Shown piece by piece: positions 1 to 64,000 of a stretch of 64,000 nt of DNA. Under the pieces are notes generated by a model, which did not search any database, had not been told where the DNA came from, and saw nothing but the letters and a program-made list of their open reading frames with translations. The DNA lies in contig JAUHXA010000028.1 in assembly GCA_030427245.1 (NCBI GenBank), positions 1 to 64,000 of the forward strand, read 5' to 3'. How positions within the stretch are numbered: the stretch's first letter is position 1; every line of letters starts with the position of its first letter. This DNA is from Bacteroidia bacterium (GTDB taxonomy: Bacteria > Bacteroidota > Bacteroidia > Chitinophagales > UBA2359). Made by a program: the position numbers and the translations under genes.

Positions 1-94
1 ATTCGTAATTAGCGTTATACAAATATTTCAATTGCTAAGATAATATTTTCTACTGTATAATTCAAATCGAAAAAGCACTTTATTTCACTCAATA

Positions 95-397
95 TCAAAT
101 ATTAGTGCCTTCCCGTTCAGGCACTATGTATAGGGTCTTCAATTGTTGAAGGTCTTGGATAGCAGAGGGAACAATCGAGAGTTGGTTGTCTTGACCGTTT
201 TTATTGGAGCTTTCTACCCATTCTTGCTTTTTCGCATCCCAATGCCGATTACACAAATACAATTCTTCCAACCACACACATTCAAACAATTCAGGCACTT
301 GTTTTTCCAAGTCTGTCAGTCTACAGTTCCCTAAATCCAAACTTTTGGCTTGGGTTCGTTTGTTTTCGGCGATGAGTTGGCGGGCAAGTTGGCTCAT
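95..397 (-). pseudogene. Truncated leucine-rich-repeat protein (N-terminal fragment)
   Basis: Short reading frame of 100 codons starting MSQLARQLIAENK. It has leucine-rich-repeat spacing (LDLGNCRLTDL, LEELYLCNR, then LQQLKTLYI near the end), the style of the first repeats of large Bacteroidota LRR or LRR-Roc/COR proteins, where a header of this kind precedes many repeats. Here the frame stops after about two and a half repeats and no continuation is seen in the remaining 94 bases, so it is most likely a truncated remnant. It lies beside a block of degenerate repeats (398-1268), which fits local decay. It could also be a short stand-alone LRR protein. Confidence 0.45.
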
Positions 398-440
398 TTT
401 GGTGTTTTTTTGTTGGGGTTTGGTTTGATTCGAGATGGAA

Positions 441-536
441 AGGTGTCATCTTCGACAGAATGGAGAGGGTGACATCTTTTCATCGGGAGTGTTTTTTGAG
501 ATTACACCTTTTTCGCTTCGCTCGAAGATGTCACCT
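441..536. repeat. Imperfect inverted repeat, GTGACATCTTCGA family
   Basis: The arms at 441-455 (AGGTGTCATCTTCGA) and 522-536 (TCGAAGATGTCACCT) are inverted copies with one mismatch in 15. A further direct copy of GGTGACATCTT lies between them at about 468-478. No open frame of interest is present, so this looks like a small palindromic intergenic element. Confidence 0.55.
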
Positions 537-600
537 CAAAACCAGTTGTATGATTTTGAAGGGGAAAAATAAGGAGATTAATGGAGAATTGGAAATTGTG

Positions 601-785
601 GTCGTTCAAACGTCGCCAAACCCTTCGGGTGTTGAGCGAGTTTTCACTTAGGTAGCCGAAACTTTGGCAACGGTTGAAGACCTTGCCAATGGAACATCCC
701 GATACAATCGTGGGCAGTTGAAGGCGGGCGTGTTGTAGTCGTTCAAACGTCGCCAAATCCTTCGGATGTTGAGCGAGTTTTTACT
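601..785. repeat. Two copies of a ~48-bp direct repeat, period 137 bp
   Basis: A segment beginning GTCGTTCAAACGTCGCCAAA starts at 601 and again at 738, both running to GAGCGAGTTTTnACTT with only a few differences. The intervening DNA contains TTTGGCAAC-like words resembling the tandem repeat just downstream. No convincing gene overlaps it. Confidence 0.6.
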
Positions 786-1176
786 TGAATTGTTGACTTT
801 TCACTGGATGAACGGAAATTTCGCTCGACACCCAAGGGGTTCGGCGACAATTGGAGTGGTGGTATGCTATCCGCTTTAACTGTTGACAAAGTTTGCAACT
901 GTTGTCAAAGTCTTGCTTGAATTGTTGACTTTTCACTGGATGAACGGAAATTTCGCTCGACACCCAAGGGGTTCGGCGACAATTGGAGTGGTGGCATGGT
1001 ATCGCTTCAACTGTTGCCAAAATTGGAAATTGTTGTCAAAGTCTTGCTTGAATTGTTGACTTTTCACTGGATGAACGGAAATTTCGCTCGACACCCAACG
1101 GGTTCGGCGACAATTGAAGTGGTGGCATAGCATCGCTCAACTGTTGACAAAGTTTGCAACTGTTGTCAAAGTTTCG
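784..1176. repeat. Tandem repeat, three ~131-bp copies
   Basis: Copies begin at 784, 916 and 1047 (CTTGAATTGTTGACTTTTCA); a degenerate start of a fourth is at 1177. Each carries ATGAACGGAAATTTCGCTCG, a CACCCAA(G/C)GGGTTCGGCGACAATT block and a tail with two (A/T)TTGTTG(A/T)CAAAG-like words. Copies are nearly identical in the first 80 bases and differ in the tail. The unit is not a multiple of three throughout (132, 131, 130), so it is unlikely to be coding. It ends about 90 bases before the oxidoreductase start at 1269. Confidence 0.85.
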
Positions 1177-1268
1177 CTTAGATTATTGTAGTTTTCCTCG
1201 CATAGTGATAAAAGTCACTTCACATAATCAATATTCTTCGTATCTATGCTTGTCCAAACAACAAACAA

Positions 1269-4200
1269 ATGAGCTACAAACACAAACCCTCCATTATCGA
1301 AAAAATAGCGGAAAAACTCCGCATCATCCCCAATCTACACGAAAAAGAGCAAGAAATCGCCTTGCCTCGACTCACCGAACCAGGCGACCTTACCAAATAT
1401 CCACCGCCCGAACAGTGGGACGATTGGGTAGAATACGAAGCCAAAAGCTGGCCCAAAAAGGACAAAAAACACTATTCCATCGTGCCGACCACCTGCTTCA
1501 ATTGCGAATCCGCTTGTGGCTTACTGTCCTATGTCGACAAGGAAACCAACGAGATACGCAAATTTGAAGGCAATCCCTATCACCCTGGCAGCCGAGGACG
1601 CAACTGCGCCAAAGGCCCTGCCACCATCAACCAAATTACCGACCCCGACCGCATCCTCTACCCCATGAAGCGCAAGGGCGAGCGAGGTGCAGGAGAATGG
1701 GAGCGCATCACTTGGGACCAAGCCCTCAACGAAATCTCTGCCGAAATCCGCAAGGCACTGCAAGAAGGCAGAAACAACGAAGTGGCTTATCACGTTGGTC
1801 GCCCCGGTCACGAAGGCTACATGGATAGGGTTTTGCAGGCATGGGGAGTGGATGGACACAACAGTCACACGAACATCTGTTCATCGGGCGCACGATTTGG
1901 CTACAATCTTTGGTATGGCTACGACCGACCTTCCCCCGACCACGCCAATGCCAAATTCATCTTGCTCATCAGCGCACACTTAGAATCTGGCCACTACTTC
2001 AATCCACATGCACAGCGCATCATTGAAGGGATGATGGCGGGCGCAAAATTGGCGGTCATGGACCCTCGTTTGTCCAATACTGCAAGCATGGCAAACTATT
2101 GGATGCCAACCTATCCAGGGAGTGAAGCGGCTTTGCTGTTGGCAATGGCTCGCATTATTTTGCAAAAGAAACTCTACAACGAAAAGTTTGTGCGGAATTG
2201 GGTGAATTGGGAAGAATACTTAGAAAAAGAGCAACCATACATTGAGCGCACTTTTGAGAATTTCATTGAAGTTTTGATAGAAGTTTATGCCGAATATACA
2301 CCCGAATTTGCAGAACAAGAAAGTGGGGTAAAAGCTGCAACGGTGGTGGAGGTAGCCATAGAAATAGGAAAAGCAGGTGAAAAGTTTGCGACCCACAATT
2401 GGCGAAGTGCTGCAAGCGGCAATTTGGGTGGTTGGTGCGTGTCTCGTTGTTTGCATTTTTTGAATGTTTTGACAGGAAGCGTGGGAACGGTTGGAGGAAC
2501 GTCTCCCAACTCTTGGAACAAGTTCAAGCCCAAATTTTTCGATGTGCCACCCGCCCAAAAATTCTGGAACGAGCTGCATTTTCCGAAAGAATACCCTCTG
2601 GCGTTTTTTGAAATGAGCTTTTTGTTACCTCACTTTTTGAAGGAGAATCGGGGCAAGATGGCGGTCTATTTTACGAGGGTCTTCAATCCCGTTTGGACCT
2701 ATCCCGATGGTTTTTCGTGGATGGAAATGCTGCAAGATGCCGAAAAAGTGGGCATGCACATTGCGCTGACTCCGACTTGGAACGAAACGGCATTTTTTGC
2801 AGATTACGTGCTGCCGATGGGACATTCTGCCGAGCGACACGACATCAACAGTTATGCGACGCACAGCGGAATGTGGATTGCTTTTCGTCAGCCCGTTCTC
2901 AGAGAAGCGGCAAGGCGTGCGGGCAAAATCACCGAATTTACCTACCAAACCAACCCTGGGGAAGTATGGGAAGAGGATGAGTTTTGGATTGAACTCTCTT
3001 GGCGCATTGACCCCGATGGCAGTCTCGGCATCCGCAAACACTTCCTATCGCCCTACCGCAAAGACCAGAAAATCAACATTGACGAATACTATCAATACAT
3101 TTTTGAGAACGTCAAGGGTTTGCCCGAAACGGCTGCAAAGGAAGGTTTGAATCCATTGCAGTACATGAAAAAATACGGAGCCTTCGAAATCGAAAAAACG
3201 TCTTACAACAAATACCTCAAACAGCTTGAAGGAGCAGATTTGCAGGACACTGCAATTGATCAAAAAACGGGTGTGATTACCAAAGGGGGTAAAGAAATTG
3301 GCGTGATGGTGGACGGCAAAGCACACGTTGGTTTTCCTACTCCGACCCGAAAACAGGAGTTTTTCTCCCAAACGATGGTCGATTGGAAATGGGGCGAATA
3401 CTCGATTCCGACCTACATCAAAAGCCACATTCACCCCTCCAAAATTGATTCCGCAAAAGGTGAATTTCCGCTTGTTCCTACTTTCCGATTGCCCGTTTTG
3501 ATTCACTCTCGCTCTGGAAATGCCAAATGGCTCACCGAAATCGCGAATCGAAACCCAATTTGGATGCACACTTCGGATGCCAAAAGAATGGGTATCAAAA
3601 CGGGTTCTTTGGTGCGTATCAATACCGACATCGGTTATTTTGTGGACAAGGTTTGGGTGACAGAAGGCATGAAGCCTGGGGTGATTGCTTGTTCGCATCA
3701 CTTGGGGCGTTGGCGAAGACCGCAGGATAAAATTGGGAATCGTTGGGCGACGAATACGGTTTCTATTACAGAGGAAGCAAGAGGCAAGAAGCAGGAAGTA
3801 GGAGGAGAGAAACGGGAACAGGAATTGAGGGAGCGAGTGGAAAATTCGCCATCGTTGGAAATCCCCCTTCGGAGGGGGCAGGGGGAGGTTAGCGGCGACA
3901 TTTCGCACGGTAGGAAAAGAATGGGTAAGAAGTGGAAAATGCAGACGATTCAGGGGATACGCCCTTTTAAGAGTACAGATGCAGATTCAGCTCGTATTTT
4001 TTGGAGCGACGGCGGTGTGCATCAAAACATCACTTTTCCTGTTCATCCCGACCCGATTAGCGGAATGCACTGTTGGCATCAAAAGGTGAAGGTGGAGTTG
4101 GCGCATAAGGGTGATAAATATGGCGACATTATGGTGGACACCGAAAAATCCTTTGAAGTCTATCGAAAATGGCTGGATATGACCCGACCTGCTCCTGGGC

Positions 4201-4292
4201 CTGGTGGTTTGAGAAGACCGCTTTGGTTTAAGCGTCCGATAAGACCGAGTGAGGAAACCTATTATTTGAATGATGGGGACAAGAACTCTTAG
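1269..4292 (+). CDS. Molybdopterin-dependent oxidoreductase (MopB/DMSO-reductase superfamily)
   Basis: A 1007-residue catalytic subunit of the bis-MGD enzyme family. Near the N terminus C76-x2-C79-x3-C83-x29-C113 forms the [4Fe-4S] site, with K115 following as in related enzymes. The sequence around C204 (TNICSSGAR) resembles the NapA-type region where a cysteine ligates molybdenum. The C-terminal third has the molybdopterin dinucleotide-binding fold (for example GSLVRINTDIG and the SHHLGRWRRP region). No twin-arginine signal is visible, so a cytoplasmic location is inferred, unless a partner carries it out. No FeS, cytochrome or membrane subunit gene and no cofactor genes lie nearby, so the substrate and redox partner are unknown. 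Residues about 836-880 are an in-frame, purine-rich insert that looks repeat-derived (listed separately). The start at 1269 leaves a normal-length header before the cluster. Confidence 0.9.
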   Translation: MSYKHKPSIIEKIAEKLRIIPNLHEKEQEIALPRLTEPGDLTKYPPPEQWDDWVEYEAKSWPKKDKKHYSIVPTTCFNCESACGLLSYVDKETNEIRKFEGNPYHPGSRGRNCAKGPATINQITDPDRILYPMKRKGERGAGEWERITWDQALNEISAEIRKALQEGRNNEVAYHVGRPGHEGYMDRVLQAWGVDGHNSHTNICSSGARFGYNLWYGYDRPSPDHANAKFILLISAHLESGHYFNPHAQRIIEGMMAGAKLAVMDPRLSNTASMANYWMPTYPGSEAALLLAMARIILQKKLYNEKFVRNWVNWEEYLEKEQPYIERTFENFIEVLIEVYAEYTPEFAEQESGVKAATVVEVAIEIGKAGEKFATHNWRSAASGNLGGWCVSRCLHFLNVLTGSVGTVGGTSPNSWNKFKPKFFDVPPAQKFWNELHFPKEYPLAFFEMSFLLPHFLKENRGKMAVYFTRVFNPVWTYPDGFSWMEMLQDAEKVGMHIALTPTWNETAFFADYVLPMGHSAERHDINSYATHSGMWIAFRQPVLREAARRAGKITEFTYQTNPGEVWEEDEFWIELSWRIDPDGSLGIRKHFLSPYRKDQKINIDEYYQYIFENVKGLPETAAKEGLNPLQYMKKYGAFEIEKTSYNKYLKQLEGADLQDTAIDQKTGVITKGGKEIGVMVDGKAHVGFPTPTRKQEFFSQTMVDWKWGEYSIPTYIKSHIHPSKIDSAKGEFPLVPTFRLPVLIHSRSGNAKWLTEIANRNPIWMHTSDAKRMGIKTGSLVRINTDIGYFVDKVWVTEGMKPGVIACSHHLGRWRRPQDKIGNRWATNTVSITEEARGKKQEVGGEKREQELRERVENSPSLEIPLRRGQGEVSGDISHGRKRMGKKWKMQTIQGIRPFKSTDADSARIFWSDGGVHQNITFPVHPDPISGMHCWHQKVKVELAHKGDKYGDIMVDTEKSFEVYRKWLDMTRPAPGPGGLRRPLWFKRPIRPSEETYYLNDGDKNS
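3774..3905 (+). repeat. Repeat-like DNA inserted in frame inside the oxidoreductase gene
   Basis: Within the coding sequence, GAGGCAAGAAGCAGGAAGTA (3783-3802) closely resembles intergenic DNA at 29731-29746 and 31021-31043 (GAAGCAAGAAGTAGGAAGTA). It is followed by TCCCCCTTCGGAGGGGGCAGGGGGAGG (3862-3888), a C5/G5 palindrome of the kind that flanks genes at 45541-45613. The encoded peptide is charged and low in complexity (EARGKKQEVGGEKREQ, then IPLRRGQGEV). It sits in the C-terminal cofactor-binding domain between TVSIT and KWKMQTIQGIRPF, which read as normal family sequence. Confidence 0.6.
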
Positions 4293-4466
4293 ATGTAAAG
4301 GAACGGGCTTTGTTGAAGAACAGAAAACGGTAGTCAATGGAGACTAACCTTTTCTAATACTTGCTATCCGTTGATTATTTTTTTGAAGGATACACGCAGC
4401 GTTTTTGGGAAGAAGAAGGTTATATTATTGACAATGCAATTATAACCTTCATAAAAACAATCAACC

Positions 4467-4985
4467 ATGAACACAAGAATCCTATTAAACGTATTATTCG
4501 TATTTCTATTGGCGAGTTGTAGCAAAGATGCGGAAATTGTAAACGAACTGGATAGGGAGATAAGTAATCATGCCAAAACTGCAGCAACTATACCCCATTC
4601 GATGATGTGTGGTTTGGAAGATGCAGATGTTGAAATAATTCCTGTCTGTTCTTTTGACCCGAGTAATTTCTCCCAAATTCCCTTCCCAGTCTATGTTTAC
4701 CTCAACGGAGAAAGAATTCCCTTTGAAGGTTATAGCTATGAATGGGGTACGGGTTCACATGGCTCTGCTATTTCTGTTACTTACAATCAATTGCCTATTT
4801 CTTTGTTGCTAACAGAAGATGATACAGACTGTCAAGTAGTATTGACATTAGATGAAAGTTTTTGGGGAAAAGAATCAGATATTTCGGTTACTCCTGTCAC
4901 GATTTATACTCGACCTACTTCATTGTCTTTGCCCGAAGATTTTGTAGATGGGGGAATGAATGATGTGGATAATCAAGATCTTTAG
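4467..4985 (+). CDS. Putative lipoprotein, unknown function
   Basis: 172 residues with a lipoprotein signal: a hydrophobic stretch LLNVLFVFLLASC with the lipobox cysteine at position 18, followed by SKDAE. The mature part is mostly beta-strand-like with scattered cysteines (C48, C57 and C123 among them) and ends in acidic residues. I do not recognise the family. It lies 174 bases after the oxidoreductase and is followed by a strong hairpin terminator at 5097-5131, so it is probably a single-gene unit. It is likely attached to the outer or inner membrane facing the periplasm. Confidence 0.75.
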   Translation: MNTRILLNVLFVFLLASCSKDAEIVNELDREISNHAKTAATIPHSMMCGLEDADVEIIPVCSFDPSNFSQIPFPVYVYLNGERIPFEGYSYEWGTGSHGSAISVTYNQLPISLLLTEDDTDCQVVLTLDESFWGKESDISVTPVTIYTRPTSLSLPEDFVDGGMNDVDNQDL

Positions 4986-5033
4986 AAAAGGTAACAGCGA
5001 TTTTCATTTATTTTGATTGATGGTTCTATAACC

Positions 5034-5060
5034 ATTGCCAAAATTTGAAATTGTTGGGAA
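5034..5060. repeat. Degenerate copy of the 131-bp repeat tail
   Basis: ATTGCCAAAATTTGAAATTG followed by TTGGGAA matches the tail of the third upstream repeat (1013-1039, GTTGCCAAAATTGGAAATTG) with few differences, so this word is dispersed rather than confined to the tandem array. Confidence 0.4.
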
Positions 5061-5096
5061 GCTTTCTACTACTTTGGCGCATCTATCAAATTAAGT

Positions 5097-5131
5097 GTCA
5101 CCAACATCTAAGGATTTGGTGACATTTTTTT
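5097..5131 (+). terminator. Rho-independent terminator
   Basis: Stem GTCACCAA (5097-5104) and TTGGTGAC (5116-5123), loop of 11, then A and a run of seven T. It ends the lipoprotein transcript upstream of comF. Confidence 0.75.
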
Positions 5132-5237
5132 AGAACAATTACAAAAAATATGGTCATAACTTCTCTCCCTCCAAATTTTCCCGTATTTTCCAACCTCTAC
5201 TAAGGAACAGTTTTCTAATCTCCAATCATTCGCTTCT

Positions 5238-5942
5238 ATGAACCTATCCAAAACCTGGCTCGGCGATTTCATCAACCTTCTCTATCCCGAAACCTGTGCT
5301 GCTTGCAGTCGCAGCCTTCAATCACACGAAGAAGTAATTTGCTTGCACTGCCGTCACGACCTGCCACAGACCAATTTTCACCATGAACCCGACAATCACG
5401 TAGCCAAACACTTTTGGGGAAAACTGCCGATTCAAAACGCCGCTGCCTTTTATTATTTCAGCAAAGGTTCGAGGGTACAGCAGTTGATTCATCACTTGAA
5501 GTATCATGGACAGCAAGAAATTGGGGTCAAAATAGGAAAAATGTATGGGAAGAAATTACTGGAAGCGGTGGCTTTTCAAGATATAGATTTGATTCTTCCG
5601 ATTCCATTACATCCCAAAAAACAAAAACGTAGAGGCTACAATCAAAGTGATGTATTTGCAGAAGGTTTGTCAGAATCCATGAATGTGCCTTGGAGTTCGA
5701 CGGTTTTGAAGCGAGTGGTGTTTAGCAATACTCAGACTCGCAAAGACCATTTGGAGCGTTGGGAAAATGTGGAAAGCATCTTTGAAGTGGCTGAACCAGA
5801 AGGACTTCAAAACAAACATATTTTGTTGGTTGATGATGTAGTAACAACGGGTTCGACATTGGAGGCCTGCGCTCGGTTAATATTGGAGGTCGAAAATACC
5901 CGATTGAGTATTGTGACTTTGGCTTGTGCGAGTCATTTGTAA
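5238..5942 (+). CDS. comF: ComF family phosphoribosyltransferase-like protein
   Basis: 234 residues, the usual length for ComF/GntX proteins. The N terminus has a four-cysteine zinc knuckle (C20, C23, C36, C39). The C-terminal half is a PRTase fold, with the PRPP-binding loop ILLVDDVVTTGST at residues 195-207 and the family motif RGYNQS after LILPIPLHPKKQKRR. In transformable bacteria ComF helps bring single-stranded DNA through the inner membrane or hand it to recombination proteins; its exact reaction is not settled. No other competence genes are adjacent. A terminator lies upstream and a palindrome downstream, so it is probably transcribed alone. Confidence 0.93.
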   Translation: MNLSKTWLGDFINLLYPETCAACSRSLQSHEEVICLHCRHDLPQTNFHHEPDNHVAKHFWGKLPIQNAAAFYYFSKGSRVQQLIHHLKYHGQQEIGVKIGKMYGKKLLEAVAFQDIDLILPIPLHPKKQKRRGYNQSDVFAEGLSESMNVPWSSTVLKRVVFSNTQTRKDHLERWENVESIFEVAEPEGLQNKHILLVDDVVTTGSTLEACARLILEVENTRLSIVTLACASHL

Positions 5943-5956
5943 ACTATTTGGACAAG

Positions 5957-6039
5957 AGGTATCGGATACTTTATTTCTGACAATTGAAGGAGTTGAGAGC
6001 TCAGATTTATTCCTACAAAATTAGAAGTATCCGATACCT
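5957..6039. repeat. Perfect 15-bp inverted repeat around a 53-bp loop
   Basis: AGGTATCGGATACTT at 5957-5971 is exactly inverted at 6025-6039 (AAGTATCCGATACCT). It lies between comF and the gldF promoter. There is no T-run immediately after the right arm, so it is not a classical terminator; it may be a small mobile or structural element. Confidence 0.7.
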
Positions 6040-6070
6040 GTATCTCGACCGATAAGCTTCCAAAAAAGTA

Positions 6071-6103
6071 TTTGCGGAAAATCGCAACATATCGCTATTT
6101 TTG
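6071..6103 (+). promoter_or_regulatory. Bacteroidota-type promoter for gldF
   Basis: TTTG at 6071-6074 and TATTTTTG at 6096-6103, spacing 21, match the -33 TTTG / -7 TAnnTTTG pattern of the primary sigma factor in this phylum. It would start transcription about 40 bases before the gldF ATG. Confidence 0.6.
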
Positions 6104-6150
6104 CAGTTCAAATTTGGAACACAGATTCACCTTTAGTTTATCTCTACTCT

Positions 6151-6882
6151 ATGTTTACAATCTTTCTCAAGGAAATCAACATTTTTTTCAGTTCGCTGAT
6201 TGGTTACATCGCCTTAGCGGTCTTTTTCTTAATTACAGGGCTATTTTTGTGGATATTTCCCGACACCAGTTTGCTGGAATACGGGTATGCTACTTTGGAC
6301 TATTTATTCATCTTAGCACCGTGGATATTCATGTTTTTGATACCCGCCATTACGATGCGTTCCTTTGCAGAGGAAATCAAAAGCGGAACGATAGAACTGC
6401 TTGCGACTCGACCCATTACCGACCTACAAATCATTATGGGCAAATACTTTGCGTCCTTTGTCTTGGTCATTTTCGCTTTGCTTCCCACACTCTTGTATTT
6501 CTATACGATTTACAGTTTGGGTTCGCCTGTTGGCAATATTGACACAGGCGCAGTTTGGGGTTCTTACATTGGATTGTTTTTGTTAGCAGCCTGCTTTGTA
6601 GCCATTGGCATTTTCGCTTCAGCCTTAACCTCCAATCAAATTGTCGCCTTCATTTTAGCAGTTTTTCTGTGTTTCTTTTTCTACCAAGCCTTCGATTATC
6701 TCAGTAAACTCAACATATTTTACGCTACCTTCGACAATATTGTAGAACTCATCGGCATCAATGCACACTATACCTCCATTAGTCGGGGAGTAGTAGATAC
6801 GAGAGATGTCGTTTACTTTTTGTCGTTTATCTCTATTTTTATTTTGCTCACCAAGACCGTATTGGAGAGCCGAAAGTGGTGA
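6151..6882 (+). CDS. gldF: Gliding-motility ABC transporter permease GldF
   Basis: 243-residue integral membrane protein of the ABC-2 permease type, with about six hydrophobic segments (first near 13-37, last near 220-236). The stretch ITMRSFAEEIKSGTIELLATRPI after the second segment is characteristic of GldF and related permeases. In Flavobacterium GldF works with GldG and the ATPase GldA; the complex is linked to gliding, though how it contributes is unclear. The ATPase is not in this window. gldG follows after 127 bases that form a large palindrome, and a good promoter precedes it. The start has no Shine-Dalgarno, as is normal in the phylum. Confidence 0.93.
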   Translation: MFTIFLKEINIFFSSLIGYIALAVFFLITGLFLWIFPDTSLLEYGYATLDYLFILAPWIFMFLIPAITMRSFAEEIKSGTIELLATRPITDLQIIMGKYFASFVLVIFALLPTLLYFYTIYSLGSPVGNIDTGAVWGSYIGLFLLAACFVAIGIFASALTSNQIVAFILAVFLCFFFYQAFDYLSKLNIFYATFDNIVELIGINAHYTSISRGVVDTRDVVYFLSFISIFILLTKTVLESRKW

Positions 6883-6888
6883 TTTTTT

Positions 6889-6970
6889 ATGGTTGTATTG
6901 TCCTATTGTTAAATAGTTATACTGTTTTCGAACAATATACAGCCCAATAACAATATAGCCATACAACCAT
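6889..6970. repeat. 82-bp near-perfect palindrome between gldF and gldG
   Basis: Left arm 6889-6926 (ATGGTTGTAT...ATACTGTT) pairs with right arm 6931-6970 (AACAATATAC...ATACAACCAT) across a TTCG loop, with a handful of mismatches and a two-base bulge. It begins six bases after the gldF stop. It could slow or partly stop transcription, protect the gldF message, or be an inserted palindromic element. Confidence 0.8.
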
Positions 6971-7009
6971 GTAGCAATAAAAACAATATAGCAATTCAGC
7001 AATAAATCA

Positions 7010-8722
7010 ATGAAACAATTCAGTAATAAATACCAAGCCATCCTTCAAGTCGTCATCTTACTCGCAATTCTCATTGCAGTAAATGTGCTGGCTTCAACGG
7101 TTTACCAACGATTTGACCTCACCAAAGAAGGGCGTTTCACCTTGACCGAAGCGACCCAAGACTTATTGGTGGATTTGGACGATGTGGTGTATGTGCGAGT
7201 CTATTTGGAAGGCGAACTCAATTCGGGTTTTAGACGGCTTCGCAATTCTACTTTGGATATGCTCAACGAATTTAGGGCGTATGCTAGCAGTGATTTGGAA
7301 TACGAATTTGTGGATCCAATTGGCGGTACTTCGGTCGAGGAACGCAAAGCTATTATAGATCAATTGTCTGAAAAAGGGCTCAAACCTACACGCGTGTTTG
7401 AGCCAGATGGTTCAGAAAGTATTTTGTTTCCAGGCTTGATAGTCGCCTACAAAGGGCGTGAATTGGCTGTACCTTTGTTGTTGGAACAGTTGAACCGACC
7501 ACCACAGGAAACGCTCAACAATTCCATTGCATTGATTGAGTACAACATCGCCAATGCCATCCAAAAATTGCGTCGCCCCTCCAAACCTGCCATTGCTTTC
7601 CTTGAAGGTCATGGTGAACTCTCTGCTCCAGAAGTAGGCGATATTACTGCAACGCTCGAAAACTACTATGTGGTCAATCGCCTTGATATTACCCAAGAAC
7701 TCTACATTCCACCTCGCTACAATGCGGTCATTATTGCCAGGCCTACCAAGCCTTTTGAAGATTCCAACAAATTCAAGATTGATCAGTACATCATGAATGG
7801 TGGGCGAGTGCTTTGGTTGGTCGAAAACATGGCAACGAGCTTGGACAGTATGCAAAGGGATGGCGGAAAATTCATAGCAATGGATTATGGATTGAACTTA
7901 GAAGATCAATTGTTTCGCTATGGGGTAAGGGTCAATTTTGACTTGGTTCAAGACCTTCAATCTACCCAAATCCCCTTGACTGTTGGCACGGATCAGTTCG
8001 GCAATGCCCGACAAATGCGTCTCTTTCCTTGGCCTTATTTTCCCATTATCAACTTGGCAAATAATGGGCATCCTGTCACCAAAAACCTCAATGCAGTCGT
8101 TGGACAGTTTGTGGCAACCATTGACACCGTACAGCCCAAAGCGGAGGTTAAAAAAACAATTTTGTTGACAACCAGTCCTCGAAGTCGTGTTTTAGAAGCC
8201 CCCATTCAAGTGGATGTCAATGATGTGCGGCAAAGTCGACAGGTGGACGATGCCCGCTTCAATGCAGGGCCTCAACCCATTGCAGTCGCATTGGAGGGTG
8301 TGTTTTCTTCTCCTTTCAAAAACCGATTGGCCGCCGAAACGATTGCCATGATTGACACCATTGAAGGAGTCTCTTTTTTAGAGGAAAGCAAACCGACTCG
8401 CATGGTGGTTATCTCAGATGGCGACATGATTCGCAACGATTATGACCCACTCAACAACCGAATTAGTCCCTTGGGATATTACAAATTCACGAAAGAAAAT
8501 TTTGCAAACAAAGCCCTGATTCAAAATGCCGTAGAATGGCTGACGGATGAAAATGGCATCATTGCGGCTCGCTCCAAGGACATCAAACTCCGCTTATTAG
8601 ATGCGACTAAAGTGAAGGCTGAACAGACGACTTGGCAATTGGTGAATATTGGAGTGCCTTTGCTTTTGTTGTTGGTGTTTGGAGTGGGGTACAATTTTGT
8701 GCGGAAGCGAAGATATACTTGA
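7010..8722 (+). CDS. gldG: Gliding-motility ABC transporter auxiliary protein GldG
   Basis: 570 residues with an N-terminal membrane anchor (about 12-30, ILQVVILLAILIAVNVLAS), a large periplasmic part of the ABC-transporter auxiliary (GldG/IFT52-like) family, and a C-terminal membrane segment (about 548-564, VGVPLLLLLVFGVGYNF-like) followed by basic residues. The opening RFDLTKEGRFTLTEAT and the later EGHGELS and RPTKPFED segments are typical. It follows gldF and is expected to form the membrane complex with it. The long linker ahead of the second membrane segment is normal. Length matches the family. Confidence 0.93.
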   Translation: MKQFSNKYQAILQVVILLAILIAVNVLASTVYQRFDLTKEGRFTLTEATQDLLVDLDDVVYVRVYLEGELNSGFRRLRNSTLDMLNEFRAYASSDLEYEFVDPIGGTSVEERKAIIDQLSEKGLKPTRVFEPDGSESILFPGLIVAYKGRELAVPLLLEQLNRPPQETLNNSIALIEYNIANAIQKLRRPSKPAIAFLEGHGELSAPEVGDITATLENYYVVNRLDITQELYIPPRYNAVIIARPTKPFEDSNKFKIDQYIMNGGRVLWLVENMATSLDSMQRDGGKFIAMDYGLNLEDQLFRYGVRVNFDLVQDLQSTQIPLTVGTDQFGNARQMRLFPWPYFPIINLANNGHPVTKNLNAVVGQFVATIDTVQPKAEVKKTILLTTSPRSRVLEAPIQVDVNDVRQSRQVDDARFNAGPQPIAVALEGVFSSPFKNRLAAETIAMIDTIEGVSFLEESKPTRMVVISDGDMIRNDYDPLNNRISPLGYYKFTKENFANKALIQNAVEWLTDENGIIAARSKDIKLRLLDATKVKAEQTTWQLVNIGVPLLLLLVFGVGYNFVRKRRYT

Positions 8723-8879
8723 TTTATTGGTGAACAGTAGCTATTTGTTTTGTGGAGAATTTTTAATTATTTATCTACAAAGGAAATTTATCATCAAATA
8801 TTTGAAGCAACAGTGTTAAAAAAAACATAAAGTATTTTTTCAAAGACTAATACCAATAAACATTATTCAACCAAAAAAC

Positions 8880-9911
8880 ATGAACAAAACAGCAATATAT
8901 TTCCTTCTTTTTTTGGCTATTGTCGGAGCTGCATGGCTTGGAATCAATGGTTTGGACACGAATACGCTCAATAAAACAACAGCGGCTTTTGCGCTGACGG
9001 ATACGGCTGAGGTGACCAAAATCATCATTGAAGACAATGAAGGTCGAACGCTGCGATTGGATAGAAAAAATGATTGGTGGCAAGTCAATCAAGGGTACAA
9101 AGCTCGACCTGATGCGGTTGAGCGTATTTTGCAGACTTTGACCAAATTGCAGGTAAAATATCCTGTCGGAAAAGATGCTTACCAAAGTATTTTAGAAAAC
9201 TTTGAAAAACCTGTCCGACGGGTTTCTATTTTTAAAGAAGACAGCACACAAGCGGCAAAGGTGTATTTGTTGGGAGGTGCGCCACATACCCGTAAAGGCA
9301 CATATATGATGCTGGAAGGAACGGACGATCCTTATGTGGTGCATTTGCTGGGGCATGAAGGGCATTTGATGACCCGATTTTTTACTGTTCCCGAAACGTG
9401 GCGAGACCGAATGTTGATGAACTACAAGGCAGGCGATATTGCGAGTGTGAAGGTAGAATATCCACATTTTGAAGAATCTTCCTTTGAAGTCAAAGCTGCG
9501 GGAGATTCCTTTGAAGTCAAGTCTTTGGGCGGCAAAGTCGAATTGAATACAGAGGATGAATTGAATAAGCCTGTATTGATGCAGTTTCTCAATAGTTTTG
9601 AAAAGGTGCATTTGGAGGGCTTTGAGAATGGTTATCCTCGCATTGATTCTGTCCGAGCTTCCAAACCTTTTGCCAACATCACCATTACTTCAAAGTCGGG
9701 CAATGATCATTCCCTAACTATTCATTACATGCCGCTCAACCGCCGAAGCAAATTGAAGATAGACGAAAGAGGGCGAGACGTACCTTTTGATGTCGACCGA
9801 TTTTTTGCATTTGTCAATGATGGAAAAGATTTTGTGTTGATTCAACGAAGAACCTTTGCAGGGATTTTCAAACGATTGGAGGATTTTTATTATACGCCTG
9901 TTGTGGAATAG
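8880..9911 (+). CDS. DUF4340 domain-containing membrane-anchored protein
   Basis: 343 residues with an uncleaved N-terminal anchor or signal (IYFLLFLAIVGAAWLGI) and a periplasmic DUF4340 region. That region has the motif LRLDRKNDWWQVNQGYKARPDAVERIL, which fits the usual 'W.v..p...a....v..ll..l' opening of the family, and ETWRDRMLMNY further on. DUF4340 proteins are commonly encoded beside GldG-like ABC auxiliary proteins, and it lies 157 bases after gldG. It is therefore probably an accessory of the same complex, although no function is established. About 30 residues near 190-215 repeat the phrase SFEVK. Confidence 0.85.
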   Translation: MNKTAIYFLLFLAIVGAAWLGINGLDTNTLNKTTAAFALTDTAEVTKIIIEDNEGRTLRLDRKNDWWQVNQGYKARPDAVERILQTLTKLQVKYPVGKDAYQSILENFEKPVRRVSIFKEDSTQAAKVYLLGGAPHTRKGTYMMLEGTDDPYVVHLLGHEGHLMTRFFTVPETWRDRMLMNYKAGDIASVKVEYPHFEESSFEVKAAGDSFEVKSLGGKVELNTEDELNKPVLMQFLNSFEKVHLEGFENGYPRIDSVRASKPFANITITSKSGNDHSLTIHYMPLNRRSKLKIDERGRDVPFDVDRFFAFVNDGKDFVLIQRRTFAGIFKRLEDFYYTPVVE

Positions 9912-10016
9912 AGAACTCAATGAGCTGAAAATTAATTGGTTGTTGAATATTCTTAATGCAAGTATTGGATAACTTTTGACCAAATAGGTTCACTTAGGAA
10001 CTAAAAAATTACTTCA

Positions 10017-10577
10017 ATGAAAAAAATAATCACGCTTTCTATATGGATTGCCGGCAGTATTCTTCTGTTCACGAACTGCAACAACTCTACTACTACTTCA
10101 AAAGATACCAACGAAACGGCTGAAAAAACAAACCTTCAAAAAGTCATCATTGACACAAGTACCCACACCATTGAAGGCATCGAATATTTTCCCTACAAAT
10201 ACGTAGCTCGAACTGCCATTCCTCCAAAACCCATCAATCGAGACATTACTGGAGGTGAAGCAATCGCAATAGCGGAACAATGGGCGGCTAATCAAGGTTA
10301 TATGACCAAACGTGTGACCAAAAAAGGCATTGTGTTTGAACAAGGTGAGTTCGCTACTGATACCAACGACATCATCCGAAACCGCTACAATACCTTACAG
10401 CCCTACGCTTTTGGAGTGCGGCAATATGGGGACGATAATCCGAAATGGGCGGTAGGTTTTCAGTATGTGCATCCCGAAAACAACATTGGTCGGGCGGTGA
10501 CGGTTAGTATGAAAGGTGATACGGCGATTATGCAGCCAATGGAAGTAAGACAGGATTGGATTTTTGGAGAAGATTGA
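10017..10577 (+). CDS. Putative lipoprotein, unknown function
   Basis: 186 residues with a lipoprotein signal (hydrophobic IWIAGSILLFTNC, lipobox cysteine at 21) followed by a Ser/Thr-rich linker. The rest is a compact soluble domain (residues about 75-186) with the segment PKWAVGFQYVHPENNIGRAVTVSMKGDTAIM. I do not recognise the family. It sits between the gld cluster and lepB on the same strand, 105 bases after the DUF4340 gene, and could be co-transcribed with it. Confidence 0.75.
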   Translation: MKKIITLSIWIAGSILLFTNCNNSTTTSKDTNETAEKTNLQKVIIDTSTHTIEGIEYFPYKYVARTAIPPKPINRDITGGEAIAIAEQWAANQGYMTKRVTKKGIVFEQGEFATDTNDIIRNRYNTLQPYAFGVRQYGDDNPKWAVGFQYVHPENNIGRAVTVSMKGDTAIMQPMEVRQDWIFGED

Positions 10578-10727
10578 GTCAGCCGCTAAATGAATGAAAA
10601 ATGGGTTATCAATTGTTAAATATGGAGGCCTCTGATTCTACTCTTTCATTTTTGATTCTTTTTAACAGTTAGATAGGAACATTTTGTGTAATTTTGAAGT
10701 TCCTAAACAAAACAGATATTCTATAAA

Positions 10728-11858
10728 ATGACTGAACAAATCAATGATACAACCTCTACGGAGGAAATCAAAGTCAAGAAACCCAAATCAACCAAGCGAG
10801 AAATCCTTGAGTTGTTGTTTATAGCCTTGGTATTTGTACCACTTATCAACATTTTTTTACTTCAATCTTATGCGATTCCTACCTCTTCGATGGAGTCTGA
10901 AATGTTGGTAGGAGACAAGTTATTTGTAAGCAAGATTCATTATGGACCTCGTGTTCCTATGACTCCTTTGGCATTGCCTTATGTTCACAATTCCATATTT
11001 GGCGCACAGTCCTATACCGAAGCAGTATCGCTTCCTTATTACCGTTTGCCAGGAATTTCTGAATTGACCAATAACAATATAGTGGTTTTTAATTATCCTG
11101 GAGATGATCCTGGTGGCTCTTCTGAGCATCCTGTTGATAAACGCACCAACTATGTGAAACGCTGTGTAGGGATTGCGGGAGATTCTTTGAAGATTGTGGA
11201 TGGAGAGGTTTATATCAATGGGAATATGTTGGAACGCCCTGAAAAATCACAATTTATGTATCGAGTAGTTTTGGATACTCCTGGAGGACTCAACAAAAAG
11301 GTGCGAAAAAAATTGGGTATCAGAGAAATTATGTCGGATGGTAATAGTTCGGGTATTTTTGGAATGCACCTAACCGACAAAGCTGCTGAGGAATTGGAAA
11401 AAATGAAAATTGTAGTGAATATCGAAAAGCTGATTCATCCGAAAGATAGAATCATTGAAAGACAAAGAATATTTGGAAACGATACGACAAAAAGATGGAA
11501 TCGAGACAATTATGGTTCTATATACATTCCGAAGGCGGGAGATAAAATCAAGATTACTGCTGAAAACCATACTCTTTATGATAAAGCTATCAAGGTGTAT
11601 GAAAACAATCCTACCTATAAATTTGAAAATGGACAGGCTTCTATCAATGGCAATCCGATTGAAGAATATGAGTTCAAAATGAACTACTACTTTATGATGG
11701 GAGATAACCGCCATCATTCCTTAGACTCACGTTATTGGGGTTTTGTGCCTGAAGATCATATTGTTGGCAAGCCGGTTTTTGTGTGGCTTTCTACCGAATC
11801 GAATGGCACTTGGTCTGAATGGATACGTTGGGATAAGTCGTTTAGGACGGTTCATTAG
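10728..11858 (+). CDS. lepB: Signal peptidase I
   Basis: 376 residues, type I signal peptidase that removes signal peptides from exported proteins at the inner membrane. One N-terminal membrane segment (about 27-47) is followed by box B PTSSME with catalytic Ser54, and Lys144 in YVKRCVGIAGDSL is the general base. The C-terminal box MGDNRHHSLDSRYWG is intact. Between residues about 190 and 300 there is a long insert found in Bacteroidota LepB proteins, which explains the size. A TAATTTTG box at 10689-10696 lies within a short inverted repeat (TAGGAAC / GTTCCTA, 10674-10705), perhaps promoter and operator. A perfect hairpin terminator follows at 11951. Confidence 0.95.
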   Translation: MTEQINDTTSTEEIKVKKPKSTKREILELLFIALVFVPLINIFLLQSYAIPTSSMESEMLVGDKLFVSKIHYGPRVPMTPLALPYVHNSIFGAQSYTEAVSLPYYRLPGISELTNNNIVVFNYPGDDPGGSSEHPVDKRTNYVKRCVGIAGDSLKIVDGEVYINGNMLERPEKSQFMYRVVLDTPGGLNKKVRKKLGIREIMSDGNSSGIFGMHLTDKAAEELEKMKIVVNIEKLIHPKDRIIERQRIFGNDTTKRWNRDNYGSIYIPKAGDKIKITAENHTLYDKAIKVYENNPTYKFENGQASINGNPIEEYEFKMNYYFMMGDNRHHSLDSRYWGFVPEDHIVGKPVFVWLSTESNGTWSEWIRWDKSFRTVH

Positions 11859-11950
11859 AACGATTTCGTTGAGTTCTTTCAGTTTTTCAAGGCCTCTTGA
11901 ATCACCATATTGTCTTAGATATCCACGTCATTGAACGGTTCGTCCAAAAT

Positions 11951-11990
11951 AAAAACACCTCATTTTGTTAAAGCAAAATGAGGTGTTTTT
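11951..11990 (+). terminator. Perfect 17-bp hairpin terminator after lepB
   Basis: AAAAACACCTCATTTTG (11951-11967), loop TTAAAG, and exact complement CAAAATGAGGTGTTTTT (11974-11990). The A and T tracts on both sides allow it to work in both directions. Confidence 0.9.
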
Positions 11991-12154
11991 GTTAAGTTAC
12001 CAGAACAGTTTTTTATGAAAACAACCTAAAAAAAAAATCTTTTAGAGTGTCAACAAATCCATAGCTCCAATCGAGTACAATAAAAAAAAAGAAAATCGGT
12101 TACATAAATAATTACCGCCTTGGTTTTTATCTTAACACTCAAAAAAATGCCTAT

Positions 12155-12883
12155 ATGGTTCAAGACTACTCGCTTAGAATTCCCTTGTCTCGTTATTTCT
12201 TATGTTTGTTGATTCTCTTTTGTATTTCGCCCATTGCCGCTTTGAATGTATATGGTACTACTCCAAAGCAAGCAGATTATGTAGAAGGAAAATTGTATGT
12301 AGAAATAAAAACCCGCTACCAAAGCATGAATTGGGAGTACGACCAAGAATTGCACAAGCCCAAACATCACGGATTGAGGAGGTGGATATTGCAGTATCAA
12401 ATCACCAAAATTGAAAAATTAGACGTTGCCAAGGCAAAAAATGCGTATTATTTTTATTTCAAAAAATCACATCTAACAGAATCCTTTATTGAAACATTGA
12501 CGGATTTGCCTTATATCAAAAAAGTGAAGCAAATAGCTGTTGCTTCGTCTATTTATATTGAAGGTGAAGAGGCTTCAATAAGCACCTTTGTTGAACCTCA
12601 TAGACCCAATTTGGTTTTAGTGCCTACTGCTTTTTCACCGAATAATGATGGCTCAAATGATTATTTTCAAGTCAAAGGGCAGAATATCGCAGGGTATGAA
12701 CTGCAAATTTTCAACCGTCTGGGCGAAACGATTTATCAACTAAGTGAATCCGATGTGTATGGTTGGGATGGTACAGTCAATGGTAGGGGAGTGCCTGCAG
12801 GTATTTACGCCTATTATGGTTGGGTGCGTTTTGAAAATGAGGAGACCAAAGTACTGAAGGGATATTTGACTTTGATGCAGTAG
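12155..12883 (+). CDS. Secreted protein with gliding-associated (CHU_C) C-terminal domain
   Basis: 242 residues. An N-terminal signal peptide (SRYFLCLLILFCISPIAAL) precedes a region of about 100 residues of unknown type with many aromatic and charged residues. Residues about 150-242 form the gliding-motility-associated C-terminal (CHU_C, T9SS type B) domain: PTAFSPNNDGSND, then LQIFNRLGETIY, WDGTVNGRGVPAGIYAYYGWVRF and a final KGYLTLMQ. The domain directs export by the type IX system and surface attachment. The ATG at 12155 gives a well-formed signal peptide. The protein is much smaller than most CHU_C proteins. Confidence 0.85.
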   Translation: MVQDYSLRIPLSRYFLCLLILFCISPIAALNVYGTTPKQADYVEGKLYVEIKTRYQSMNWEYDQELHKPKHHGLRRWILQYQITKIEKLDVAKAKNAYYFYFKKSHLTESFIETLTDLPYIKKVKQIAVASSIYIEGEEASISTFVEPHRPNLVLVPTAFSPNNDGSNDYFQVKGQNIAGYELQIFNRLGETIYQLSESDVYGWDGTVNGRGVPAGIYAYYGWVRFENEETKVLKGYLTLMQ

Positions 12884-12975
12884 TATGGCGATTGAGGAGG
12901 TTAGCGACTCGTTATTGATTTTCTGAAACGATTAACAAGTCACTAATCCCTGTTTTTCAATCATTGAACCTACTA

Positions 12976-13076
12976 AGTAAGGGTAAAAAAATAACTCTTC
13001 GTTTTCTTTTGCTAACATACCCCATCCCCTTTCAAAAGGGGAATATTGGTCGATGAGTTATTTTTTCTTTTTTACT
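12976..13076. mobile_element. Inverted-repeat element, copy A (MITE-like, 101 bp)
   Basis: Bounded by imperfect ~22-bp terminal inverted repeats (AGTAAGGGTAAAAAAATAAC at the left; GTTATTTTTTCTTTTTTACT at the right). A second copy in reverse orientation is at 45701-45823. The shared core reads CTAACATACCCCATCCCC, then TTTCAAAAGGGGAATATTGG. ACTAAG occurs just outside or across both ends. The right end overlaps the last bases of the clpX stop codon. Confidence 0.75.
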
Positions 13077-14316
13077 AAGAAGCTATCTTCAAAGTTTTTA
13101 CTTTTTCACCTGTTATTTTATCTTGTGCGTATTCTAAAGTCACCACAAATTCGTGGACATGACTCTTTGAAGGCAACTCAAACATGGCATCAGTCATAAT
13201 GGCCTCACAAATAGAACGCAATCCTCTTGCTCCTAATTTGAATTCTATCGCTTTCTCTACAATAAAATCCAAGGCGGATTCACTGAAAGAAAGGTCAATT
13301 TTTTCCATCTTGAACAGTTTTTTATACTGCTTAACAAGGGCATTTTTAGGTTGAGTCAGAATCAATCGAAGAGTCTTGGCATCCAATGGTTCGAGGTAAG
13401 TCAAGACAGGCAAACGACCAATCAACTCAGGAATCAAGCCAAAACTTTTGATGTCTCTTGGGCTGACATATCGCAAGAGGCTTTCTTCGTTGTTGCGGCC
13501 AATGAGGTTATCCGATTTGAAGCCTATGACCGCTTTTTGGATGCGGTTGGCAATCATTCTTTCCAATCCGTCAAAAGCTCCACCGCAGATAAACAAGATG
13601 TTTTGGGTGTTGATTTTTACCATTTTTTGTTCAGGATGCTTGCGACCTCCTTGTGGCGGCACCAATACTTCCGAGCCTTCGAGGAGTTTCAACATGGACT
13701 GCTGAACACCTTCGCCCGAAACATCGCGGGTAATAGAAGGGTTGTCGCTTTTGCGGGTGATTTTATCAATTTCGTCAATATAGATGATGCCTTTTTCAGC
13801 CGCTTGCACATCGTAATTGCAGACTTGCAACAAACGACTCAAAATGCTTTCGACATCTTCGCCCACATAACCTGCTTCTGTAAAAACAGTCGCATCAACA
13901 ATGGCAAAAGGAACATTCAAAAATCGAGCTATGGTTTTTGCCAAAAGCGTTTTTCCTGTACCTGTACGACCGACCATCATAATATTGGATTTCTCAATCT
14001 CAATCTCGTCGTCTTCAGGCTGATTCAAACGCTTATAATGATTGTAAACCGCTACGGACAAGACTTTTTTAGCATCGTCTTGACCAATCACATACTGATC
14101 TAAGTATTCTTTTATTTTCTTGGGATTCAAAAGACTCGGAAGTGAAAATTGAAACTTTCGCTTGGTTTGGTACAATTCCTCTTCCAAAATCTGTTGGGCT
14201 TGAGCAATGCAAGTTTCACAGATATGACCATTCAACCCTGCAATTAAAATTAGCGTTTCATCTTTGGTTTTACCACAAAAAGTACATTCGAAATCATCTT
14301 TTTTTCGTCTTGCCAT
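13075..14316 (-). CDS. clpX: ATP-dependent Clp protease ATP-binding subunit ClpX
   Basis: AAA+ unfoldase that recognises tagged substrates and feeds them into ClpP. The N-terminal C4 zinc domain (FECTFCGKTKDE...ICETCIAQ) is followed by Walker A GRTGTGKT, Walker B YIDEIDK, the GYVGEDVES pore loop, and sensor and arginine motifs (the RPRDIKSFGLIPELIGRLPV region reads SPRDIKSFGLIPELIGRLPV). The IGF-type loop for ClpP docking is in the AVIGFKSD segment. I place the start at the ATG at 14314-14316 (MARRKKDDFEC); a longer form from 14334 would add six residues. It lies downstream of clpP, as in the common tig-clpP-clpX order. Its stop codon abuts inverted-repeat element A. Confidence 0.96.
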   Translation of the reverse strand: MARRKKDDFECTFCGKTKDETLILIAGLNGHICETCIAQAQQILEEELYQTKRKFQFSLPSLLNPKKIKEYLDQYVIGQDDAKKVLSVAVYNHYKRLNQPEDDEIEIEKSNIMMVGRTGTGKTLLAKTIARFLNVPFAIVDATVFTEAGYVGEDVESILSRLLQVCNYDVQAAEKGIIYIDEIDKITRKSDNPSITRDVSGEGVQQSMLKLLEGSEVLVPPQGGRKHPEQKMVKINTQNILFICGGAFDGLERMIANRIQKAVIGFKSDNLIGRNNEESLLRYVSPRDIKSFGLIPELIGRLPVLTYLEPLDAKTLRLILTQPKNALVKQYKKLFKMEKIDLSFSESALDFIVEKAIEFKLGARGLRSICEAIMTDAMFELPSKSHVHEFVVTLEYAQDKITGEKVKTLKIAS

Positions 14317-14339
14317 GTTGCTATCTATTAACAAAAAGT

Positions 14340-14377
14340 AACCCTCAAAAGTGAATAGACATTCATTTTTGAGGGTT
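14340..14377 (-). terminator. Hairpin between clpP and clpX
   Basis: AACCCTCAAAAGTGAA (14340-14355) pairs with TTCATTTTTGAGGGTT (14362-14377), one mismatch. On the minus strand it is followed by ACTTTTTGTT. It may end or attenuate clpP transcripts before clpX. Confidence 0.6.
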
Positions 14378-14536
14378 TTAAATTATTTATATTGCTGTTC
14401 AATAACACTTATATTAAAAGTATTAATTTTTGTTTTATTGAGACTGCAAAGATAAGAAATCTGAACCGATATTTATTGAATTTGAGTTCGTATTTTGAAC
14501 CCTTATAAAAATGCGGAACAAATGATTATGAATCAG

Positions 14537-15253
14537 TTATTTATCTTGTCGATCCTTGTTGCGAGTAAGTACTTCATCCACAATCCCATATTCTTTTGCT
14601 TCTTGAGCTCTCATCCAATAATCTCTATCACTATCCTTCGAAATTTTCTCAAAAGACTGACCCGTATGCTTGCTCAAGATATTATAAAGTTCTTCACGCA
14701 TTTGTATGATAAGCTTGTAGGAAATTTCCATATCGCTCACCTGACCTTGCATTCCACCCATAGGCTGGTGAATCATTACTCGGCTGTGTTGCAGACAAGT
14801 ACGTTTTCCTTTAGCTCCAGCAGAGAGTAAAACTGCACCCATTGAAGCAGCCATACCTGTGCAAATGGTATTCACGTCAGGCATAATGTACTGCATAGTA
14901 TCGTAAATGCCCAAACCTGCAATAACTGAACCGCCTGGGCTATTGATATAGATGTAAATGTCTCTATTTGGATCAACCGATTCCATGAATAGCAACTGCG
15001 CTTGAATGATATTTGCAGCTTGATCTGTCACAGGGACACCCATAAAAATAATTCGATCCATCATCAAACGAGAAAATACGTCAATTGCTTGAACGTGCAT
15101 AGGTCGTTCTTCAATGATATAAGGAGTCATACCCATAGGCATTCCTGCTTTTCCTGCATTCGCATTGGTATGGTTCATGAACTTATCTACTGATAATCCA
15201 TTCAACCCTTTATGATGTACAGCATATTTTCTGAATTCGTTTCCAAAATCCAT
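14537..15253 (-). CDS. clpP: ATP-dependent Clp protease proteolytic subunit ClpP
   Basis: 238-residue serine peptidase that forms the tetradecameric chamber for ClpX. Catalytic Ser137 is in GMAASMGA, His162 in VMIHQP and Asp207 in KDSDRDYW. The NSPGGSVIAGL strand that positions substrate is present. About 45 residues at the N terminus precede the family core (IIEERPMHVQAIDVFSRLM), slightly longer than in enterobacteria; the family often has a processed propeptide. It lies between tig and clpX on the same strand, with 202 bases upstream and about 220 downstream, so each gene may have its own promoter. Confidence 0.97.
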   Translation of the reverse strand: MDFGNEFRKYAVHHKGLNGLSVDKFMNHTNANAGKAGMPMGMTPYIIEERPMHVQAIDVFSRLMMDRIIFMGVPVTDQAANIIQAQLLFMESVDPNRDIYIYINSPGGSVIAGLGIYDTMQYIMPDVNTICTGMAASMGAVLLSAGAKGKRTCLQHSRVMIHQPMGGMQGQVSDMEISYKLIIQMREELYNILSKHTGQSFEKISKDSDRDYWMRAQEAKEYGIVDEVLTRNKDRQDK

Positions 15254-15455
15254 AGTCTATAAATTTTTTTGATTATTTATGAAGTATAAAGATGCGAAAT
15301 AAATCACTCGCAAACAATAGTGGCACTTTTCCGAAAAAGGTTACATTTCGAAGGCAAACTAAAGTATTGAAATAGATGGTTTTGAAATATAATCCATTCG
15401 CTTACAAAGTATTGCTTGAAGTCCGATTAAAATACGGAAAAGGCAAAGCCTTTTC

Positions 15456-17024
15456 CTAAGACTCTTCTTCCGTATCGGCTACAACAATTGCATCTTCAAT
15501 ATGTTCGTTTTCCTCGTCGGCCTCAACTTCTTCATTCCCTTCCTCCTCGGTTGTCACTGCCGCTTGTGCCGCTTCGTTTTCCTTTTTAAGTATTTCGTTG
15601 TATTCTTCCACCCCAACTTGTGTTGTATCAAGAGAGAGGAGTTCTTTTAAGGCAAGGTTTACCTTCTTTTCGGTAATTTGGCGGCTCATATTTCGCACAT
15701 ATTCAGCATCCTTCAATCGGCTTTCAACCAATTGTTTGAGCATATCATCAGGAATCGCCTGACCGCCCATATAAGCTCTAAACATTGCACTCATTTCCCG
15801 AACTGTACCATTGATGATTTCATTATCTTCCACCTCGATTTCAAATTGTTTTGCCAATTTTTCGAGAACGATGCTCCATTTTAGATTGCTTACATAAGTT
15901 TCTAAAGCAGCTTGTTTGTCTTCAATTTCTGTATTTTTAGCATTGTCTTGAAGCCATGTATTTCGGATAACATCTTCTGCTACCTCCACTTCAGTTGTCT
16001 CAATAAGGTGTTCTCGAACATCCCCCCACAATTTGACATTGGTTTGTTCATTGTATTGACCTGCCAAAGATTCTTCAATTTTACCTCTAAAAAATTCAGG
16101 TGTTACTTCGGCTGGAATGTCGTCAGAAGGGTTCACAATAGCAGTTTCCTCATCTTCACTCTCTTGAACCGTATCATCTTTTAAGCCAAACACGGTCATG
16201 TATAGTTCTCTGTCAATTGGAGCTTTGCGAAGTCTTTTGACCGTTTCGATGGTCATTCGGAATTTGCCAGAAGTTTTAGGGAAATTGCCTTCCTCATCTG
16301 CCTTCAAACCCAACAAAATCGAAGAAACCTGATTGGCTTCTTTGTCAAAATCTTCAAAGACATTCAAATCTATATGATCTCCTTTTTTCAGTGCCAAAAC
16401 ACTTTCTTGTGGACCTTCTTCCTTCAACATATCTACCGAAATCCAAGCAGAATGTTCAACACCTTCTTCTTTCTGATTGCCTTCTTCATCCAACTCTACA
16501 AAAACTACTTCTAAAGAATCCGTTTCTTCAATGTCGTTTTCGACCTCTTCGGTAGTGCCATATTGTTTTTGGATACGCTCTATTTCATCGTCCAATAGCG
16601 CATCTTCTACAACAATTTCATAGTTTTCAAAGGTTGTTTCTTTATCTTCCAGTAAAGGAATCTCGATATCAGGTTTTACTGCAATATGAAAAGAGAATGT
16701 AATATCAGAATTACTATCCACATCCATTTTTGTCAAATCACTTTCGGTCATTAATGGATTCGCCAATATCTCCCATTCCGTATTCTGCAAAAAATCGTTT
16801 AGTTGTTCTTCCAATATTTTATTCAATTGGTCGCCAAAAACGGATTTTCCATACATTTTTTTAACCATACCCATTGGCACCATTCCTGCTCTGAAACCTT
16901 TGATTTGAGCTTTCTTTTTCAAATTTTTCAGTTCATTATTAACTGCCTCACGATAATCACTAGCCTCAACGGTTAGCTTTAATAAGCCAAGACCATTCTT
17001 CAATATTTCTGTGTTAACTTGCAT
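15456..17024 (-). CDS. tig: Trigger factor
   Basis: 522-residue ribosome-associated chaperone. The N-terminal domain has the ribosome-docking loop GFRAGMVP, a Bacteroidota variant of GFRxGKxP. The middle region corresponds to the FKBP-like domain but is degenerate and extended, with an acidic insert near residues 285-310 (DDTVQESEDEE). The C-terminal arms (about 320-480) are helical, and the last 40 residues are an acidic tail rich in Glu (TTEEEGNEEVEADEEN). It is longer than typical trigger factors of about 430-450 residues. It precedes clpP and clpX, the classic order linking nascent-chain folding to proteolysis. A well-spaced promoter is at 17074-17104. Confidence 0.92.
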   Translation of the reverse strand: MQVNTEILKNGLGLLKLTVEASDYREAVNNELKNLKKKAQIKGFRAGMVPMGMVKKMYGKSVFGDQLNKILEEQLNDFLQNTEWEILANPLMTESDLTKMDVDSNSDITFSFHIAVKPDIEIPLLEDKETTFENYEIVVEDALLDDEIERIQKQYGTTEEVENDIEETDSLEVVFVELDEEGNQKEEGVEHSAWISVDMLKEEGPQESVLALKKGDHIDLNVFEDFDKEANQVSSILLGLKADEEGNFPKTSGKFRMTIETVKRLRKAPIDRELYMTVFGLKDDTVQESEDEETAIVNPSDDIPAEVTPEFFRGKIEESLAGQYNEQTNVKLWGDVREHLIETTEVEVAEDVIRNTWLQDNAKNTEIEDKQAALETYVSNLKWSIVLEKLAKQFEIEVEDNEIINGTVREMSAMFRAYMGGQAIPDDMLKQLVESRLKDAEYVRNMSRQITEKKVNLALKELLSLDTTQVGVEEYNEILKKENEAAQAAVTTEEEGNEEVEADEENEHIEDAIVVADTEEES

Positions 17025-17073
17025 TTATTTTACACAAATTTTTGTTAATAAATTTCTTTAGATAAATTGGGTG

Positions 17074-17104
17074 CAAAAGTACGGATAAACTCCCAACAAA
17101 CAAA
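17074..17104 (-). promoter_or_regulatory. Promoter for tig
   Basis: On the minus strand TTTG (17104-17101), 19 bases, TACTTTTG (17081-17074). It matches the phylum's -33/-7 pattern and lies about 50 bases before the trigger factor start. Confidence 0.55.
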
Positions 17105-17241
17105 TTTACTTCAATTCGATGTGTTGGATTAACTTGAAAAAATGGTATATTCCCACTTACCGTCCTCCTCTTTCATCCCATTATTTCCTGACACAAACTG
17201 AAAAATAATAGCAGAATCAAAGATATTGTTAATAGAATACT

Positions 17242-17736
17242 TTAAGAAATGGGAGGCATAGATTGACTAAGAATTTTTACATTCTCTAATAACTGACTCA
17301 TTGCCTTGAATTTAATTTGCTCTTCTTCAAGTTCTCTAAATAAGCCTTCATATACAATGAAAGGCATTACCTTTTTATTGAAGAAAGTAGTGTCGGAATC
17401 AATGGATTCCATGTCACGAATAAGCACCAATTTAAGCCTTTTTACAAGCAAACTCCTACCAAAGTGAGCGGGTAACTCATTTAACAGTTCGCTACAAGCA
17501 TCGTAAAAACCTATGACGGCATTTTCATAGGTATAAGTTTCTAATCCATCTTCTTCCTTGTACTTTTTAACTGCCTTGAGAACAGATTTTCGTTTATTTT
17601 GCTTTTCACCAGAACTAAGTTGCTCCCACTCCATTTTGTTCTTGTATCGATGAATTAAGTTAAATTCTATTTGTCGGGCACTATTCATCTGCTTGTTCTC
17701 AGATAAAAAAGTTAAAACGTCATTGATTTCATCAAT
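17242..17736 (-). CDS. Hypothetical protein
   Basis: About 164 residues, starting MIDEINDVLTFLSENKQM; an ATG five codons upstream (17751) is also possible. It is predicted to be soluble and helical, rich in Lys and Glu, with no signal peptide or membrane segment. I recognise no domain. It sits alone between tig (same strand, 217 bases away) and the divergent maeB gene. Confidence 0.65.
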   Translation of the reverse strand: MDEINDVLTFLSENKQMNSARQIEFNLIHRYKNKMEWEQLSSGEKQNKRKSVLKAVKKYKEEDGLETYTYENAVIGFYDACSELLNELPAHFGRSLLVKRLKLVLIRDMESIDSDTTFFNKKVMPFIVYEGLFRELEEEQIKFKAMSQLLENVKILSQSMPPIS

Positions 17737-17846
17737 CATAAAAAAATGCATTTTGAGATTTTCTTTGAAGGTAAATTAGTCCATTCCTCCTAAACTTCAA
17801 AAGTCTTCTTATTTTTACTCCTTAATTTTTCAAAAATAAAAAAATT

Positions 17847-20123
17847 ATGGAAAACAATCCCTTCTTACAAGCCGCTTTAGATTATCATTCTGAAGGGCGC
17901 CCCGGCAAAATTGAAGTTATTCCGACCAAAGAAACAGCCAACCAAAGGCACTTATCCTTAGCCTATTCTCCAGGAGTCGCACAACCTTGTTTAGAAATCG
18001 CAAAACATCCAGAAGATGTCTATAAATACACTGCCAAAGGTAATTTGGTAGCAGTGATTACGAATGGTACAGCCGTTTTGGGATTGGGTAATATTGGCGC
18101 AGCAGCGAGCAAACCCGTGATGGAAGGTAAAGGGCTACTGTTCAAAATATATGCGGATATTGATTGTTTTGATTTAGAGTTGGACACTACTGATATAGAC
18201 GATTTTGTAAAAATGGTCAAAATGTTGGAGCCTACTTTTGGAGGAGTCAATTTGGAAGATATTGCCGCTCCCGACTGTTTCACCATTGAAGCAAGACTGA
18301 AAGCCGAGATGAACATTCCAGTCATGCACGACGACCAACATGGAACGGCCATTATTTCGGCTGCTGCTTTGTTAAATGCCTTGGAATTGGTGGGTAAAAA
18401 AATTGAAGATGTCCGAGTAGTTGTTTCGGGTGCGGGGGCTGCGGCTATTTCTTGTATTCGGATGTGGGAAAAGATTGGAGTGGAAAAGAAAAACATCACG
18501 ATGTTTGACATTGTAGGTCAAGTAGCTACCAACCGAGATGATTTAAGCGAGTTTCAAGCCGCATTTGCCAACAAATACCAATACGCCAACATTGGAGAAG
18601 CGATGCACGGGGCAGATGTTTTCTTGGGGCTTTCGGCGGGGAATATTATCTCACAAGACATGGTGAGGAGCATGGCGAATGACCCCATTGTGTTTGCTTT
18701 GGCGAATCCTACTCCCGAAATCAGCTACGAAAAAGCAACAGAAGCCCGCCCCGATTGCCTCGTTGCAACGGGCCGGTCTGACTACCCCAATCAGGTAAAT
18801 AATGTCTTGGGTTTTCCCTACATTTTTCGAGGCGCATTGGATGTCAGAGCAACGGAAATCAATGAGGAAATGAAAATGGGGGCAGTGTATGCACTCGCAG
18901 AATTGGCTAAAAAACCCGTTCCCGACATTGTGAATATGGCCTACAACAATGTGAATCTAAAGTTTGGAAAAGACTATTTTATTCCCAAACCTGTCGACCC
19001 TCGCTTGATAACCGCCCTTGCCCCGGCAGTTGCCAAAGCTGCAATGGATTCTGATGTTGCCCAACGTCCTATTGAAGATTGGGAAGCCTACAAAGCGGAG
19101 TTGGCTCTTCGCTTGGGCAAGGGTCATATATTGTCTAAAGTCATTGAAAGCAAGGCGAAACAAGACATTAAAAAAGTTGTTTTTGCGGATGCTCAAAATG
19201 TGTCTTTACTCAAAGCGGTTCAGGTGATTGTAGAGGAAAAAATTGCAGCACCTATCTTATTAGGTGACCGTTCATTGATTGAAAGCCTCTTGCAAGAGTA
19301 CCATATTCAACTACCCAATGTACCCATTATTGACCCCAGAAAACCCATCAACGAAGCAGAGGAACAAAGAATCCTTAAATACGGTGAATTGCTTTACCAA
19401 TTACGCAAACGAAAGGGCTACACCTATGAAGAGGCGCTGTATCATGTTCGTTCTCGGTCGCACTATGGGGCTTTGATGGTCGAAAATGGAGATGCCGATG
19501 CCATGATTGGCGGTTTGACCAAACGATTCCCGACTACGATAAGACCTGCCCTGCAAATTGTTGGCGCAAGAAAAGGGGTGAAGAAAGTAGCAGGAATGCA
19601 CATTTTGATGACCCGTTTTGGGCCGATGTTTATTGCAGATACGACTGTCAATCATCACCTCTCTCCAGAAGATGTTGCCAACATAACAGAATTGGTAGCC
19701 GACGAAGTAAGACGCTTGGATATAGAACCCAAAATAGCTTTGGTAACTTACTCCAATTTTGGTTCAGTTCCCTCTGGTGAATCTGCGCTATTGATGCGAC
19801 AAGCCACGGCTATTTTGCATGAAAGGCATCCCGATTGGATTTTGGACGGAGAAATGCAGGCACACATGGCACTTCAACCCGAAATACTCAAGCAGTTTTT
19901 CCCTTTTTCTAAACTGAATGGACATCGAGCGAATACGCTTATTTTCCCCAACCTTTCGGCTGCAAACATTGCTTACAACCTGATAGAAAGTATATCTGAT
20001 GTGGATGTGATTGGGCCTATTTTATTGGGTTTGAACAAGCCAATTCACCTACTTCAATTGGGGGCAAGTGTGCGGCAAATTGTGGATATGGTGGGGATTG
20101 CAGCGATTCATGCGCAGAAGTGA
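17847..20123 (+). CDS. maeB: NADP-dependent malic enzyme with C-terminal phosphotransacetylase domain
   Basis: 758 residues. Residues about 1-410 are malic enzyme, converting malate to pyruvate, CO2 and NADPH: AYSPGVAQPCLEIA, metal-binding region EDIAAPDCF, MHDDQHGTAIISAAAL, and a Rossmann motif VSGAGAAAISC. Residues about 430-758 are a phosphate acetyltransferase-like domain (for example GGLTKRFPTTIRPALQ and the NGHRANTLIFPNLSAANIAYN region), which in this enzyme class is thought to be regulatory (acetyl-CoA sensing) and not catalytic. The length and order match MaeB. Followed by a degraded region on the opposite strand. Confidence 0.96.
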   Translation: MENNPFLQAALDYHSEGRPGKIEVIPTKETANQRHLSLAYSPGVAQPCLEIAKHPEDVYKYTAKGNLVAVITNGTAVLGLGNIGAAASKPVMEGKGLLFKIYADIDCFDLELDTTDIDDFVKMVKMLEPTFGGVNLEDIAAPDCFTIEARLKAEMNIPVMHDDQHGTAIISAAALLNALELVGKKIEDVRVVVSGAGAAAISCIRMWEKIGVEKKNITMFDIVGQVATNRDDLSEFQAAFANKYQYANIGEAMHGADVFLGLSAGNIISQDMVRSMANDPIVFALANPTPEISYEKATEARPDCLVATGRSDYPNQVNNVLGFPYIFRGALDVRATEINEEMKMGAVYALAELAKKPVPDIVNMAYNNVNLKFGKDYFIPKPVDPRLITALAPAVAKAAMDSDVAQRPIEDWEAYKAELALRLGKGHILSKVIESKAKQDIKKVVFADAQNVSLLKAVQVIVEEKIAAPILLGDRSLIESLLQEYHIQLPNVPIIDPRKPINEAEEQRILKYGELLYQLRKRKGYTYEEALYHVRSRSHYGALMVENGDADAMIGGLTKRFPTTIRPALQIVGARKGVKKVAGMHILMTRFGPMFIADTTVNHHLSPEDVANITELVADEVRRLDIEPKIALVTYSNFGSVPSGESALLMRQATAILHERHPDWILDGEMQAHMALQPEILKQFFPFSKLNGHRANTLIFPNLSAANIAYNLIESISDVDVIGPILLGLNKPIHLLQLGASVRQIVDMVGIAAIHAQK

Positions 20124-20357
20124 TAAAACAAGATAAAAATAAACCCAAATCAAGACCAATATTCTGCCAAAAGATAGCCGATTGATGGCTTCTATATCAA
20201 ATCCCGTTTCGGACAAGAAGTAAAAAGTACCAATCATAACGCCCATGATGAGCGATAGACGAATGGAAATGCTGCTGTCAAAAATCTCCCTCGCTTCAAC
20301 TTCGCTGAATTCGGCGATGCCATAATATCGCAGGAAAGTCAGCAATCCCATTGCCAA
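20115..20357 (-). pseudogene. Membrane-protein fragment (possibly from an adenylate/guanylate cyclase family protein)
   Basis: About 80 residues with alternating membrane-like segments (IRLSLIMGVMIGTFYFLS and ILVLIWVYFYLVLSLL) and FLRYYGIAEFSEVEAREIFDS. This resembles the N-terminal membrane part of Bacteroidota cyclase-domain proteins. It begins right after an in-frame stop and runs into the 3' end of maeB, with no catalytic domain, so it is a remnant. The family assignment is a guess from the pattern. The remainder of 20124-20542 contains no gene I can support; a 72-codon frame at 20296-20514 (minus) is unrecognised. Confidence 0.4.
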
Positions 20358-20542
20358 AGTCTAAACAATGACCATTTGAAGCCAAAAGATGAATTTGTCT
20401 TTTAGAAGTGAGTTCATTTATAATCAGGATTCTAAGGATTGGAGTAATATCCTTGTAGTCAAACGAAAAAGGTGTAATCTCTAATCCCACTCTATGCCTG
20501 ATAAACGTTTTCAAGAAAATACATCATTATTATAAATACTTA

Positions 20543-21697
20543 TTATTTTCCATAAATGCATAAAAATCCTTTATAATCTAATGCAGCTAAATAATGATTG
20601 TTAATTATAGGCTTACGACTATTTGGAAATGCACTATTTACTAGTTGATAATCCCAATCTATCGACTTTGTATTCATATTGAACGCACCAATGGTTTCAG
20701 AGGCAATGAAATCATTATTATCTTTTTTTCCAATAAAATAAAGATATTCTCCATCAGAGACGGTATTATTAAATTTGTAGGCTTTTTGTGTTGCTTCCCT
20801 CAGTTTATCTTGAATGTTCAAAATACTATCAGTACTTTTGATATAGTCTTCTCTAAAATCCTTTACTATTAATAAAGATAGATTCTCCAAATCAATCTTG
20901 TAAAAACAATTATCTAACAATGCATAATAAAGTTGGTCTTTCCTTGATAAGAAAAATTCTGGTACAGAGCCTATACTTACATTCGTCTCTATATTCCCCA
21001 ATATTGGGTTAGATATCTTTCTTATTATCCAATTAATTTTTCCAGAATTTATAGAAATGCCTACAATTCCTATATTGTCAATAGAAATCATAAGTACATC
21101 CTTGAATATACCTACTATATTCTTAATTCTATTTTTAGAACTATTTATTTGCAAATCATCACCATTTTTTGGTAGATCCGTTATATCACATTCCCACATC
21201 TTACTGCCATCTCTATACAATAAACAAATTATCTTGCAATTAGCTCCGTTCTCATTTTGAACCGCAAATAAGAAGTCATTTTTTTGGAATATTTTATTAG
21301 TATTATAACTCTGAGACCATAATATTCTTTTATGTCTAAAATCAAATATTCCTTCCGTTTTATTTCCGTAAGTACCTTTGAAAACATACAATCCACTATT
21401 AATAATTGCAAATGGATTTAAGTCATATTGAGAGAGAAGGTTTTCTAAATCTTGATTTAATTCCTCATCAGCGTTAAAGATTACATACTTACCGAAACTT
21501 TTTCTAAAAATAAAGAAATCCTTTTTAGCTGCTATGAATTGAAATCCGTATTTAGACTTATACAAGATTTCTTTTTTATAGGTTTTTAAATTATATTTTG
21601 AGAGGTTATTGTCATTATCTACATAATAGACTTCATCACCTCTGATAAAATAATCGCTATGCTTTCTAGCAGGAATTTTCTTCTTTAAATGAAACAT
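20543..21697 (-). CDS. Hypothetical protein, probable beta-propeller
   Basis: 384 residues, no signal peptide. Repeating strands of the form 'sGKINWIIRK', 'DGSKMWECDI', 'KSIDWDYQLV' and 'HYLAALDYKGFLCIYGK' suggest a PQQ/WD-like propeller in which tryptophans close blades. I recognise no specific family. Base composition is clearly lower in G+C than maeB and relA on either side (many AT-only stretches), and it lies in a zone of broken genes, which together suggest recent acquisition. Possibly a binding or sensory protein. Confidence 0.65.
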   Translation of the reverse strand: MFHLKKKIPARKHSDYFIRGDEVYYVDNDNNLSKYNLKTYKKEILYKSKYGFQFIAAKKDFFIFRKSFGKYVIFNADEELNQDLENLLSQYDLNPFAIINSGLYVFKGTYGNKTEGIFDFRHKRILWSQSYNTNKIFQKNDFLFAVQNENGANCKIICLLYRDGSKMWECDITDLPKNGDDLQINSSKNRIKNIVGIFKDVLMISIDNIGIVGISINSGKINWIIRKISNPILGNIETNVSIGSVPEFFLSRKDQLYYALLDNCFYKIDLENLSLLIVKDFREDYIKSTDSILNIQDKLREATQKAYKFNNTVSDGEYLYFIGKKDNNDFIASETIGAFNMNTKSIDWDYQLVNSAFPNSRKPIINNHYLAALDYKGFLCIYGK

Positions 21698-21926
21698 TTA
21701 TTTTCTTTCTTTACCAAATATGTATAAAATTTATCAGTCCCATTTTTATAAGTTCACCTTTATCGTTTGTGAAACAAACTAAATCCGAAGCATTAAATAC
21801 GTTAAAGTTAGTAAAAAAAAAATTAGCATTGTATAAGTTTTGAACACAGATGCAATCTTTACAAGCACTATGAAAATTGAAAATCAATACATTGTTTTAA
21901 AATTATATATATAATATTTTTAATGT

Positions 21927-21964
21927 AAAAGACGCTATTATTCATAAATAGAATAGCGTCTTTT
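21927..21964. terminator. Bidirectional hairpin terminator
   Basis: AAAAGACGCTATT (21927-21939) and its exact complement AATAGCGTCTTTT (21952-21964), 12-base loop. It sits at the 3' end of the RND pseudogene fragment on the minus strand. The 200 bases before it (21698-21926) hold no gene that I can see. Confidence 0.75.
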
Positions 21965-21972
21965 CTATAAAA

Positions 21973-22250
21973 TCACCCCTGCACCCCAAACTCCACCTTC
22001 ATTCCTTTCTTTTCACCCCTCCATTTCAAATACCTTTCCTCAATCCCATCCACAATCCGATACACCACTGGCACAATAATCATGGTCAAAATCATCGAAC
22101 TCGTCAAGCCACCAATCAAGACCCACGCCCCACGCCAAGGCATTCTTCCGCTCCGAACCCGCACCCGTTGCAATCGCATTCGGAATTATTGCAATCACCA
22201 TCGTAATCGTCGTCATCAAAATCGGACGAAAACGCCGTACCCTCAACAAT
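21973..22250 (-). pseudogene. RND efflux pump (AcrB/CusA family) C-terminal fragment, frameshifted
   Basis: Two overlapping reading frames together give the end of an RND transporter. Upstream: RFRPILMTTITMVIAIIPNAIATGAGSE, the conserved loop before the final helices. Downstream in another frame: AWVLIGGLTSSMILTMIIVPVVYRIVD, the last transmembrane helix. The shift lies near 22120-22140. The remaining ~900 residues of the pump are absent, so this is a fragment left by a deletion or rearrangement. The strand is the same as the tRNA beyond it. Confidence 0.85.
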
Positions 22251-22382
22251 CGCCTGCCATCCCTTCACACTTCAATTGAATTCGCAAAAAGCGATTCCCG
22301 AAGAACCAAAGGCTTCTTTTATCGCTTGAAAAAAGAAGTTGAGGAAATGAAGTAGGTGAGTTTAAGCAAGGGAAGAATAAAA

Positions 22383-22417
22383 AAAAGCGAGCAGTATATT
22401 CTATACTACTCGCTTTT
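22383..22417 (-). terminator. Terminator of tRNA-Leu
   Basis: AAAAGCGAGCAGTAT (22383-22397) pairs with ATACTACTCGCTTTT (22403-22417), one mismatch, with a T-run at the end on the minus strand. It starts about 10 bases after the tRNA 3' end. 22251-22382 holds no supportable gene. Confidence 0.7.
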
Positions 22418-22427
22418 GTAATTGAAG

Positions 22428-22509
22428 TGCGGGTGAAGGGACTCGAACCCCCACGCCGTGAAGCACTAGATCCTAAGTCTAGCATGTCTACCAATTCCAT
22501 CACACCCGC
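22428..22509 (-). tRNA. tRNA-Leu (anticodon UAG)
   Basis: 82-nt cloverleaf read on the minus strand. The acceptor stem GCGGGTG pairs with CACCCGC, followed by discriminator A. The anticodon arm is CTAGA-CTTAGGA-TCTAG, anticodon UAG. A class II long variable arm (TGCTTCACGGCGT) and the T-arm GGGGGTTCGAGTCCC are present. The CCA end is not encoded (next bases are CTT). A TAAATTTG box at 22534-22527 on the same strand lies about 18 bases upstream and may be its promoter. Confidence 0.95.
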
Positions 22510-22629
22510 ATCACGAAATCAGGTCGCAAATTTACTCTTTTTTCAGATAATTGGAAATTAACCGCAAAAATTTGTTAATTTTATTTTGATTTTGCCATTT
22601 ACCTCAATCATATCAGGAAAAAAGTAAGA

Positions 22630-24837
22630 ATGATTTCGACACACGTTTATGAAAAAATTGAAGAACCTGAAGTAATAGCAGCTTGTAAAGAATTGCTCAA
22701 ATCTTGTGAGCCTATTAGTGATTCGGATAGAGATCGTATTGAAAGAGCCATTGAAGTTGCTTATGAAGCACATAAAGGAATGATGCGAAAGGCGGGAGGA
22801 CCCTATATTTTGCATCCTATTGAAGTTGCCCAAATTGTAGCGACTGAGGTAGGTTTGGGCTCGACCTCGGTTATCTGTGCTTTGTTGCACGATGTTGTAG
22901 AAGATACCGACCTCACATTGGAAGACTTGCAGCGAGAATTTGGTGCTAAAGTGGCTGATATTGTGGATGGCCTCACCAAAATAAAAGTCTATAATAAAAG
23001 TTGGGTGGTTCAGAAAGCCGAAAACTTCAAAAAAATATTGTTTGCGCTCGGCAAAGATGTACGGGTTATTTTGATCAAGCTGGCGGATCGTCTCCACAAT
23101 ATGCGAACGATGGATGCGATGCTTCCCAAAAAACAGGAGTTGATTGCCTCCGAAACGCTGTTTTTATACACGCCTATTGCCCACCGATTGGGCTTATATA
23201 CCATCAAATCGGAATTGGAAGATCTTTCCATAAAATACACTCAAAGAGAGATTTACAAAGAAATTGCAGGAAAGCTGAGTGAAACCAAAAGAAGTAGAGA
23301 AAAATTTATTCGAGAATTTATTGAACCTGTCAAGAAAAAACTGGAAGATGGTGGAGTAGGAGAATTTGAGATATATGGTCGCCCTAAGCACATTTTTTCT
23401 ATTCTGAACAAGATGCGAAACAAAGGAGTGACATTTGAAGAGATTTACGATTTGTTTGCCATCAGAATTGTGATTGATGCAGATGATCAAGAAGGAAAGG
23501 CTTTGTGTTGGAAAGCTTATTCGATTGTTACGGATTTGTATCGCCCAAATCCTTTAAGATTGCGAGACTGGATTTCGAATCCTAAATCCAATGGTTACGA
23601 ATCCCTTCATACGACGGTGATGGGACCTGGAGGACGTTGGGTAGAAGTGCAGATTCGCACGAAGATAATGAATGAAATAGCGGAAAAAGGGGTGGCAGCG
23701 CATTGGAAATACAAAGGTGGTCGGGCTGACGGACAGTTTGACGATTGGCTGCAAAAAGTACGAGAATACCTTCAAAACCCACAAGGTACGGCAGTGGATT
23801 TGCTGCACGATTTTCGACACAATCTATACGTCAATAATATTTATGTCTTTACGCCCAAAGGAGATGTACGCACTCTCCCAAGTGGCGCAACGATTTTGGA
23901 TTTTGCTTTTGACATACACACCGACTTGGGCTGTACTTGCATTGGCGCAAAGATTGACGGTAAATTGTATCCGATTTCCTATCGCCTGAAAAGTGGTGAT
24001 CAAATCGAAATCATCACTTCCAAAAAACAAAAACCTTCTGAAGACTGGCTCAACAATACCGTAACGAGCAAGGCACGCACCAAAATCAGACAAGTCCTGA
24101 AAAGCGAAAAACGCAACATTGCCGAGATGGGTAAGGAGATGCTGGAGCGTAAATTGAGGGGATTGAAGGTGCCGATGACCAACAACATCATTGACGAATT
24201 GGCACACTACTACAAGTTTCACGACCGACTGGAGTTTTTGTATCAGATTTCACAAAAAAAATTCGACCTTTCGCAGCTCAAAAAACTCAACATCGTTGGG
24301 GATAAAATCGTTGAAAACAAGGAAAACAAGCCTACAACGATTAATGTAGAAGACTTGAACATTCCTACAAAAGAAGTGGATGAAGTAGACATCAACATCT
24401 TTGAGGGCTTTGCGGATCAAGTAGATTATACGATTGCCAACTGTTGCCGCCCTGTAGCGGGTGACGAGGTGTTTGGGTTTATCACTGTCGGAAAAGGGAT
24501 TCGGATTCATCGAAAATCTTGCCCTAATTCAGAAGATTTAACCACTCGCTACCCCTACCGAATTGTCAATATCAAATGGACAAAAGCCACTAAAAATGTG
24601 CTGTTCCTTACCCATATTCGCATCAGCGGAGTGGACGATATTGGATTGGTGAACAAGCTGACAAGCATTATTTCCAATGAATTGAAAATCAATATGCGTT
24701 CTATTTCTTTAGACGCACGAGATGGTATTTTTGAAGGAAATATTGAAGTTTATATGCACGACAATCAAGAGTTGAAATTACTTACCAAAAAATTGAAGCA
24801 AGTCGAAGGAATTCACAAGATTGAGCGATTGAGTTGA
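22630..24837 (+). CDS. rsh: Bifunctional (p)ppGpp synthetase/hydrolase, RelA/SpoT family
   Basis: 735 residues, the normal length of a long RSH protein that makes and degrades the alarmone (p)ppGpp. The hydrolase HD domain is intact (H87-D88 in ALLHDVVEDTDLT, with KLADRLHNMRT following). The synthetase domain has RPKHIFSILNKM, YDLFAIRIVID and KSNGYESLHT, then EVQIRTKIMNEIAEKGVAAHW. A TGS domain (about 400-460, VFTPKGDVRTLPSGATILDFAF), a conserved-cysteine region (IANCCRPVAGDEV) and a C-terminal ACT domain complete the layout. Since both active sites look intact, it is probably the main stress-response enzyme. It diverges from the tRNA-Leu gene. Confidence 0.96.
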   Translation: MISTHVYEKIEEPEVIAACKELLKSCEPISDSDRDRIERAIEVAYEAHKGMMRKAGGPYILHPIEVAQIVATEVGLGSTSVICALLHDVVEDTDLTLEDLQREFGAKVADIVDGLTKIKVYNKSWVVQKAENFKKILFALGKDVRVILIKLADRLHNMRTMDAMLPKKQELIASETLFLYTPIAHRLGLYTIKSELEDLSIKYTQREIYKEIAGKLSETKRSREKFIREFIEPVKKKLEDGGVGEFEIYGRPKHIFSILNKMRNKGVTFEEIYDLFAIRIVIDADDQEGKALCWKAYSIVTDLYRPNPLRLRDWISNPKSNGYESLHTTVMGPGGRWVEVQIRTKIMNEIAEKGVAAHWKYKGGRADGQFDDWLQKVREYLQNPQGTAVDLLHDFRHNLYVNNIYVFTPKGDVRTLPSGATILDFAFDIHTDLGCTCIGAKIDGKLYPISYRLKSGDQIEIITSKKQKPSEDWLNNTVTSKARTKIRQVLKSEKRNIAEMGKEMLERKLRGLKVPMTNNIIDELAHYYKFHDRLEFLYQISQKKFDLSQLKKLNIVGDKIVENKENKPTTINVEDLNIPTKEVDEVDINIFEGFADQVDYTIANCCRPVAGDEVFGFITVGKGIRIHRKSCPNSEDLTTRYPYRIVNIKWTKATKNVLFLTHIRISGVDDIGLVNKLTSIISNELKINMRSISLDARDGIFEGNIEVYMHDNQELKLLTKKLKQVEGIHKIERLS

Positions 24838-24845
24838 GAAAACTT

Positions 24846-24909
24846 CAAATTCAAAGTGCAAACTCAAATTCAATTTGAACAGAGAACTTGAGTTTGCATT
24901 TGAAACTTG
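24846..24909. terminator. Imperfect hairpin between convergent genes
   Basis: CAAATTCAAAGTGCAAACTCAA (24846-24867) pairs with TTGAGTTTGCATTTGAAACTTG (24888-24909) with a few mismatches and a bulge. It lies between the rsh stop and the DUF4139 stop, a position where it could serve both genes. Confidence 0.5.
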
Positions 24910-24919
24910 TATTTGAGTT

Positions 24920-26593
24920 TTACAAACCCGCCACTAGTTTGCTCTTAGGATACTTCACGCTGTACTGCAATTTTATCTTTTTGGTCTGACCTGCAGGAAC
25001 ATCCAAACGCCAAAGCAATTTGCCATATCTTTCGGTGTATTCTGCACCATCCTTTTCCAACAATTTTACCTCAATATCTTCATTTTGAGAAATTGGAATT
25101 TGATCCAAAATTTCGATGTGAGCCGTAGTTCCTTTGTTGTTTCGCACACTGATTTCGTAGGTTTTGGTTTCTGTTTTTTTGTTGCCCAAGAAATTGGTTT
25201 CACTCAAGTCGTTCAGTTCCATGCGTTTCACTTTAATCTGTTCATCCCTTCCAAAAGACAAAAGCAAGGTGTCAGCGGTCGTGACAGGATTGATATATGA
25301 CTGACCAATGTAGGTATCATCGAAGAAAATATTGGCGTTTCCAGCCAAGAGATTCAAGTTGCCCCAATCCGTAATTTTCGCTAGTAGAAATGCCCCTTCA
25401 TCCAATTTCGGAACAGTGTGGTAATCGTATTCTGCATCCACTTCATAGTCCTTCAAATCCACCAAATGATACTGTCCATCTGTCGGAATACTCTGTTTGG
25501 AGGTCACTTCAAAAGACAAATTCAACTGATTTTGATTCAATACTACATCTTCAGTTCTATCTTGTTCCAAATCCAATTTTTCAGCCTCGTCCATGTATAG
25601 ATTTCCATCTCTACTTCGTGCCATATCTTTATTGGAAGGTACTTGCATGGTGTTCATCAGTTGACTTTCTGGCCTTCTCTTTGCCGCTCCTGAATAATAG
25701 GAACTGTACGGTTGTATAAAGGCCAAATAGTTAGGAGATAAAATAGGGCGGTCATTGCTCTTAGATGGATTACCCGTAGAAACGACCAAATTCACATTGT
25801 CCCAATCCTGACCTGTATGTTGATAGATATTTGCCTTGTAAGAAAGCGTTACAGGTTCTTCAATATTGGCAGCTCGAATGTCGTAAATAGGTTTCCAGCC
25901 TGCCTCTTGCACGATGTACGAAAATTCAATTTTGGCGGTCATAGGTGTTTTGGCTGTCACCTTCAATAAAACCTCCCCAATTGCTTTCGTTTTTTCGGCT
26001 TTTACCTGCTGCAATTGCTGTTGAATACGACCAACACTTTCCTGCAATTTTTTCTTGTTTCTATCCAACTTCAATCGCTCTTTTTTGATGTCCATCAATT
26101 GTTTGCGGTAAAATGTCATCACCTCCTTCAAGTCCTGCGCCGACAAACCTTTGGTTTCCGTTCCGACCTTTTGGCTGTTCATATCCATCAATTTCTCCTC
26201 ACTCTGATAGACTTCAATTTGTCGACCGACCCAATCCAAGTCAAATTGCAGCAATGCCAAAGAGTCTTCCAAATTTTCGATGATTGCCGACTTTTTAGGG
26301 TCTTTCAAGTAGTCAATTTGGTAGGTAGCCGAAAGGAGTTTGATTCCATCATTGAGCGTCACCTGCAAACTTTGAGCATCCACCTTACTTGACAAATCCT
26401 TCAATAAAATATCACTCGTTCCTGCAGGAATGGAGGCTTGAGCAGTTCGGGTGATTTTGGCTTGTTGTTGGTAAACGGTGACTCCTTCAATGTTGGTATT
26501 TGCCTTGACTGTTGTGGTTGTAGCTTTAAGGAAAGAACTTTGTAATAAAAAGGAAAAAGCTATTAAACTGCATAAAAATGATAAAGGTTTCAT
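24920..26593 (-). CDS. DUF4139 domain-containing protein (MuiA-like), exported
   Basis: About 557 residues from the ATG at 26591-26593 (MKPLSFLCSLIAFSFLLQS), which gives a proper signal peptide; a longer start at 26632 is less likely. Residues about 30-130 form the N-terminal DUF4140-type domain (IEGVTVYQQQAKITRTAQ). Residues 130-230 are a coiled coil (KKERLKLDRNKKKLQESVGRI), and the rest is DUF4139 beta-sandwich (GWKPIYDIRAANIEEPVTLSYKA onward to LPAGQTKKIKLQYSV-like sequence near the end). The family was named after a mucoidy inhibitor, but no molecular role is established. It is probably periplasmic or surface located. Confidence 0.88.
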   Translation of the reverse strand: MKPLSFLCSLIAFSFLLQSSFLKATTTTVKANTNIEGVTVYQQQAKITRTAQASIPAGTSDILLKDLSSKVDAQSLQVTLNDGIKLLSATYQIDYLKDPKKSAIIENLEDSLALLQFDLDWVGRQIEVYQSEEKLMDMNSQKVGTETKGLSAQDLKEVMTFYRKQLMDIKKERLKLDRNKKKLQESVGRIQQQLQQVKAEKTKAIGEVLLKVTAKTPMTAKIEFSYIVQEAGWKPIYDIRAANIEEPVTLSYKANIYQHTGQDWDNVNLVVSTGNPSKSNDRPILSPNYLAFIQPYSSYYSGAAKRRPESQLMNTMQVPSNKDMARSRDGNLYMDEAEKLDLEQDRTEDVVLNQNQLNLSFEVTSKQSIPTDGQYHLVDLKDYEVDAEYDYHTVPKLDEGAFLLAKITDWGNLNLLAGNANIFFDDTYIGQSYINPVTTADTLLLSFGRDEQIKVKRMELNDLSETNFLGNKKTETKTYEISVRNNKGTTAHIEILDQIPISQNEDIEVKLLEKDGAEYTERYGKLLWRLDVPAGQTKKIKLQYSVKYPKSKLVAGL

Positions 26594-26847
26594 ACTGAAT
26601 TGTGAAATTAAGGTGATGAAATTCAAATCCATTTTTCTGCTACAATATTGAATTTGTAGTTGAGATTTGAATTTCTAAAGGTGTTTTCACTTCAATAAGA
26701 TGCAAGGTAGAGCGATTTTGGTGTCTGTAGTATTTTATCGAACAAAACAAGACGTTCATAGAAACAAATAGCTCGTTGGTAGAAAAAAATAATCAAGATA
26801 CATTCGTTTACATATCTTACCACTTTATGACATCAAATGAATGACTT

Positions 26848-28428
26848 ATGAAAAATATCTATCTCCTACTTTTACTCAGTTCACTTACTCTTATCAATAG
26901 CTTTGCCCAAAGCGATGAAATTCCTTTTCACCTTGAAATAGAAGAAATTACCTACAATGATTGGACAGGATTACATTCCTTTGCTTTTGCGGACTGGAAC
27001 GGATATTGGTTTTTTGTAGCAGGACGCACCAATGGACTACATGGCTTTTTTCCCTTCACAGGCTTTCCCGAATCAGAAGCCAATCACGATATATGGATGA
27101 TGGATCCTATTAGCGGAAATTATTGGCAGCAAGACATACGAGATTTACCCGCTTCAATAGCTGATGCCCTTCAAGCATCGAACCCACAATATGTTCAGAA
27201 AGAGGGGTTTTTGTACATCGTAGGTGGATACGGAAAAGAGAAAGATTCGGGTGATTTTGTGACTTTTCCCTACCTCACCGCATTGAATTTAGAAATGCTC
27301 ACCAATCTAATGTTGGCAGACGAAGATGTATTGCCTGCCATACAACAAGTCGAAGATGAACGAATGAGGACTTGTGGAGGAGAAATGTTGATGTTGGACA
27401 ATCGCTTCTATCTTTTTGGAGGGCATGATTTTGCAGGATTGTACAGCCAGACAGGACTTCCGACTTTCACCCAAACCTACACGAATGAATTGCGAACTTT
27501 TGAAGTGGAACATAGTGATATGTCTTTGGAAATCAATGGTTATGAAGCCATCAAAGACGATGAGCATTTTCATAGACGAGATGGAAGTTTTGCGCCTATC
27601 ATGGATGCGAATGGTGAAGAAGCTTTGGCGTATTATGGTGGTGTATTTCGCTATGACAAAGATATCCCTTTCTTTAATCCCGTTTATTTGAAGCAAAACC
27701 AAGTGGAAGTAGATGAAAACTACGAACAAAAAATGAGTCACTACACCTGTCCAATATTGCCTGTTTTTGACCAAAAGACGGGGAATATGTTCACCACTTT
27801 TTTTGGAGGTTTGAGCTTCCATTATTTTGACAATCAGACACAAAGCATGGTTGTCGATTCTTTAGTGCCTTTCATTGACGACATTACGACCTTGATTCGT
27901 TTTGCAGATGGCAGTTCCGAAGAGGTTGTTTTGCCGATAGAATTTGACGACCTGTTGGGAACAAATGCCAAGTTTATTTTGGACAAAACTGCTCCACATT
28001 ACGATAACAAGGTGGTTCGACTGGAAGATATTGAAGAGCGTACCAGAGTTGGGTATATCTTTGGAGGCATCAAAGCTTTGTTTGCCAATATTACACCAAG
28101 CAGTGCGAGTAATCGTTTGTTTGAAGTATATCTGACTCCCAAAATGCCAAATACCATTTCAAGTTCAAGCCTAATGGATTGGACAACAAGCGTTTTTCCG
28201 AATCCTTTCCAAACAAAAATCCAGCTTCACATGGAAGGAAATGTAGATTTACAGAGTGTCTCATTGAAGGATATTCAGGGCAAAGTTCATTTTGAAGCGC
28301 ACTATCCTTCAATGGAAAACATCTTTTCTTTGGTAGAAAAAAAGTCAATGGAATTGGAGAAAGGTATTTATTTTCTGCAATTGCAGGGAAGTTCTGGGAT
28401 TCAGATTCATAAGTTGGTAAAATATTAG
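26848..28428 (+). CDS. Secreted Kelch-like protein with T9SS sorting domain
   Basis: 526 residues. A cleavable signal peptide (LLLLSSLTLINSFAQ) is followed by blades with Kelch-type glycine pairs (YIVGGYGKE, YLFGGHDFAG, YYGGVFRYD, TFFGGLSFHYFD, GYIFGGIKAL), so a beta-propeller is likely. The last 80 residues are a type A T9SS sorting domain: VFPNPFQTKIQLHM, VSLKDIQGKVHFE, and ELEKGIYFLQLQGSSGIQIHKLVKY. The protein should therefore pass the outer membrane by the type IX system. The ligand or substrate is unknown. The next gene on the opposite strand is a damaged relative in sorting type. Confidence 0.85.
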   Translation: MKNIYLLLLLSSLTLINSFAQSDEIPFHLEIEEITYNDWTGLHSFAFADWNGYWFFVAGRTNGLHGFFPFTGFPESEANHDIWMMDPISGNYWQQDIRDLPASIADALQASNPQYVQKEGFLYIVGGYGKEKDSGDFVTFPYLTALNLEMLTNLMLADEDVLPAIQQVEDERMRTCGGEMLMLDNRFYLFGGHDFAGLYSQTGLPTFTQTYTNELRTFEVEHSDMSLEINGYEAIKDDEHFHRRDGSFAPIMDANGEEALAYYGGVFRYDKDIPFFNPVYLKQNQVEVDENYEQKMSHYTCPILPVFDQKTGNMFTTFFGGLSFHYFDNQTQSMVVDSLVPFIDDITTLIRFADGSSEEVVLPIEFDDLLGTNAKFILDKTAPHYDNKVVRLEDIEERTRVGYIFGGIKALFANITPSSASNRLFEVYLTPKMPNTISSSSLMDWTTSVFPNPFQTKIQLHMEGNVDLQSVSLKDIQGKVHFEAHYPSMENIFSLVEKKSMELEKGIYFLQLQGSSGIQIHKLVKY

Positions 28429-28444
28429 GACTCTTAAGAATGAA

Positions 28445-29017
28445 TCACCTTTGCACCATTACCTTTTCCACCAAACTACCTTCTCTTCCTGTCATTTGCA
28501 ACCAATAAATGCCTGTTGGCAAATCACTTAGAGACCATTGAAGTTCATTCATTCCGACCTCCAAATTTGCCCTTTGTTCCATCACCTTGCTGCCATTGAA
28601 GGAGAACAATTGCAGCAAAATAGCTTGGTTTTTATTCGTATTCAATTGAAGAAATAGGTGATTTTTTGCAGGAATGGGAAACAGGTTTTGTAGGGAAAAA
28701 ACCAATATTGGATAAAGTATTTTCTTCAATACCCACTGCACAAACTTCATCTGCTTCAATAACTTCCATACACTCATTCTCGTCTGAAACCGTCAAATCT
28801 AATTCCCTGTTCAAGGACTCCAAAAGAGGAACTTCAAGACATAAATCAAAGCATCTTGTTCGGTCAATATTGCGTCCTGATGTTGGAAGGAGGTGATATC
28901 GTTTTGACAGATAAAAAGCGTGTCACTTGGTAATGTACCCGCTTGTGTAGTACATTGTGCATGTGATAATGTAGAACAACACAAGGAAAGGAAGGTAATG
29001 TAGAAGATTTTCTTCAT
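28445..29017 (-). pseudogene. Frameshifted small secreted protein with T9SS sorting domain
   Basis: The first frame (29017 down) encodes a signal peptide (MKKIFYITFLSLCCSTLSHAQ) and CTTQAGTLPSDTLFICQND. Near 28830-28850 the sense passes to a second frame (LELDL-type sequence with ECMEVIEADEVCAVGIEENTLSNI). Near a run of six A (28696-28701) it passes to a third frame with a T9SS type A domain (LFPIPAKNHLFLQL, LFSFNGSKVMEQ, DLPTGIYWLQMTG). At least two frameshifts or a small deletion separate the parts, so no intact product is made unless the sequence is wrong here. The order signal-short domain-sorting domain is still readable. Confidence 0.8.
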
Positions 29018-29115
29018 CGTTTCGGAATTAAAGCTTAACGAATAGAGGTTTTGTATATAATATACGAAAGAAGGTTGGAAATAGTTTTTAACTTCTTACA
29101 GTCAATAGCATCAAC

Positions 29116-29733
29116 ATGAAATTGAAGATTTGCGGCATGAAGTACGCCGACAATATTGCGGAGGTTCTCCCATTGCAGCCCGATTATATGGGGTTTATTT
29201 TTTACGCCAAATCCAAGCGTTTTGTGGGAGAAGATTTTGATGAAAAAATTACTGCTTCAATCCCTTCAAGGACGAAAAAAGTGGGTGTTTTTGTGCAAGC
29301 AGATTTTAGATACATCACTTCAAAAGTGGAGCGTTATGGGCTTCAATGTGTGCAACTGCATGGCGGAGAATCACCCGAATTGTGTGAACAATTGAAGGAT
29401 GCGAGTATTGAAGTCATCAAGGTTTTTTCGGTAGGAGAGGAGTTTGATTTTGAAGCATTGAAGGTCTATGAAAAAGCGTGTGATTATTTTTTGTTTGATA
29501 CCAAAGGAAAAGATTATGGTGGCAATGGCGTGACCTTCAATTGGCAAGTTTTGGAGAACTATCCTTCCTCCAAACCGTTTTTTCTAAGTGGTGGAATTGA
29601 TTTAGAACACCTACCTTTGTTGAAGCAGTGGCAGCATCCGCAGTTTTATGCAATAGATGTGAACAGTCGGTTTGAAGTGCGTCCTGCGGAGAAGGACATA
29701 GAGAGATTGAAAAATTTAAGAAGTGCGATATAG
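29116..29733 (+). CDS. trpF: Phosphoribosylanthranilate isomerase
   Basis: 205 residues, TIM barrel that isomerises phosphoribosylanthranilate to CdRP in tryptophan synthesis. The catalytic-cysteine opening KICGMKYADNI is at residues 4-14, and the paired strands GVFVQADF, VQLHGGESPELC and FFLSGGIDLEHL are typical, as is the end DVNSRFEVRPAEKDIERL. In most relatives the last motif reads D-(V/L)-(N/S)-S-x-(V/F)-E. It is 46 bases from trpB, so the two are an operon. The rest of the pathway (trpE, G, D, C, A) is not in the window. Confidence 0.95.
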   Translation: MKLKICGMKYADNIAEVLPLQPDYMGFIFYAKSKRFVGEDFDEKITASIPSRTKKVGVFVQADFRYITSKVERYGLQCVQLHGGESPELCEQLKDASIEVIKVFSVGEEFDFEALKVYEKACDYFLFDTKGKDYGGNGVTFNWQVLENYPSSKPFFLSGGIDLEHLPLLKQWQHPQFYAIDVNSRFEVRPAEKDIERLKNLRSAI

Positions 29734-29779
29734 GAAGCAGGAGGCAAGTTCTTAATCATCCAAACAAAAAGACATAAAC

Positions 29780-31018
29780 ATGCAAACAACAAGCACCAAA
29801 GATACAAAGAACTCTATTGCAGCAGCAAAAAACTCTAAATACCATGTGAATGAACGAGGGTATTACGGCAAATTTGGCGGAGCATATATTCCGGAAATGC
29901 TCTATCCGAATGTGGAAGAACTGCGGCAAAATTATTTGGAAATCATTGGAGAGGCTGCATTTCAAGAAGAATTTCACAGCTTGCTGAAAGACTATGTGGG
30001 ACGACCTTCACCGCTTTATTTTGCCCAACGATTGTCGGAGCATTATCACACCAATATCTACCTCAAACGGGAAGACCTCAATCATACAGGAGCACACAAG
30101 GTGAACAATACCTTGGGTCAAATCTTACTAGCAAAACGATTGGGCAAGCAAAAAATCATCGCCGAAACAGGCGCAGGGCAACATGGTGTGGCAACGGCTA
30201 CGGTCTGTGCTTTGATGGGAATGGATTGTATCGTATATATGGGGGCTGTAGACATCGAACGCCAAAAACCGAATGTCGAGCGCATGAAATTGTTGGGCGC
30301 AAAAGTGGTGGCAGCTACTTCGGGCAGTCAGACCCTGAAGGACGCAACGAATGAGGCAATGCGACATTGGATCAACAATCCTACGGACACGCATTACATC
30401 ATTGGTTCGGTGGTCGGACCGCATCCCTATCCCGATATGGTGGCTCGTTTTCAGTCGGTTATTAGTGCCGAAATGAAGTGGCAACTGAAGGAAAAAACAG
30501 GCAATGAAAACCCTGATTACATCCTTGCTTGTGTAGGTGGTGGCAGCAACGCAATGGGAGCTTTTTACCATTATCTGGAAGCAGAAAATGTGAAACTAAT
30601 TGCAGTAGAAGCCGCAGGATTGGGCTTGTATTCGGGTGAAACGGCTGCAACTACACAATTGGGTAAATCGGGCATTTTGCATGGTAGTAAGACGCTTTTG
30701 ATGCAAACGAAGGATGGTCAAGTCGTTGAACCTTATTCGATTTCTGCGGGATTAGATTATCCTGGAATTGGGCCTGTACATGCTCATTTGTACGATACGA
30801 CAAGAGCTACTTTTTACAGTGCAACAGATGAGGAGGCATTGAAGGCAGGACAGTTTTTGAGTCGTTTGGAGGGCATTATTCCAGCCCTGGAAACGGCACA
30901 TGCTTTTGCGGCTTTGGAGAAAATGACTTTTGAAACGAATGATGTGGTGGTAATGACCGTTTCGGGGCGAGGAGACAAAGATTTGCAAACGTACATTGAT
31001 AGAGGGATGGCTGGTTAA
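29780..31018 (+). CDS. trpB: Tryptophan synthase beta chain
   Basis: 412 residues; joins indole and serine to give tryptophan with pyridoxal phosphate. The PLP lysine is K107 in [13 protein letters not shown], the phosphate-binding loop is GGGSNAMG (in [13 protein letters not shown]), and [12 protein letters not shown] is the conserved loop that faces the alpha subunit. Residues 1-20 are a low-complexity leader before [13 protein letters not shown]. trpA does not follow; the next gene is a lipoprotein, 196 bases on. The spacer begins with a purine-rich AAGAAGTAGGAAGTAGGA sequence that recurs elsewhere in the window. Confidence 0.97.
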
Positions 31019-31046
31019 GGGAAGCAAGAAGTAGGAAGTAGGATTT
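31019..31046. repeat. Purine-rich dispersed spacer sequence
   Basis: GAAGCAAGAAGTAGGAAGTA begins one or two bases after the trpB stop. Related sequence is at 29731-29746 (after trpF), 3783-3802 (inside the oxidoreductase gene) and, more loosely, 48566-48598 (after valS). Confidence 0.5.
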
Positions 31047-31214
31047 TAGTGATGGATGACATTTTCGTCTATAATTTATTGTATTCGGCATCTCTGTTCT
31101 TGCTTGCCTTGCCCAAAGTTAAATTGTGAAGTTTTTGGAGGGATTTAGAGCAAATATCAAAAAGTATATCTATATTACTCTAATAAATGTTTTTACCACG
31201 AAATACTTTGAACC

Positions 31215-31685
31215 ATGAAAGATTTTATTACCCTTTTATTCACCATACTGTTTGTTGTATGCCTTTCGGCTTGTACCGAAACCCCTCAAAATGAATCATC
31301 TACGATAGCATCAGGAGAGACCGTTTCTAAAACAGCAACAGAACAATCGCCAGCTTATATTCGGGCAAGTCCGCCGACTTCGATGAGTAAGAAGAAGATG
31401 CAAATGGATGGAACTTGGCAGGATATTCAAAATACCAAACGAATGTTTGTGATAGCAGGAGATGAATATTACGAACTTTATGAAGGCCGCCAAATTGCAA
31501 AAAAGAAGTTTGATATTTACAATGCTTGTCCTTCCGAAAATGGTGAAATGGATGAAAATGGAAGTTACATTTGGCTGCGAACTGCAATTGACACTGTTTG
31601 TTATGAAATTGCCAATTTAGACAATGCCGTTATGACTTTGGTGAATATGGAAGAAGGCAAGGAGAATCGGTATGAACGGAGGTAA
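31215..31685 (+). CDS. Putative lipoprotein, unknown function
   Basis: 156 residues with a lipoprotein signal (LLFTILFVVCLSAC, lipobox cysteine at 20), followed by a Thr/Ser-rich linker. The mature domain starts near MQMDGTWQDIQN and includes two further cysteines (in NACPSEN and DTVCYEI). The pattern (DGTWQ, YELYEGRQ, ENGSYIWL, ENLDN-like end) resembles small calycin-type lipoproteins, but I cannot name a family. The stop codon directly abuts the stop codon of the hydrolase on the other strand, with zero bases between. Confidence 0.75.
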   Translation: MKDFITLLFTILFVVCLSACTETPQNESSTIASGETVSKTATEQSPAYIRASPPTSMSKKKMQMDGTWQDIQNTKRMFVIAGDEYYELYEGRQIAKKKFDIYNACPSENGEMDENGSYIWLRTAIDTVCYEIANLDNAVMTLVNMEEGKENRYERR

Positions 31686-32369
31686 TCATATAAATTCTCT
31701 TACCACCTCTGCTAGTCTATTCATATCAACCTTCTCAATCAAATGCGAAAAACCTTCTATGGCTCGGAAAGTGGCATTGGGTAAAAGTCGTGCGACTTCT
31801 TGCGATTCTTCTACCGTCACCATCTTATCCAATGTCCCCAAACCTATCAGGATAGGACAAGAGATGTTTTTGAAGTCTTCGTGAGTAAGCCTATTTCCAC
31901 TTCCCAAATCCATCATCATATCAGCGGTTTTACTGACCACTTCTTTCCAATCATAAGGAGCATGTATTGTATGTAGTTTTTGGGCAAAAGCAGGTACTTT
32001 TTCTTCAATTTTGTCGGGATTGAGCTTTCGCACTTCACTGACAGCAAATTCTTTACTCCAATCCAATTTGGTGCCCAAAGTAATGATTTTTTTGACAATG
32101 TTGGGGTGTTTTTTTGCCAAAGTCAATGCCACATATCCGCCCATACTATATCCGAAAATGGATACTTTGGAAAGCTCTTTTTCCTTCAATAACTGCAATA
32201 CATTTTCTACAAATGCGTCCATCGTGAAGCCTCTGTTTGAAGGTCTTCCGCCATGTCCTTCAAAGTTTAAGTCCAATACATTGAAGTCTTTGGATAGTTT
32301 GGTTTTTAGGGCTTTCAGTTGTTCTTTGCTGCCCAATGCGCCGTGTAGTAAGAGGAGGTGATTTGTCAT
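31686..32369 (-). CDS. Alpha/beta hydrolase
   Basis: 227 residues, alpha/beta hydrolase fold without a signal peptide. The oxyanion region is LLLHGALGSKEQ, the nucleophile Ser is in FGYSMGGYVA, an acid is in LIGLGTLDKMV and the catalytic His is in FSHLIEKVD near the C terminus. It is similar in size and layout to small esterases and menaquinone-pathway MenH-like proteins, but I see nothing that fixes the substrate. It converges with the lipoprotein gene; upstream of its start is the PorP/SprF gene in the opposite direction. Confidence 0.85.
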   Translation of the reverse strand: MTNHLLLLHGALGSKEQLKALKTKLSKDFNVLDLNFEGHGGRPSNRGFTMDAFVENVLQLLKEKELSKVSIFGYSMGGYVALTLAKKHPNIVKKIITLGTKLDWSKEFAVSEVRKLNPDKIEEKVPAFAQKLHTIHAPYDWKEVVSKTADMMMDLGSGNRLTHEDFKNISCPILIGLGTLDKMVTVEESQEVARLLPNATFRAIEGFSHLIEKVDMNRLAEVVREFI

Positions 32370-32580
32370 TTTATTTGTTTTTTTCTGAAAACATATTGTG
32401 GTATTCTAAACAATAACCTTGATTTTTTTTGCAATTTTACACAAAAAACTGTTCTTGTTGTTATTCAGAAACGGTATAAAATATTTTGATTTTGCTTATT
32501 CATTGATTGAAGGCTTTAAATATATAAAAAACAACACTTTTTTTGCACTTCAACCAACGAATTTTAAAAGGTTACAATCC

Positions 32581-33489
32581 ATGAAAAAATACTACGTCCT
32601 ATTTTGGTTGGGTTTTTTGGGGCTGCAAAGTGTGTTTGCCCAACAAGATGCCCAATATACACAGTACATGTTCAATACTTTGGTCATCAATCCTGCTTAT
32701 GCGGGCAGTAGAGAAGCGGTGAGTATTTTGGGCATTTACCGCAATCAATGGACAGGTTTTGACGGTTCACCAACGAGCATTGCCGCAAGTGTACACAGTC
32801 CCATTGGAGATAAATTGGGTTTGGGCCTGTTTTTGGAAGCAGATAAAATCGGTGTGCATCAACGTCTAAGCGCCTACACTTCTTATGCCTACAAAATCGC
32901 TATGGGAAGCGGTTTTTTGTCTTTGGGATTGCAAGCAGGTGTGCTGCAATACAGCTCAGATTGGTCAGAGTTGCCCGAAGTATTGGATCCAGACGACCCG
33001 AATTTTGTAGCAGACAACAGCAAATTGTTGCCCAATTTTGGATTGGGGGTGTATTACTATACCGAACAGTTTTTTGTGGGCGCATCTGTGCCGCATTTGT
33101 TGGAAAGTGGCATTGATGAAATAAGTGAATTGGCGGTTCAAGAGCGACATTATTGGTTGACAGCAGGAGTAGCAATTCCTTTGAACGAAAAACTGAAACT
33201 GCAGCCTTCTTTATTGATGCGGTCTGTTCCTTCAATAGCGCCTGTCAATGTGGATGTAAATGTGAGTTTGATAATCAACGATATATTCAGGGTGGGAGCA
33301 GGCTATCGAAGCAGTCAAGCGGTTTTGTTTATGCTCGAATATCAGCAGGACAAGCTGCGAGTAGGTTATTCTTACGATTTGGGTATGTCGACTTTAGCGG
33401 ATTATCATTCGGGAACGCACGAAATCATGGTAGGCTTAGATTTACCGAACAATCTCTTACAGAAAGTGCAGAGTCCGAGGTTTTTTTAA
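32581..33489 (+). CDS. PorP/SprF family type IX secretion/gliding outer membrane protein
   Basis: 302 residues from the ATG at 32581 (MKKYYVLFWLGFLGLQSVFAQ); a longer frame from 32419 would bury this signal peptide, so I reject it. The signature QDAQYTQYMFNTLVINPAYAGSR follows the cleavage site, as in PorP and SprF. The remainder is amphipathic beta-barrel with regular alternation up to SGTHEIMVGLDL. SprF-type proteins help surface export of partner adhesins such as SprB; usually the partner is next door, but here the next gene is a transporter that starts right after the stop. It may serve other CHU_C proteins, such as that at 12155. Confidence 0.92.
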   Translation: MKKYYVLFWLGFLGLQSVFAQQDAQYTQYMFNTLVINPAYAGSREAVSILGIYRNQWTGFDGSPTSIAASVHSPIGDKLGLGLFLEADKIGVHQRLSAYTSYAYKIAMGSGFLSLGLQAGVLQYSSDWSELPEVLDPDDPNFVADNSKLLPNFGLGVYYYTEQFFVGASVPHLLESGIDEISELAVQERHYWLTAGVAIPLNEKLKLQPSLLMRSVPSIAPVNVDVNVSLIINDIFRVGAGYRSSQAVLFMLEYQQDKLRVGYSYDLGMSTLADYHSGTHEIMVGLDLPNNLLQKVQSPRFF

Positions 33490-34437
33490 ATGGAAAATAT
33501 GAAAGATTCTATTGCTCCTTCTCCATCCTTCAGTCGTACTCATTTGATAGCCGCAGGCTTGGTTTTGTTGGGAGCGATTGGCTTTTCTGCCAAAGCGATT
33601 TTGGTGAAATTGGCGTACCGTCACGGCGTTGACAGTGTTTCGCTTTTAGCACTCCGAATGTCCTTTTCTCTTCCTTTTTTTCTGGCTATCGCTTATTGGT
33701 CGAATCGGCGGATGTCTCAAACCTACAACATCACCCGAACAGACAGTGTTTACATTATCATCCTTGGTTTATTGGGCTATTATTTAGCAAGCCTTTTTGA
33801 CTTTATTGGACTTCAATACATTACCGCAAGTTTGGAGCGATTGGTGTTGTTTGTCTATCCTACTTTGGTGATTGTCTTGTCGGCTATTTTTTTGAAGCGA
33901 AAAATCCATGCACGTCAATATGGAGCTTTGGCATTGACCTATTTCGGAATAGCAATTGCTTTTTTCGATTCTGCAAATTTTATAGGTGAAAATCAAGTGG
34001 CTTTGGGTGCATTTTGGATATTTTTAGCGGCTCTGTGTTTTGCGATTCACTTGATTGGAAGCGGAAGTTTATTGCCAAGAATTGGCACTTTGCGTTATAC
34101 GTCCTTGGTCATGACAGTTGCTTGTATTGCTGTTTTGCTGCACAATGCGGTGGCAAATCAACTGCAATTGTTTGATTTTGTACCCGAAGTATATCTATTG
34201 ACTTTGGTGATGGCCGTATTCTCTACGGTGATGCCTTCTTTTTTGTTTATGCAGGGAATCAAGGTGATTGGTTCGAGCAATGCGTCTATTATTGGTAGTA
34301 TTGGTCCTATTTCTACGGTGGTGTTGGCGTATATTTTTTTAGGTGAACGATTGGGTTGGCTGCAATGGGGAGGCACTTTTTTGGTGATTGCAGGAGTATT
34401 GATGATAAGTTTGCAGAAGCAGAAAGGAGGTAGTTGA
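33490..34437 (+). CDS. EamA/DMT family transporter
   Basis: 315 residues with about ten transmembrane segments in two EamA halves (first half from LIAAGLVLLGAIGFSAKAIL, second from ALGAFWIFLAALCFAIH). Typical DMT features are the FLGERL-like motif near the end (YIFLGERLGWLQWGGT) and ERLVLFVYPTLVIVLSAIF in the first half. It exports small metabolites or amino acids across the inner membrane; the substrate is unknown. The ATG is directly adjacent to the PorP/SprF stop codon, so the two may be co-translated. Confidence 0.9.
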   Translation: MENMKDSIAPSPSFSRTHLIAAGLVLLGAIGFSAKAILVKLAYRHGVDSVSLLALRMSFSLPFFLAIAYWSNRRMSQTYNITRTDSVYIIILGLLGYYLASLFDFIGLQYITASLERLVLFVYPTLVIVLSAIFLKRKIHARQYGALALTYFGIAIAFFDSANFIGENQVALGAFWIFLAALCFAIHLIGSGSLLPRIGTLRYTSLVMTVACIAVLLHNAVANQLQLFDFVPEVYLLTLVMAVFSTVMPSFLFMQGIKVIGSSNASIIGSIGPISTVVLAYIFLGERLGWLQWGGTFLVIAGVLMISLQKQKGGS

Positions 34438-34548
34438 TATTGGGATATTTGACTTGTGCTATTGGAAAATCAAACCTCAGACATGGTTTTTATAAAGCCT
34501 ACATCCCAATGGTCATTCTCGAAGTGAGTAAAAATAGTAAAAACGGGC

Positions 34549-34582
34549 TTGCCTCAATTTTCTATTTTTTTGTTTACTTTTG
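34549..34582 (+). promoter_or_regulatory. Putative promoter of the three-gene cassette
   Basis: TTG at 34549-34551, 23 bases, TACTTTTG at 34575-34582. It fits the -33/-7 pattern at the long end of the usual spacing and lies about 28 bases before the ATPase ATG. Confidence 0.45.
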
Positions 34583-34610
34583 TTTGGTAGCAAATAGATG
34601 AAAATGTAGA

Positions 34611-35822
34611 ATGATAAATAAAATTACTTTTAAAAATTATAAACTCTTCAAAGAGAAACAAGAGTTAGAATTAAAGCCCTTAACTATTTTAATTGGTAAG
34701 AATAGTTCTGGTAAAAGCTCCATTACAAAATTGTTGACTTTGATTGAAGGTTCGCTAAATGCTGATTTTGAAGTTCCTTTTTTATTGGAAAATGATAAAG
34801 TAGAATTAGGAGGCGAGTTTAGAGATTTATTGTACGGAAGATACCCTACAGGAATATTGGAGTTTGATATTGAAACAGAAGAAAATACATTGAGTATTCA
34901 AATTGCTTCTAATACTAATGGAGGTCGTCCAAAAATTATTCGTTGGAGACTTAATTCAGGGATTGATTTGAAGTACGATGATTCTATAGGAAAATATATT
35001 AATCAAAATGATGGAACAAAATACAATTGTACTTTTGAAGGGTTTAATTTAAAGAACTCTATTCCTAAAACTCTTATAGAGAAAAACAATACTAATCTCG
35101 AAAGTAAAGAGTTTTTTTTAACAACTAACTATATTGGACCTTACAGATGTGTACCCGAAAGAATTCTCAACTTGCCATTGAGAGAACCAAACGCTATAAA
35201 AATGGGGAAGGATGGAAAGTTTGCATATCCTTTTTTGGTAAATGATAAAGTAAATAATGAAGGTGAAATATTAGGGGAATTAAGTCGTTGGTATAAAAAA
35301 GTTTTTGATGGATGGGAACTTAATATTGCTTCAATAACCTCACAAGATTATAAATTGGAACTCGTAAAGGAAAACCCTAAAATGGAAGTTAATTTTAGAG
35401 ATGTTGGACAAGGAATGATTCAATCCTTACCTTTGGTTTTGAGTTCTTTTATTCCTTCTTCCAATCCTAATTCAATACATATTTTTGAGCAACCTGAATT
35501 GCATTTGCATCCTGCTGCACATGGAGACCTATCAGAACGATTTGCTACCTCTACTATTGAATCTCACAAACGATATTTAATCGAAACTCATTCAAAAAAT
35601 TTTGTACTTAGGCTTCGAAGACTTATTGCAGAGAAAAAATTAGATAGAAATTCATTAGTAATTTATTATGTCGACTATGATGAAGAAAACGGAGAAAGTA
35701 TTTTGAAGGAAATAAATGTTGACGAGGCAGGAGAAGTAGATTATTGGCCTGAACATATTTTTAATGAGAGTTTGGGCGAGGTATTGGCTATTCGAAAAGC
35801 TCAAAAATTACATAATTTATGA
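34611..35822 (+). CDS. AAA ATPase, AAA15/OLD-like with DUF3696-type C terminus
   Basis: 403 residues, ABC/SMC-like ATPase. Walker A is GKNSSGKSS (29-37), a signature-like VGQGMIQSLP is at 265-274, Walker B is IHIFEQPE (289-296) in FEQPELHLHP, and the H-loop is ETHS (325-328). The C-terminal region LVIYYVDYDEENGES followed by DYWPEHIFNE resembles DUF3696 tails. Relatives include the ATPase of OLD, Gabija and PARIS (AriA), which sense phage triggers and release or activate a nuclease. The gene ends in an ATGA overlap with the TOPRIM gene. The region is much more AT-rich than its flanks. Confidence 0.88.
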   Translation: MINKITFKNYKLFKEKQELELKPLTILIGKNSSGKSSITKLLTLIEGSLNADFEVPFLLENDKVELGGEFRDLLYGRYPTGILEFDIETEENTLSIQIASNTNGGRPKIIRWRLNSGIDLKYDDSIGKYINQNDGTKYNCTFEGFNLKNSIPKTLIEKNNTNLESKEFFLTTNYIGPYRCVPERILNLPLREPNAIKMGKDGKFAYPFLVNDKVNNEGEILGELSRWYKKVFDGWELNIASITSQDYKLELVKENPKMEVNFRDVGQGMIQSLPLVLSSFIPSSNPNSIHIFEQPELHLHPAAHGDLSERFATSTIESHKRYLIETHSKNFVLRLRRLIAEKKLDRNSLVIYYVDYDEENGESILKEINVDEAGEVDYWPEHIFNESLGEVLAIRKAQKLHNL

Positions 35823-36859
35823 GGGTAGCAATTCTAAAAGATATTTTCGAGAAAAAGGATAATTATAGAGACTTAGATAGGTTGTGGAATACGATTGAAA
35901 ATAGGCATAAATTATTCTTGAAAGATGAGGAGGATATTGAAGGGTTGATGGAGTCTGATTGGTTTGATTCCCAAAGGGAAACTATACAGCAAGAGATTTA
36001 TGAACTGATTGTTTTCTATCTACAAAATTCTTCTAAACTAAATCCTAATATTACAATATCGAATGAACCAAATCCAGAATATTTTTCAATAAGAGAGGCA
36101 GATAGGTATTTGAAAGAAACATTCGTTATTCTTTTAGAGAATAGTTTGAATGACGGTCATTTTGTAGATGCTTTGATAAAATGTTTTCCTAAATACGGGA
36201 GTTTAATCCAAGAACACAAAGAAGAAGGGTGGCTTGAATATGGTATGGGAGGTGGTACGACTATAAAGGAAGTTATAGTGACTAAATTGACTTCTTATAC
36301 TAGCGAAATTTTCACTAAGCCTAAATTTACTTATCTTAGATATTTTGTGATTTTGGATAGCGATAAGAAATATCCTGAAATGGAATTGGAAAGCGGAAAA
36401 ATAAGGTTGGTTCATTTTTTAGAAGAAAACAAAATTCCATTTCATATTCTCGAAAAAAGAGAAATGGAAAACTACCTACCCAATAAAGTGATAGACTCTA
36501 TTTTGGATAATAGAGAATTGATAGACGCTTATTTGAGGTTGTCTCCTATTCAGAAAGATTATTTTGATTTACAAAAAACCTTTTCAGGTAAAGAATTCAG
36601 AAAACTACAACTATTAGAGGAATTTCAAGAACTCTATAGGGATGTAAGCGAAGAGGATGTAAAGATTTTTAGAAAAAATAGTTTCAATCAAATTTATCAA
36701 CATTTCAAATCTGAGTTCCCAAAATTGTTCCAACATCCTCTTGTAACAAAAGGAAATTTGTTGAAGAGGTGTGAGCATCACTCCAATAATCCAGAAGAAC
36801 ATCCTTATAATCCAAATGAGTTGCCAGATTTATTGAAAAAAATAATTGAGTTATTATGA
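35819..36859 (+). CDS. TOPRIM-like protein, OLD/DUF4435-type (putative nuclease)
   Basis: 346 residues. I read a diverged TOPRIM fold: the first acidic motif ILLENSLNDGHF (Glu107, Asp112), then ILDSDKK (Asp180 and Asp182, the DxD pair), and EKREMENYL (residues 212-220), a phrase typical of DUF4435 and OLD C-terminal domains. The order and spacing agree with a TOPRIM core. Residues 1-90 are helical and unrecognised. In PARIS the AriB effector is DUF4435 and cleaves tRNA, so RNA as well as DNA is possible. ATGA overlaps on both sides tie it to the ATPase and the DUF262 gene. The assignment is from motif reading; the fold is not proven. Confidence 0.7.
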   Translation: MRVAILKDIFEKKDNYRDLDRLWNTIENRHKLFLKDEEDIEGLMESDWFDSQRETIQQEIYELIVFYLQNSSKLNPNITISNEPNPEYFSIREADRYLKETFVILLENSLNDGHFVDALIKCFPKYGSLIQEHKEEGWLEYGMGGGTTIKEVIVTKLTSYTSEIFTKPKFTYLRYFVILDSDKKYPEMELESGKIRLVHFLEENKIPFHILEKREMENYLPNKVIDSILDNRELIDAYLRLSPIQKDYFDLQKTFSGKEFRKLQLLEEFQELYRDVSEEDVKIFRKNSFNQIYQHFKSEFPKLFQHPLVTKGNLLKRCEHHSNNPEEHPYNPNELPDLLKKIIELL

Positions 36860-38442
36860 GTAGTCCAATAAAAATAATTCCTAAAGTAACTCGACTTATT
36901 CATATGATGGATATGATTAACAAAGGAGAGATAAAAATTCCTTCCTTTCAGCGAGATTATATTTGGAATAAAGGACAGAAAATAGATTTATTTGAGAGTA
37001 TTCAATTAGAATACCCTATAGGAACAATCCTTTTATGGAAGCCTGATAATGAATTTAATGTCAATCATGAATTAGGACCCTATAATATAAATAAGATTAG
37101 TAAAAATGGGTTTTACTATATATTGGATGGTTTTCAACGTCTATCTACTCTTTTTGGCTCATTAACAAACCCTAATAAAACAAACCATATAGTTGACCAA
37201 GATAAACGAAAAGATTTTTCAATACATTATGATTTAGAAAAAGAAGAATTTAATATTCCTCGTAGTGAACCTACAGATTTAACTAATCTTCCTATATATA
37301 AATTAATTGATACTTATGAGTATTTAGATTTTGTAGAAAAAATGAAAAGCAAATCGCTAAAAAAGCAGAATATTGATAGGTTAATTGGAGTCGGTAGGAA
37401 GTTATCATCTACATTAATTGATTATGAGATTCCTTACGTGGAAATACATGGAGGAGATATAGAAAAGGCAGTTAATATTTTTTCGAAAGTTAATTCAAAA
37501 GGCTCCCCTATTTCTAAAGATTGGATGGTTTCTGCACTTACAAGTAATGAGGCAAAAGATTTTAATTTAGGAGAGATTATAGAGAATTTACTAAATGAAT
37601 TAAATGAATACAATTTTCAGGATTTAAAAAGAGAAGTAATCCTACAATGTATTCAGAGTTCTTTTGGTAAAATATATTTTGACTTGAATATTGAAGATTT
37701 AGTAAAAAGAGCAGATTTTATTGAAAAAACCTATAAAACAATAAAAAGCATAAAAATAGCTATTCAATTTTTATATGAAGAACTAGTAGTATTAGAAAGA
37801 AAATTATTGCCTTATAATAACCAACTCATCTTCATTACCTATTTCTTCAACCAAATAGATAATCCTTCACAAAAACAATTGAAAAAACTAAAAAAATGGT
37901 TTTGGATAACAACCTACTCCAATTACTTTACTATTTATTCACTAAGTAAAATACGAACAGCTTTTGAACAGTTTAAGGACTTTATTGAAGGTAGAAATGA
38001 CAACCCTGTTTTTAATGATAAACCTAAAATTCCATTTTCAATAGCAGAATTTCCTAAAAAAGTATTTAGAGGTAGTGTTCGTTATTCAGCATTGGAATTG
38101 TTTCTCCTAAATCATTCTAATGATTTCGAGAAGGTTAATTCAAGAGATATAGACTCCCTCGAACAATATTATTTATTTTTTGGAGAGAAAATACCAGAAA
38201 ATTTAGTCCCTATTGTGCAATATTTTGAGGAAGAAGACAATCGTTTTATAAAACCTGCAAAATACAAGGATTTACAATTTTTATTAACAAAAGAAGTTTA
38301 CAAGCCTATTTTCCAAAAACTTTTTCTAACAGAAGATATGATTGGAAAATCTCAAGAAGAAGTTCTGAAATTGAGAAAAGAATTGATAATAAAAGCTGAA
38401 AGGAAATTTGTTGAAGAGCTTGATTTGATTTACGAAATATGA
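36856..38442 (+). CDS. DUF262 domain-containing protein (ParB-like/GmrS-type)
   Basis: 528 residues. The N-terminal DUF262 domain has IPSFQRDYIW (28-37) and the catalytic-style DGFQRLSTL (91-99), where the usual second residue Q is F. FSKVNSKGSPI follows at about 211-221. Such domains hydrolyse nucleotides and power or regulate modified-DNA restriction in GmrSD. I find no C-terminal HNH (DUF1524) motif; the last ~120 residues are helical, ending in a basic helix (LRKELIIKAERKF). Without that nuclease the protein may regulate the TOPRIM partner. Very AT-rich codon use, last gene of the overlap-joined cassette. Confidence 0.85.
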   Translation: MSSPIKIIPKVTRLIHMMDMINKGEIKIPSFQRDYIWNKGQKIDLFESIQLEYPIGTILLWKPDNEFNVNHELGPYNINKISKNGFYYILDGFQRLSTLFGSLTNPNKTNHIVDQDKRKDFSIHYDLEKEEFNIPRSEPTDLTNLPIYKLIDTYEYLDFVEKMKSKSLKKQNIDRLIGVGRKLSSTLIDYEIPYVEIHGGDIEKAVNIFSKVNSKGSPISKDWMVSALTSNEAKDFNLGEIIENLLNELNEYNFQDLKREVILQCIQSSFGKIYFDLNIEDLVKRADFIEKTYKTIKSIKIAIQFLYEELVVLERKLLPYNNQLIFITYFFNQIDNPSQKQLKKLKKWFWITTYSNYFTIYSLSKIRTAFEQFKDFIEGRNDNPVFNDKPKIPFSIAEFPKKVFRGSVRYSALELFLLNHSNDFEKVNSRDIDSLEQYYLFFGEKIPENLVPIVQYFEEEDNRFIKPAKYKDLQFLLTKEVYKPIFQKLFLTEDMIGKSQEEVLKLRKELIIKAERKFVEELDLIYEI

Positions 38443-38490
38443 AAACTTTGATGGGCATCCACCTTTTTTACTCCAACGATATAACCAAAG

Positions 38491-41202
38491 ATGAACAAAC
38501 ACAATCTACAAACCTTACTACTATTCACATTCTTAATTGCTATCACCTTCTCCTGCAAAAACACCAAAAAAACCCAAACCAATAACAACCGCTACAATCC
38601 CGAATTAGCAGAATTGGTAGATAGAATGACAGGTTCCTTCAACAGCTATCGGCAATCCATAGACGACCCTTCCTACTACAATATCACCCTCGAAATGCAC
38701 CAAATTTGGGAAGACCGAAACGATGGCTATTGGCTATACGTAGAACAAGCAGTGGCGAGCATGAAGCACAAACCTTATCGCCAAAGAGTGTATCATGTTA
38801 CGGCTCTAAATCCACGAACTTTTTCGAGTGAAGTCTATAAACTGCCCAACGAAAAGCGGTTCATTGGAGCGTATAAGCAGAAAAATGCTTTTTTGACGCT
38901 TACGCCTGACTCTTTGGAGCTTAGAGATGGATGTGCAATTGTGTTGCGAAAAGAAATGGATGCCTTTGTGGGGCAAACCAAAGAAAAAGAATGTGGCAGC
39001 ACCTTGCGAGGAGCGACCTATGCGACTTCAAAAGTGAATATTTACAAAGACCGCCTCGAAAGCTGGGACCAAGGCTTCAATGACCAAGATTCGCAAGTTT
39101 GGGGGGCAGTCAAAGGACCTTATATTTTTGACAAAATGGAAAAAATAGAACTCAAATATCCCAAAGCCAAACGAGAAGATGTGGTGGACAATTACCACGG
39201 CGAAAAAATCAAAGACCCTTACCGTTGGCTCGAAGACGAAAACAGCGAAGAAACGAAGGATTGGGTAAAAGCCCAAAACAAATTGACCCGAGAATACATG
39301 AACAATGTGCCGTTTCGCCAACGTATTGAAGGGAGATTGAAGGAGTTGTGGCAGTTCCCGAAATATTCAACATTGGAGGAAAAGGGCAAGTATTTCTACT
39401 TTTTCAAAAATGATGGGCTGCAAAATCATTCGGTGATGTACGAACAGAAAGGATTGAACGCTCGACCAAAAGTATTTCTCGACCCCAACGAATTTTCGGA
39501 CGATGGTTTGTTGTCCTTGACCAATCACTCCTTTTCCAAAGACGGTAAATACATGGTCTATGGTGTGTCAAAAGGTGGTTCGGATTGGCGAGAGTTTTAT
39601 GTATTGAAGAACGGCAAAAAGCAGCGAGACATTTTGAAGGGCATCAAGTTTGCAGGGGCTGCATGGTACAAAGATGGCTTTTTTTACAGCCGATATGAGC
39701 AACCCGAAGAGGGCAAAGAACTGTCCGCTAAAAACGAATTACAGCGTATTTATTACCACGAATTGGGTGAATCACAAGAGCAAGACCAATTGGTATTTGA
39801 AGAAACCCGTTTTCCGAAAAGAAACCACAGTGCAAAAACTACTTCTGACGAAAATTATTTGATTATCAACGCTTCGGAAGGTACAGACTACAATGCCTTG
39901 TATTTCGCTAAAACCAAAAAATGGGACAAAGGCTTTGAACCGATTGTTGAAGATTTTACAAGCAACAATTATGTAATTGACAACATTGGGGACGACCTTT
40001 TGGTGCATACCGACCGAGATGCGCCGAATTGGAAATTGGTGCTTATCAATCCCAATCGCCCCAAAGAAAAGAGGTGGGAAACGGTCATTGCAGAAAGCGA
40101 AAATGTATTGAATGATGTATGGTTGGCAGACGACAAAATCGTAGCGCATTACTTAGAAGATGTCAAAAGCAAATTGGTGGTGTATAGTTTGAAGGGCGAA
40201 AAATTGGGTGAAATTCCATTGCCAAGTGTAGGGATGGTGAAAGAGTTTTCGAGCAATCGAGATTCCGATGTGGTCTTTTACAAATTTGAATCTTTTTTGA
40301 TGCCTCCAACGGTGTATCAGTACAATTTAGCAGATGAAACCCAAGTAGCAAAAGCCCTCTATAAATCTGATATTGATTTCCCTTTTGAAGACTACGAAAC
40401 CAAACAGGTTTTTTACACTTCAAAGGACGGTACAAAAATCCCAATGTTCATCACCCACCACAAAGACACCGAATTGGATGGTCACAATCCAACTTTATTG
40501 TATGCTTATGGCGGTTTCAATGTGGTACGTGAACCCGAATTCAAAATCGAAAATTTGCCGTTTTACGAAGCAGGTGGAGTCTATGCGGTGGCGAATATCA
40601 GAGGCGGCGCAGAGTATGGCGAAGATTGGCACAAGGCGGGAATGTTGAACAAAAAACAAAATGTATTTGACGACTTCATTGCAGCAGCCGAATATTTGAT
40701 TGACAAAGGATATACCAATTCCGAAAAATTGGCGGTGACGGGTCGCTCCAACGGTGGCTTGTTGATTGGTGCGGTGATGAATCAACGCCCCGAACTCTTC
40801 AAAGTGGCAATGCCAGTAGTAGGGGTGATGGACATGCTTCGCTATCAGAAATTTACCATCGGTTGGGCATGGGTTGGAGAATACGGCAGCAGCGATGACA
40901 AACGACAATTTGATTTCCTCAGAGCTTATTCGCCCTACCACAACATCCGCTACAATGCCAACTATCCTTCTACTTTGGTCTTGACCGCCGAGCGTGATGA
41001 CCGAGTAGTTCCTGCTCATTCCCACAAGTTTACAGCAGAATTACAACACGCTTACAAAGGCGAAAATCCAATCTTGACCCGCATTGACGCTGCTTCTGGT
41101 CATGGCGCAGGTGGTAGCGGCAAAACGGTGACAAACTATATTGAAGAATATGCCGATAGATGGGCGTTTTTGTTTTGGGAGTTGGGGATGTTTCCTAAGT
41201 AA
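38491..41202 (+). CDS. CpeT/CpcT-like domain fused to prolyl oligopeptidase (S9), lipoprotein
   Basis: 903 residues in one uninterrupted frame. A lipoprotein signal ends at Cys22 (LIAITFSC). Residues about 36-215 look like a CpeT/CpcT (DUF1001) domain: GSFNSYRQSIDDPSYY, GYWLYVEQA, YRQRVYHV, a GC(A/E)-type cysteine, LRGATYATSKVNIY, ESWDQGF and VWGAVKGPYIF. In cyanobacteria this domain is a chromophore lyase; elsewhere the role is unclear. Residues about 222-903 are an S9A prolyl oligopeptidase: YHGEKIKDPYRWLEDE opens it, and the catalytic triad is Ser753 (GRSNGG), Asp836 (ERDDRVVP) and His871 (GHGAGG). It is therefore a surface- or periplasm-anchored peptidase. The gene follows the AT-rich cassette. 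Confidence 0.85.
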   Translation: MNKHNLQTLLLFTFLIAITFSCKNTKKTQTNNNRYNPELAELVDRMTGSFNSYRQSIDDPSYYNITLEMHQIWEDRNDGYWLYVEQAVASMKHKPYRQRVYHVTALNPRTFSSEVYKLPNEKRFIGAYKQKNAFLTLTPDSLELRDGCAIVLRKEMDAFVGQTKEKECGSTLRGATYATSKVNIYKDRLESWDQGFNDQDSQVWGAVKGPYIFDKMEKIELKYPKAKREDVVDNYHGEKIKDPYRWLEDENSEETKDWVKAQNKLTREYMNNVPFRQRIEGRLKELWQFPKYSTLEEKGKYFYFFKNDGLQNHSVMYEQKGLNARPKVFLDPNEFSDDGLLSLTNHSFSKDGKYMVYGVSKGGSDWREFYVLKNGKKQRDILKGIKFAGAAWYKDGFFYSRYEQPEEGKELSAKNELQRIYYHELGESQEQDQLVFEETRFPKRNHSAKTTSDENYLIINASEGTDYNALYFAKTKKWDKGFEPIVEDFTSNNYVIDNIGDDLLVHTDRDAPNWKLVLINPNRPKEKRWETVIAESENVLNDVWLADDKIVAHYLEDVKSKLVVYSLKGEKLGEIPLPSVGMVKEFSSNRDSDVVFYKFESFLMPPTVYQYNLADETQVAKALYKSDIDFPFEDYETKQVFYTSKDGTKIPMFITHHKDTELDGHNPTLLYAYGGFNVVREPEFKIENLPFYEAGGVYAVANIRGGAEYGEDWHKAGMLNKKQNVFDDFIAAAEYLIDKGYTNSEKLAVTGRSNGGLLIGAVMNQRPELFKVAMPVVGVMDMLRYQKFTIGWAWVGEYGSSDDKRQFDFLRAYSPYHNIRYNANYPSTLVLTAERDDRVVPAHSHKFTAELQHAYKGENPILTRIDAASGHGAGGSGKTVTNYIEEYADRWAFLFWELGMFPK

Positions 41203-41210
41203 GGACTTTG

Positions 41211-41218
41211 TATCTTTG
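41211..41218 (+). promoter_or_regulatory. Putative -7 box upstream of era
   Basis: TATCTTTG lies 17 bases before the era ATG. No well-spaced TTTG is seen upstream, so this is a weak call. Confidence 0.3.
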
Positions 41219-41234
41219 CAGAAAATAGCAACAA

Positions 41235-42134
41235 ATGAGCAAGGAAAAAGAAACAACACATAAAGCGGGTTTTGTCAACATCATTGGCAGACCCAACGTA
41301 GGCAAATCTACTTTGATGAACGTCTTAGTAGGCGAAAACTTGGCAATCATTACCTCCAAAGCCCAAACAACACGTCACCGAATTATGGGGATTGTGAACG
41401 GCGAAGATTTTCAAATCGTCTATTCCGATACGCCAGGAATCATTGACCCAAACTACAAGATGCAAGAAGCCATGATGCGTTTTGTGAATGTCGCCTTTAA
41501 AGATGCAGACATTGTATTGTTGATTTTGGACATTACCGAAAAACATAGTTTGGTGGAATGGTATGAGGAGAAATTGAAGAAAATCAAAGTGCCTATCATT
41601 GTGTTGCTCAACAAAATAGATTTGGTGACAAGCCAAGTTGTGGACACCCAAATTGACCTTTGGGAAAAAGCCAAATTTGCGCCCAAAGTTGTGCTTCCTA
41701 TTTCTGCCTTGCACAAAGCCAATATGAATCTCGTTTTTGGGACGATACTGCAATACCTTCCCGAACACCCGCCGTATTACGACAAAGAATCCTTGACCGA
41801 CAAGGACATGCGCTTTTTTGTATCGGAAATTATCCGTGAAAAAATCTTGCTCAATTACAAACAAGAAATACCTTATTCGGTCGAAATCGTAGTCGAAAGC
41901 TTCAAAGAAGAAGAAAATATCACCCGCATTCGTGCCTTGATTCTCACCAACCGAAAGTCGCACAAGCCCATACTGATTGGCAAAGGTGGTTCGATGTTGA
42001 AGAAAGTAGGAACTCAAGCCCGTGAAGACATCGAAAATTTCCTCCAACAAAAGGTTTTTCTGGAATTATTCGTCAAAATCAAGGAAAATTGGCGTGACGA
42101 TGATTTGTTTTTGAAGAACATGGGCTATCATTGA
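41235..42134 (+). CDS. era: GTPase Era
   Basis: 299 residues; essential GTPase that binds the 3' end of 16S rRNA and helps small-subunit assembly. G1 GRPNVGKS (18-25), G2 region with the TT pair (SKAQTTRHRI), G3 DTPG, G4 NKID and G5 SALHKANM are present. The C-terminal KH domain has ILIGKGGSMLKKVGTQAREDIE, ending in LKNMGYH as expected. Length is normal. It is 32 bases from the peptidase gene, but a possible promoter box lies between, so it may be independently expressed. Confidence 0.97.
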   Translation: MSKEKETTHKAGFVNIIGRPNVGKSTLMNVLVGENLAIITSKAQTTRHRIMGIVNGEDFQIVYSDTPGIIDPNYKMQEAMMRFVNVAFKDADIVLLILDITEKHSLVEWYEEKLKKIKVPIIVLLNKIDLVTSQVVDTQIDLWEKAKFAPKVVLPISALHKANMNLVFGTILQYLPEHPPYYDKESLTDKDMRFFVSEIIREKILLNYKQEIPYSVEIVVESFKEEENITRIRALILTNRKSHKPILIGKGGSMLKKVGTQAREDIENFLQQKVFLELFVKIKENWRDDDLFLKNMGYH

Positions 42135-42453
42135 AGAAGGAAAATAACAATGTAAATCAAAATGAAAATCACTGCTTTTGAAGTAAAATGAAATTTATTT
42201 CGTTCATTTCTGGAATCCTATATTTTCTTCAATAAGAAATTTGGCACATAATTAGTAGTATCTACTGCAAAATCAACAGTCTATTTCAGTTTTTGTCATG
42301 CTCACAAGCCATTCAATTTTTGAATTTGAGCTTACAAATTGAAGTTAAACTTTCCACAATCCCCCTTTCACATACCTAATTTTTTGTTTTTTAACTGTCG
42401 CCCACCAAGTACAAAAACTTGACAAACAGTACACTAAACTAAAAAACAGGTCC
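42135..42453. other. Intergenic region without recognised feature (319 bp)
   Basis: Between era and the Omp28-type gene. AT-rich, with no open frame, hairpin or promoter box that I can support. Confidence 0.6.
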
Positions 42454-43596
42454 ATGAAAACGTTTACAATAGCCCTTTTAAGCCTATTTTTCTTTGAAAA
42501 TCTATACGCACAAGCCACCAAAAAAGTCATATTAGAAGATTTAACTGCCTCATGGTGTGGACTTTGTCCAGAGGGAAAACTTACCTATGATTCCCTAATG
42601 GCAAATTTTGACAATGTAATTGGAGTTGGCGTACATGTTAGCGACCCGATGTCCAATGACATAACAGACGCATTAAGCGCAGAATATTCTGGAGGTGGAG
42701 TCAATGTGTTTTTGGTGGATAGACACCTCTTTCAAGACCGCAATTTCGTGCAGTTCTCCTTTCAATACGAACCCATTGCAGAAAAGCTCAACGAGCGATT
42801 GCAGTCTTATTCTCCTGTCAGTGTGAGCATTGAAGACCTTCAATACGATGAATTTAGTCGAGAATTGATTGTAAATGTTCAAGCGCATTTTCACCAAAAC
42901 ATGAGCGACCAAGATTTGCGGTTCAACCTTTGGATAACCGAAGACAGCATTGTAAGAAACGAAGGTGGCTACACACAAAGCAGTTACTTCAATGACTACG
43001 ATGGTCACGCCTATCAAGGTGCGGGTAATCCAATATACAATTTTGCACATCGAAATGTACTTCGTCAATCTTTGGGTGGTTTGTTTGGGATAGAAAATAG
43101 CCTCCCTTCCAACCTTCAAGCAGGAAGCAGCCATGAATTTGAATTTTCGACTGTAATTCCGCCAGAATGGGACATCAATCAGATTTATTTGGTCGGTTTG
43201 GTGCAAAACTATGGTTCAGAACGCTCCCAACAACCTATACTCAATGCTGAGGACATTCGATTGAAGTCATACATTGAAAATGAAGTTTTTGCCACTTCAA
43301 TTGAAGCTCAAGCCAATCCTCTTCAATTGTTCCGCATTTATCCAAATCCCATTTCTATAGCTCCTCTTCAAATTGTTTTCAACCTTTCTTCAACAAGCCT
43401 TGTCCGCCTGCAAGTTTTTGATATTCAAGGTAAAATGATTCGTACTTTGCGTCAAGAGAAGATGAATCAAGGTTTACATACGGTTCGATGGAATTTGCAG
43501 GATACGAGAGGAAACAAAGTTTCAACTGGGCATTATATGATTGTTTTGGAGGATAAAAAAGGCAATCGTCAGGTACAGAAAGTGGTGGTGGAATAA
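42454..43596 (+). CDS. Omp28-like secreted protein with T9SS sorting domain
   Basis: 380 residues. The signal peptide (MKTFTIALLSLFFFENLYAQ) is followed by a thioredoxin-like Omp28-type region with a CxxC pair (C35-x2-C38 in TASWCGLCPEGKL); in this family it is often annotated as an outer-membrane Omp28-related protein. The C-terminal ~90 residues form a type A T9SS sorting domain (FRIYPNPISIAPLQIVF, LQVFDIQGKMIRTL, VSTGHYMIVLED). It should be exported across the outer membrane. The redox role implied by the CxxC is not shown. The gene is preceded by a 319-bp spacer with no clear promoter box. Confidence 0.85.
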   Translation: MKTFTIALLSLFFFENLYAQATKKVILEDLTASWCGLCPEGKLTYDSLMANFDNVIGVGVHVSDPMSNDITDALSAEYSGGGVNVFLVDRHLFQDRNFVQFSFQYEPIAEKLNERLQSYSPVSVSIEDLQYDEFSRELIVNVQAHFHQNMSDQDLRFNLWITEDSIVRNEGGYTQSSYFNDYDGHAYQGAGNPIYNFAHRNVLRQSLGGLFGIENSLPSNLQAGSSHEFEFSTVIPPEWDINQIYLVGLVQNYGSERSQQPILNAEDIRLKSYIENEVFATSIEAQANPLQLFRIYPNPISIAPLQIVFNLSSTSLVRLQVFDIQGKMIRTLRQEKMNQGLHTVRWNLQDTRGNKVSTGHYMIVLEDKKGNRQVQKVVVE

Positions 43597-43659
43597 GAAC
43601 TAAAGAAATGCCACAAAAATACTTATCTTAGTCTTTCAAAATGAAATCTTAAAACTGAG

Positions 43660-45402
43660 ATGGTAAAAATTCCTTATGGCAGCGTGGGTACTTTCGAAGA
43701 CTTGGTAACACAAGGGTATCATTATGTCGACCAAACTAAATATCTCGAAAGATTGGAGGGCTTGAACAAAAAACATTTGTTCTTTTTGCGTCCTCGTCGA
43801 TTTGGCAAGAGTCTATTTGTTTCCGTTTTAGATTATTATTATGGTATGGAGTACCAAGACAAATTTGAAGATTTGTTTGGTGCATATTACATCGGACAAA
43901 AACCTACCCCTCTGAGAAATAGTTACTTAATGCTAAAGTTTAACTTTTCGGGCATCAATACGGCTACTAATGAGACAACTCATCGGGGTTTTTTAGAAGA
44001 GGTTCGTTTGGGGGTACTGCGTTTTTTAAAAAACTACAACTCTATTTTTAATCAAAAAAATCAAGAAATTCTTCAGACTATTTCTGACCCAGAAATAATC
44101 ATGAAACAATTGTGGAATTGGGTGAGAGACGAAGCGAAAGGTGAAAAAGTCTATATATTGATAGATGAATACGACCATTTCACCAACGAAATGGTGGCGT
44201 ATCGATTTGAGGAATTCAAGAAAGTAGTGGGACGAAATGGCTGGGTGCGGAAGTTTTATGAAACATTGAAGATTGGAGCAGATACAGGAATTGTCGACCG
44301 CACTTTTATCACTGGAGTTACCCCTGTTACATTGGATAGTTTGACGAGTGGATTTAGCAATGCAACTGATATTAGCACCGACATTCGATTTGGTGAGATG
44401 ATGGGTTTTACACATGGAGAGGTGAAAATTATTTTGCAAAAGATTGGCATTGAAGAAGAAAGATTAGAAGATGTTTTAAAGGATTTGAAGGAATGGTACA
44501 ATGGGTATATTTTCAACAAAGATATGACTGAGAGTATATATAACTCCGAAATGGTTTTGTATTTTGCAGACCAATACTTGATATCAAATTGTTATCCCGA
44601 GCAACTTTTAGCTACAAGTGTGGCTACGGATTACCACAAAATTCGGTCTATGTTTCGGATTGCTCACAAGGAGCAAGAGAATATGGATACACTTCAAGAA
44701 ATACTGAAAACAGGAACAATAAAAGCTCCGCTAACCATTAAATTCAACTTTGAAGAAGATTGGCAACAACACAATTTCGTGAGCTTGTTGTTTTATTTGG
44801 GTTTTTTGACCATCAAAGGTAGCGAATTAACCCGTTTGATTTTTGGTATTCCTAATTATGTAATACAGCAATTGTATTACCAATATTTTAGTCAAATCAT
44901 ACTAAGCAGAGCAAAATTGAATACATACAGCATAGACATTCAAGAACCAATATCTGAGCTGGCATTGTATAACAACTACAAACCCATAGTTGAACTGACA
45001 GAATCCGTACTTACCCAACTATCTGCCAACAATGACCGAGCTGCCTTCAATGAAACGCACATCAAATCTATATTTGTTTCTTGGTTTTATGCTACAGGAG
45101 TTTACCACATTTACAGTGAATTGGAAGTAGCAAAGAAGAACCAAAACAAGGACAAAGGCAGAATTGATTTACTGTTGACCCGCCGTCCACCTTTTGAAGA
45201 GGAAGTAAAATATCAGTTTATTTTTGAATTGAAGTACTTGAAAAAGAAAAACGTTGGGCAACTGCAAACCGTTCGGCAAGAAGCTGTTGACCAATTGAAG
45301 GACTATTTGAAGGATGAAAAAGTAAAGCATTTGAAAGATTTAAAGGCTTATGTAATCATGTTTGTTGCCAATAAGGCGGAAGTGATTGAGGTGAAGGTTT
45401 AG
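43660..45402 (+). CDS. AAA-ATPase-like / PD-(D/E)XK nuclease-superfamily protein
   Basis: 580 residues of the AAA-ATPase_like plus DUF1703 (PD-(D/E)XK) type, common in many copies in Bacteroidota. Residues 1-290 carry the ATPase: PYGSVGTFEDLVTQGYHYVDQT, P-loop-like RPRRFGKS (44-51) and ILIDEYDHFTN. Residues about 480-580 are nuclease-like: GRIDLLL supplies an Asp, and FIFELKYLKK supplies Glu-x-Lys. The family has no proven function; defence, DNA conflict and transposon-like spread have been proposed. It stands alone between two housekeeping genes and is followed by a repeat-rich spacer. Confidence 0.88.
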   Translation: MVKIPYGSVGTFEDLVTQGYHYVDQTKYLERLEGLNKKHLFFLRPRRFGKSLFVSVLDYYYGMEYQDKFEDLFGAYYIGQKPTPLRNSYLMLKFNFSGINTATNETTHRGFLEEVRLGVLRFLKNYNSIFNQKNQEILQTISDPEIIMKQLWNWVRDEAKGEKVYILIDEYDHFTNEMVAYRFEEFKKVVGRNGWVRKFYETLKIGADTGIVDRTFITGVTPVTLDSLTSGFSNATDISTDIRFGEMMGFTHGEVKIILQKIGIEEERLEDVLKDLKEWYNGYIFNKDMTESIYNSEMVLYFADQYLISNCYPEQLLATSVATDYHKIRSMFRIAHKEQENMDTLQEILKTGTIKAPLTIKFNFEEDWQQHNFVSLLFYLGFLTIKGSELTRLIFGIPNYVIQQLYYQYFSQIILSRAKLNTYSIDIQEPISELALYNNYKPIVELTESVLTQLSANNDRAAFNETHIKSIFVSWFYATGVYHIYSELEVAKKNQNKDKGRIDLLLTRRPPFEEEVKYQFIFELKYLKKKNVGQLQTVRQEAVDQLKDYLKDEKVKHLKDLKAYVIMFVANKAEVIEVKV

Positions 45403-45482
45403 TTCCTTTATAGAATTTCCTTATTTTTGCGGCTTCAATTTTTGAAGAACCAAAGGAACTATTTTGGTTGAATATTGATTAG

Positions 45483-45661
45483 TGCACTGTAACAGAAATT
45501 TCTTAATATCATTTTATGACAAAATTCGTGCATTTACATCCCCCTAACTCCCCCTTCAAAGGGGGAGTTTACTCACTATCAGTGTATTCCCCCTTTGAAG
45601 GGGGGGAGGGGGATGTTGCGCCAGTTTTGTCACACTGTCAAAAAACTTCCGTTGCACTGTA
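45483..45661. mobile_element. Inverted-repeat element with possible 9-bp target duplication
   Basis: Outer direct repeats TGCACTGTA are at 45483-45491 and 45653-45661. Inside, the left end reads ACAGAAATTTCTT and the right end, inverted, reads ACGGAAGTTTTTT; ATGACAAAATT and GTGACAAAACT (inverted) pair further in. The centre is a C/G palindrome (CCCCCTTCAAAGGGGG twice, 45551-45566 and 45589-45604, flanking about 20 bases). No transposase. The palindrome partly extends into the TGCACTGTA repeats, so the duplication is likely but not certain. Confidence 0.6.
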
Positions 45662-45700
45662 TTAGTTTTAGTAATCTGAGCTTTGAACAGGAATTGACTA

Positions 45701-45823
45701 AGTAAAAAAGAAAAAATAACTCATCGACCAATATTCCCCTTTTGAAAAGCCTGCCCCGATTTCTCGGTGGGGGATGGGGTATGTTAGCAAAAGAAAACGA
45801 GGAGTTATTTTTTTACCCTTACT
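45701..45823. mobile_element. Inverted-repeat element, copy B (123 bp)
   Basis: Reverse-orientation copy of the element at 12976-13076, with the same ~22-bp ends (AGTAAAAAAGAAAAAATAAC at left, TTACT at right) and core (TACCCCATCCCC when inverted). It differs by about 22 extra bases (CCCGATTTCTCGGTGGG region) in the middle. ACTAAG is at both outer edges. It sits about 130 bases before valS, after the element at 45483-45661; the whole 45403-45952 spacer contains no gene. Confidence 0.75.
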
Positions 45824-45952
45824 AAGAAAAAAATATACTCATATTAAGTGAGATTCCTTTCTGTAAACAATTTTTGTTCAGTTCAACATTGCCAAGATTA
45901 TCAACCAAACATTAATAGCATCCACTAAGAATCCATAGCAACAATAGAGAAT

Positions 45953-48562
45953 ATGCAAACGAAATACAATCCACAAGACGTAGAAGAAAAATGGTATGAG
46001 TATTGGGAGAAACACGAATTGTTTAAATCCGTGCCCGATGAGAGAGAGCCTTATACAATCGTGATTCCTCCACCAAATGTAACAGGTGTCCTGCACATGG
46101 GACACATGCTCAACAATACGATTCAAGACCTTTTGATTCGCAGAGCACGTATGCAGGGCTACAACGCCTGTTGGGTGCCTGGAAGTGACCACGCTTCAAT
46201 CGCAACGGAGGCGAAGGTGGTCAAGATGTTGAAGAAAAAAGGCATCAGCAAACACGATATCGGACGTGAGGAGTTTTTGAAGCATGCTTGGGAATGGACG
46301 GAAGAATACGGAGGTATTATTTTTAAGCAGTTGCGGAAATTGGGCGTAAGTTGTGATTGGAGTAGAACCCGTTTTACCCTCGAAGACAAGCTTTCGGATG
46401 CCGTTGTAAAAGTATTTGTGGATTTGTACCGCAAGGGTAAAATCTACCGAGCCAATCGCATTGGACATTGGGATGTAGCTGCTCAAACGGCACTTTCTGA
46501 CCAAGAGGTGATTTACAAAGATGTAAACGCCAAACTCTACCACGTTCGCTACAAAATTGAAGGAACAGAAGATGAATGGATAACAGTCGCAACAACTCGC
46601 CCCGAAACCATCATGGGAGATACTGCCATATGTTTTCACCCCGAAGACGAGCGTTACCAATCTTTGAAGGGCAAAAAGGTACTTGTGCCTTTGATTAATC
46701 GTGCGATTCCTGTCATTTATGATGAATATGTCGATATGGAATTTGGTACGGGTGGTTTGAAAATCACCCCTGCTCACGATGCAAATGACTTTGCATTGGG
46801 CGAAAAACACGGTTTGCCGATTATTGATGTGTTGAATCCCGATGGCACGATGAGCGAAGCCGCACAATTGTATATTGGAGAAGACAGAGATAAGGCGAGG
46901 AAATTGATTGCGAAGGATTTGGAAGCTGCGGGACATTTGGTGAAGGTGGAGGATTTACCGCACAAAGTTGGTTTTTCGGAGCGAACAAATGTGGTCGTTG
47001 AACCTCGCATTACGCCTCAGTGGTACATGAGCATGGAGGAAACGGCAAAGCCTGCATTGGAAGCGGTGATGAACGATACGATTCAGTTTTTCCCTCCAAA
47101 ATACAAGAATACTTACCGTCATTGGATGGAAAATATTCGGGATTGGTGTATTTCTCGTCAATTGTGGTGGGGACAGCGGATTCCGATTTACTACTTGGCG
47201 GATGGTAGTCATGTATGTGCTGAAACTGCGGAGGAAGCCCTCGAATTGGCGAAAGAACAAAGTGGCAATCCAAATTTGACGGCTGCAGATTTGCGGCAAG
47301 ACCCCGATGTGGTGGATACTTGGTTTTCGTCTTGGTTGTGGCCGATTTCGGTTTTTGATGGTTTTGAAAACCGTGAGGAATTGGATTATTACTACCCGAC
47401 TTCGGTATTGGTGACGGGTTGGGACATCCTGTTTTTGTGGGTGGCTCGAATGGTGATGGCAGGCTACGAATGGGAAGGTCAATACCCGTTTAAGGATGTG
47501 TATTATACAGGCATGGTTCGGGACGAAAAAGGACGCAAAATGTCTAAATCGCTCGGCAATTCTCCTGACCCACTGGGTTTGATAGAGACGTATGGAGCGG
47601 ATGGTGTGAGAGTTGGTTTGTTGATGAGTTCTCCAGCGGGCGGTGATTTGTTGTTTGACAACAAGTTGTGTGAGCAAGGTCGCAACTTTAGCAACAAGAT
47701 TTGGAATGCGCTTCGATTGGTGAAGGGTTGGGAAGTGAAGGAAGGTAAAAATGAAAACATTGATGCAATCGTGGATTGGTTTGAAAATCGCTTCAATCAG
47801 GTAGTGGCAGAAACCGAAAAACAATACGAAACTTACAGTATTTCGGAAGCTCTCAAAACGATTTACTCTTTTGTTTGGAACGATTTCTTTTCGGTCTATC
47901 TCGAAATGGCGAAGCCCGAATACCAACAACCGATTGACCAATATACCTACGACAAAACGATTGAACTCTTTGAGAAGTGCATCAAATTGCTACATCCTTT
48001 TATGCCGTTTTTGACGGAGGAAGTGTATCACCTATTGAAAGAAAGAACAGAAGGTGATTCGATTTGTGTGGCAAAGTACCCCGAAGTGTTGGACTTCAAT
48101 CAAGCTGCAATTGACAAAGGCGAAACGGCTAAAGAACTCTTAACAAAACTTCGTGACCTTAGAAATAGCCAAAAATTGAAGCAACGTGATTTGCTGCAAT
48201 TGAGTGTCAAAACTTCTCAACCTGAGTTGTTTGATGGTTTGATTCCGCTTTTGAAGCGCAAGGCTTTCTTGGAGTCTTTTGACTTTACGGATGAAGATGT
48301 AAGTGGTGCGGTGAGTTTCCGAATCGGGAAAGATACCTTTTTTGTTCCGCTTGGTGATAAGGTGGATTTGGAGGAGGAACGCCAAAAAATTCAGAAGGAA
48401 TTGGATTATTTGAGTGGACTGAAAGTGAAGTTGAATAAGAAATTGGGCAATGAACGGTTTGTGAACAATGCGCCTGCTGCGGTGGTGGATAAGGAAAAGA
48501 AGAAATTGGCAGATACGGAGGGGAAGATGGCGGTATTGGAGGAGCAGTTGGGGAATTTGTAG
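45953..48562 (+). CDS. valS: Valyl-tRNA synthetase
   Basis: 869 residues; class I synthetase charging tRNA-Val. The HIGH motif is HMGH (48-51) in PPPNVTGVLHMGHML, KMSKS is at 529-533 (GRKMSKSLGN), and the editing domain lies between about 190 and 340 (TTRPETIMGDTA and GTGGLKITPAHDANDF). An anticodon-binding domain and a C-terminal coiled-coil (QKELDYLSGLKVKLNKKLGN) complete it. Length is normal for the family. The 550-bp spacer before it holds two palindromic elements. Confidence 0.98.
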   Translation: MQTKYNPQDVEEKWYEYWEKHELFKSVPDEREPYTIVIPPPNVTGVLHMGHMLNNTIQDLLIRRARMQGYNACWVPGSDHASIATEAKVVKMLKKKGISKHDIGREEFLKHAWEWTEEYGGIIFKQLRKLGVSCDWSRTRFTLEDKLSDAVVKVFVDLYRKGKIYRANRIGHWDVAAQTALSDQEVIYKDVNAKLYHVRYKIEGTEDEWITVATTRPETIMGDTAICFHPEDERYQSLKGKKVLVPLINRAIPVIYDEYVDMEFGTGGLKITPAHDANDFALGEKHGLPIIDVLNPDGTMSEAAQLYIGEDRDKARKLIAKDLEAAGHLVKVEDLPHKVGFSERTNVVVEPRITPQWYMSMEETAKPALEAVMNDTIQFFPPKYKNTYRHWMENIRDWCISRQLWWGQRIPIYYLADGSHVCAETAEEALELAKEQSGNPNLTAADLRQDPDVVDTWFSSWLWPISVFDGFENREELDYYYPTSVLVTGWDILFLWVARMVMAGYEWEGQYPFKDVYYTGMVRDEKGRKMSKSLGNSPDPLGLIETYGADGVRVGLLMSSPAGGDLLFDNKLCEQGRNFSNKIWNALRLVKGWEVKEGKNENIDAIVDWFENRFNQVVAETEKQYETYSISEALKTIYSFVWNDFFSVYLEMAKPEYQQPIDQYTYDKTIELFEKCIKLLHPFMPFLTEEVYHLLKERTEGDSICVAKYPEVLDFNQAAIDKGETAKELLTKLRDLRNSQKLKQRDLLQLSVKTSQPELFDGLIPLLKRKAFLESFDFTDEDVSGAVSFRIGKDTFFVPLGDKVDLEEERQKIQKELDYLSGLKVKLNKKLGNERFVNNAPAAVVDKEKKKLADTEGKMAVLEEQLGNL

Positions 48563-48704
48563 GGATAAGAAGTCAGAGGAGGGAAGTGAGAAGTGAGATT
48601 TCCCCAACTGAATTGTAAGCTGATGATAAGGAAAACTTACTGAGAGGATAAATTGTTTGAAGTTCAAGAAACATGTTTTTTACCTGAAAAATCTATCTTC
48701 ACCA

Positions 48705-49109
48705 ATGGAATTAAATACTGCTGTTCAAATTGACCTCAAAAGTATTTTACAAGGAATTGCCTTATTGGATACGAATAACTTACGCTTATTTGGGAATGAA
48801 GTTCTGCAATTGGTTTTAAGACGTACTGCTGATGATGAACAAGTAAAGGAGTTGGGGTTGGTTTATCAAATATATACACTGATTCCACAAGAAACCAAAT
48901 TGCGCTATGATGAATTGGTTGCCAAACTTGAAAGGGAAGAACTCAACTCTAAGGAGCATCAAGAGTATGTCGACTTGAATGAGCAAATGGAAAATTTCAG
49001 TGTTGAACGCCTTAAACTTTTGATTGAATTGGCTGAAATTCGCCAAACAACTGTTCCAAACGTGATGCTTCAACTTGGTCTCCAAAAAAGAATGCAGTTA
49101 TCTTATTGA
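48705..49109 (+). CDS. Hypothetical protein
   Basis: About 134 residues from the ATG at 48705 (MELNTAVQIDLKSILQG); an earlier ATG at 48657 would add 16 residues of unlikely composition. Soluble, helical and rich in Glu and Leu, with a central segment EELNSKEHQEYVDLNEQMENFSVERL that suggests a coiled coil and an end RQTTVPNVMLQLGLQ. I recognise no domain. It follows valS by about 140 bases; function unknown. Confidence 0.6.
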   Translation: MELNTAVQIDLKSILQGIALLDTNNLRLFGNEVLQLVLRRTADDEQVKELGLVYQIYTLIPQETKLRYDELVAKLEREELNSKEHQEYVDLNEQMENFSVERLKLLIELAEIRQTTVPNVMLQLGLQKRMQLSY

Positions 49110-49250
49110 AAATGAATCGAACGGGTTTGGTGAATTTGAGAAGATTGTTATTGATGATTAAAGAGCATCCTCCAAAAGTTTAAAGTAGCTGTTTTGTAGG
49201 TTTGAACACAGAGGCACAAAGACACGGAGATTTTTTTGGATTAGGAAAAA

Positions 49251-49305
49251 ACTTTGTCAACAGTCGCAGACTCCCGAGGTTTCGGGACAAGTTATGACAA
49301 CAGTT
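49251..49305. repeat. Degenerate relative of the 131-bp repeat tail, with CCCGA palindrome
   Basis: ACTTTGTCAACAGT (49251-49264) and ATGACAACAGTT (49294-49305) are inverse forms of the AACTGTTGACAAAGT and AACTGTTGTCAAAG words in the array at 784-1176. A palindrome CCCGAGGTTTCGGG is at 49273-49286. Confidence 0.4.
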
Positions 49306-49372
49306 AGAGATTTTCAACAATGAAATACCACCTTGATTCAAGTCCGCACCAAAGATGCTCCCGCCAATCAGA

Positions 49373-49876
49373 CTATTTAATGCGCTTGGCTTGAGTAGTG
49401 AACGAAAGCCCTTGTGTGCCTTGCATGGAATTCATCACCCCTTCAAACAGCGGCTCAGGGCAGCCTTTTGGGATTTTCCATTCAAAGATAAAATTTGAGC
49501 CAGTACCGCCTTCTATATCTTCATGGTCAATGATTATTTCAGTTGTCTCCATAGGAGAGAGGAAAATAGGATAATCAAAATAAGTTCTTAGAGACGTGCC
49601 ATGTGTATCGTAATACTCTGCCCTCAAGAGATAGATGGTATCCAAATCACTGGTATTTCTTAAGCTAATCATTCCCGTCAAGTTGTATTTTTGATTTTGC
49701 GTAAAACTATAAATTTGGGAATAAACAGAAAGGTAGGATTTACCATATTCGAGAGAGTCTTTTTCACTTATGGTAATCCTTTTTTTTGACCATTTTTCTG
49801 GATTTATCGAAACAGGTTCCTGCTGTTGGGAGCATCCAAAAAGAAAAATTGCAGCACAAAAAACAATGTATCTCAT
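49373..49876 (-). CDS. DUF3124 domain-containing lipoprotein
   Basis: 167 residues with a lipoprotein signal (MRYIVFCAAIFLFGC, lipobox cysteine at 15). The mature part matches the DUF3124 style: LTGMISLRNTSDLDTIYLLRAEYYDTHGTSLR, then IFLSPMETTEIIID and GGTGSNFIFEWKI, ending VMNSMQGTQGLSFTTQAKRIK. The family is small and of unknown function, usually exported. It precedes the phosphoesterase on the same strand by 94 bases in the downstream direction, so a shared transcript is possible. Confidence 0.85.
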   Translation of the reverse strand: MRYIVFCAAIFLFGCSQQQEPVSINPEKWSKKRITISEKDSLEYGKSYLSVYSQIYSFTQNQKYNLTGMISLRNTSDLDTIYLLRAEYYDTHGTSLRTYFDYPIFLSPMETTEIIIDHEDIEGGTGSNFIFEWKIPKGCPEPLFEGVMNSMQGTQGLSFTTQAKRIK

Positions 49877-49970
49877 TAAAATATTTTTTTATTTCCTTAC
49901 TAATAAATCACTTCTCACCTTCTACTTGCCAATAATAGAAGCAGAAAAAATCTTCAATCCATTAAATCCT

Positions 49971-50960
49971 CTACCAAACCAGAGCCAAAGAATCCAAATT
50001 TACAAACTCCCAAGTCAATTCCCGTTGAGTTTTATCCAAAGTCAATTCCAGAATATGGTCAGAAGGAAGCGCAACTCCGTTGTGTTCGGTATACGTTCGG
50101 GCAATACCAGAACCAATCAGCCAAATACCTTTTTCGGTCAAATATTGAAATTCCTTTTCTCTTTGACCATAATCTCCTGCAATGAATACGACTTGAATTC
50201 CCCTATCTTGTACGGCGGTAAACAAGGGATAAAGTGTCTGATGAAACTTCGTATTGGGCTTACATTCACTCAACCAAAAAGCTTTGTTTCCATTCGCTCT
50301 ATCCCACATACTGATGTTTCGTATTCCATCATCTGCATCTCCCCAAATAACATGATGCGTCAACACCACCAAATGAGAAGCATCTTGAATCGTATCGCAT
50401 ACCGTTGTTAGCATGGCTAATTGAGTATCTAATTCGTCACAATCGGGTTCTTCTAAATTGGTGTTTAAGACCATGACTACCAAATTATCAAGCGTAGTGG
50501 TATAATACAAAGGACGTTCGGTGATATTGGTGATAAAGTGTGTGTTCCCATTTCGCACATCGTGATTACCAGGAGCCCAAAGGGTGTGAGGATGCGACAA
50601 ATCAAACAAACAATTCATGTAGTCTAAAGTCGTACTGTCTTTGGTGGTTTCGGAACACATATCTCCTCCCAACCAAACATGCTGAAATTGGTCGAGATAC
50701 TTTTGTTTGACCAAATATTCCAAACGCTCATCTACAGAATAGGGCAAATGATAGGTATGCCCCAAAAATACAATTCGTTCAAGTGTGCTTGCCTCTTTGG
50801 TCTGATGGAAACAGGTATCAGCAGGGTTTTCGCCTTCGTCAATGGGTGTCACAGGAGTTTTTTCACAGCTCAAGGCCAAACAGATAATGGCTAAAAACAA
50901 AGCGAATTGAATGTTTTTGGAAAACGTGTGTAAATGTGTCTTGTTATTGTCTGAAAGCAT
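49971..50960 (-). CDS. Metallophosphoesterase-like lipoprotein
   Basis: 329 residues. A lipoprotein signal ends at Cys32 (LFLAIICLALSC). The phosphoesterase core is partly recognisable: WLGGDMCSE, APGNHDVRNGN, VLTHHVIWGDADDG and FIAGDYGQRE. The first metal motif, normally DxH, is replaced by GHTYH, and the last, normally GHxH, by GDYG. Thus metal binding may be altered or the enzyme may be inactive on ordinary substrates. Located on the cell envelope facing outward or the periplasm. Confidence 0.75.
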   Translation of the reverse strand: MLSDNNKTHLHTFSKNIQFALFLAIICLALSCEKTPVTPIDEGENPADTCFHQTKEASTLERIVFLGHTYHLPYSVDERLEYLVKQKYLDQFQHVWLGGDMCSETTKDSTTLDYMNCLFDLSHPHTLWAPGNHDVRNGNTHFITNITERPLYYTTTLDNLVVMVLNTNLEEPDCDELDTQLAMLTTVCDTIQDASHLVVLTHHVIWGDADDGIRNISMWDRANGNKAFWLSECKPNTKFHQTLYPLFTAVQDRGIQVVFIAGDYGQREKEFQYLTEKGIWLIGSGIARTYTEHNGVALPSDHILELTLDKTQRELTWEFVNLDSLALVW

Positions 50961-51046
50961 ATTCGTTGATTTTTTGTGGATGGTACTAAGTTTTTAAAAT
51001 AAGTAGTAATTTTACCGAGTCTTTTAATAATATCAAAAACCACTCT

Positions 51047-51724
51047 ATGTTAAAATTTGAAGAATATTTAGCACAATTTACAAATACTATTTTACTCAGC
51101 GAATTTTTAATCAATATATTGGTCGCAGCCTTATTAGCAGTAGTAGTGAGTTGGTTTTATCAGCGTTATGGCAATGCGGTTTCTAACCGAAAAAGATTTG
51201 CCGATAACTTTCTCCCTCTTGCCTTGACGACCTTATTGATCATCACCATAGTTAAATCTTCGATTGCCTTGTCTTTGGGCTTGGTTGGGGCCTTGTCCAT
51301 TGTCCGTTTTAGAGCAGCCATCAAAGATCCTGAAGAATTGACCTATTTGTTTTTAGTGATTGGCATTGGCTTGGCAACGGGAGCAAATCAACCGATTATG
51401 GCATTGGTAGCGATTTTTACTATATTATTCTTGGTGTTTGTCCACAAAAAAATCAATGGACAGATTCGATTCAAAAGCGAAGATGCCATGTATGTGAACA
51501 TTCACACAGATGTCGAAGAACTCGAAAAAATTACGAAATTATTAACCGATAAAATGAGTTATGTAGAATTGAAGCGTTTGGATACTTTAGATCAAGGCTT
51601 AGACCTTTCTTTTATTTGCAAGGCGGATTCTATTCAACAGATTCAGACCGTTGCCCAACAGCTAAAAGGATTGTCAACCAATACGCAAGTTTCTATTATT
51701 GACCAACCCGATTTAATTGCATGA
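51047..51724 (+). CDS. DUF4956 membrane protein
   Basis: 225 residues with four or so transmembrane segments in the first 130 residues (LLSEFLINILVAALLAVVVSW; LALTTLLIITIVKSSIALSLGLVGAL; then two more). The motif SLGLVGALSIVRFRAAIKDPEEL is typical of DUF4956 (MgtC-like layout), followed by a cytoplasmic domain with a ferredoxin-like pattern. It starts an operon with CotH and VTC genes; the stop codon overlaps the CotH ATG (ATGA). The family role is unknown, but association with polyphosphate polymerase domains suggests envelope polymer metabolism. Confidence 0.88.
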   Translation: MLKFEEYLAQFTNTILLSEFLINILVAALLAVVVSWFYQRYGNAVSNRKRFADNFLPLALTTLLIITIVKSSIALSLGLVGALSIVRFRAAIKDPEELTYLFLVIGIGLATGANQPIMALVAIFTILFLVFVHKKINGQIRFKSEDAMYVNIHTDVEELEKITKLLTDKMSYVELKRLDTLDQGLDLSFICKADSIQQIQTVAQQLKGLSTNTQVSIIDQPDLIA

Positions 51725-54700
51725 TCATAAAAAAAACATCTTCCTCCAGCGTTTCTGTCCCTAGTTTGAATAAGAGCAATTGGTGGAAATATTTGTTGAC
51801 CTTGCTCTTGTTTTTAGGGTTTATAGGAGTGGCAATACAGTATTTTTTACCCCATTCCGAACCTTCAAAGGAGCAAGATAAAATGGCTGAATTGACCAAA
51901 GGAGCGAGTAATATGCCCATTGGAGTCATCACCTGCGATGCAGAAACCGTTCAGAAAGACAAATTTGTAGGAATAGACAATCGCTTGTTTGAGAATGGGC
52001 ATACCCAAAGCAGCGAAATGGCACGGTCGGGCGAAAAATCCAGCAAAATCACCCCTGCCCAAAAGTATGGCATTGGATACAACATTCACAATCCGAGACC
52101 CAACGAACGTTTTCATGTTTCGGTTTGGCAGTACAAAACAAAGGGTGAAAATGGGGTGATAGCAGCGAGTGCTGCAAAGGCGGATGTTTTTTATAAGCAA
52201 TCCAACAAAACAACCAAAAAAGATACTTTGGGGTGGGAACTGTTGGAACTTAGCTTTGACATTCCTGTAGATGTGAGCATAGATGTATTGAAGATTTATG
52301 TCTATCAACGAAAGGACAGCGAACTGTTTTTGGATGATTTGAGAATTGAAAAGTTGGGCGAAGGGACTGAAGAAGGTACGGAAGACCCCAGTTTGCACGC
52401 ACCCGTTTTTTCTTTGGAAATTGCCGATAAATGGATGGAAAAATTGAAGGACAAGCGTTTGGAGGCTTTCCAAAGAGGTTTGTTGATGACAGAGGACGAT
52501 GATTGGGTGAAGGGCAACATTTTGACCGATAGTGTAAATGCCGCAAGCGAAACCCTTAAAATGCCTGTGAAATTGCGTTTGAAGGGCGATTGGCTGGATC
52601 ACTTGGAAGGCAACAAATGGTCGTATAGGATTCAGGTGAAAGATCCTCATGCTTGGAATCGTTTGAAAACATTTTCCATCCAAAATTCTGAAACACGAGG
52701 TCATTTAGACGAATGGGTGTATCACCAATGGCTGCGTAAGGAAGATGTTTTGTCGCCTCGTTACGACTTTATCAGAACGAAAGTAAACGGCGAAGATTTA
52801 GGAATCTATGCCTATGAAGAGCATTTTGATAAGCAACTTCCCGAATTTATGAAGCGCAGAGAGGGCGTGATTGTTCGATTTACCGAAGATGGCTTTTGGG
52901 CGTTCAAACATCGGCAAATCAAATCGGTGGGTTATTATACCGACAATCATTATACAGAAGATCATGGTTTTAAAACAACGAAGGTAAAAGCATTTAAGGA
53001 GAGTAGAACATTGAAGTCCGATAACCTCAAACAACAATTGGAAGTGGCTCAAAATCTCATGCTGCAATACCAATACGGCACTCAGAAAGCTTCGGAAATT
53101 TTTGACATAGAACGTCTAGCAAAATATTTTGCCATCACCGATATTTGCCGTGCTTACCACAGCTTTCGATGGCACAATCAACGATTCTACTACAATCCCA
53201 TCAGCACTCAATTAGAACCCATTGGTTTTGATGGAGGTAAGATGTTGCCGCTACAAGGAGATGCCCCATTTTTAGGCTATTTGATATGGAACGAACACAA
53301 TTCTTTTGAAAACATCATCAAAGCTTTGTTTGCCGATGAAGAATTCATAACAGCCTATATTCGCTATTTGAGAGAGTTCACTGGTGAAGATTATATGGGG
53401 AATTTTCTTCAAGGCATTGCTGAAGACTTGAACAAACGGGAACAATGGATACGGGAAGAAATCGTAGATTATACCTACAATCGCAAACGTATTCCCGAAA
53501 TATCTAAACGGATTCAATTGTATCTTCGCCCTTTACCTGCCGAATCTTTATCGGCTTTTGTCCACCAAAAAACAGACGGAGAGCTGCAATTGAAGCTGCA
53601 AAACAAACATTTCGCACCGTTACAAATCCTTGGTTTTGGCAAAACAAAGGATAGAATGACCCAACGTTTAGCCAAACCCATTTACATTCCCGTCACGAAG
53701 CAAGGGACCTTGCCAGAATACATCCATACTACGAGTGAGCAGAATATGAATTACGTTTACTTCAAACAAATAGGTGGAGAAGAATTGTTGAGCAGCAACA
53801 TCAATCAGTGGAAAGCTCCTGACTTTGAAACGCCTTACCAAACTTTGTTTGAAGGATTAAAATTGGAGAGCAATGAGGTATTCAATGTAAATGAAGAAAC
53901 GAAAACCATTGTTTTTGAGGCGGGAGAACAACAAGTCAAAGAGAATATTATTCTGCCCGAAAACTATGAAGTCCAAATCGAAGCAGGTTGTCATTTAGAC
54001 CTTATTGAAGGTGCGGCATTTATTTCTAAGTCACCTGTGTTTTTGTACGGAACAGAAGAAGCACCTATCAAAATTTATTCAAGCGATCAAACAGCCAATG
54101 GATTTACGGTGCTGAAAAGCGACAAAAAATCCATTCTCAACTATGTGTTGTTTGAAGATCTAAACACGCTGAATCAAGCCAATTGGACTTTGACAGGAGC
54201 AGTCAATTTTTACGAGTCGGATGTTGACATCAGTTATTGTACCTTCACCAAAAATCACTGCGAAGATGCGCTTAACATCATTCGTTCCCACTTCGAAATT
54301 GACAAAATCACAGTCAGCCATACTTTTTCAGATGGATTTGATGCCGATTTTTGCACAGGAACACTGCAAAACAGCCGCTTCTACAAAACAGGAAATGACT
54401 GTATGGACTTTTCGGGGAGTATCATCACCATCACCAATTGTACAGCCGAAATGTCGGGCGACAAAGGCATCAGCGTAGGGGAGGAGGCACAAGTAAGAAT
54501 TACATCGGCAAGTATTGATGGTGCAACGATTGGCGTGGCTTCCAAAGATTTGTCAATGGTGACGATTGACAATATTATTTTGAAAAACTGCACACAAGCT
54601 TTTGCCGCCTATCAAAAGAAAGCCGAATTTGGTGGAGCAAAAATCAAAGTCCAAAATTACACGGCCGAGAAAGTCAGTTACCTTTACCAAGTAGAAAAAG

Positions 54701-54744
54701 GCTCTAGTTTGGAATTGGAAGGGAAGCTGATTGAAGGAGAATAG
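51721..54744 (+). CDS. CotH kinase-like protein with beta-helix C terminus
   Basis: 1007 residues. One N-terminal membrane segment (about 25-43) anchors it outward. Residues about 65-215 look like a carbohydrate-binding-type sandwich. The CotH domain (about 275-560) has VKLRLKGDWLDHL, NRLKTFSIQNSETRG, YDFIRTKVNGEDLGIYAYEEHFDK and a putative catalytic FDGG near EPIGFDGGK, as in CotH kinases that phosphorylate surface proteins. Residues about 750-1000 are a right-handed beta-helix (SYCTFTKNHCEDALNI, FSDGFDADFCTGTLQNS, VRITSASIDG). The gene overlaps DUF4956 and is followed by the VTC gene. Substrate unknown. Confidence 0.86.
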   Translation: MIIKKTSSSSVSVPSLNKSNWWKYLLTLLLFLGFIGVAIQYFLPHSEPSKEQDKMAELTKGASNMPIGVITCDAETVQKDKFVGIDNRLFENGHTQSSEMARSGEKSSKITPAQKYGIGYNIHNPRPNERFHVSVWQYKTKGENGVIAASAAKADVFYKQSNKTTKKDTLGWELLELSFDIPVDVSIDVLKIYVYQRKDSELFLDDLRIEKLGEGTEEGTEDPSLHAPVFSLEIADKWMEKLKDKRLEAFQRGLLMTEDDDWVKGNILTDSVNAASETLKMPVKLRLKGDWLDHLEGNKWSYRIQVKDPHAWNRLKTFSIQNSETRGHLDEWVYHQWLRKEDVLSPRYDFIRTKVNGEDLGIYAYEEHFDKQLPEFMKRREGVIVRFTEDGFWAFKHRQIKSVGYYTDNHYTEDHGFKTTKVKAFKESRTLKSDNLKQQLEVAQNLMLQYQYGTQKASEIFDIERLAKYFAITDICRAYHSFRWHNQRFYYNPISTQLEPIGFDGGKMLPLQGDAPFLGYLIWNEHNSFENIIKALFADEEFITAYIRYLREFTGEDYMGNFLQGIAEDLNKREQWIREEIVDYTYNRKRIPEISKRIQLYLRPLPAESLSAFVHQKTDGELQLKLQNKHFAPLQILGFGKTKDRMTQRLAKPIYIPVTKQGTLPEYIHTTSEQNMNYVYFKQIGGEELLSSNINQWKAPDFETPYQTLFEGLKLESNEVFNVNEETKTIVFEAGEQQVKENIILPENYEVQIEAGCHLDLIEGAAFISKSPVFLYGTEEAPIKIYSSDQTANGFTVLKSDKKSILNYVLFEDLNTLNQANWTLTGAVNFYESDVDISYCTFTKNHCEDALNIIRSHFEIDKITVSHTFSDGFDADFCTGTLQNSRFYKTGNDCMDFSGSIITITNCTAEMSGDKGISVGEEAQVRITSASIDGATIGVASKDLSMVTIDNIILKNCTQAFAAYQKKAEFGGAKIKVQNYTAEKVSYLYQVEKGSSLELEGKLIEGE

Positions 54745-54805
54745 AAGAATACTTTGGAAGACAGAAGTGTAAGGCGAAAAGTGAGTTTTTTCCAAGGGTT
54801 TGATC

Positions 54806-55462
54806 ATGAACAATTTCAAAAACAACCAATTGCGTTACGAAAAAAAATACAAAATCAACCTGTTAAGCAAAGCATATGTGCTTCAAGCCCTTCGTATGCA
54901 CCCCGCAGGCTTCAAAAAGTTGCATCCAGATAGAAGCATCAACAACATCTACTTTGATACTCCCAATCTAAAAACCTACCATCAAAACGTGGCAGGGATA
55001 GCGGAACGCAAAAAATTTAGGGTGCGTTGGTATGGAACAGACATTACCCAGATAGAACAGCCTCAATTTGAAATCAAATACAAACAAGCAGAGTTGGGCG
55101 GTAAACATGTGCACAAAATCGGTTTATTCAATCTGAATGATTTGGAAAATTTGACCAAGGAAGCCAATCAACTTAGTCAAACCGATGCTTTATTGCAGCC
55201 CGTTCTGATCAATACCTATTGCAGAGCCTATTACGCCACCTCCAATCAAAAATTTCGCATCACCATTGACACAGAATTGAAGTATTTCCCTCTTCTGAAA
55301 GGCAATCATTTTAACCAAAACTACTATCAGGAAGAAGGTGTGGTGGTAGAACTGAAATACAGTCAAGAAGACGATTCTTCGGTTGATTTTATCAACAGAT
55401 TTTTGCCTTTTCGCCAAACCAAAAAATCGAAATACGTAACGGGAATCATGTATAGTATTTGA
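54806..55462 (+). CDS. VTC domain-containing polyphosphate polymerase-like protein
   Basis: About 218 residues from the ATG at 54806 (MNNFKNNQLRYEKKY). Tunnel-fold VTC family residues are present: RYEKKY near the start, RKKFRVRWYG, FEIKYK, a strand VVVELKYS, and the closing KSKYVTGI. These basic and acidic residues line the tunnel in which yeast Vtc4 builds polyphosphate. It probably makes polyphosphate or another phosphate polymer in the envelope with the two upstream partners, although bacterial activity has not been shown in general. Downstream is an unrelated membrane protein on the opposite strand. Confidence 0.88.
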   Translation: MNNFKNNQLRYEKKYKINLLSKAYVLQALRMHPAGFKKLHPDRSINNIYFDTPNLKTYHQNVAGIAERKKFRVRWYGTDITQIEQPQFEIKYKQAELGGKHVHKIGLFNLNDLENLTKEANQLSQTDALLQPVLINTYCRAYYATSNQKFRITIDTELKYFPLLKGNHFNQNYYQEEGVVVELKYSQEDDSSVDFINRFLPFRQTKKSKYVTGIMYSI

Positions 55463-55489
55463 AAAAAGCGGACTTTGAATTTGCCTTGT

Positions 55490-55897
55490 TTATTTCACAA
55501 ACCCTTCTCTCACCTCTTTCTTCAATAGCACATACAAGGCATCCAACAAAAAAGCAGCAGGAATCAACAATTGTCCCAAATACATGGGCATATTGGTGGA
55601 TTCAGTAGCATATACAGAACCTACAATTCCACCCAAAACAGCCGCAACAACTGCACCTACACCTAAAAAACCTGCAAAGACCACCGAAATCCACCAGATG
55701 CCTTTTCTAAGAGAGGAGATTTGAAGGGCGAGATACAGGAGAATGGTAAATCGTACTGCTCCACGAATCAACTGTGAAGTCGTATTCGCCTCTTCATTTG
55801 CTGCACCAAATAGGTTCCAGAAAGTGAGCAGCAAAACAAAGAAAGCATAAATGAAGAAATCCCTTTGGATTCGGTTGAGGTATGTTTGTAGTTTCAT
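55490..55897 (-). CDS. Hypothetical membrane protein
   Basis: 135 residues with four hydrophobic segments (FFIYAFFVLLLTFWNLF, RFTILLYLALQI, WWISVVFAGFLGVGAVVAAVLGGIV and LGQLLIPAAFLLDALYVLL) and a basic tail. No family recognised. It is immediately downstream of a truncated phosphotransferase-like gene on the same strand. Confidence 0.65.
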   Translation of the reverse strand: MKLQTYLNRIQRDFFIYAFFVLLLTFWNLFGAANEEANTTSQLIRGAVRFTILLYLALQISSLRKGIWWISVVFAGFLGVGAVVAAVLGGIVGSVYATESTNMPMYLGQLLIPAAFLLDALYVLLKKEVREGFVK

Positions 55898-55914
55898 AGC
55901 TTACGAAAATAACA

Positions 55915-56321
55915 AAATTATATTCTACATCCAAAAGCATTTTAGAGACTACTTCATCTTGAACGGAAGGCGGTGTTGTTTTCAAGTGTGTGCCAGGAAA
56001 ACAAGGTTCGAGAAGCATTGAATTGGTTTCTTTGTCAAAATCCAAAAGATGTACGGTTGGGGAGCCGTTCAAAACCTGCAATCCTTCAATTTCGTGGAGC
56101 GCTTCTTCGTGTGGTAAGCCAATTTTTAGAATAGCTCTTTGAGTGTCCTGCATCGTACAAGGTGCTACGTATGAGCAGCTAAGATGTTCAAAATAGGGTC
56201 TGTCAATTTGTAGATTCCACCTTGTTTGCAGTTTGCGAACAGTAGCAGGCAATGACTCCAACCATTCTCGATTTTCGATGGATTCGGTGCCAAGTTTTAG
56301 CAACGTTGGAGGTAAAATCAT
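55915..56321 (-). pseudogene. N-terminal fragment of an aminoglycoside/hydroxyurea phosphotransferase-like gene
   Basis: The first ~130 residues read like the APH(6)/hydroxyurea-family N-terminal domain: LPATVRKLQTRWNL, VAPCTMQDTQRAILKIGLPHEEALHEIEGLQVLNG and MLLEPCFPGTHLK. At about 55920 the frame leaves the family (LDVEYNFVIF..., reading into the next gene's upstream sequence). The catalytic half, with the HGDLH-type loop, is absent. The remnant is therefore non-functional unless the missing part lies elsewhere. It overlaps in frame the upstream region of the neighbouring membrane-protein gene. Confidence 0.75.
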
Positions 56322-56342
56322 GATACAGTTGGTGTTCGATTT

Positions 56343-57089
56343 TTATTTTTCCCACTTCTTCAATACGATATCCGACCCCGAATATTCATCGCTTGCATAC
56401 TCATGCCAATGCCTAATTCTGGGAATGTGAACTCCATTGAGGTCAATATTTCCTTCAAAATACAATCGTTCACCTTTGGTTGTATCTTCTGGAAAAACGA
56501 TTTCCAATCCTTTCAGTTTGTAAGAATCTTTGGCAATATAAATCACCCAATTTTTCGAGAACATGGCCTCCTTCAATTCGATAGGAATGAGATAACATTC
56601 TCGGTCATTGAAGTACTTCACTCCGACTTCTCCAATCTTGCTGACACTTTCATCATTTAAAGACATTGGCAAACCGTACATTAGGTGGTAAAAATCTCTG
56701 TAACCTAGGTTTCTTTCTGGCTTCAATCTGAATTTTTCGACCAATGAATCCACTATTTCTTCACTATCATCTAAATACACCTTGGCTTGTCCGTTTTCAT
56801 CAATAACGTGTTTGGATAGGTGCTGCTCTCTGTTTCTTATCAGTTCAAACGCTCCATTGGCATTGTTCAAGTGTACCTTAGAATATCTTGAAGGATTGCC
56901 AATTCTGGGTTCTTGTATATAAACAGACAGTTCCAGTTGATTCCATAGACCATTTGGGTCGTGTATAGATTGACTTTTGGAGAGAAGGTCAATGCCTTTT
57001 AACTGAGTCCGGTCATTGCTATTGCTTTGTTTGAAACAGGATGATAGCAAGAGTGTGAAGAGGATAGTATATCTAAAATAGAGTGTCAT
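56343..57089 (-). CDS. Putative lipoprotein (DUF6503-like)
   Basis: 248 residues with a lipoprotein signal (ILFTLLLSSC, lipobox cysteine at 18). The mature part begins KSQSIHDPNGLWNQLELSVYIQEP, then a long stretch of beta-rich sequence (FRDFYHLMYGLPM-like, KAMFSKNWVIYIAKDSYKLKGLEIVFPED) and a final HWHEYASDEYSGSDIVLKKW. This resembles DUF6503 lipoproteins of Bacteroidota, but I name it with caution. It lies 21 bases upstream of the phosphotransferase fragment on the same strand. Confidence 0.72.
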   Translation of the reverse strand: MTLYFRYTILFTLLLSSCFKQSNSNDRTQLKGIDLLSKSQSIHDPNGLWNQLELSVYIQEPRIGNPSRYSKVHLNNANGAFELIRNREQHLSKHVIDENGQAKVYLDDSEEIVDSLVEKFRLKPERNLGYRDFYHLMYGLPMSLNDESVSKIGEVGVKYFNDRECYLIPIELKEAMFSKNWVIYIAKDSYKLKGLEIVFPEDTTKGERLYFEGNIDLNGVHIPRIRHWHEYASDEYSGSDIVLKKWEK

Positions 57090-57153
57090 ATTTAGCTAAA
57101 GGCTTTTAAATAAGTATGTTGAGTTTCCAGAATGATTAATTTAATACTTTTTG

Positions 57154-57286
57154 CATACTACTATACAAAATGATTTTTGAACCACAAAAGTATCAAAAGG
57201 GCACAAAAGAGGTTATTGAATTTCAGGTCTTTACTTTTGTTTTCTTTGTGCCTTTTGTGGTTGAATTAAAAATGTACAGTAGTATG
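57154..57286. mobile_element. MITE-like element with 9-bp target duplication
   Basis: 133 bp. Left end CATACTACTATACAAAATG, right end (inverted) CATACTACTGTACATTTTT; both arms continue into inverted AACCACAAAAG blocks. Outside it are identical direct repeats TACTTTTTG at 57145-57153 and 57287-57295. No coding capacity. It looks like a recent or well-preserved non-autonomous element. The rest of the 57090-57510 spacer carries the terminator at 57389-57423 and no gene. Confidence 0.8.
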
Positions 57287-57388
57287 TACTTTTTGTTGCC
57301 TAAAACTAAACAAAAACACAAGAAATCAAAAAAGAATCCTAATTCCTGTTTACGCTTCCTCTCCCTTCGCATTTTTTTACCATAAAAA

Positions 57389-57423
57389 AATGGACGATAC
57401 ACCATATATGTGCATCATCCATT
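57389..57423 (-). terminator. Terminator of the coiled-coil protein gene
   Basis: AATGGACGATACA (57389-57401) pairs with TGCATCATCCATT (57411-57423), 11 of 13 positions, followed on the minus strand by a run of seven T. Confidence 0.65.
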
Positions 57424-57510
57424 ATTACAGTCTTTTTTCAATTCAATAGTATTTTCCGACTTCAGATGAAAGAATCAAAAGCAGGAAGGTAGATTTCGAA
57501 AATATGATAA

Positions 57511-58665
57511 TCAATTGCAGCCCTTCTTCTTCAATTCTTCATATTGTTTTTGATTTTCCACCAAACGATTCACCTCTCTTGGAATTACTTCTGCAATAAT
57601 CTTTTTTGCTTTAGCAGCTGTAATCACGTCTTTTTTTATGACCTTTTTCAGTTCATTATTTTTTGACCTTGCACTTTCGGATTCTCGCATCACTATTTTT
57701 TCTACCCATTCTCCATTTTTGCAGATACGAAGTTTTATACACCTCACAGTGATTTTTCTATAAGGAATCAAAATTTCTAAATCTACATAAGTCTTCTTGT
57801 CTATTTCTTGGATGTTTTCTGCTTCTTGTACTATTTGAGCCGCACCTTTCATCACCCCTTCAAAATAAGCCATCGGAACCGCCATTAGAACTCCGCCAGG
57901 TACTTTTTGAACAATAAGTTTCCGTGCGCCTCCAATAATCTTTCCCAAAGCAGTAAAAAAATCACCAAATACAGCAACGTTGCCTTTATACCCGCCTCTT
58001 GTACTAGAAGCAGTCATTTTGACTTTGATATCCAAATCGGGGTGAGGCAATTCAAACGATTTCTCTGACAGCACCGTTCTTTCTTTTGCTCCTTCTTCAC
58101 AAGGCGTTTTCTCAGGTGTAGGAATTGGTTTGGGAGGATCCACAGGTGCAGGAGGAGGGTTTTGATTGTTGTTATTGCCCTGATTCCCACTGTTTCCCTG
58201 TCCTGATGGATTAGGGTTAGGGCTTGGATTAGGATTGGGTTGAGGCGGATTAGGCGGAGGATTGGGAAGGTTGTGAGCGTTGGCCGTTTCTATTTCAAAA
58301 ATTTGACCTTCCACTTCAAGAGCAAGTTTGTCTATATCTCTAGCCGCTCCATTGTTACCACATTGGGCATAGAGTTCTGCTGCTTTTCTTAGATTGTCCA
58401 ATGCTTTGTGAAGGTATTCCAATTGTAGCCTAAGAATTCGGGTATCAGCAGCCTCCAAATATTTGTCGGCAGCTTGTTTGTGTAGGTTGGCAGCTTCAGT
58501 CTTTTTTTGCTGCGCTGCTTTCTGTTCAGCCTGTTGTTCGAGATTTTGTGCATCTTTTGCCGATTGAGATTGCGCCAAAATGTTTGGACTGAAAACACAA
58601 AGGCTTAAAAACAACACTAAAAGTAAAGACAACTTTTGGGGTAGTGAAACGAGGTTCAAGTTCAT
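57511..58665 (-). CDS. Secreted protein with coiled-coil and Pro/Asn-rich linker
   Basis: 384 residues. A signal peptide (LSLLLVLFLSLCVFSPNILAQ) is followed by a coiled-coil/TPR-like segment (about 35-125, rich in Ala, Gln, Lys). A low-complexity linker PNPPPNPPQPNPNPSPNPNP and NQG repeats spans about 132-180. The C-terminal domain (about 190-384) has ELPHPDLDIKVKMTASSTRGG and ILIPYRKITVRCIKLRICKNGEW. I do not recognise that domain. The layout (signal, coiled coil, Pro-rich linker) suggests an envelope or surface protein. It stands alone, with its own terminator. Confidence 0.78.
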   Translation of the reverse strand: MNLNLVSLPQKLSLLLVLFLSLCVFSPNILAQSQSAKDAQNLEQQAEQKAAQQKKTEAANLHKQAADKYLEAADTRILRLQLEYLHKALDNLRKAAELYAQCGNNGAARDIDKLALEVEGQIFEIETANAHNLPNPPPNPPQPNPNPSPNPNPSGQGNSGNQGNNNNQNPPPAPVDPPKPIPTPEKTPCEEGAKERTVLSEKSFELPHPDLDIKVKMTASSTRGGYKGNVAVFGDFFTALGKIIGGARKLIVQKVPGGVLMAVPMAYFEGVMKGAAQIVQEAENIQEIDKKTYVDLEILIPYRKITVRCIKLRICKNGEWVEKIVMRESESARSKNNELKKVIKKDVITAAKAKKIIAEVIPREVNRLVENQKQYEELKKKGCN

Positions 58666-58909
58666 GATTATGAGGTTTTTGAGATAAAATAGATAGTCCC
58701 ATAGAAAGGGAGAAAAACAAAGAGGAGAGGGGTTGGAAATGTAAGTGTGGTCTTGATTGCTGCTACAAAAGTAAGCTAATAGGCATATTCACTGCAAACC
58801 GAAAAAATAAAATTGTGAGGATTTGAAAGCAAATTGTTAGGAGTCAACTTCAAATGGTGCCCTTATTTTAGTGTGGCATAATTCACTAATTTTTATTAAC
58901 TTAGACTAC

Positions 58910-60346
58910 ATGAAAACACTCGACCTACTCCGCACTTTGACCAAAAAAGAACGAAAAGACTTTGAAGTTGTGATGAAAAAACACAAACGAATCAGTCTTA
59001 AAAAATTATATACTTTCTTGAAATCTTATCTGAGCAAGAAAGATTTGCCTGAAAAATCAGATGCCTTTCAAGCTACCTTTGGAGGGAAATTCACTTCAAA
59101 GAAAGACTACAAACTTCGACACGAACTGCGATTGCTGAACGAAGCAGTGACCCATTTTTTGGTTTTGAAGCAATTTGAAGCCAACCTGAAAAGCAATCCA
59201 CATTTCAGTCATACTTGGGAAATGAAAATGTTGGAGAATCGCCAATTGCACAAGCATGTGGAAACTGCTTACAAACAATATTTTGAAAAAGCCAAAGAGG
59301 AATTTCAGCCATATTTTGCCCAAGAAATCCTCAATATACAGATTAACAATCTAATTGCCCACAAAGACATTCGGCTTGAAATGTATCAAGAATTGTATGA
59401 CTTATTGGAGCTTAAAAAAGACTTATTGCAGCAAAATATAGAACACAAGATTCAAGAAACAAATGTAAAACAAGCTTTTACTACGAGAGTCATTCGCATT
59501 ATGCAGCCCGATTTTGAAGGGCTTTCGATGCCTAATCAAGAACACAAACAGGATGCTTTCAGTCAGTTACTTTCCTTAGAGGCACAATCGTATCTTCAAA
59601 CAGGCATGGAGAAAATCACCACACTTTCCCAACTTTTGCAGCAATTGGAATCCTGCAATTATCCTTGGCTGCAATACAATCGCCGAAAAATGGCTGCACT
59701 TTCCAATATTGCACTCACTTATTATATGATGGGTAACAATAAAGAAGCGAATCAGTACTACGAATGGGCAATTGAACACACGCAAAAAAGTAAACAAAAA
59801 TTGCCAATTGAGTTGGTGTTCAATCATTTCAGTAATTTGGTGAAGATGGAGAGCTATCAAGATGCCCTGAAAGTTTACCAAGAATATGAATCCATAATAG
59901 GGCATCATCCAAAGGTATTCAATCGCTTTTTGTGCCTAAAATCCATGTGTCATATATTGTTGGGACAAACAGAAGAAGGGCAGTATTGTATTCCTTCAAA
60001 CATTCGACAATTCCCACCTGATCAATATTACTACTTTCGCTTTATCCAATTGATTCTATTCTACCAAATGGACGACTGGGAAGCGGGGTTGCGAGAAACC
60101 GAAAATTTTTTGAAGGTCTTGAATTACGTGAAAAAACCCTATTTTGACGTGGATTACAAACAATTGGCTCATTTTTATCTTGATTTCTTCAAGACCATTT
60201 CAGATACAGCATCGGCACAAAAAGAGCAGTTCACTGAACTACAAGTGGCGCTACTCGACTGCAAAAACAGTGAGTCGGCACACAACGATCACTTGCTTTT
60301 GATGTGGCTGGAGAAAGAAGTGACGAGCTTGTTGGAGGTTGGGTGA
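58910..60346 (+). CDS. TPR-like helical protein, unknown function
   Basis: About 478 residues from the ATG at 58910 (MKTLDLLRTLTKKERKDFEVVMKKHKR); the longer frame from 58871 adds an unlikely leader. All-helical and soluble, with pairs of helices such as ALSNIALTYYMMGNNKEANQYYEWAIEHTQKSK and VFNHFSNLVKMESYQDALKVYQEYE that read as TPR repeats. No catalytic motif. It overlaps the longest possible form of the next gene by eight bases, so the two are probably co-transcribed. Function unknown. Confidence 0.78.
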   Translation: MKTLDLLRTLTKKERKDFEVVMKKHKRISLKKLYTFLKSYLSKKDLPEKSDAFQATFGGKFTSKKDYKLRHELRLLNEAVTHFLVLKQFEANLKSNPHFSHTWEMKMLENRQLHKHVETAYKQYFEKAKEEFQPYFAQEILNIQINNLIAHKDIRLEMYQELYDLLELKKDLLQQNIEHKIQETNVKQAFTTRVIRIMQPDFEGLSMPNQEHKQDAFSQLLSLEAQSYLQTGMEKITTLSQLLQQLESCNYPWLQYNRRKMAALSNIALTYYMMGNNKEANQYYEWAIEHTQKSKQKLPIELVFNHFSNLVKMESYQDALKVYQEYESIIGHHPKVFNRFLCLKSMCHILLGQTEEGQYCIPSNIRQFPPDQYYYFRFIQLILFYQMDDWEAGLRETENFLKVLNYVKKPYFDVDYKQLAHFYLDFFKTISDTASAQKEQFTELQVALLDCKNSESAHNDHLLLMWLEKEVTSLLEVG

Positions 60347-60413
60347 GAGTGTTTCGAGAAATCAATCGCTACTCACATTAGCTACTAAATCACTAATATA
60401 CCAATCACTGCGT

Positions 60414-61292
60414 ATGCCCAAATACTTCAAGAAATTCATCAATTTTTTCATTTACAGCGAATTGCTCATCTCGCTTTGTGCCGTAGCAGCAACTTGTCAG
60501 ACCTATTTGCTGATTGGAAGTGCCATTTTGTGGGACGAACTTTTGTGGATAGTGGGACTTTCTACAATGGCTTGTTATGTACTGGCACGGCTGGCAGCTT
60601 TGCAGGAAATGAATCAAATGTTTCATAAGCCTCAGAATAGAACGCCCCTTTTTTACCTCTTATGTGTGTTGTTGTTGGTCACTTCAATGGTTTGCTTTCT
60701 TCTATTTTGGAAGCTTAAAGTTTCTGTTCAGATTACCTTAGTAGGTTCGGCAGCTGTTACCGTTCTTTACACCATCCCTCTCATTCCAGACAAAAATGGC
60801 TGGAAAAAACTGCGAGATGTAGGTATGTTGAAAATCTTTCTGATAGCGTTTATTTGGACCATCAGCACTGCTGTTTTGCCGCTTCTTCAATGCGATGCCT
60901 CTTTTAGCAGGCCTCATACTTGGCTAATCATTCTCGAAAAAGCCCTATTTATTTTTGCGATTACCCTTCCCTTCGATATTCGAGACATGGACTATGATCA
61001 AAGCCGAAATCTCAAAACCATTCCATTGTTGATAGGTGAAAAAAACACTCTTCAGTTGGCTCAGGTGTGTTTGGCGGCTTTGGGGTTAATTGGAGTCTTC
61101 AACTACTTAGTACTACCTGATGCGCCAAGAGTTGCCATTTTTATTGCTTTGTTGGTTTCTTACCGTTCTACTTCCTTATTGATACAGCAAACCAATGCGG
61201 ATAGACCCGACCAATTTTACACAGGCTGGTTAGATGCTACGATATTAGGGCAGTTTGTATTGGTTTGGATAGTTTCCTTATTCATTAATTGA
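60414..61292 (+). CDS. UbiA-family prenyltransferase-like membrane protein
   Basis: About 292 residues from the ATG at 60414 (MPKYFKKFINFFIYSELL); an earlier ATG at 60339 gives a non-hydrophobic leader. About eight transmembrane helices. The second aspartate-rich motif DIRDMDYDQSRNLKTIPLLIGE is clear. In the first, expected near residues 45-70, I see only NQMFH in place of the usual NDxxD. UbiA enzymes attach isoprenyl chains to aromatic rings. The altered first motif leaves activity open. Confidence 0.75.
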   Translation: MPKYFKKFINFFIYSELLISLCAVAATCQTYLLIGSAILWDELLWIVGLSTMACYVLARLAALQEMNQMFHKPQNRTPLFYLLCVLLLVTSMVCFLLFWKLKVSVQITLVGSAAVTVLYTIPLIPDKNGWKKLRDVGMLKIFLIAFIWTISTAVLPLLQCDASFSRPHTWLIILEKALFIFAITLPFDIRDMDYDQSRNLKTIPLLIGEKNTLQLAQVCLAALGLIGVFNYLVLPDAPRVAIFIALLVSYRSTSLLIQQTNADRPDQFYTGWLDATILGQFVLVWIVSLFIN

Positions 61293-61417
61293 ACAACAAT
61301 TTTTTCCGTTTTACGCTTATTGCTCGTACCTTTGATTTCTTAAACCTTAAAGTGAGGGACAAATTAAAAATGCTGGAGGCATTTTTTAATTTTAATTTTA
61401 AATCATTCCTAAGATTG

Positions 61418-62305
61418 ATGATTCATACCATAGACTTAAATTTTTTAGGGCATAGTCACTCTATCGCTTCCTACCTCGTAGAAACTTCAGCAGGTCCCGT
61501 GTTGGTAGAAACTGGTCCTCATTCTGTTTTGCCAAATCTCAAGAAAGGATTGGCTGAAAGGGGATATAAACTAAGTGATATTCAGCACGTTTTTTTGACC
61601 CATATTCACTTAGACCATGCAGGAGCAGCTTGGTACTTTGCCCATCAAGGAGCAACAGTCTATGTGCATCCGTTTGGTTACAAACATCTTGCCCAACCCG
61701 AAAAACTTTTATACTCTGCAAAACGTATTTACCAGGATGATATGGGCCGACTTTGGGGAGATATGAAAGCCATACCCGAAAGTCAATTGGTCGCAGTAGA
61801 AAACAAAGCTGAATTCACCATTGGAGATACAACCTTCAAAGCTTGGCATACGCCTGGTCATGCAGTGCATCATATTGCTTGGCAACTCGACAAAGGCCTC
61901 TTTGCAGGAGATGTGGCAGGGGTAAAAATTGAAGGAGGAAAAGTGGTCGTTCCTTGTCCACCGCCTGATATCAATCTTGAAGATTGGAAAAAATCTGTCG
62001 AATTATTGAAGTCTTTGGAACTTGAACGATTGTATTTAGCACATTTCGGTGAAATTCAAAATGTTAATGAACATTTGGATGAAGTAATAGAGTGTCTTTG
62101 GGACTGGGCAAATTGGATAAAACCCTATTGGGAAAGCGGCAAAAGTGCAGAGGAAATCACGCCTCTTTTTGAAGCTTATGCCGACCAACAACTTATTGAC
62201 TACGGTATTGATGCCGAGGGGCGTGCGAGGTATGAAGCGGCAAATCCTTCGTGGATGAGTGTAGCGGGTTTGATGCGGTATTGGCGTAAAAAAACGGCTT
62301 CGTAA
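61418..62305 (+). CDS. MBL-fold metallo-hydrolase
   Basis: About 295 residues from the ATG at 61418 (MIHTIDLNFLGHSHSIASYLVE); a longer frame from 61289 adds an implausible leader. The metal-binding motif is HIHLDH (H62, H64, D66, H67), then WHTPGHAVHH, FAGDVAG and, near the end, LYLAHFGE. It resembles glyoxalase-II-like or lactonase-type enzymes in which Zn2+ activates water. The C-terminal ~90 residues are helical and include WLWDWANWIKP-like sequence. Substrate unknown. It follows the prenyltransferase gene by 125 bases. Confidence 0.9.
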   Translation: MIHTIDLNFLGHSHSIASYLVETSAGPVLVETGPHSVLPNLKKGLAERGYKLSDIQHVFLTHIHLDHAGAAWYFAHQGATVYVHPFGYKHLAQPEKLLYSAKRIYQDDMGRLWGDMKAIPESQLVAVENKAEFTIGDTTFKAWHTPGHAVHHIAWQLDKGLFAGDVAGVKIEGGKVVVPCPPPDINLEDWKKSVELLKSLELERLYLAHFGEIQNVNEHLDEVIECLWDWANWIKPYWESGKSAEEITPLFEAYADQQLIDYGIDAEGRARYEAANPSWMSVAGLMRYWRKKTAS

Positions 62306-62468
62306 ATGGTATAGACCATAGACGAAAGGAGTGAGAAACGATTTTTAAAGATAACAAACAATCAATTGATAATTAATATTTCACCTCTCTGCAACTTCGT
62401 CCAAAGTCTAAAAATCAGCACGATATAGAAGTAAAAAATTATATTTTCATTTTTTAAAAAATAAACAA

Positions 62469-63395
62469 ATGACCTTTAGAAAATTATTCTTTCTTTCATT
62501 GATAATGATGGTAGCAGTGAGCGCCTGTAAGAATCAAGGCGGAACATCTGCTCCTGATTTGAAAACTCCACAGGATTCTTTGGCGTATAGCTTGGGTGTA
62601 GATTATGCAAGTAGTTTGGCAGAAGCTGAGATCGCTGGCTTAAACATAGATGCTTTTACAAAAGGCCTGAACGATGTTTTGGAGGGAAAAGAGTTGGAAG
62701 TTTCTGATGAAGAGGTTGCTCAGCAAGTGCGTGATTTTGTCACCAAAATGCGTAGTCCTGAAGCAACTCCTGAAGACAAAAACATCAACGACGAAAAAGT
62801 GGCTTACGCTTTTGGTATTGATTATGGTTCAAACCTGAAAAAAAGTGGTTTAACAGACTTCAATGAATCTGCTTTTGCAGGTGCGGTTAATGCAACTATG
62901 GCAGGAGAAAGTGAAGACAATGTATTGTTGATTGATGCGGAAGCAGCTCGTGACATTATCCAAACACAGTTTACTGCTATTCAAGCTAAAAAAGGCGAAG
63001 CAAACAAAGCGAAAGGGGAGGAATTCTTGTCAAAAAACAAAGAACGAGAAGGAATCACCGTTACCGAAAGTGGTTTGCAATACGAAGTAATGACTGAAGG
63101 AACAGGCGCGAAACCTGCTGCTGAAGACAAAGTGAGAGTTCACTATCATGGTACATTGATTGACGGAACCGTATTTGACAGCTCAGTAGATCGTGGCGAA
63201 CCTGCCGAATTCCCTGTTGGCGGTGTTATCAAAGGGTGGGTAGAAGCTCTTCAATTGATGCCTGTGGGTTCAAAATGGAAACTATACATTCCTGCTGATT
63301 TGGCGTATGGTGAGCGTGGAGCTGGCGGAGATATTGGCCCACAAGAAACCTTGATTTTTGAAGTAGAATTGTTGGAAATCTTAGGAGACGAATAG
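62469..63395 (+). CDS. FKBP-type peptidyl-prolyl isomerase, lipoprotein
   Basis: 308 residues. The lipoprotein signal ends at Cys20 (LIMMVAVSAC). Two tandem FKBP-N-like regions (SLAYSLGVDYASSLAEAEIAGL and VAYAFGIDYGSNLKKSGLTDF) form the dimerisation helices. The FKBP domain (about 210-306) has DKVRVHYHGTLIDGTVFDSS, VIKGWVEALQLMPVGSKWKLYIP and AYGERGAGGDIGPQETLIFEVELLEI. These residues are as in active FkpA/Mip proteins that help fold envelope proteins. The duplication of the N region is an unusual but known variant. Confidence 0.93.
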   Translation: MTFRKLFFLSLIMMVAVSACKNQGGTSAPDLKTPQDSLAYSLGVDYASSLAEAEIAGLNIDAFTKGLNDVLEGKELEVSDEEVAQQVRDFVTKMRSPEATPEDKNINDEKVAYAFGIDYGSNLKKSGLTDFNESAFAGAVNATMAGESEDNVLLIDAEAARDIIQTQFTAIQAKKGEANKAKGEEFLSKNKEREGITVTESGLQYEVMTEGTGAKPAAEDKVRVHYHGTLIDGTVFDSSVDRGEPAEFPVGGVIKGWVEALQLMPVGSKWKLYIPADLAYGERGAGGDIGPQETLIFEVELLEILGDE

Positions 63396-63429
63396 CTTCA
63401 AAACTCTAATACAAATTCAATTCTAAATG

Positions 63430-63465
63430 CAAAAGGCGAAAGAAAATCATTTCTTTCGCCTTTTG
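63430..63465. terminator. Bidirectional terminator
   Basis: CAAAAGGCGAAAGAA (63430-63444) and exact complement TTCTTTCGCCTTTTG (63451-63465), six-base loop, between convergent FKBP and HsdR_N genes. Confidence 0.85.
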
Positions 63466-63468
63466 TAA

Positions 63469-63918
63469 TTAATTTACTTCTTCAAAATAAGGCAAATCCT
63501 CAATAAAAGAATAGCTATTCGTCTCATAGTCAATCTTGCAGCAAAAGTGTTCTAAGCCATTGGTAACAAAGAGATAGGTCACTTTCAAAGAAATATTGTA
63601 AGCTGCAATTTGGTCAAAAACTTGCTGAGTGATTTTGACATTTGGAGCTTTACATTCCACAATCAAAATAGGTTCCCCATTTTTATTGTAAGCCACCACA
63701 TCAGTTCTACGCAGCAAAGTGTTCACCTTCAATGCCTTTTCGACGGCCAAAAAACTTTTGGGGTATGCCCTGTCTTTTACCAAAAATTGAAGTACATGCT
63801 GACGCACCCACTCTTCGGGAGTCCACAGCAAATATTTACGCCGCACAAAACCAAATAAATAATTTTTATTGTCGACTTTCTTGGTAGGAATAGAATATTC
63901 AGGAAAATTGAGTTGCAT
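63469..63918 (-). CDS. Stand-alone HsdR_N (type I restriction enzyme R, N-terminal) domain protein
   Basis: 149 residues. The PD-(D/E)XK core is visible: RRTDVVAY (Asp73), then PILIVECKAP (Glu88-x-Lys90), with EWVRQHVLQFLV before it and VTNGLEHFCC after. Only the nuclease-type domain of the type I restriction subunit is present; no helicase or partner genes follow. Small proteins like this are widespread in Bacteroidota and are often next to a DNA polymerase III delta gene, so a non-restriction role is likely. Confidence 0.82.
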   Translation of the reverse strand: MQLNFPEYSIPTKKVDNKNYLFGFVRRKYLLWTPEEWVRQHVLQFLVKDRAYPKSFLAVEKALKVNTLLRRTDVVAYNKNGEPILIVECKAPNVKITQQVFDQIAAYNISLKVTYLFVTNGLEHFCCKIDYETNSYSFIEDLPYFEEVN

Positions 63919-63950
63919 TTTAGATATTTTGAAAACCTTACATCAAGTAA

Positions 63951-64000
63951 TCAACTCCACTGCCCCCTCAACTTCAATACCTTCTCAATCACATCTCGCA
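63951..64000 (-). CDS. 3' end of a further minus-strand gene (partial)
   Basis: Reading inward from the window edge the frame gives RDVIEKVLKLRGQWS and then a stop at 63951-63953. Only 15 codons are visible, so neither the gene nor its function can be judged; it is listed because the gene spacing makes it plausible. Confidence 0.25.
   Translation of the reverse strand, partial: RDVIEKVLKLRGQWS

What the first reader, a model, noticed from the sequence alone, without database searches (positions are those of the whole stretch)
57145..57295. Clean MITE-like element with 9-bp duplication TACTTTTTG
A 133-bp non-coding element with CATACTACT/AGTAGTATG ends is flanked by identical 9-bp direct repeats, the strongest mobility signature in this window. 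No transposase here, so it would depend on one elsewhere that makes 9-bp duplications.
Basis: partly seen in the sequence, partly recalled or inferred. Interest (0 to 1): 0.6.

Follow-up and report, generated by a model that had tools for sequence, protein, structure and literature searches.

The report
Hairpin MITE with IS4-type ends
The 133-bp stretch is a real miniature transposon with at least 58 full copies in the parts of this bacterium's genome that were read, and its ends match those of a transposase-carrying element of the IS4 family in related bacteria, so it is a new family of a well-known kind of mobile element.

Summary
Window 57154-57286 is a 133-bp element with 14-bp inverted ends (CATACTACTATACA / CATACTACTGTACA) between identical 9-bp repeats TACTTTTTG. 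The host genome holds at least 58 distinct full copies in the stretches read; 53 are exactly 133 bp and 38 have a perfect 9-bp duplication. The mobility reading is supported and the partner is identified in kind. The same ends (CAYACTACTGKACATTTT) and 9-bp duplications bracket short elements with 16 unrelated interiors in 17 Bacteroidota genomes. They also bracket a 1194-bp insertion sequence (genome G853) encoding a 372-aa DDE transposase of the IS4 family, which made its own 9-bp duplication. More distant relatives on Spirosoma, Bernardetia and Persicobacter plasmids have related ends and 9-bp duplications. No such insertion sequence was found in the host assembly: the local partner is lost, or missing because short collapsed contigs are not in it. 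Side result: the interiors are mostly hairpins, and the host's interior arms also occur without the ends as a 98-bp tandem array, which suggests that IS4-type ends captured pre-existing hairpin repeats. Verdict: real MITE, new family of a known kind, moderate interest.

The parts
57145..57153 (.). 9-bp target duplication, left copy TACTTTTTG
   Evidence: 9-bp duplications in 38 of 58 copies
57154..57167 (+). left terminal inverted repeat CATACTACTATACA
57168..57272 (.). interior: imperfect hairpin, arms AACCACAAAAG...GGCACAAAAG and CTTTGTGCCTTTTGTGGTT; the same arms occur without the ends as a 98-bp tandem array elsewhere in the genome
57273..57286 (-). right terminal inverted repeat (reverse complement CATACTACTGTACA, followed inward by TTTTT)
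57287..57295 (.). 9-bp target duplication, right copy TACTTTTTG
56343..57089 (-). context only: gene for a 248-aa protein with a DUF6503 match; the MITE lies 64 bp upstream of its start codon
57511..58665 (-). context only: 384-aa ORF upstream in the same direction; ends 224 bp before the MITE

Best explanation
A non-autonomous miniature transposon (MITE). A DDE transposase of the IS4 family binds the two CATACTACTGKACATTTTT-type ends, cuts the element out and pastes it into a staggered 9-bp target that is duplicated on repair. The interior codes for nothing and is a hairpin repeat not derived from the insertion sequence. Shown: the ends, the 9-bp duplications, the copy number, and the match of the ends to an IS4-family element in related genomes. 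Inferred: that this transposase (or a close relative now lost from, or missing in, the host assembly) moved these copies, and the cut-and-paste chemistry, which is established for studied members of the same family such as IS231A, IS10 and IS50 (PMC2266710 and general knowledge).
For: 58 distinct full copies, 38 with perfect 9-bp duplications, targets leaning to ATNNNNNAT. Same ends plus 9-bp duplication around unrelated interiors in 16 other genomes. Census of CAYACTACTGKACATTTT in the family of G315: 51 of 398 genomes, one hit of the reversed control pattern. A 1194-bp IS with ends CACACTACTGGACATTTT and a 372-aa ORF whose stop codon lies inside the right end; the protein hits NF033591 IS4 family (146 bits, cut-off 152) and PF01609 (66 bits, cut-off 23), with DDE residues and a Y-2-R-3-E-6-K signature. 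The IS made a 9-bp duplication, GTTTTGACC, seen at the two contigs that flank one copy. IS and MITEs with the same ends coexist in the complete chromosome G181. Distant relatives: Spirosoma CAGACTACTGGACA, Bernardetia TACAGTACTGGACA, Persicobacter CATACARCTAGACA, all with 9-bp duplications.
Against: No transposase with these ends was found in the host assembly: PF01609 gave three loci, none with these ends, and the exact-end hits are MITE ends. The host MITE has T where the IS has G at position 11 of the end. The flanks of the IS copy in G181 do not form a clean duplication and its gene is frameshifted. No empty site in a close relative was available.
Confidence: 0.87

Rival explanations
1. 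The MITE was moved by a different transposase family that also duplicates 9 bp and has convergent ends; the IS4 match is coincidental.
For: Position 11 differs (T in host, G in IS) and no partner is in the host assembly.
Against: A 14-18 base end plus the same duplication length is shared with an IS4-family element; G199 MITEs carry the T and G variants on opposite ends of one element, so both belong to one system.
Confidence: 0.08
2. A REP or REPIN-type hairpin repeat spread by a RAYT (Y1) transposase, or palindromic repeats without target duplication.
For: The interior is a hairpin and hairpin arms occur alone in tandem.
Against: 9-bp duplications in most copies and long terminal inverted repeats are not made by RAYT elements. 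It may still hold for the naked interior repeat, which I did not test.
Confidence: 0.02
3. Fossil family (compatible with the best explanation, differs on present activity): the element is a MITE of this system but no longer moves because its transposase is gone from the host.
For: No partner in the assembly; 12 of 58 copies match in fewer than 8 of 9 duplication positions.
Against: Copies average 96.8% identity to the consensus and 38 duplications are still perfect; the shortest of 100 contigs fetched is 2,245 bp, so a collapsed short IS could be missing from the assembly.
Confidence: 0.4

Closest known systems
IS4 family insertion sequences, ends most like subgroup IS4Sa (PMC2266710)
   Same: For the partner IS: DDE transposase with YREK signature, 1194 bp (range 1150-1750), ends CA with T at position 9, 9-bp duplication (range 8-10)
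   Different: The MITE has no transposase gene; the subgroup was judged from ends, size and duplication only, not from a transposase tree; identity to plasmid relatives is only about 32-36%
MITEAba12 of Acinetobacter (PMC6382973)
   Same: 113 bp, near-identical copies, 9-bp duplications, similarity to its IS only in the ends
   Different: Ends GGCTTTGTTGCACAAA and partner ISAba12; different ends, different partner, different phylum
MITEs of Porphyromonas gingivalis such as BrickBuilt (PMC4596501)
   Same: Bacteroidota; elements with similar ends and unrelated interiors
   Different: Ends GAGACCTTTGCA, most like ISPg1/ISPg9 (IS5 family in that paper), duplications irregular in length

Membership tests
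MITE | short, no transposase gene | tested here: met
   133 bp
MITE | terminal inverted repeats | tested here: met
   13 of 14 bases, conserved in copies
MITE | target duplication of constant length | tested here: met
   9 bp in 38 of 58 copies
MITE | many near-identical copies | tested here: met
   58 distinct full copies, mean 96.8% identity
MITE | ends match an autonomous element | tested here: met
   in related genomes; not found in the host assembly
MITE | movement in trans by that transposase | not testable with these tools
   needs an experiment
IS4 family (for the partner IS) | DDE transposase with Y-2-R-3-E-6-K | tested here: met
   YVMRWKIECLFKHLK in alignment; NF033591 146 bits, just under its cut-off of 152
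IS4 family (for the partner IS) | target duplication of about 10 bp (7-13) | tested here: met
   9 bp
IS4Sa subgroup | ends CA------T, 1150-1750 bp, 8-10 bp duplication | tested here: met
   CACACTACTGGACA, 1194 bp, 9 bp against Table 1 of PMC2266710
IS4Sa subgroup | transposase clusters with IS4Sa members | not tested
   no reference set of subgroup sequences was built
IS10 subgroup | ends begin CT | tested here: not met
   ends begin CA
REP/REPIN | no target duplication | tested here: not met
   9-bp duplications

The most novel reading that the evidence does not exclude
IS4-type ends in Bacteroidota act as a general vehicle that has repeatedly captured independent, pre-existing hairpin repeats, a different one in nearly every lineage, so that one transposase system spreads many unrelated palindromic repeats.
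Probability: 0.35. Interest if true: 0.6.

Novelty: new member of a known kind. Interest (0 to 1): 0.38.

Why it matters
It links an orphan MITE, and a set of short repeats with unrelated interiors scattered over Bacteroidota, to one group of IS4-family elements through their ends and 9-bp duplications. If hairpin capture is right, it offers an explanation for how some widespread palindromic repeats are carried around in these genomes, and it gives a simple search pattern (CAYACTACTGKACATTTT) for finding them.

Tried and rejected
Three PF01609 transposases in the host (L079, L080, L081) do not carry these ends (the L081 ends are CCGAGA-type). An apparent IS right end at contig C106 turned out to be another IS inserted inside a MITE copy: the same terminal sequence at three other contig ends continues into unrelated DNA. 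C134, C8 and other near-matches to the end are chance hits in or beside genes. Viral contigs with the end pattern are chance matches, mostly one recurring sequence context, and held no relative of the transposase. The genome-contig scan gave only single ends, two of which led to MITE-bearing genomes. Rfam gave only sub-threshold matches. Terminator role: the only terminator-like site nearby is outside the MITE. Joined flanks: the few hits in the sampled genome that span the junction (68-158 bp, 70-87% identity) were not followed up and I do not count them as empty sites. A search of papers for the end sequence found nothing.

Full report
Observation. Its ends match for 13 of 14 bases when inverted. 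It lies between two genes on the minus strand, 64 bp before the start codon of a DUF6503 protein gene and 224 bp after the stop of the gene upstream. The single strand folds with z -3.9 against shuffles.

Copies in the host. A search of the host genome (7.58 Mb, 187 contigs) gave 157 candidates and 40 scored copies. From all host stretches that were read I collected 58 distinct full copies with both flanks: 53 are exactly 133 bp, mean identity to the consensus is 96.8%, 38 have a perfect 9-bp duplication, 46 match in 8 or 9 of 9 positions; random pairing of flanks gives 1.2%. No copy has a perfect duplication of 6, 8 or 10-12 bp; one has 7. The duplicated targets lean to ATNNNNNAT.

Search for the partner in the host. 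Exact ends not belonging to the MITE were not found (the list is cut short). PF01609 found three transposase loci, none with these ends. The G853 transposase described below scores 66 bits with PF01609, so an intact relative in the assembly should have been seen. Of 100 host contigs fetched the shortest is 2,245 bp, so a short collapsed repeat may be absent from the assembly. One false lead, at contig C106, is another IS sitting inside a MITE end.

Same ends elsewhere. The exact 14-mer occurs in few other genomes of the order, but these hits, with two from a scan of named genomes (a Saprospiraceae MAG and a Bernardetiaceae MAG), led to elements with the same ends, 9-bp duplications and wholly different interiors. 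With the consensus CAYACTACTGKACATTTT, 51 of 398 genomes in the family of G315 have hits, with one reversed-control hit in the list. At phylum scale 3 of 296 well-assembled genomes hit, so the system is concentrated in some lineages. From loci in hand I extracted 41 elements with recognisable duplications; with the host element they fall into 16 interior families in 17 genomes. Families were separated by a blastn cut-off of 1e-3 on interiors, so very distant relationships could be missed.

The autonomous element. In G519 the end recurs at contig ends, a sign of a collapsed multicopy repeat, and reads into a common C-terminal peptide. In G853 a full 1194-bp element was recovered: ends CACACTACTGGACATTTT, ORF of 372 aa, stop codon within the right end. 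Its C-terminus is 63% identical to the G519 peptide over 46 residues. NF033591 (IS4 family) gives 146 bits, a little under its curated cut-off of 152; PF01609 gives 66 bits, over its cut-off. The YREK signature is present. Five further contig ends of G853 carry the same IS, and two of them share the flank GTTTTGACC in the right orientation, the 9-bp duplication of one copy. In G181, a complete chromosome, a frameshifted IS of 1193 bp and MITEs with the same ends coexist. Plasmid-borne relatives of Spirosoma, Bernardetia and Persicobacter, 32-36% identical, have related ends and perfect 9-bp duplications.

Placement. Table 1 of PMC2266710 gives IS4Sa: 1150-1750 bp, ends CA------T, 8-10 bp duplications; IS10: ends CT. 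The IS fits IS4Sa by these features and not IS10; a transposase tree was not made. MITEAba12 (PMC6382973) is a close parallel in behaviour: similarity to its IS only in the ends, 9-bp duplications. In P. gingivalis, MITEs with similar ends and different interiors have been described (PMC4596501), so exchange of interiors as such has a precedent.

Interiors. With 20 bases stripped from each end, 12 of 15 interior families tested fold with median z of -2 or lower against dinucleotide shuffles; the G199 family and two short G396 families do not. The host interior arms AACCACAAAAGGCACAAAG also occur without the ends in the host as a 98-bp tandem array on contig C48, and short matches occur in relatives that lack the MITE. 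I read this as capture of independent hairpin repeats by IS4-type ends. The opposite direction, loss of ends from MITEs followed by tandem growth, is not excluded.

How it works. Most likely the IS4-family transposase pairs the two ends, excises the element and joins it to a target cut with a 9-bp stagger. The ends, duplications and family assignment are shown; the chemistry follows from studied IS4-family members; movement of this MITE by this transposase is inferred. Whether the family still moves in the host is open.

Noticed in passing
L166 18994-19266 (host contig C48): 98-bp tandem array of the MITE's hairpin arms without IS4-type ends; a similar array with a period of about 137 bp occurs in G008 (L071).
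   Followed up: partly
L111 1-137 (host contig C106 left end): A different multicopy IS-like repeat, C-terminus TELQPIHIKILKLLDIEPKVYLNLAHHIQMFFSQNQVTET, is inserted within the right end of a MITE copy; no Pfam or NCBIfam match to the peptide.
   Followed up: partly
L079 700-3500 (host contig C146): A PF01609 transposase with CTTGACTTTGACAGTTG ends sits between long direct repeats that each include half a MITE copy and the same neighbouring gene end.
   Followed up: no
L080 444-671 (host contig C145): 73-nt inverted repeat with 74% complementarity inside a degenerate transposase region, possibly another small mobile element.
   Followed up: no
genomes G1006, G958, G305 and G397: Very high numbers of the IS4-type ends (93, 54 and 35 exact hits; 328 with up to 3 mismatches in G397); these genomes may hold recent bursts.
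   Followed up: no
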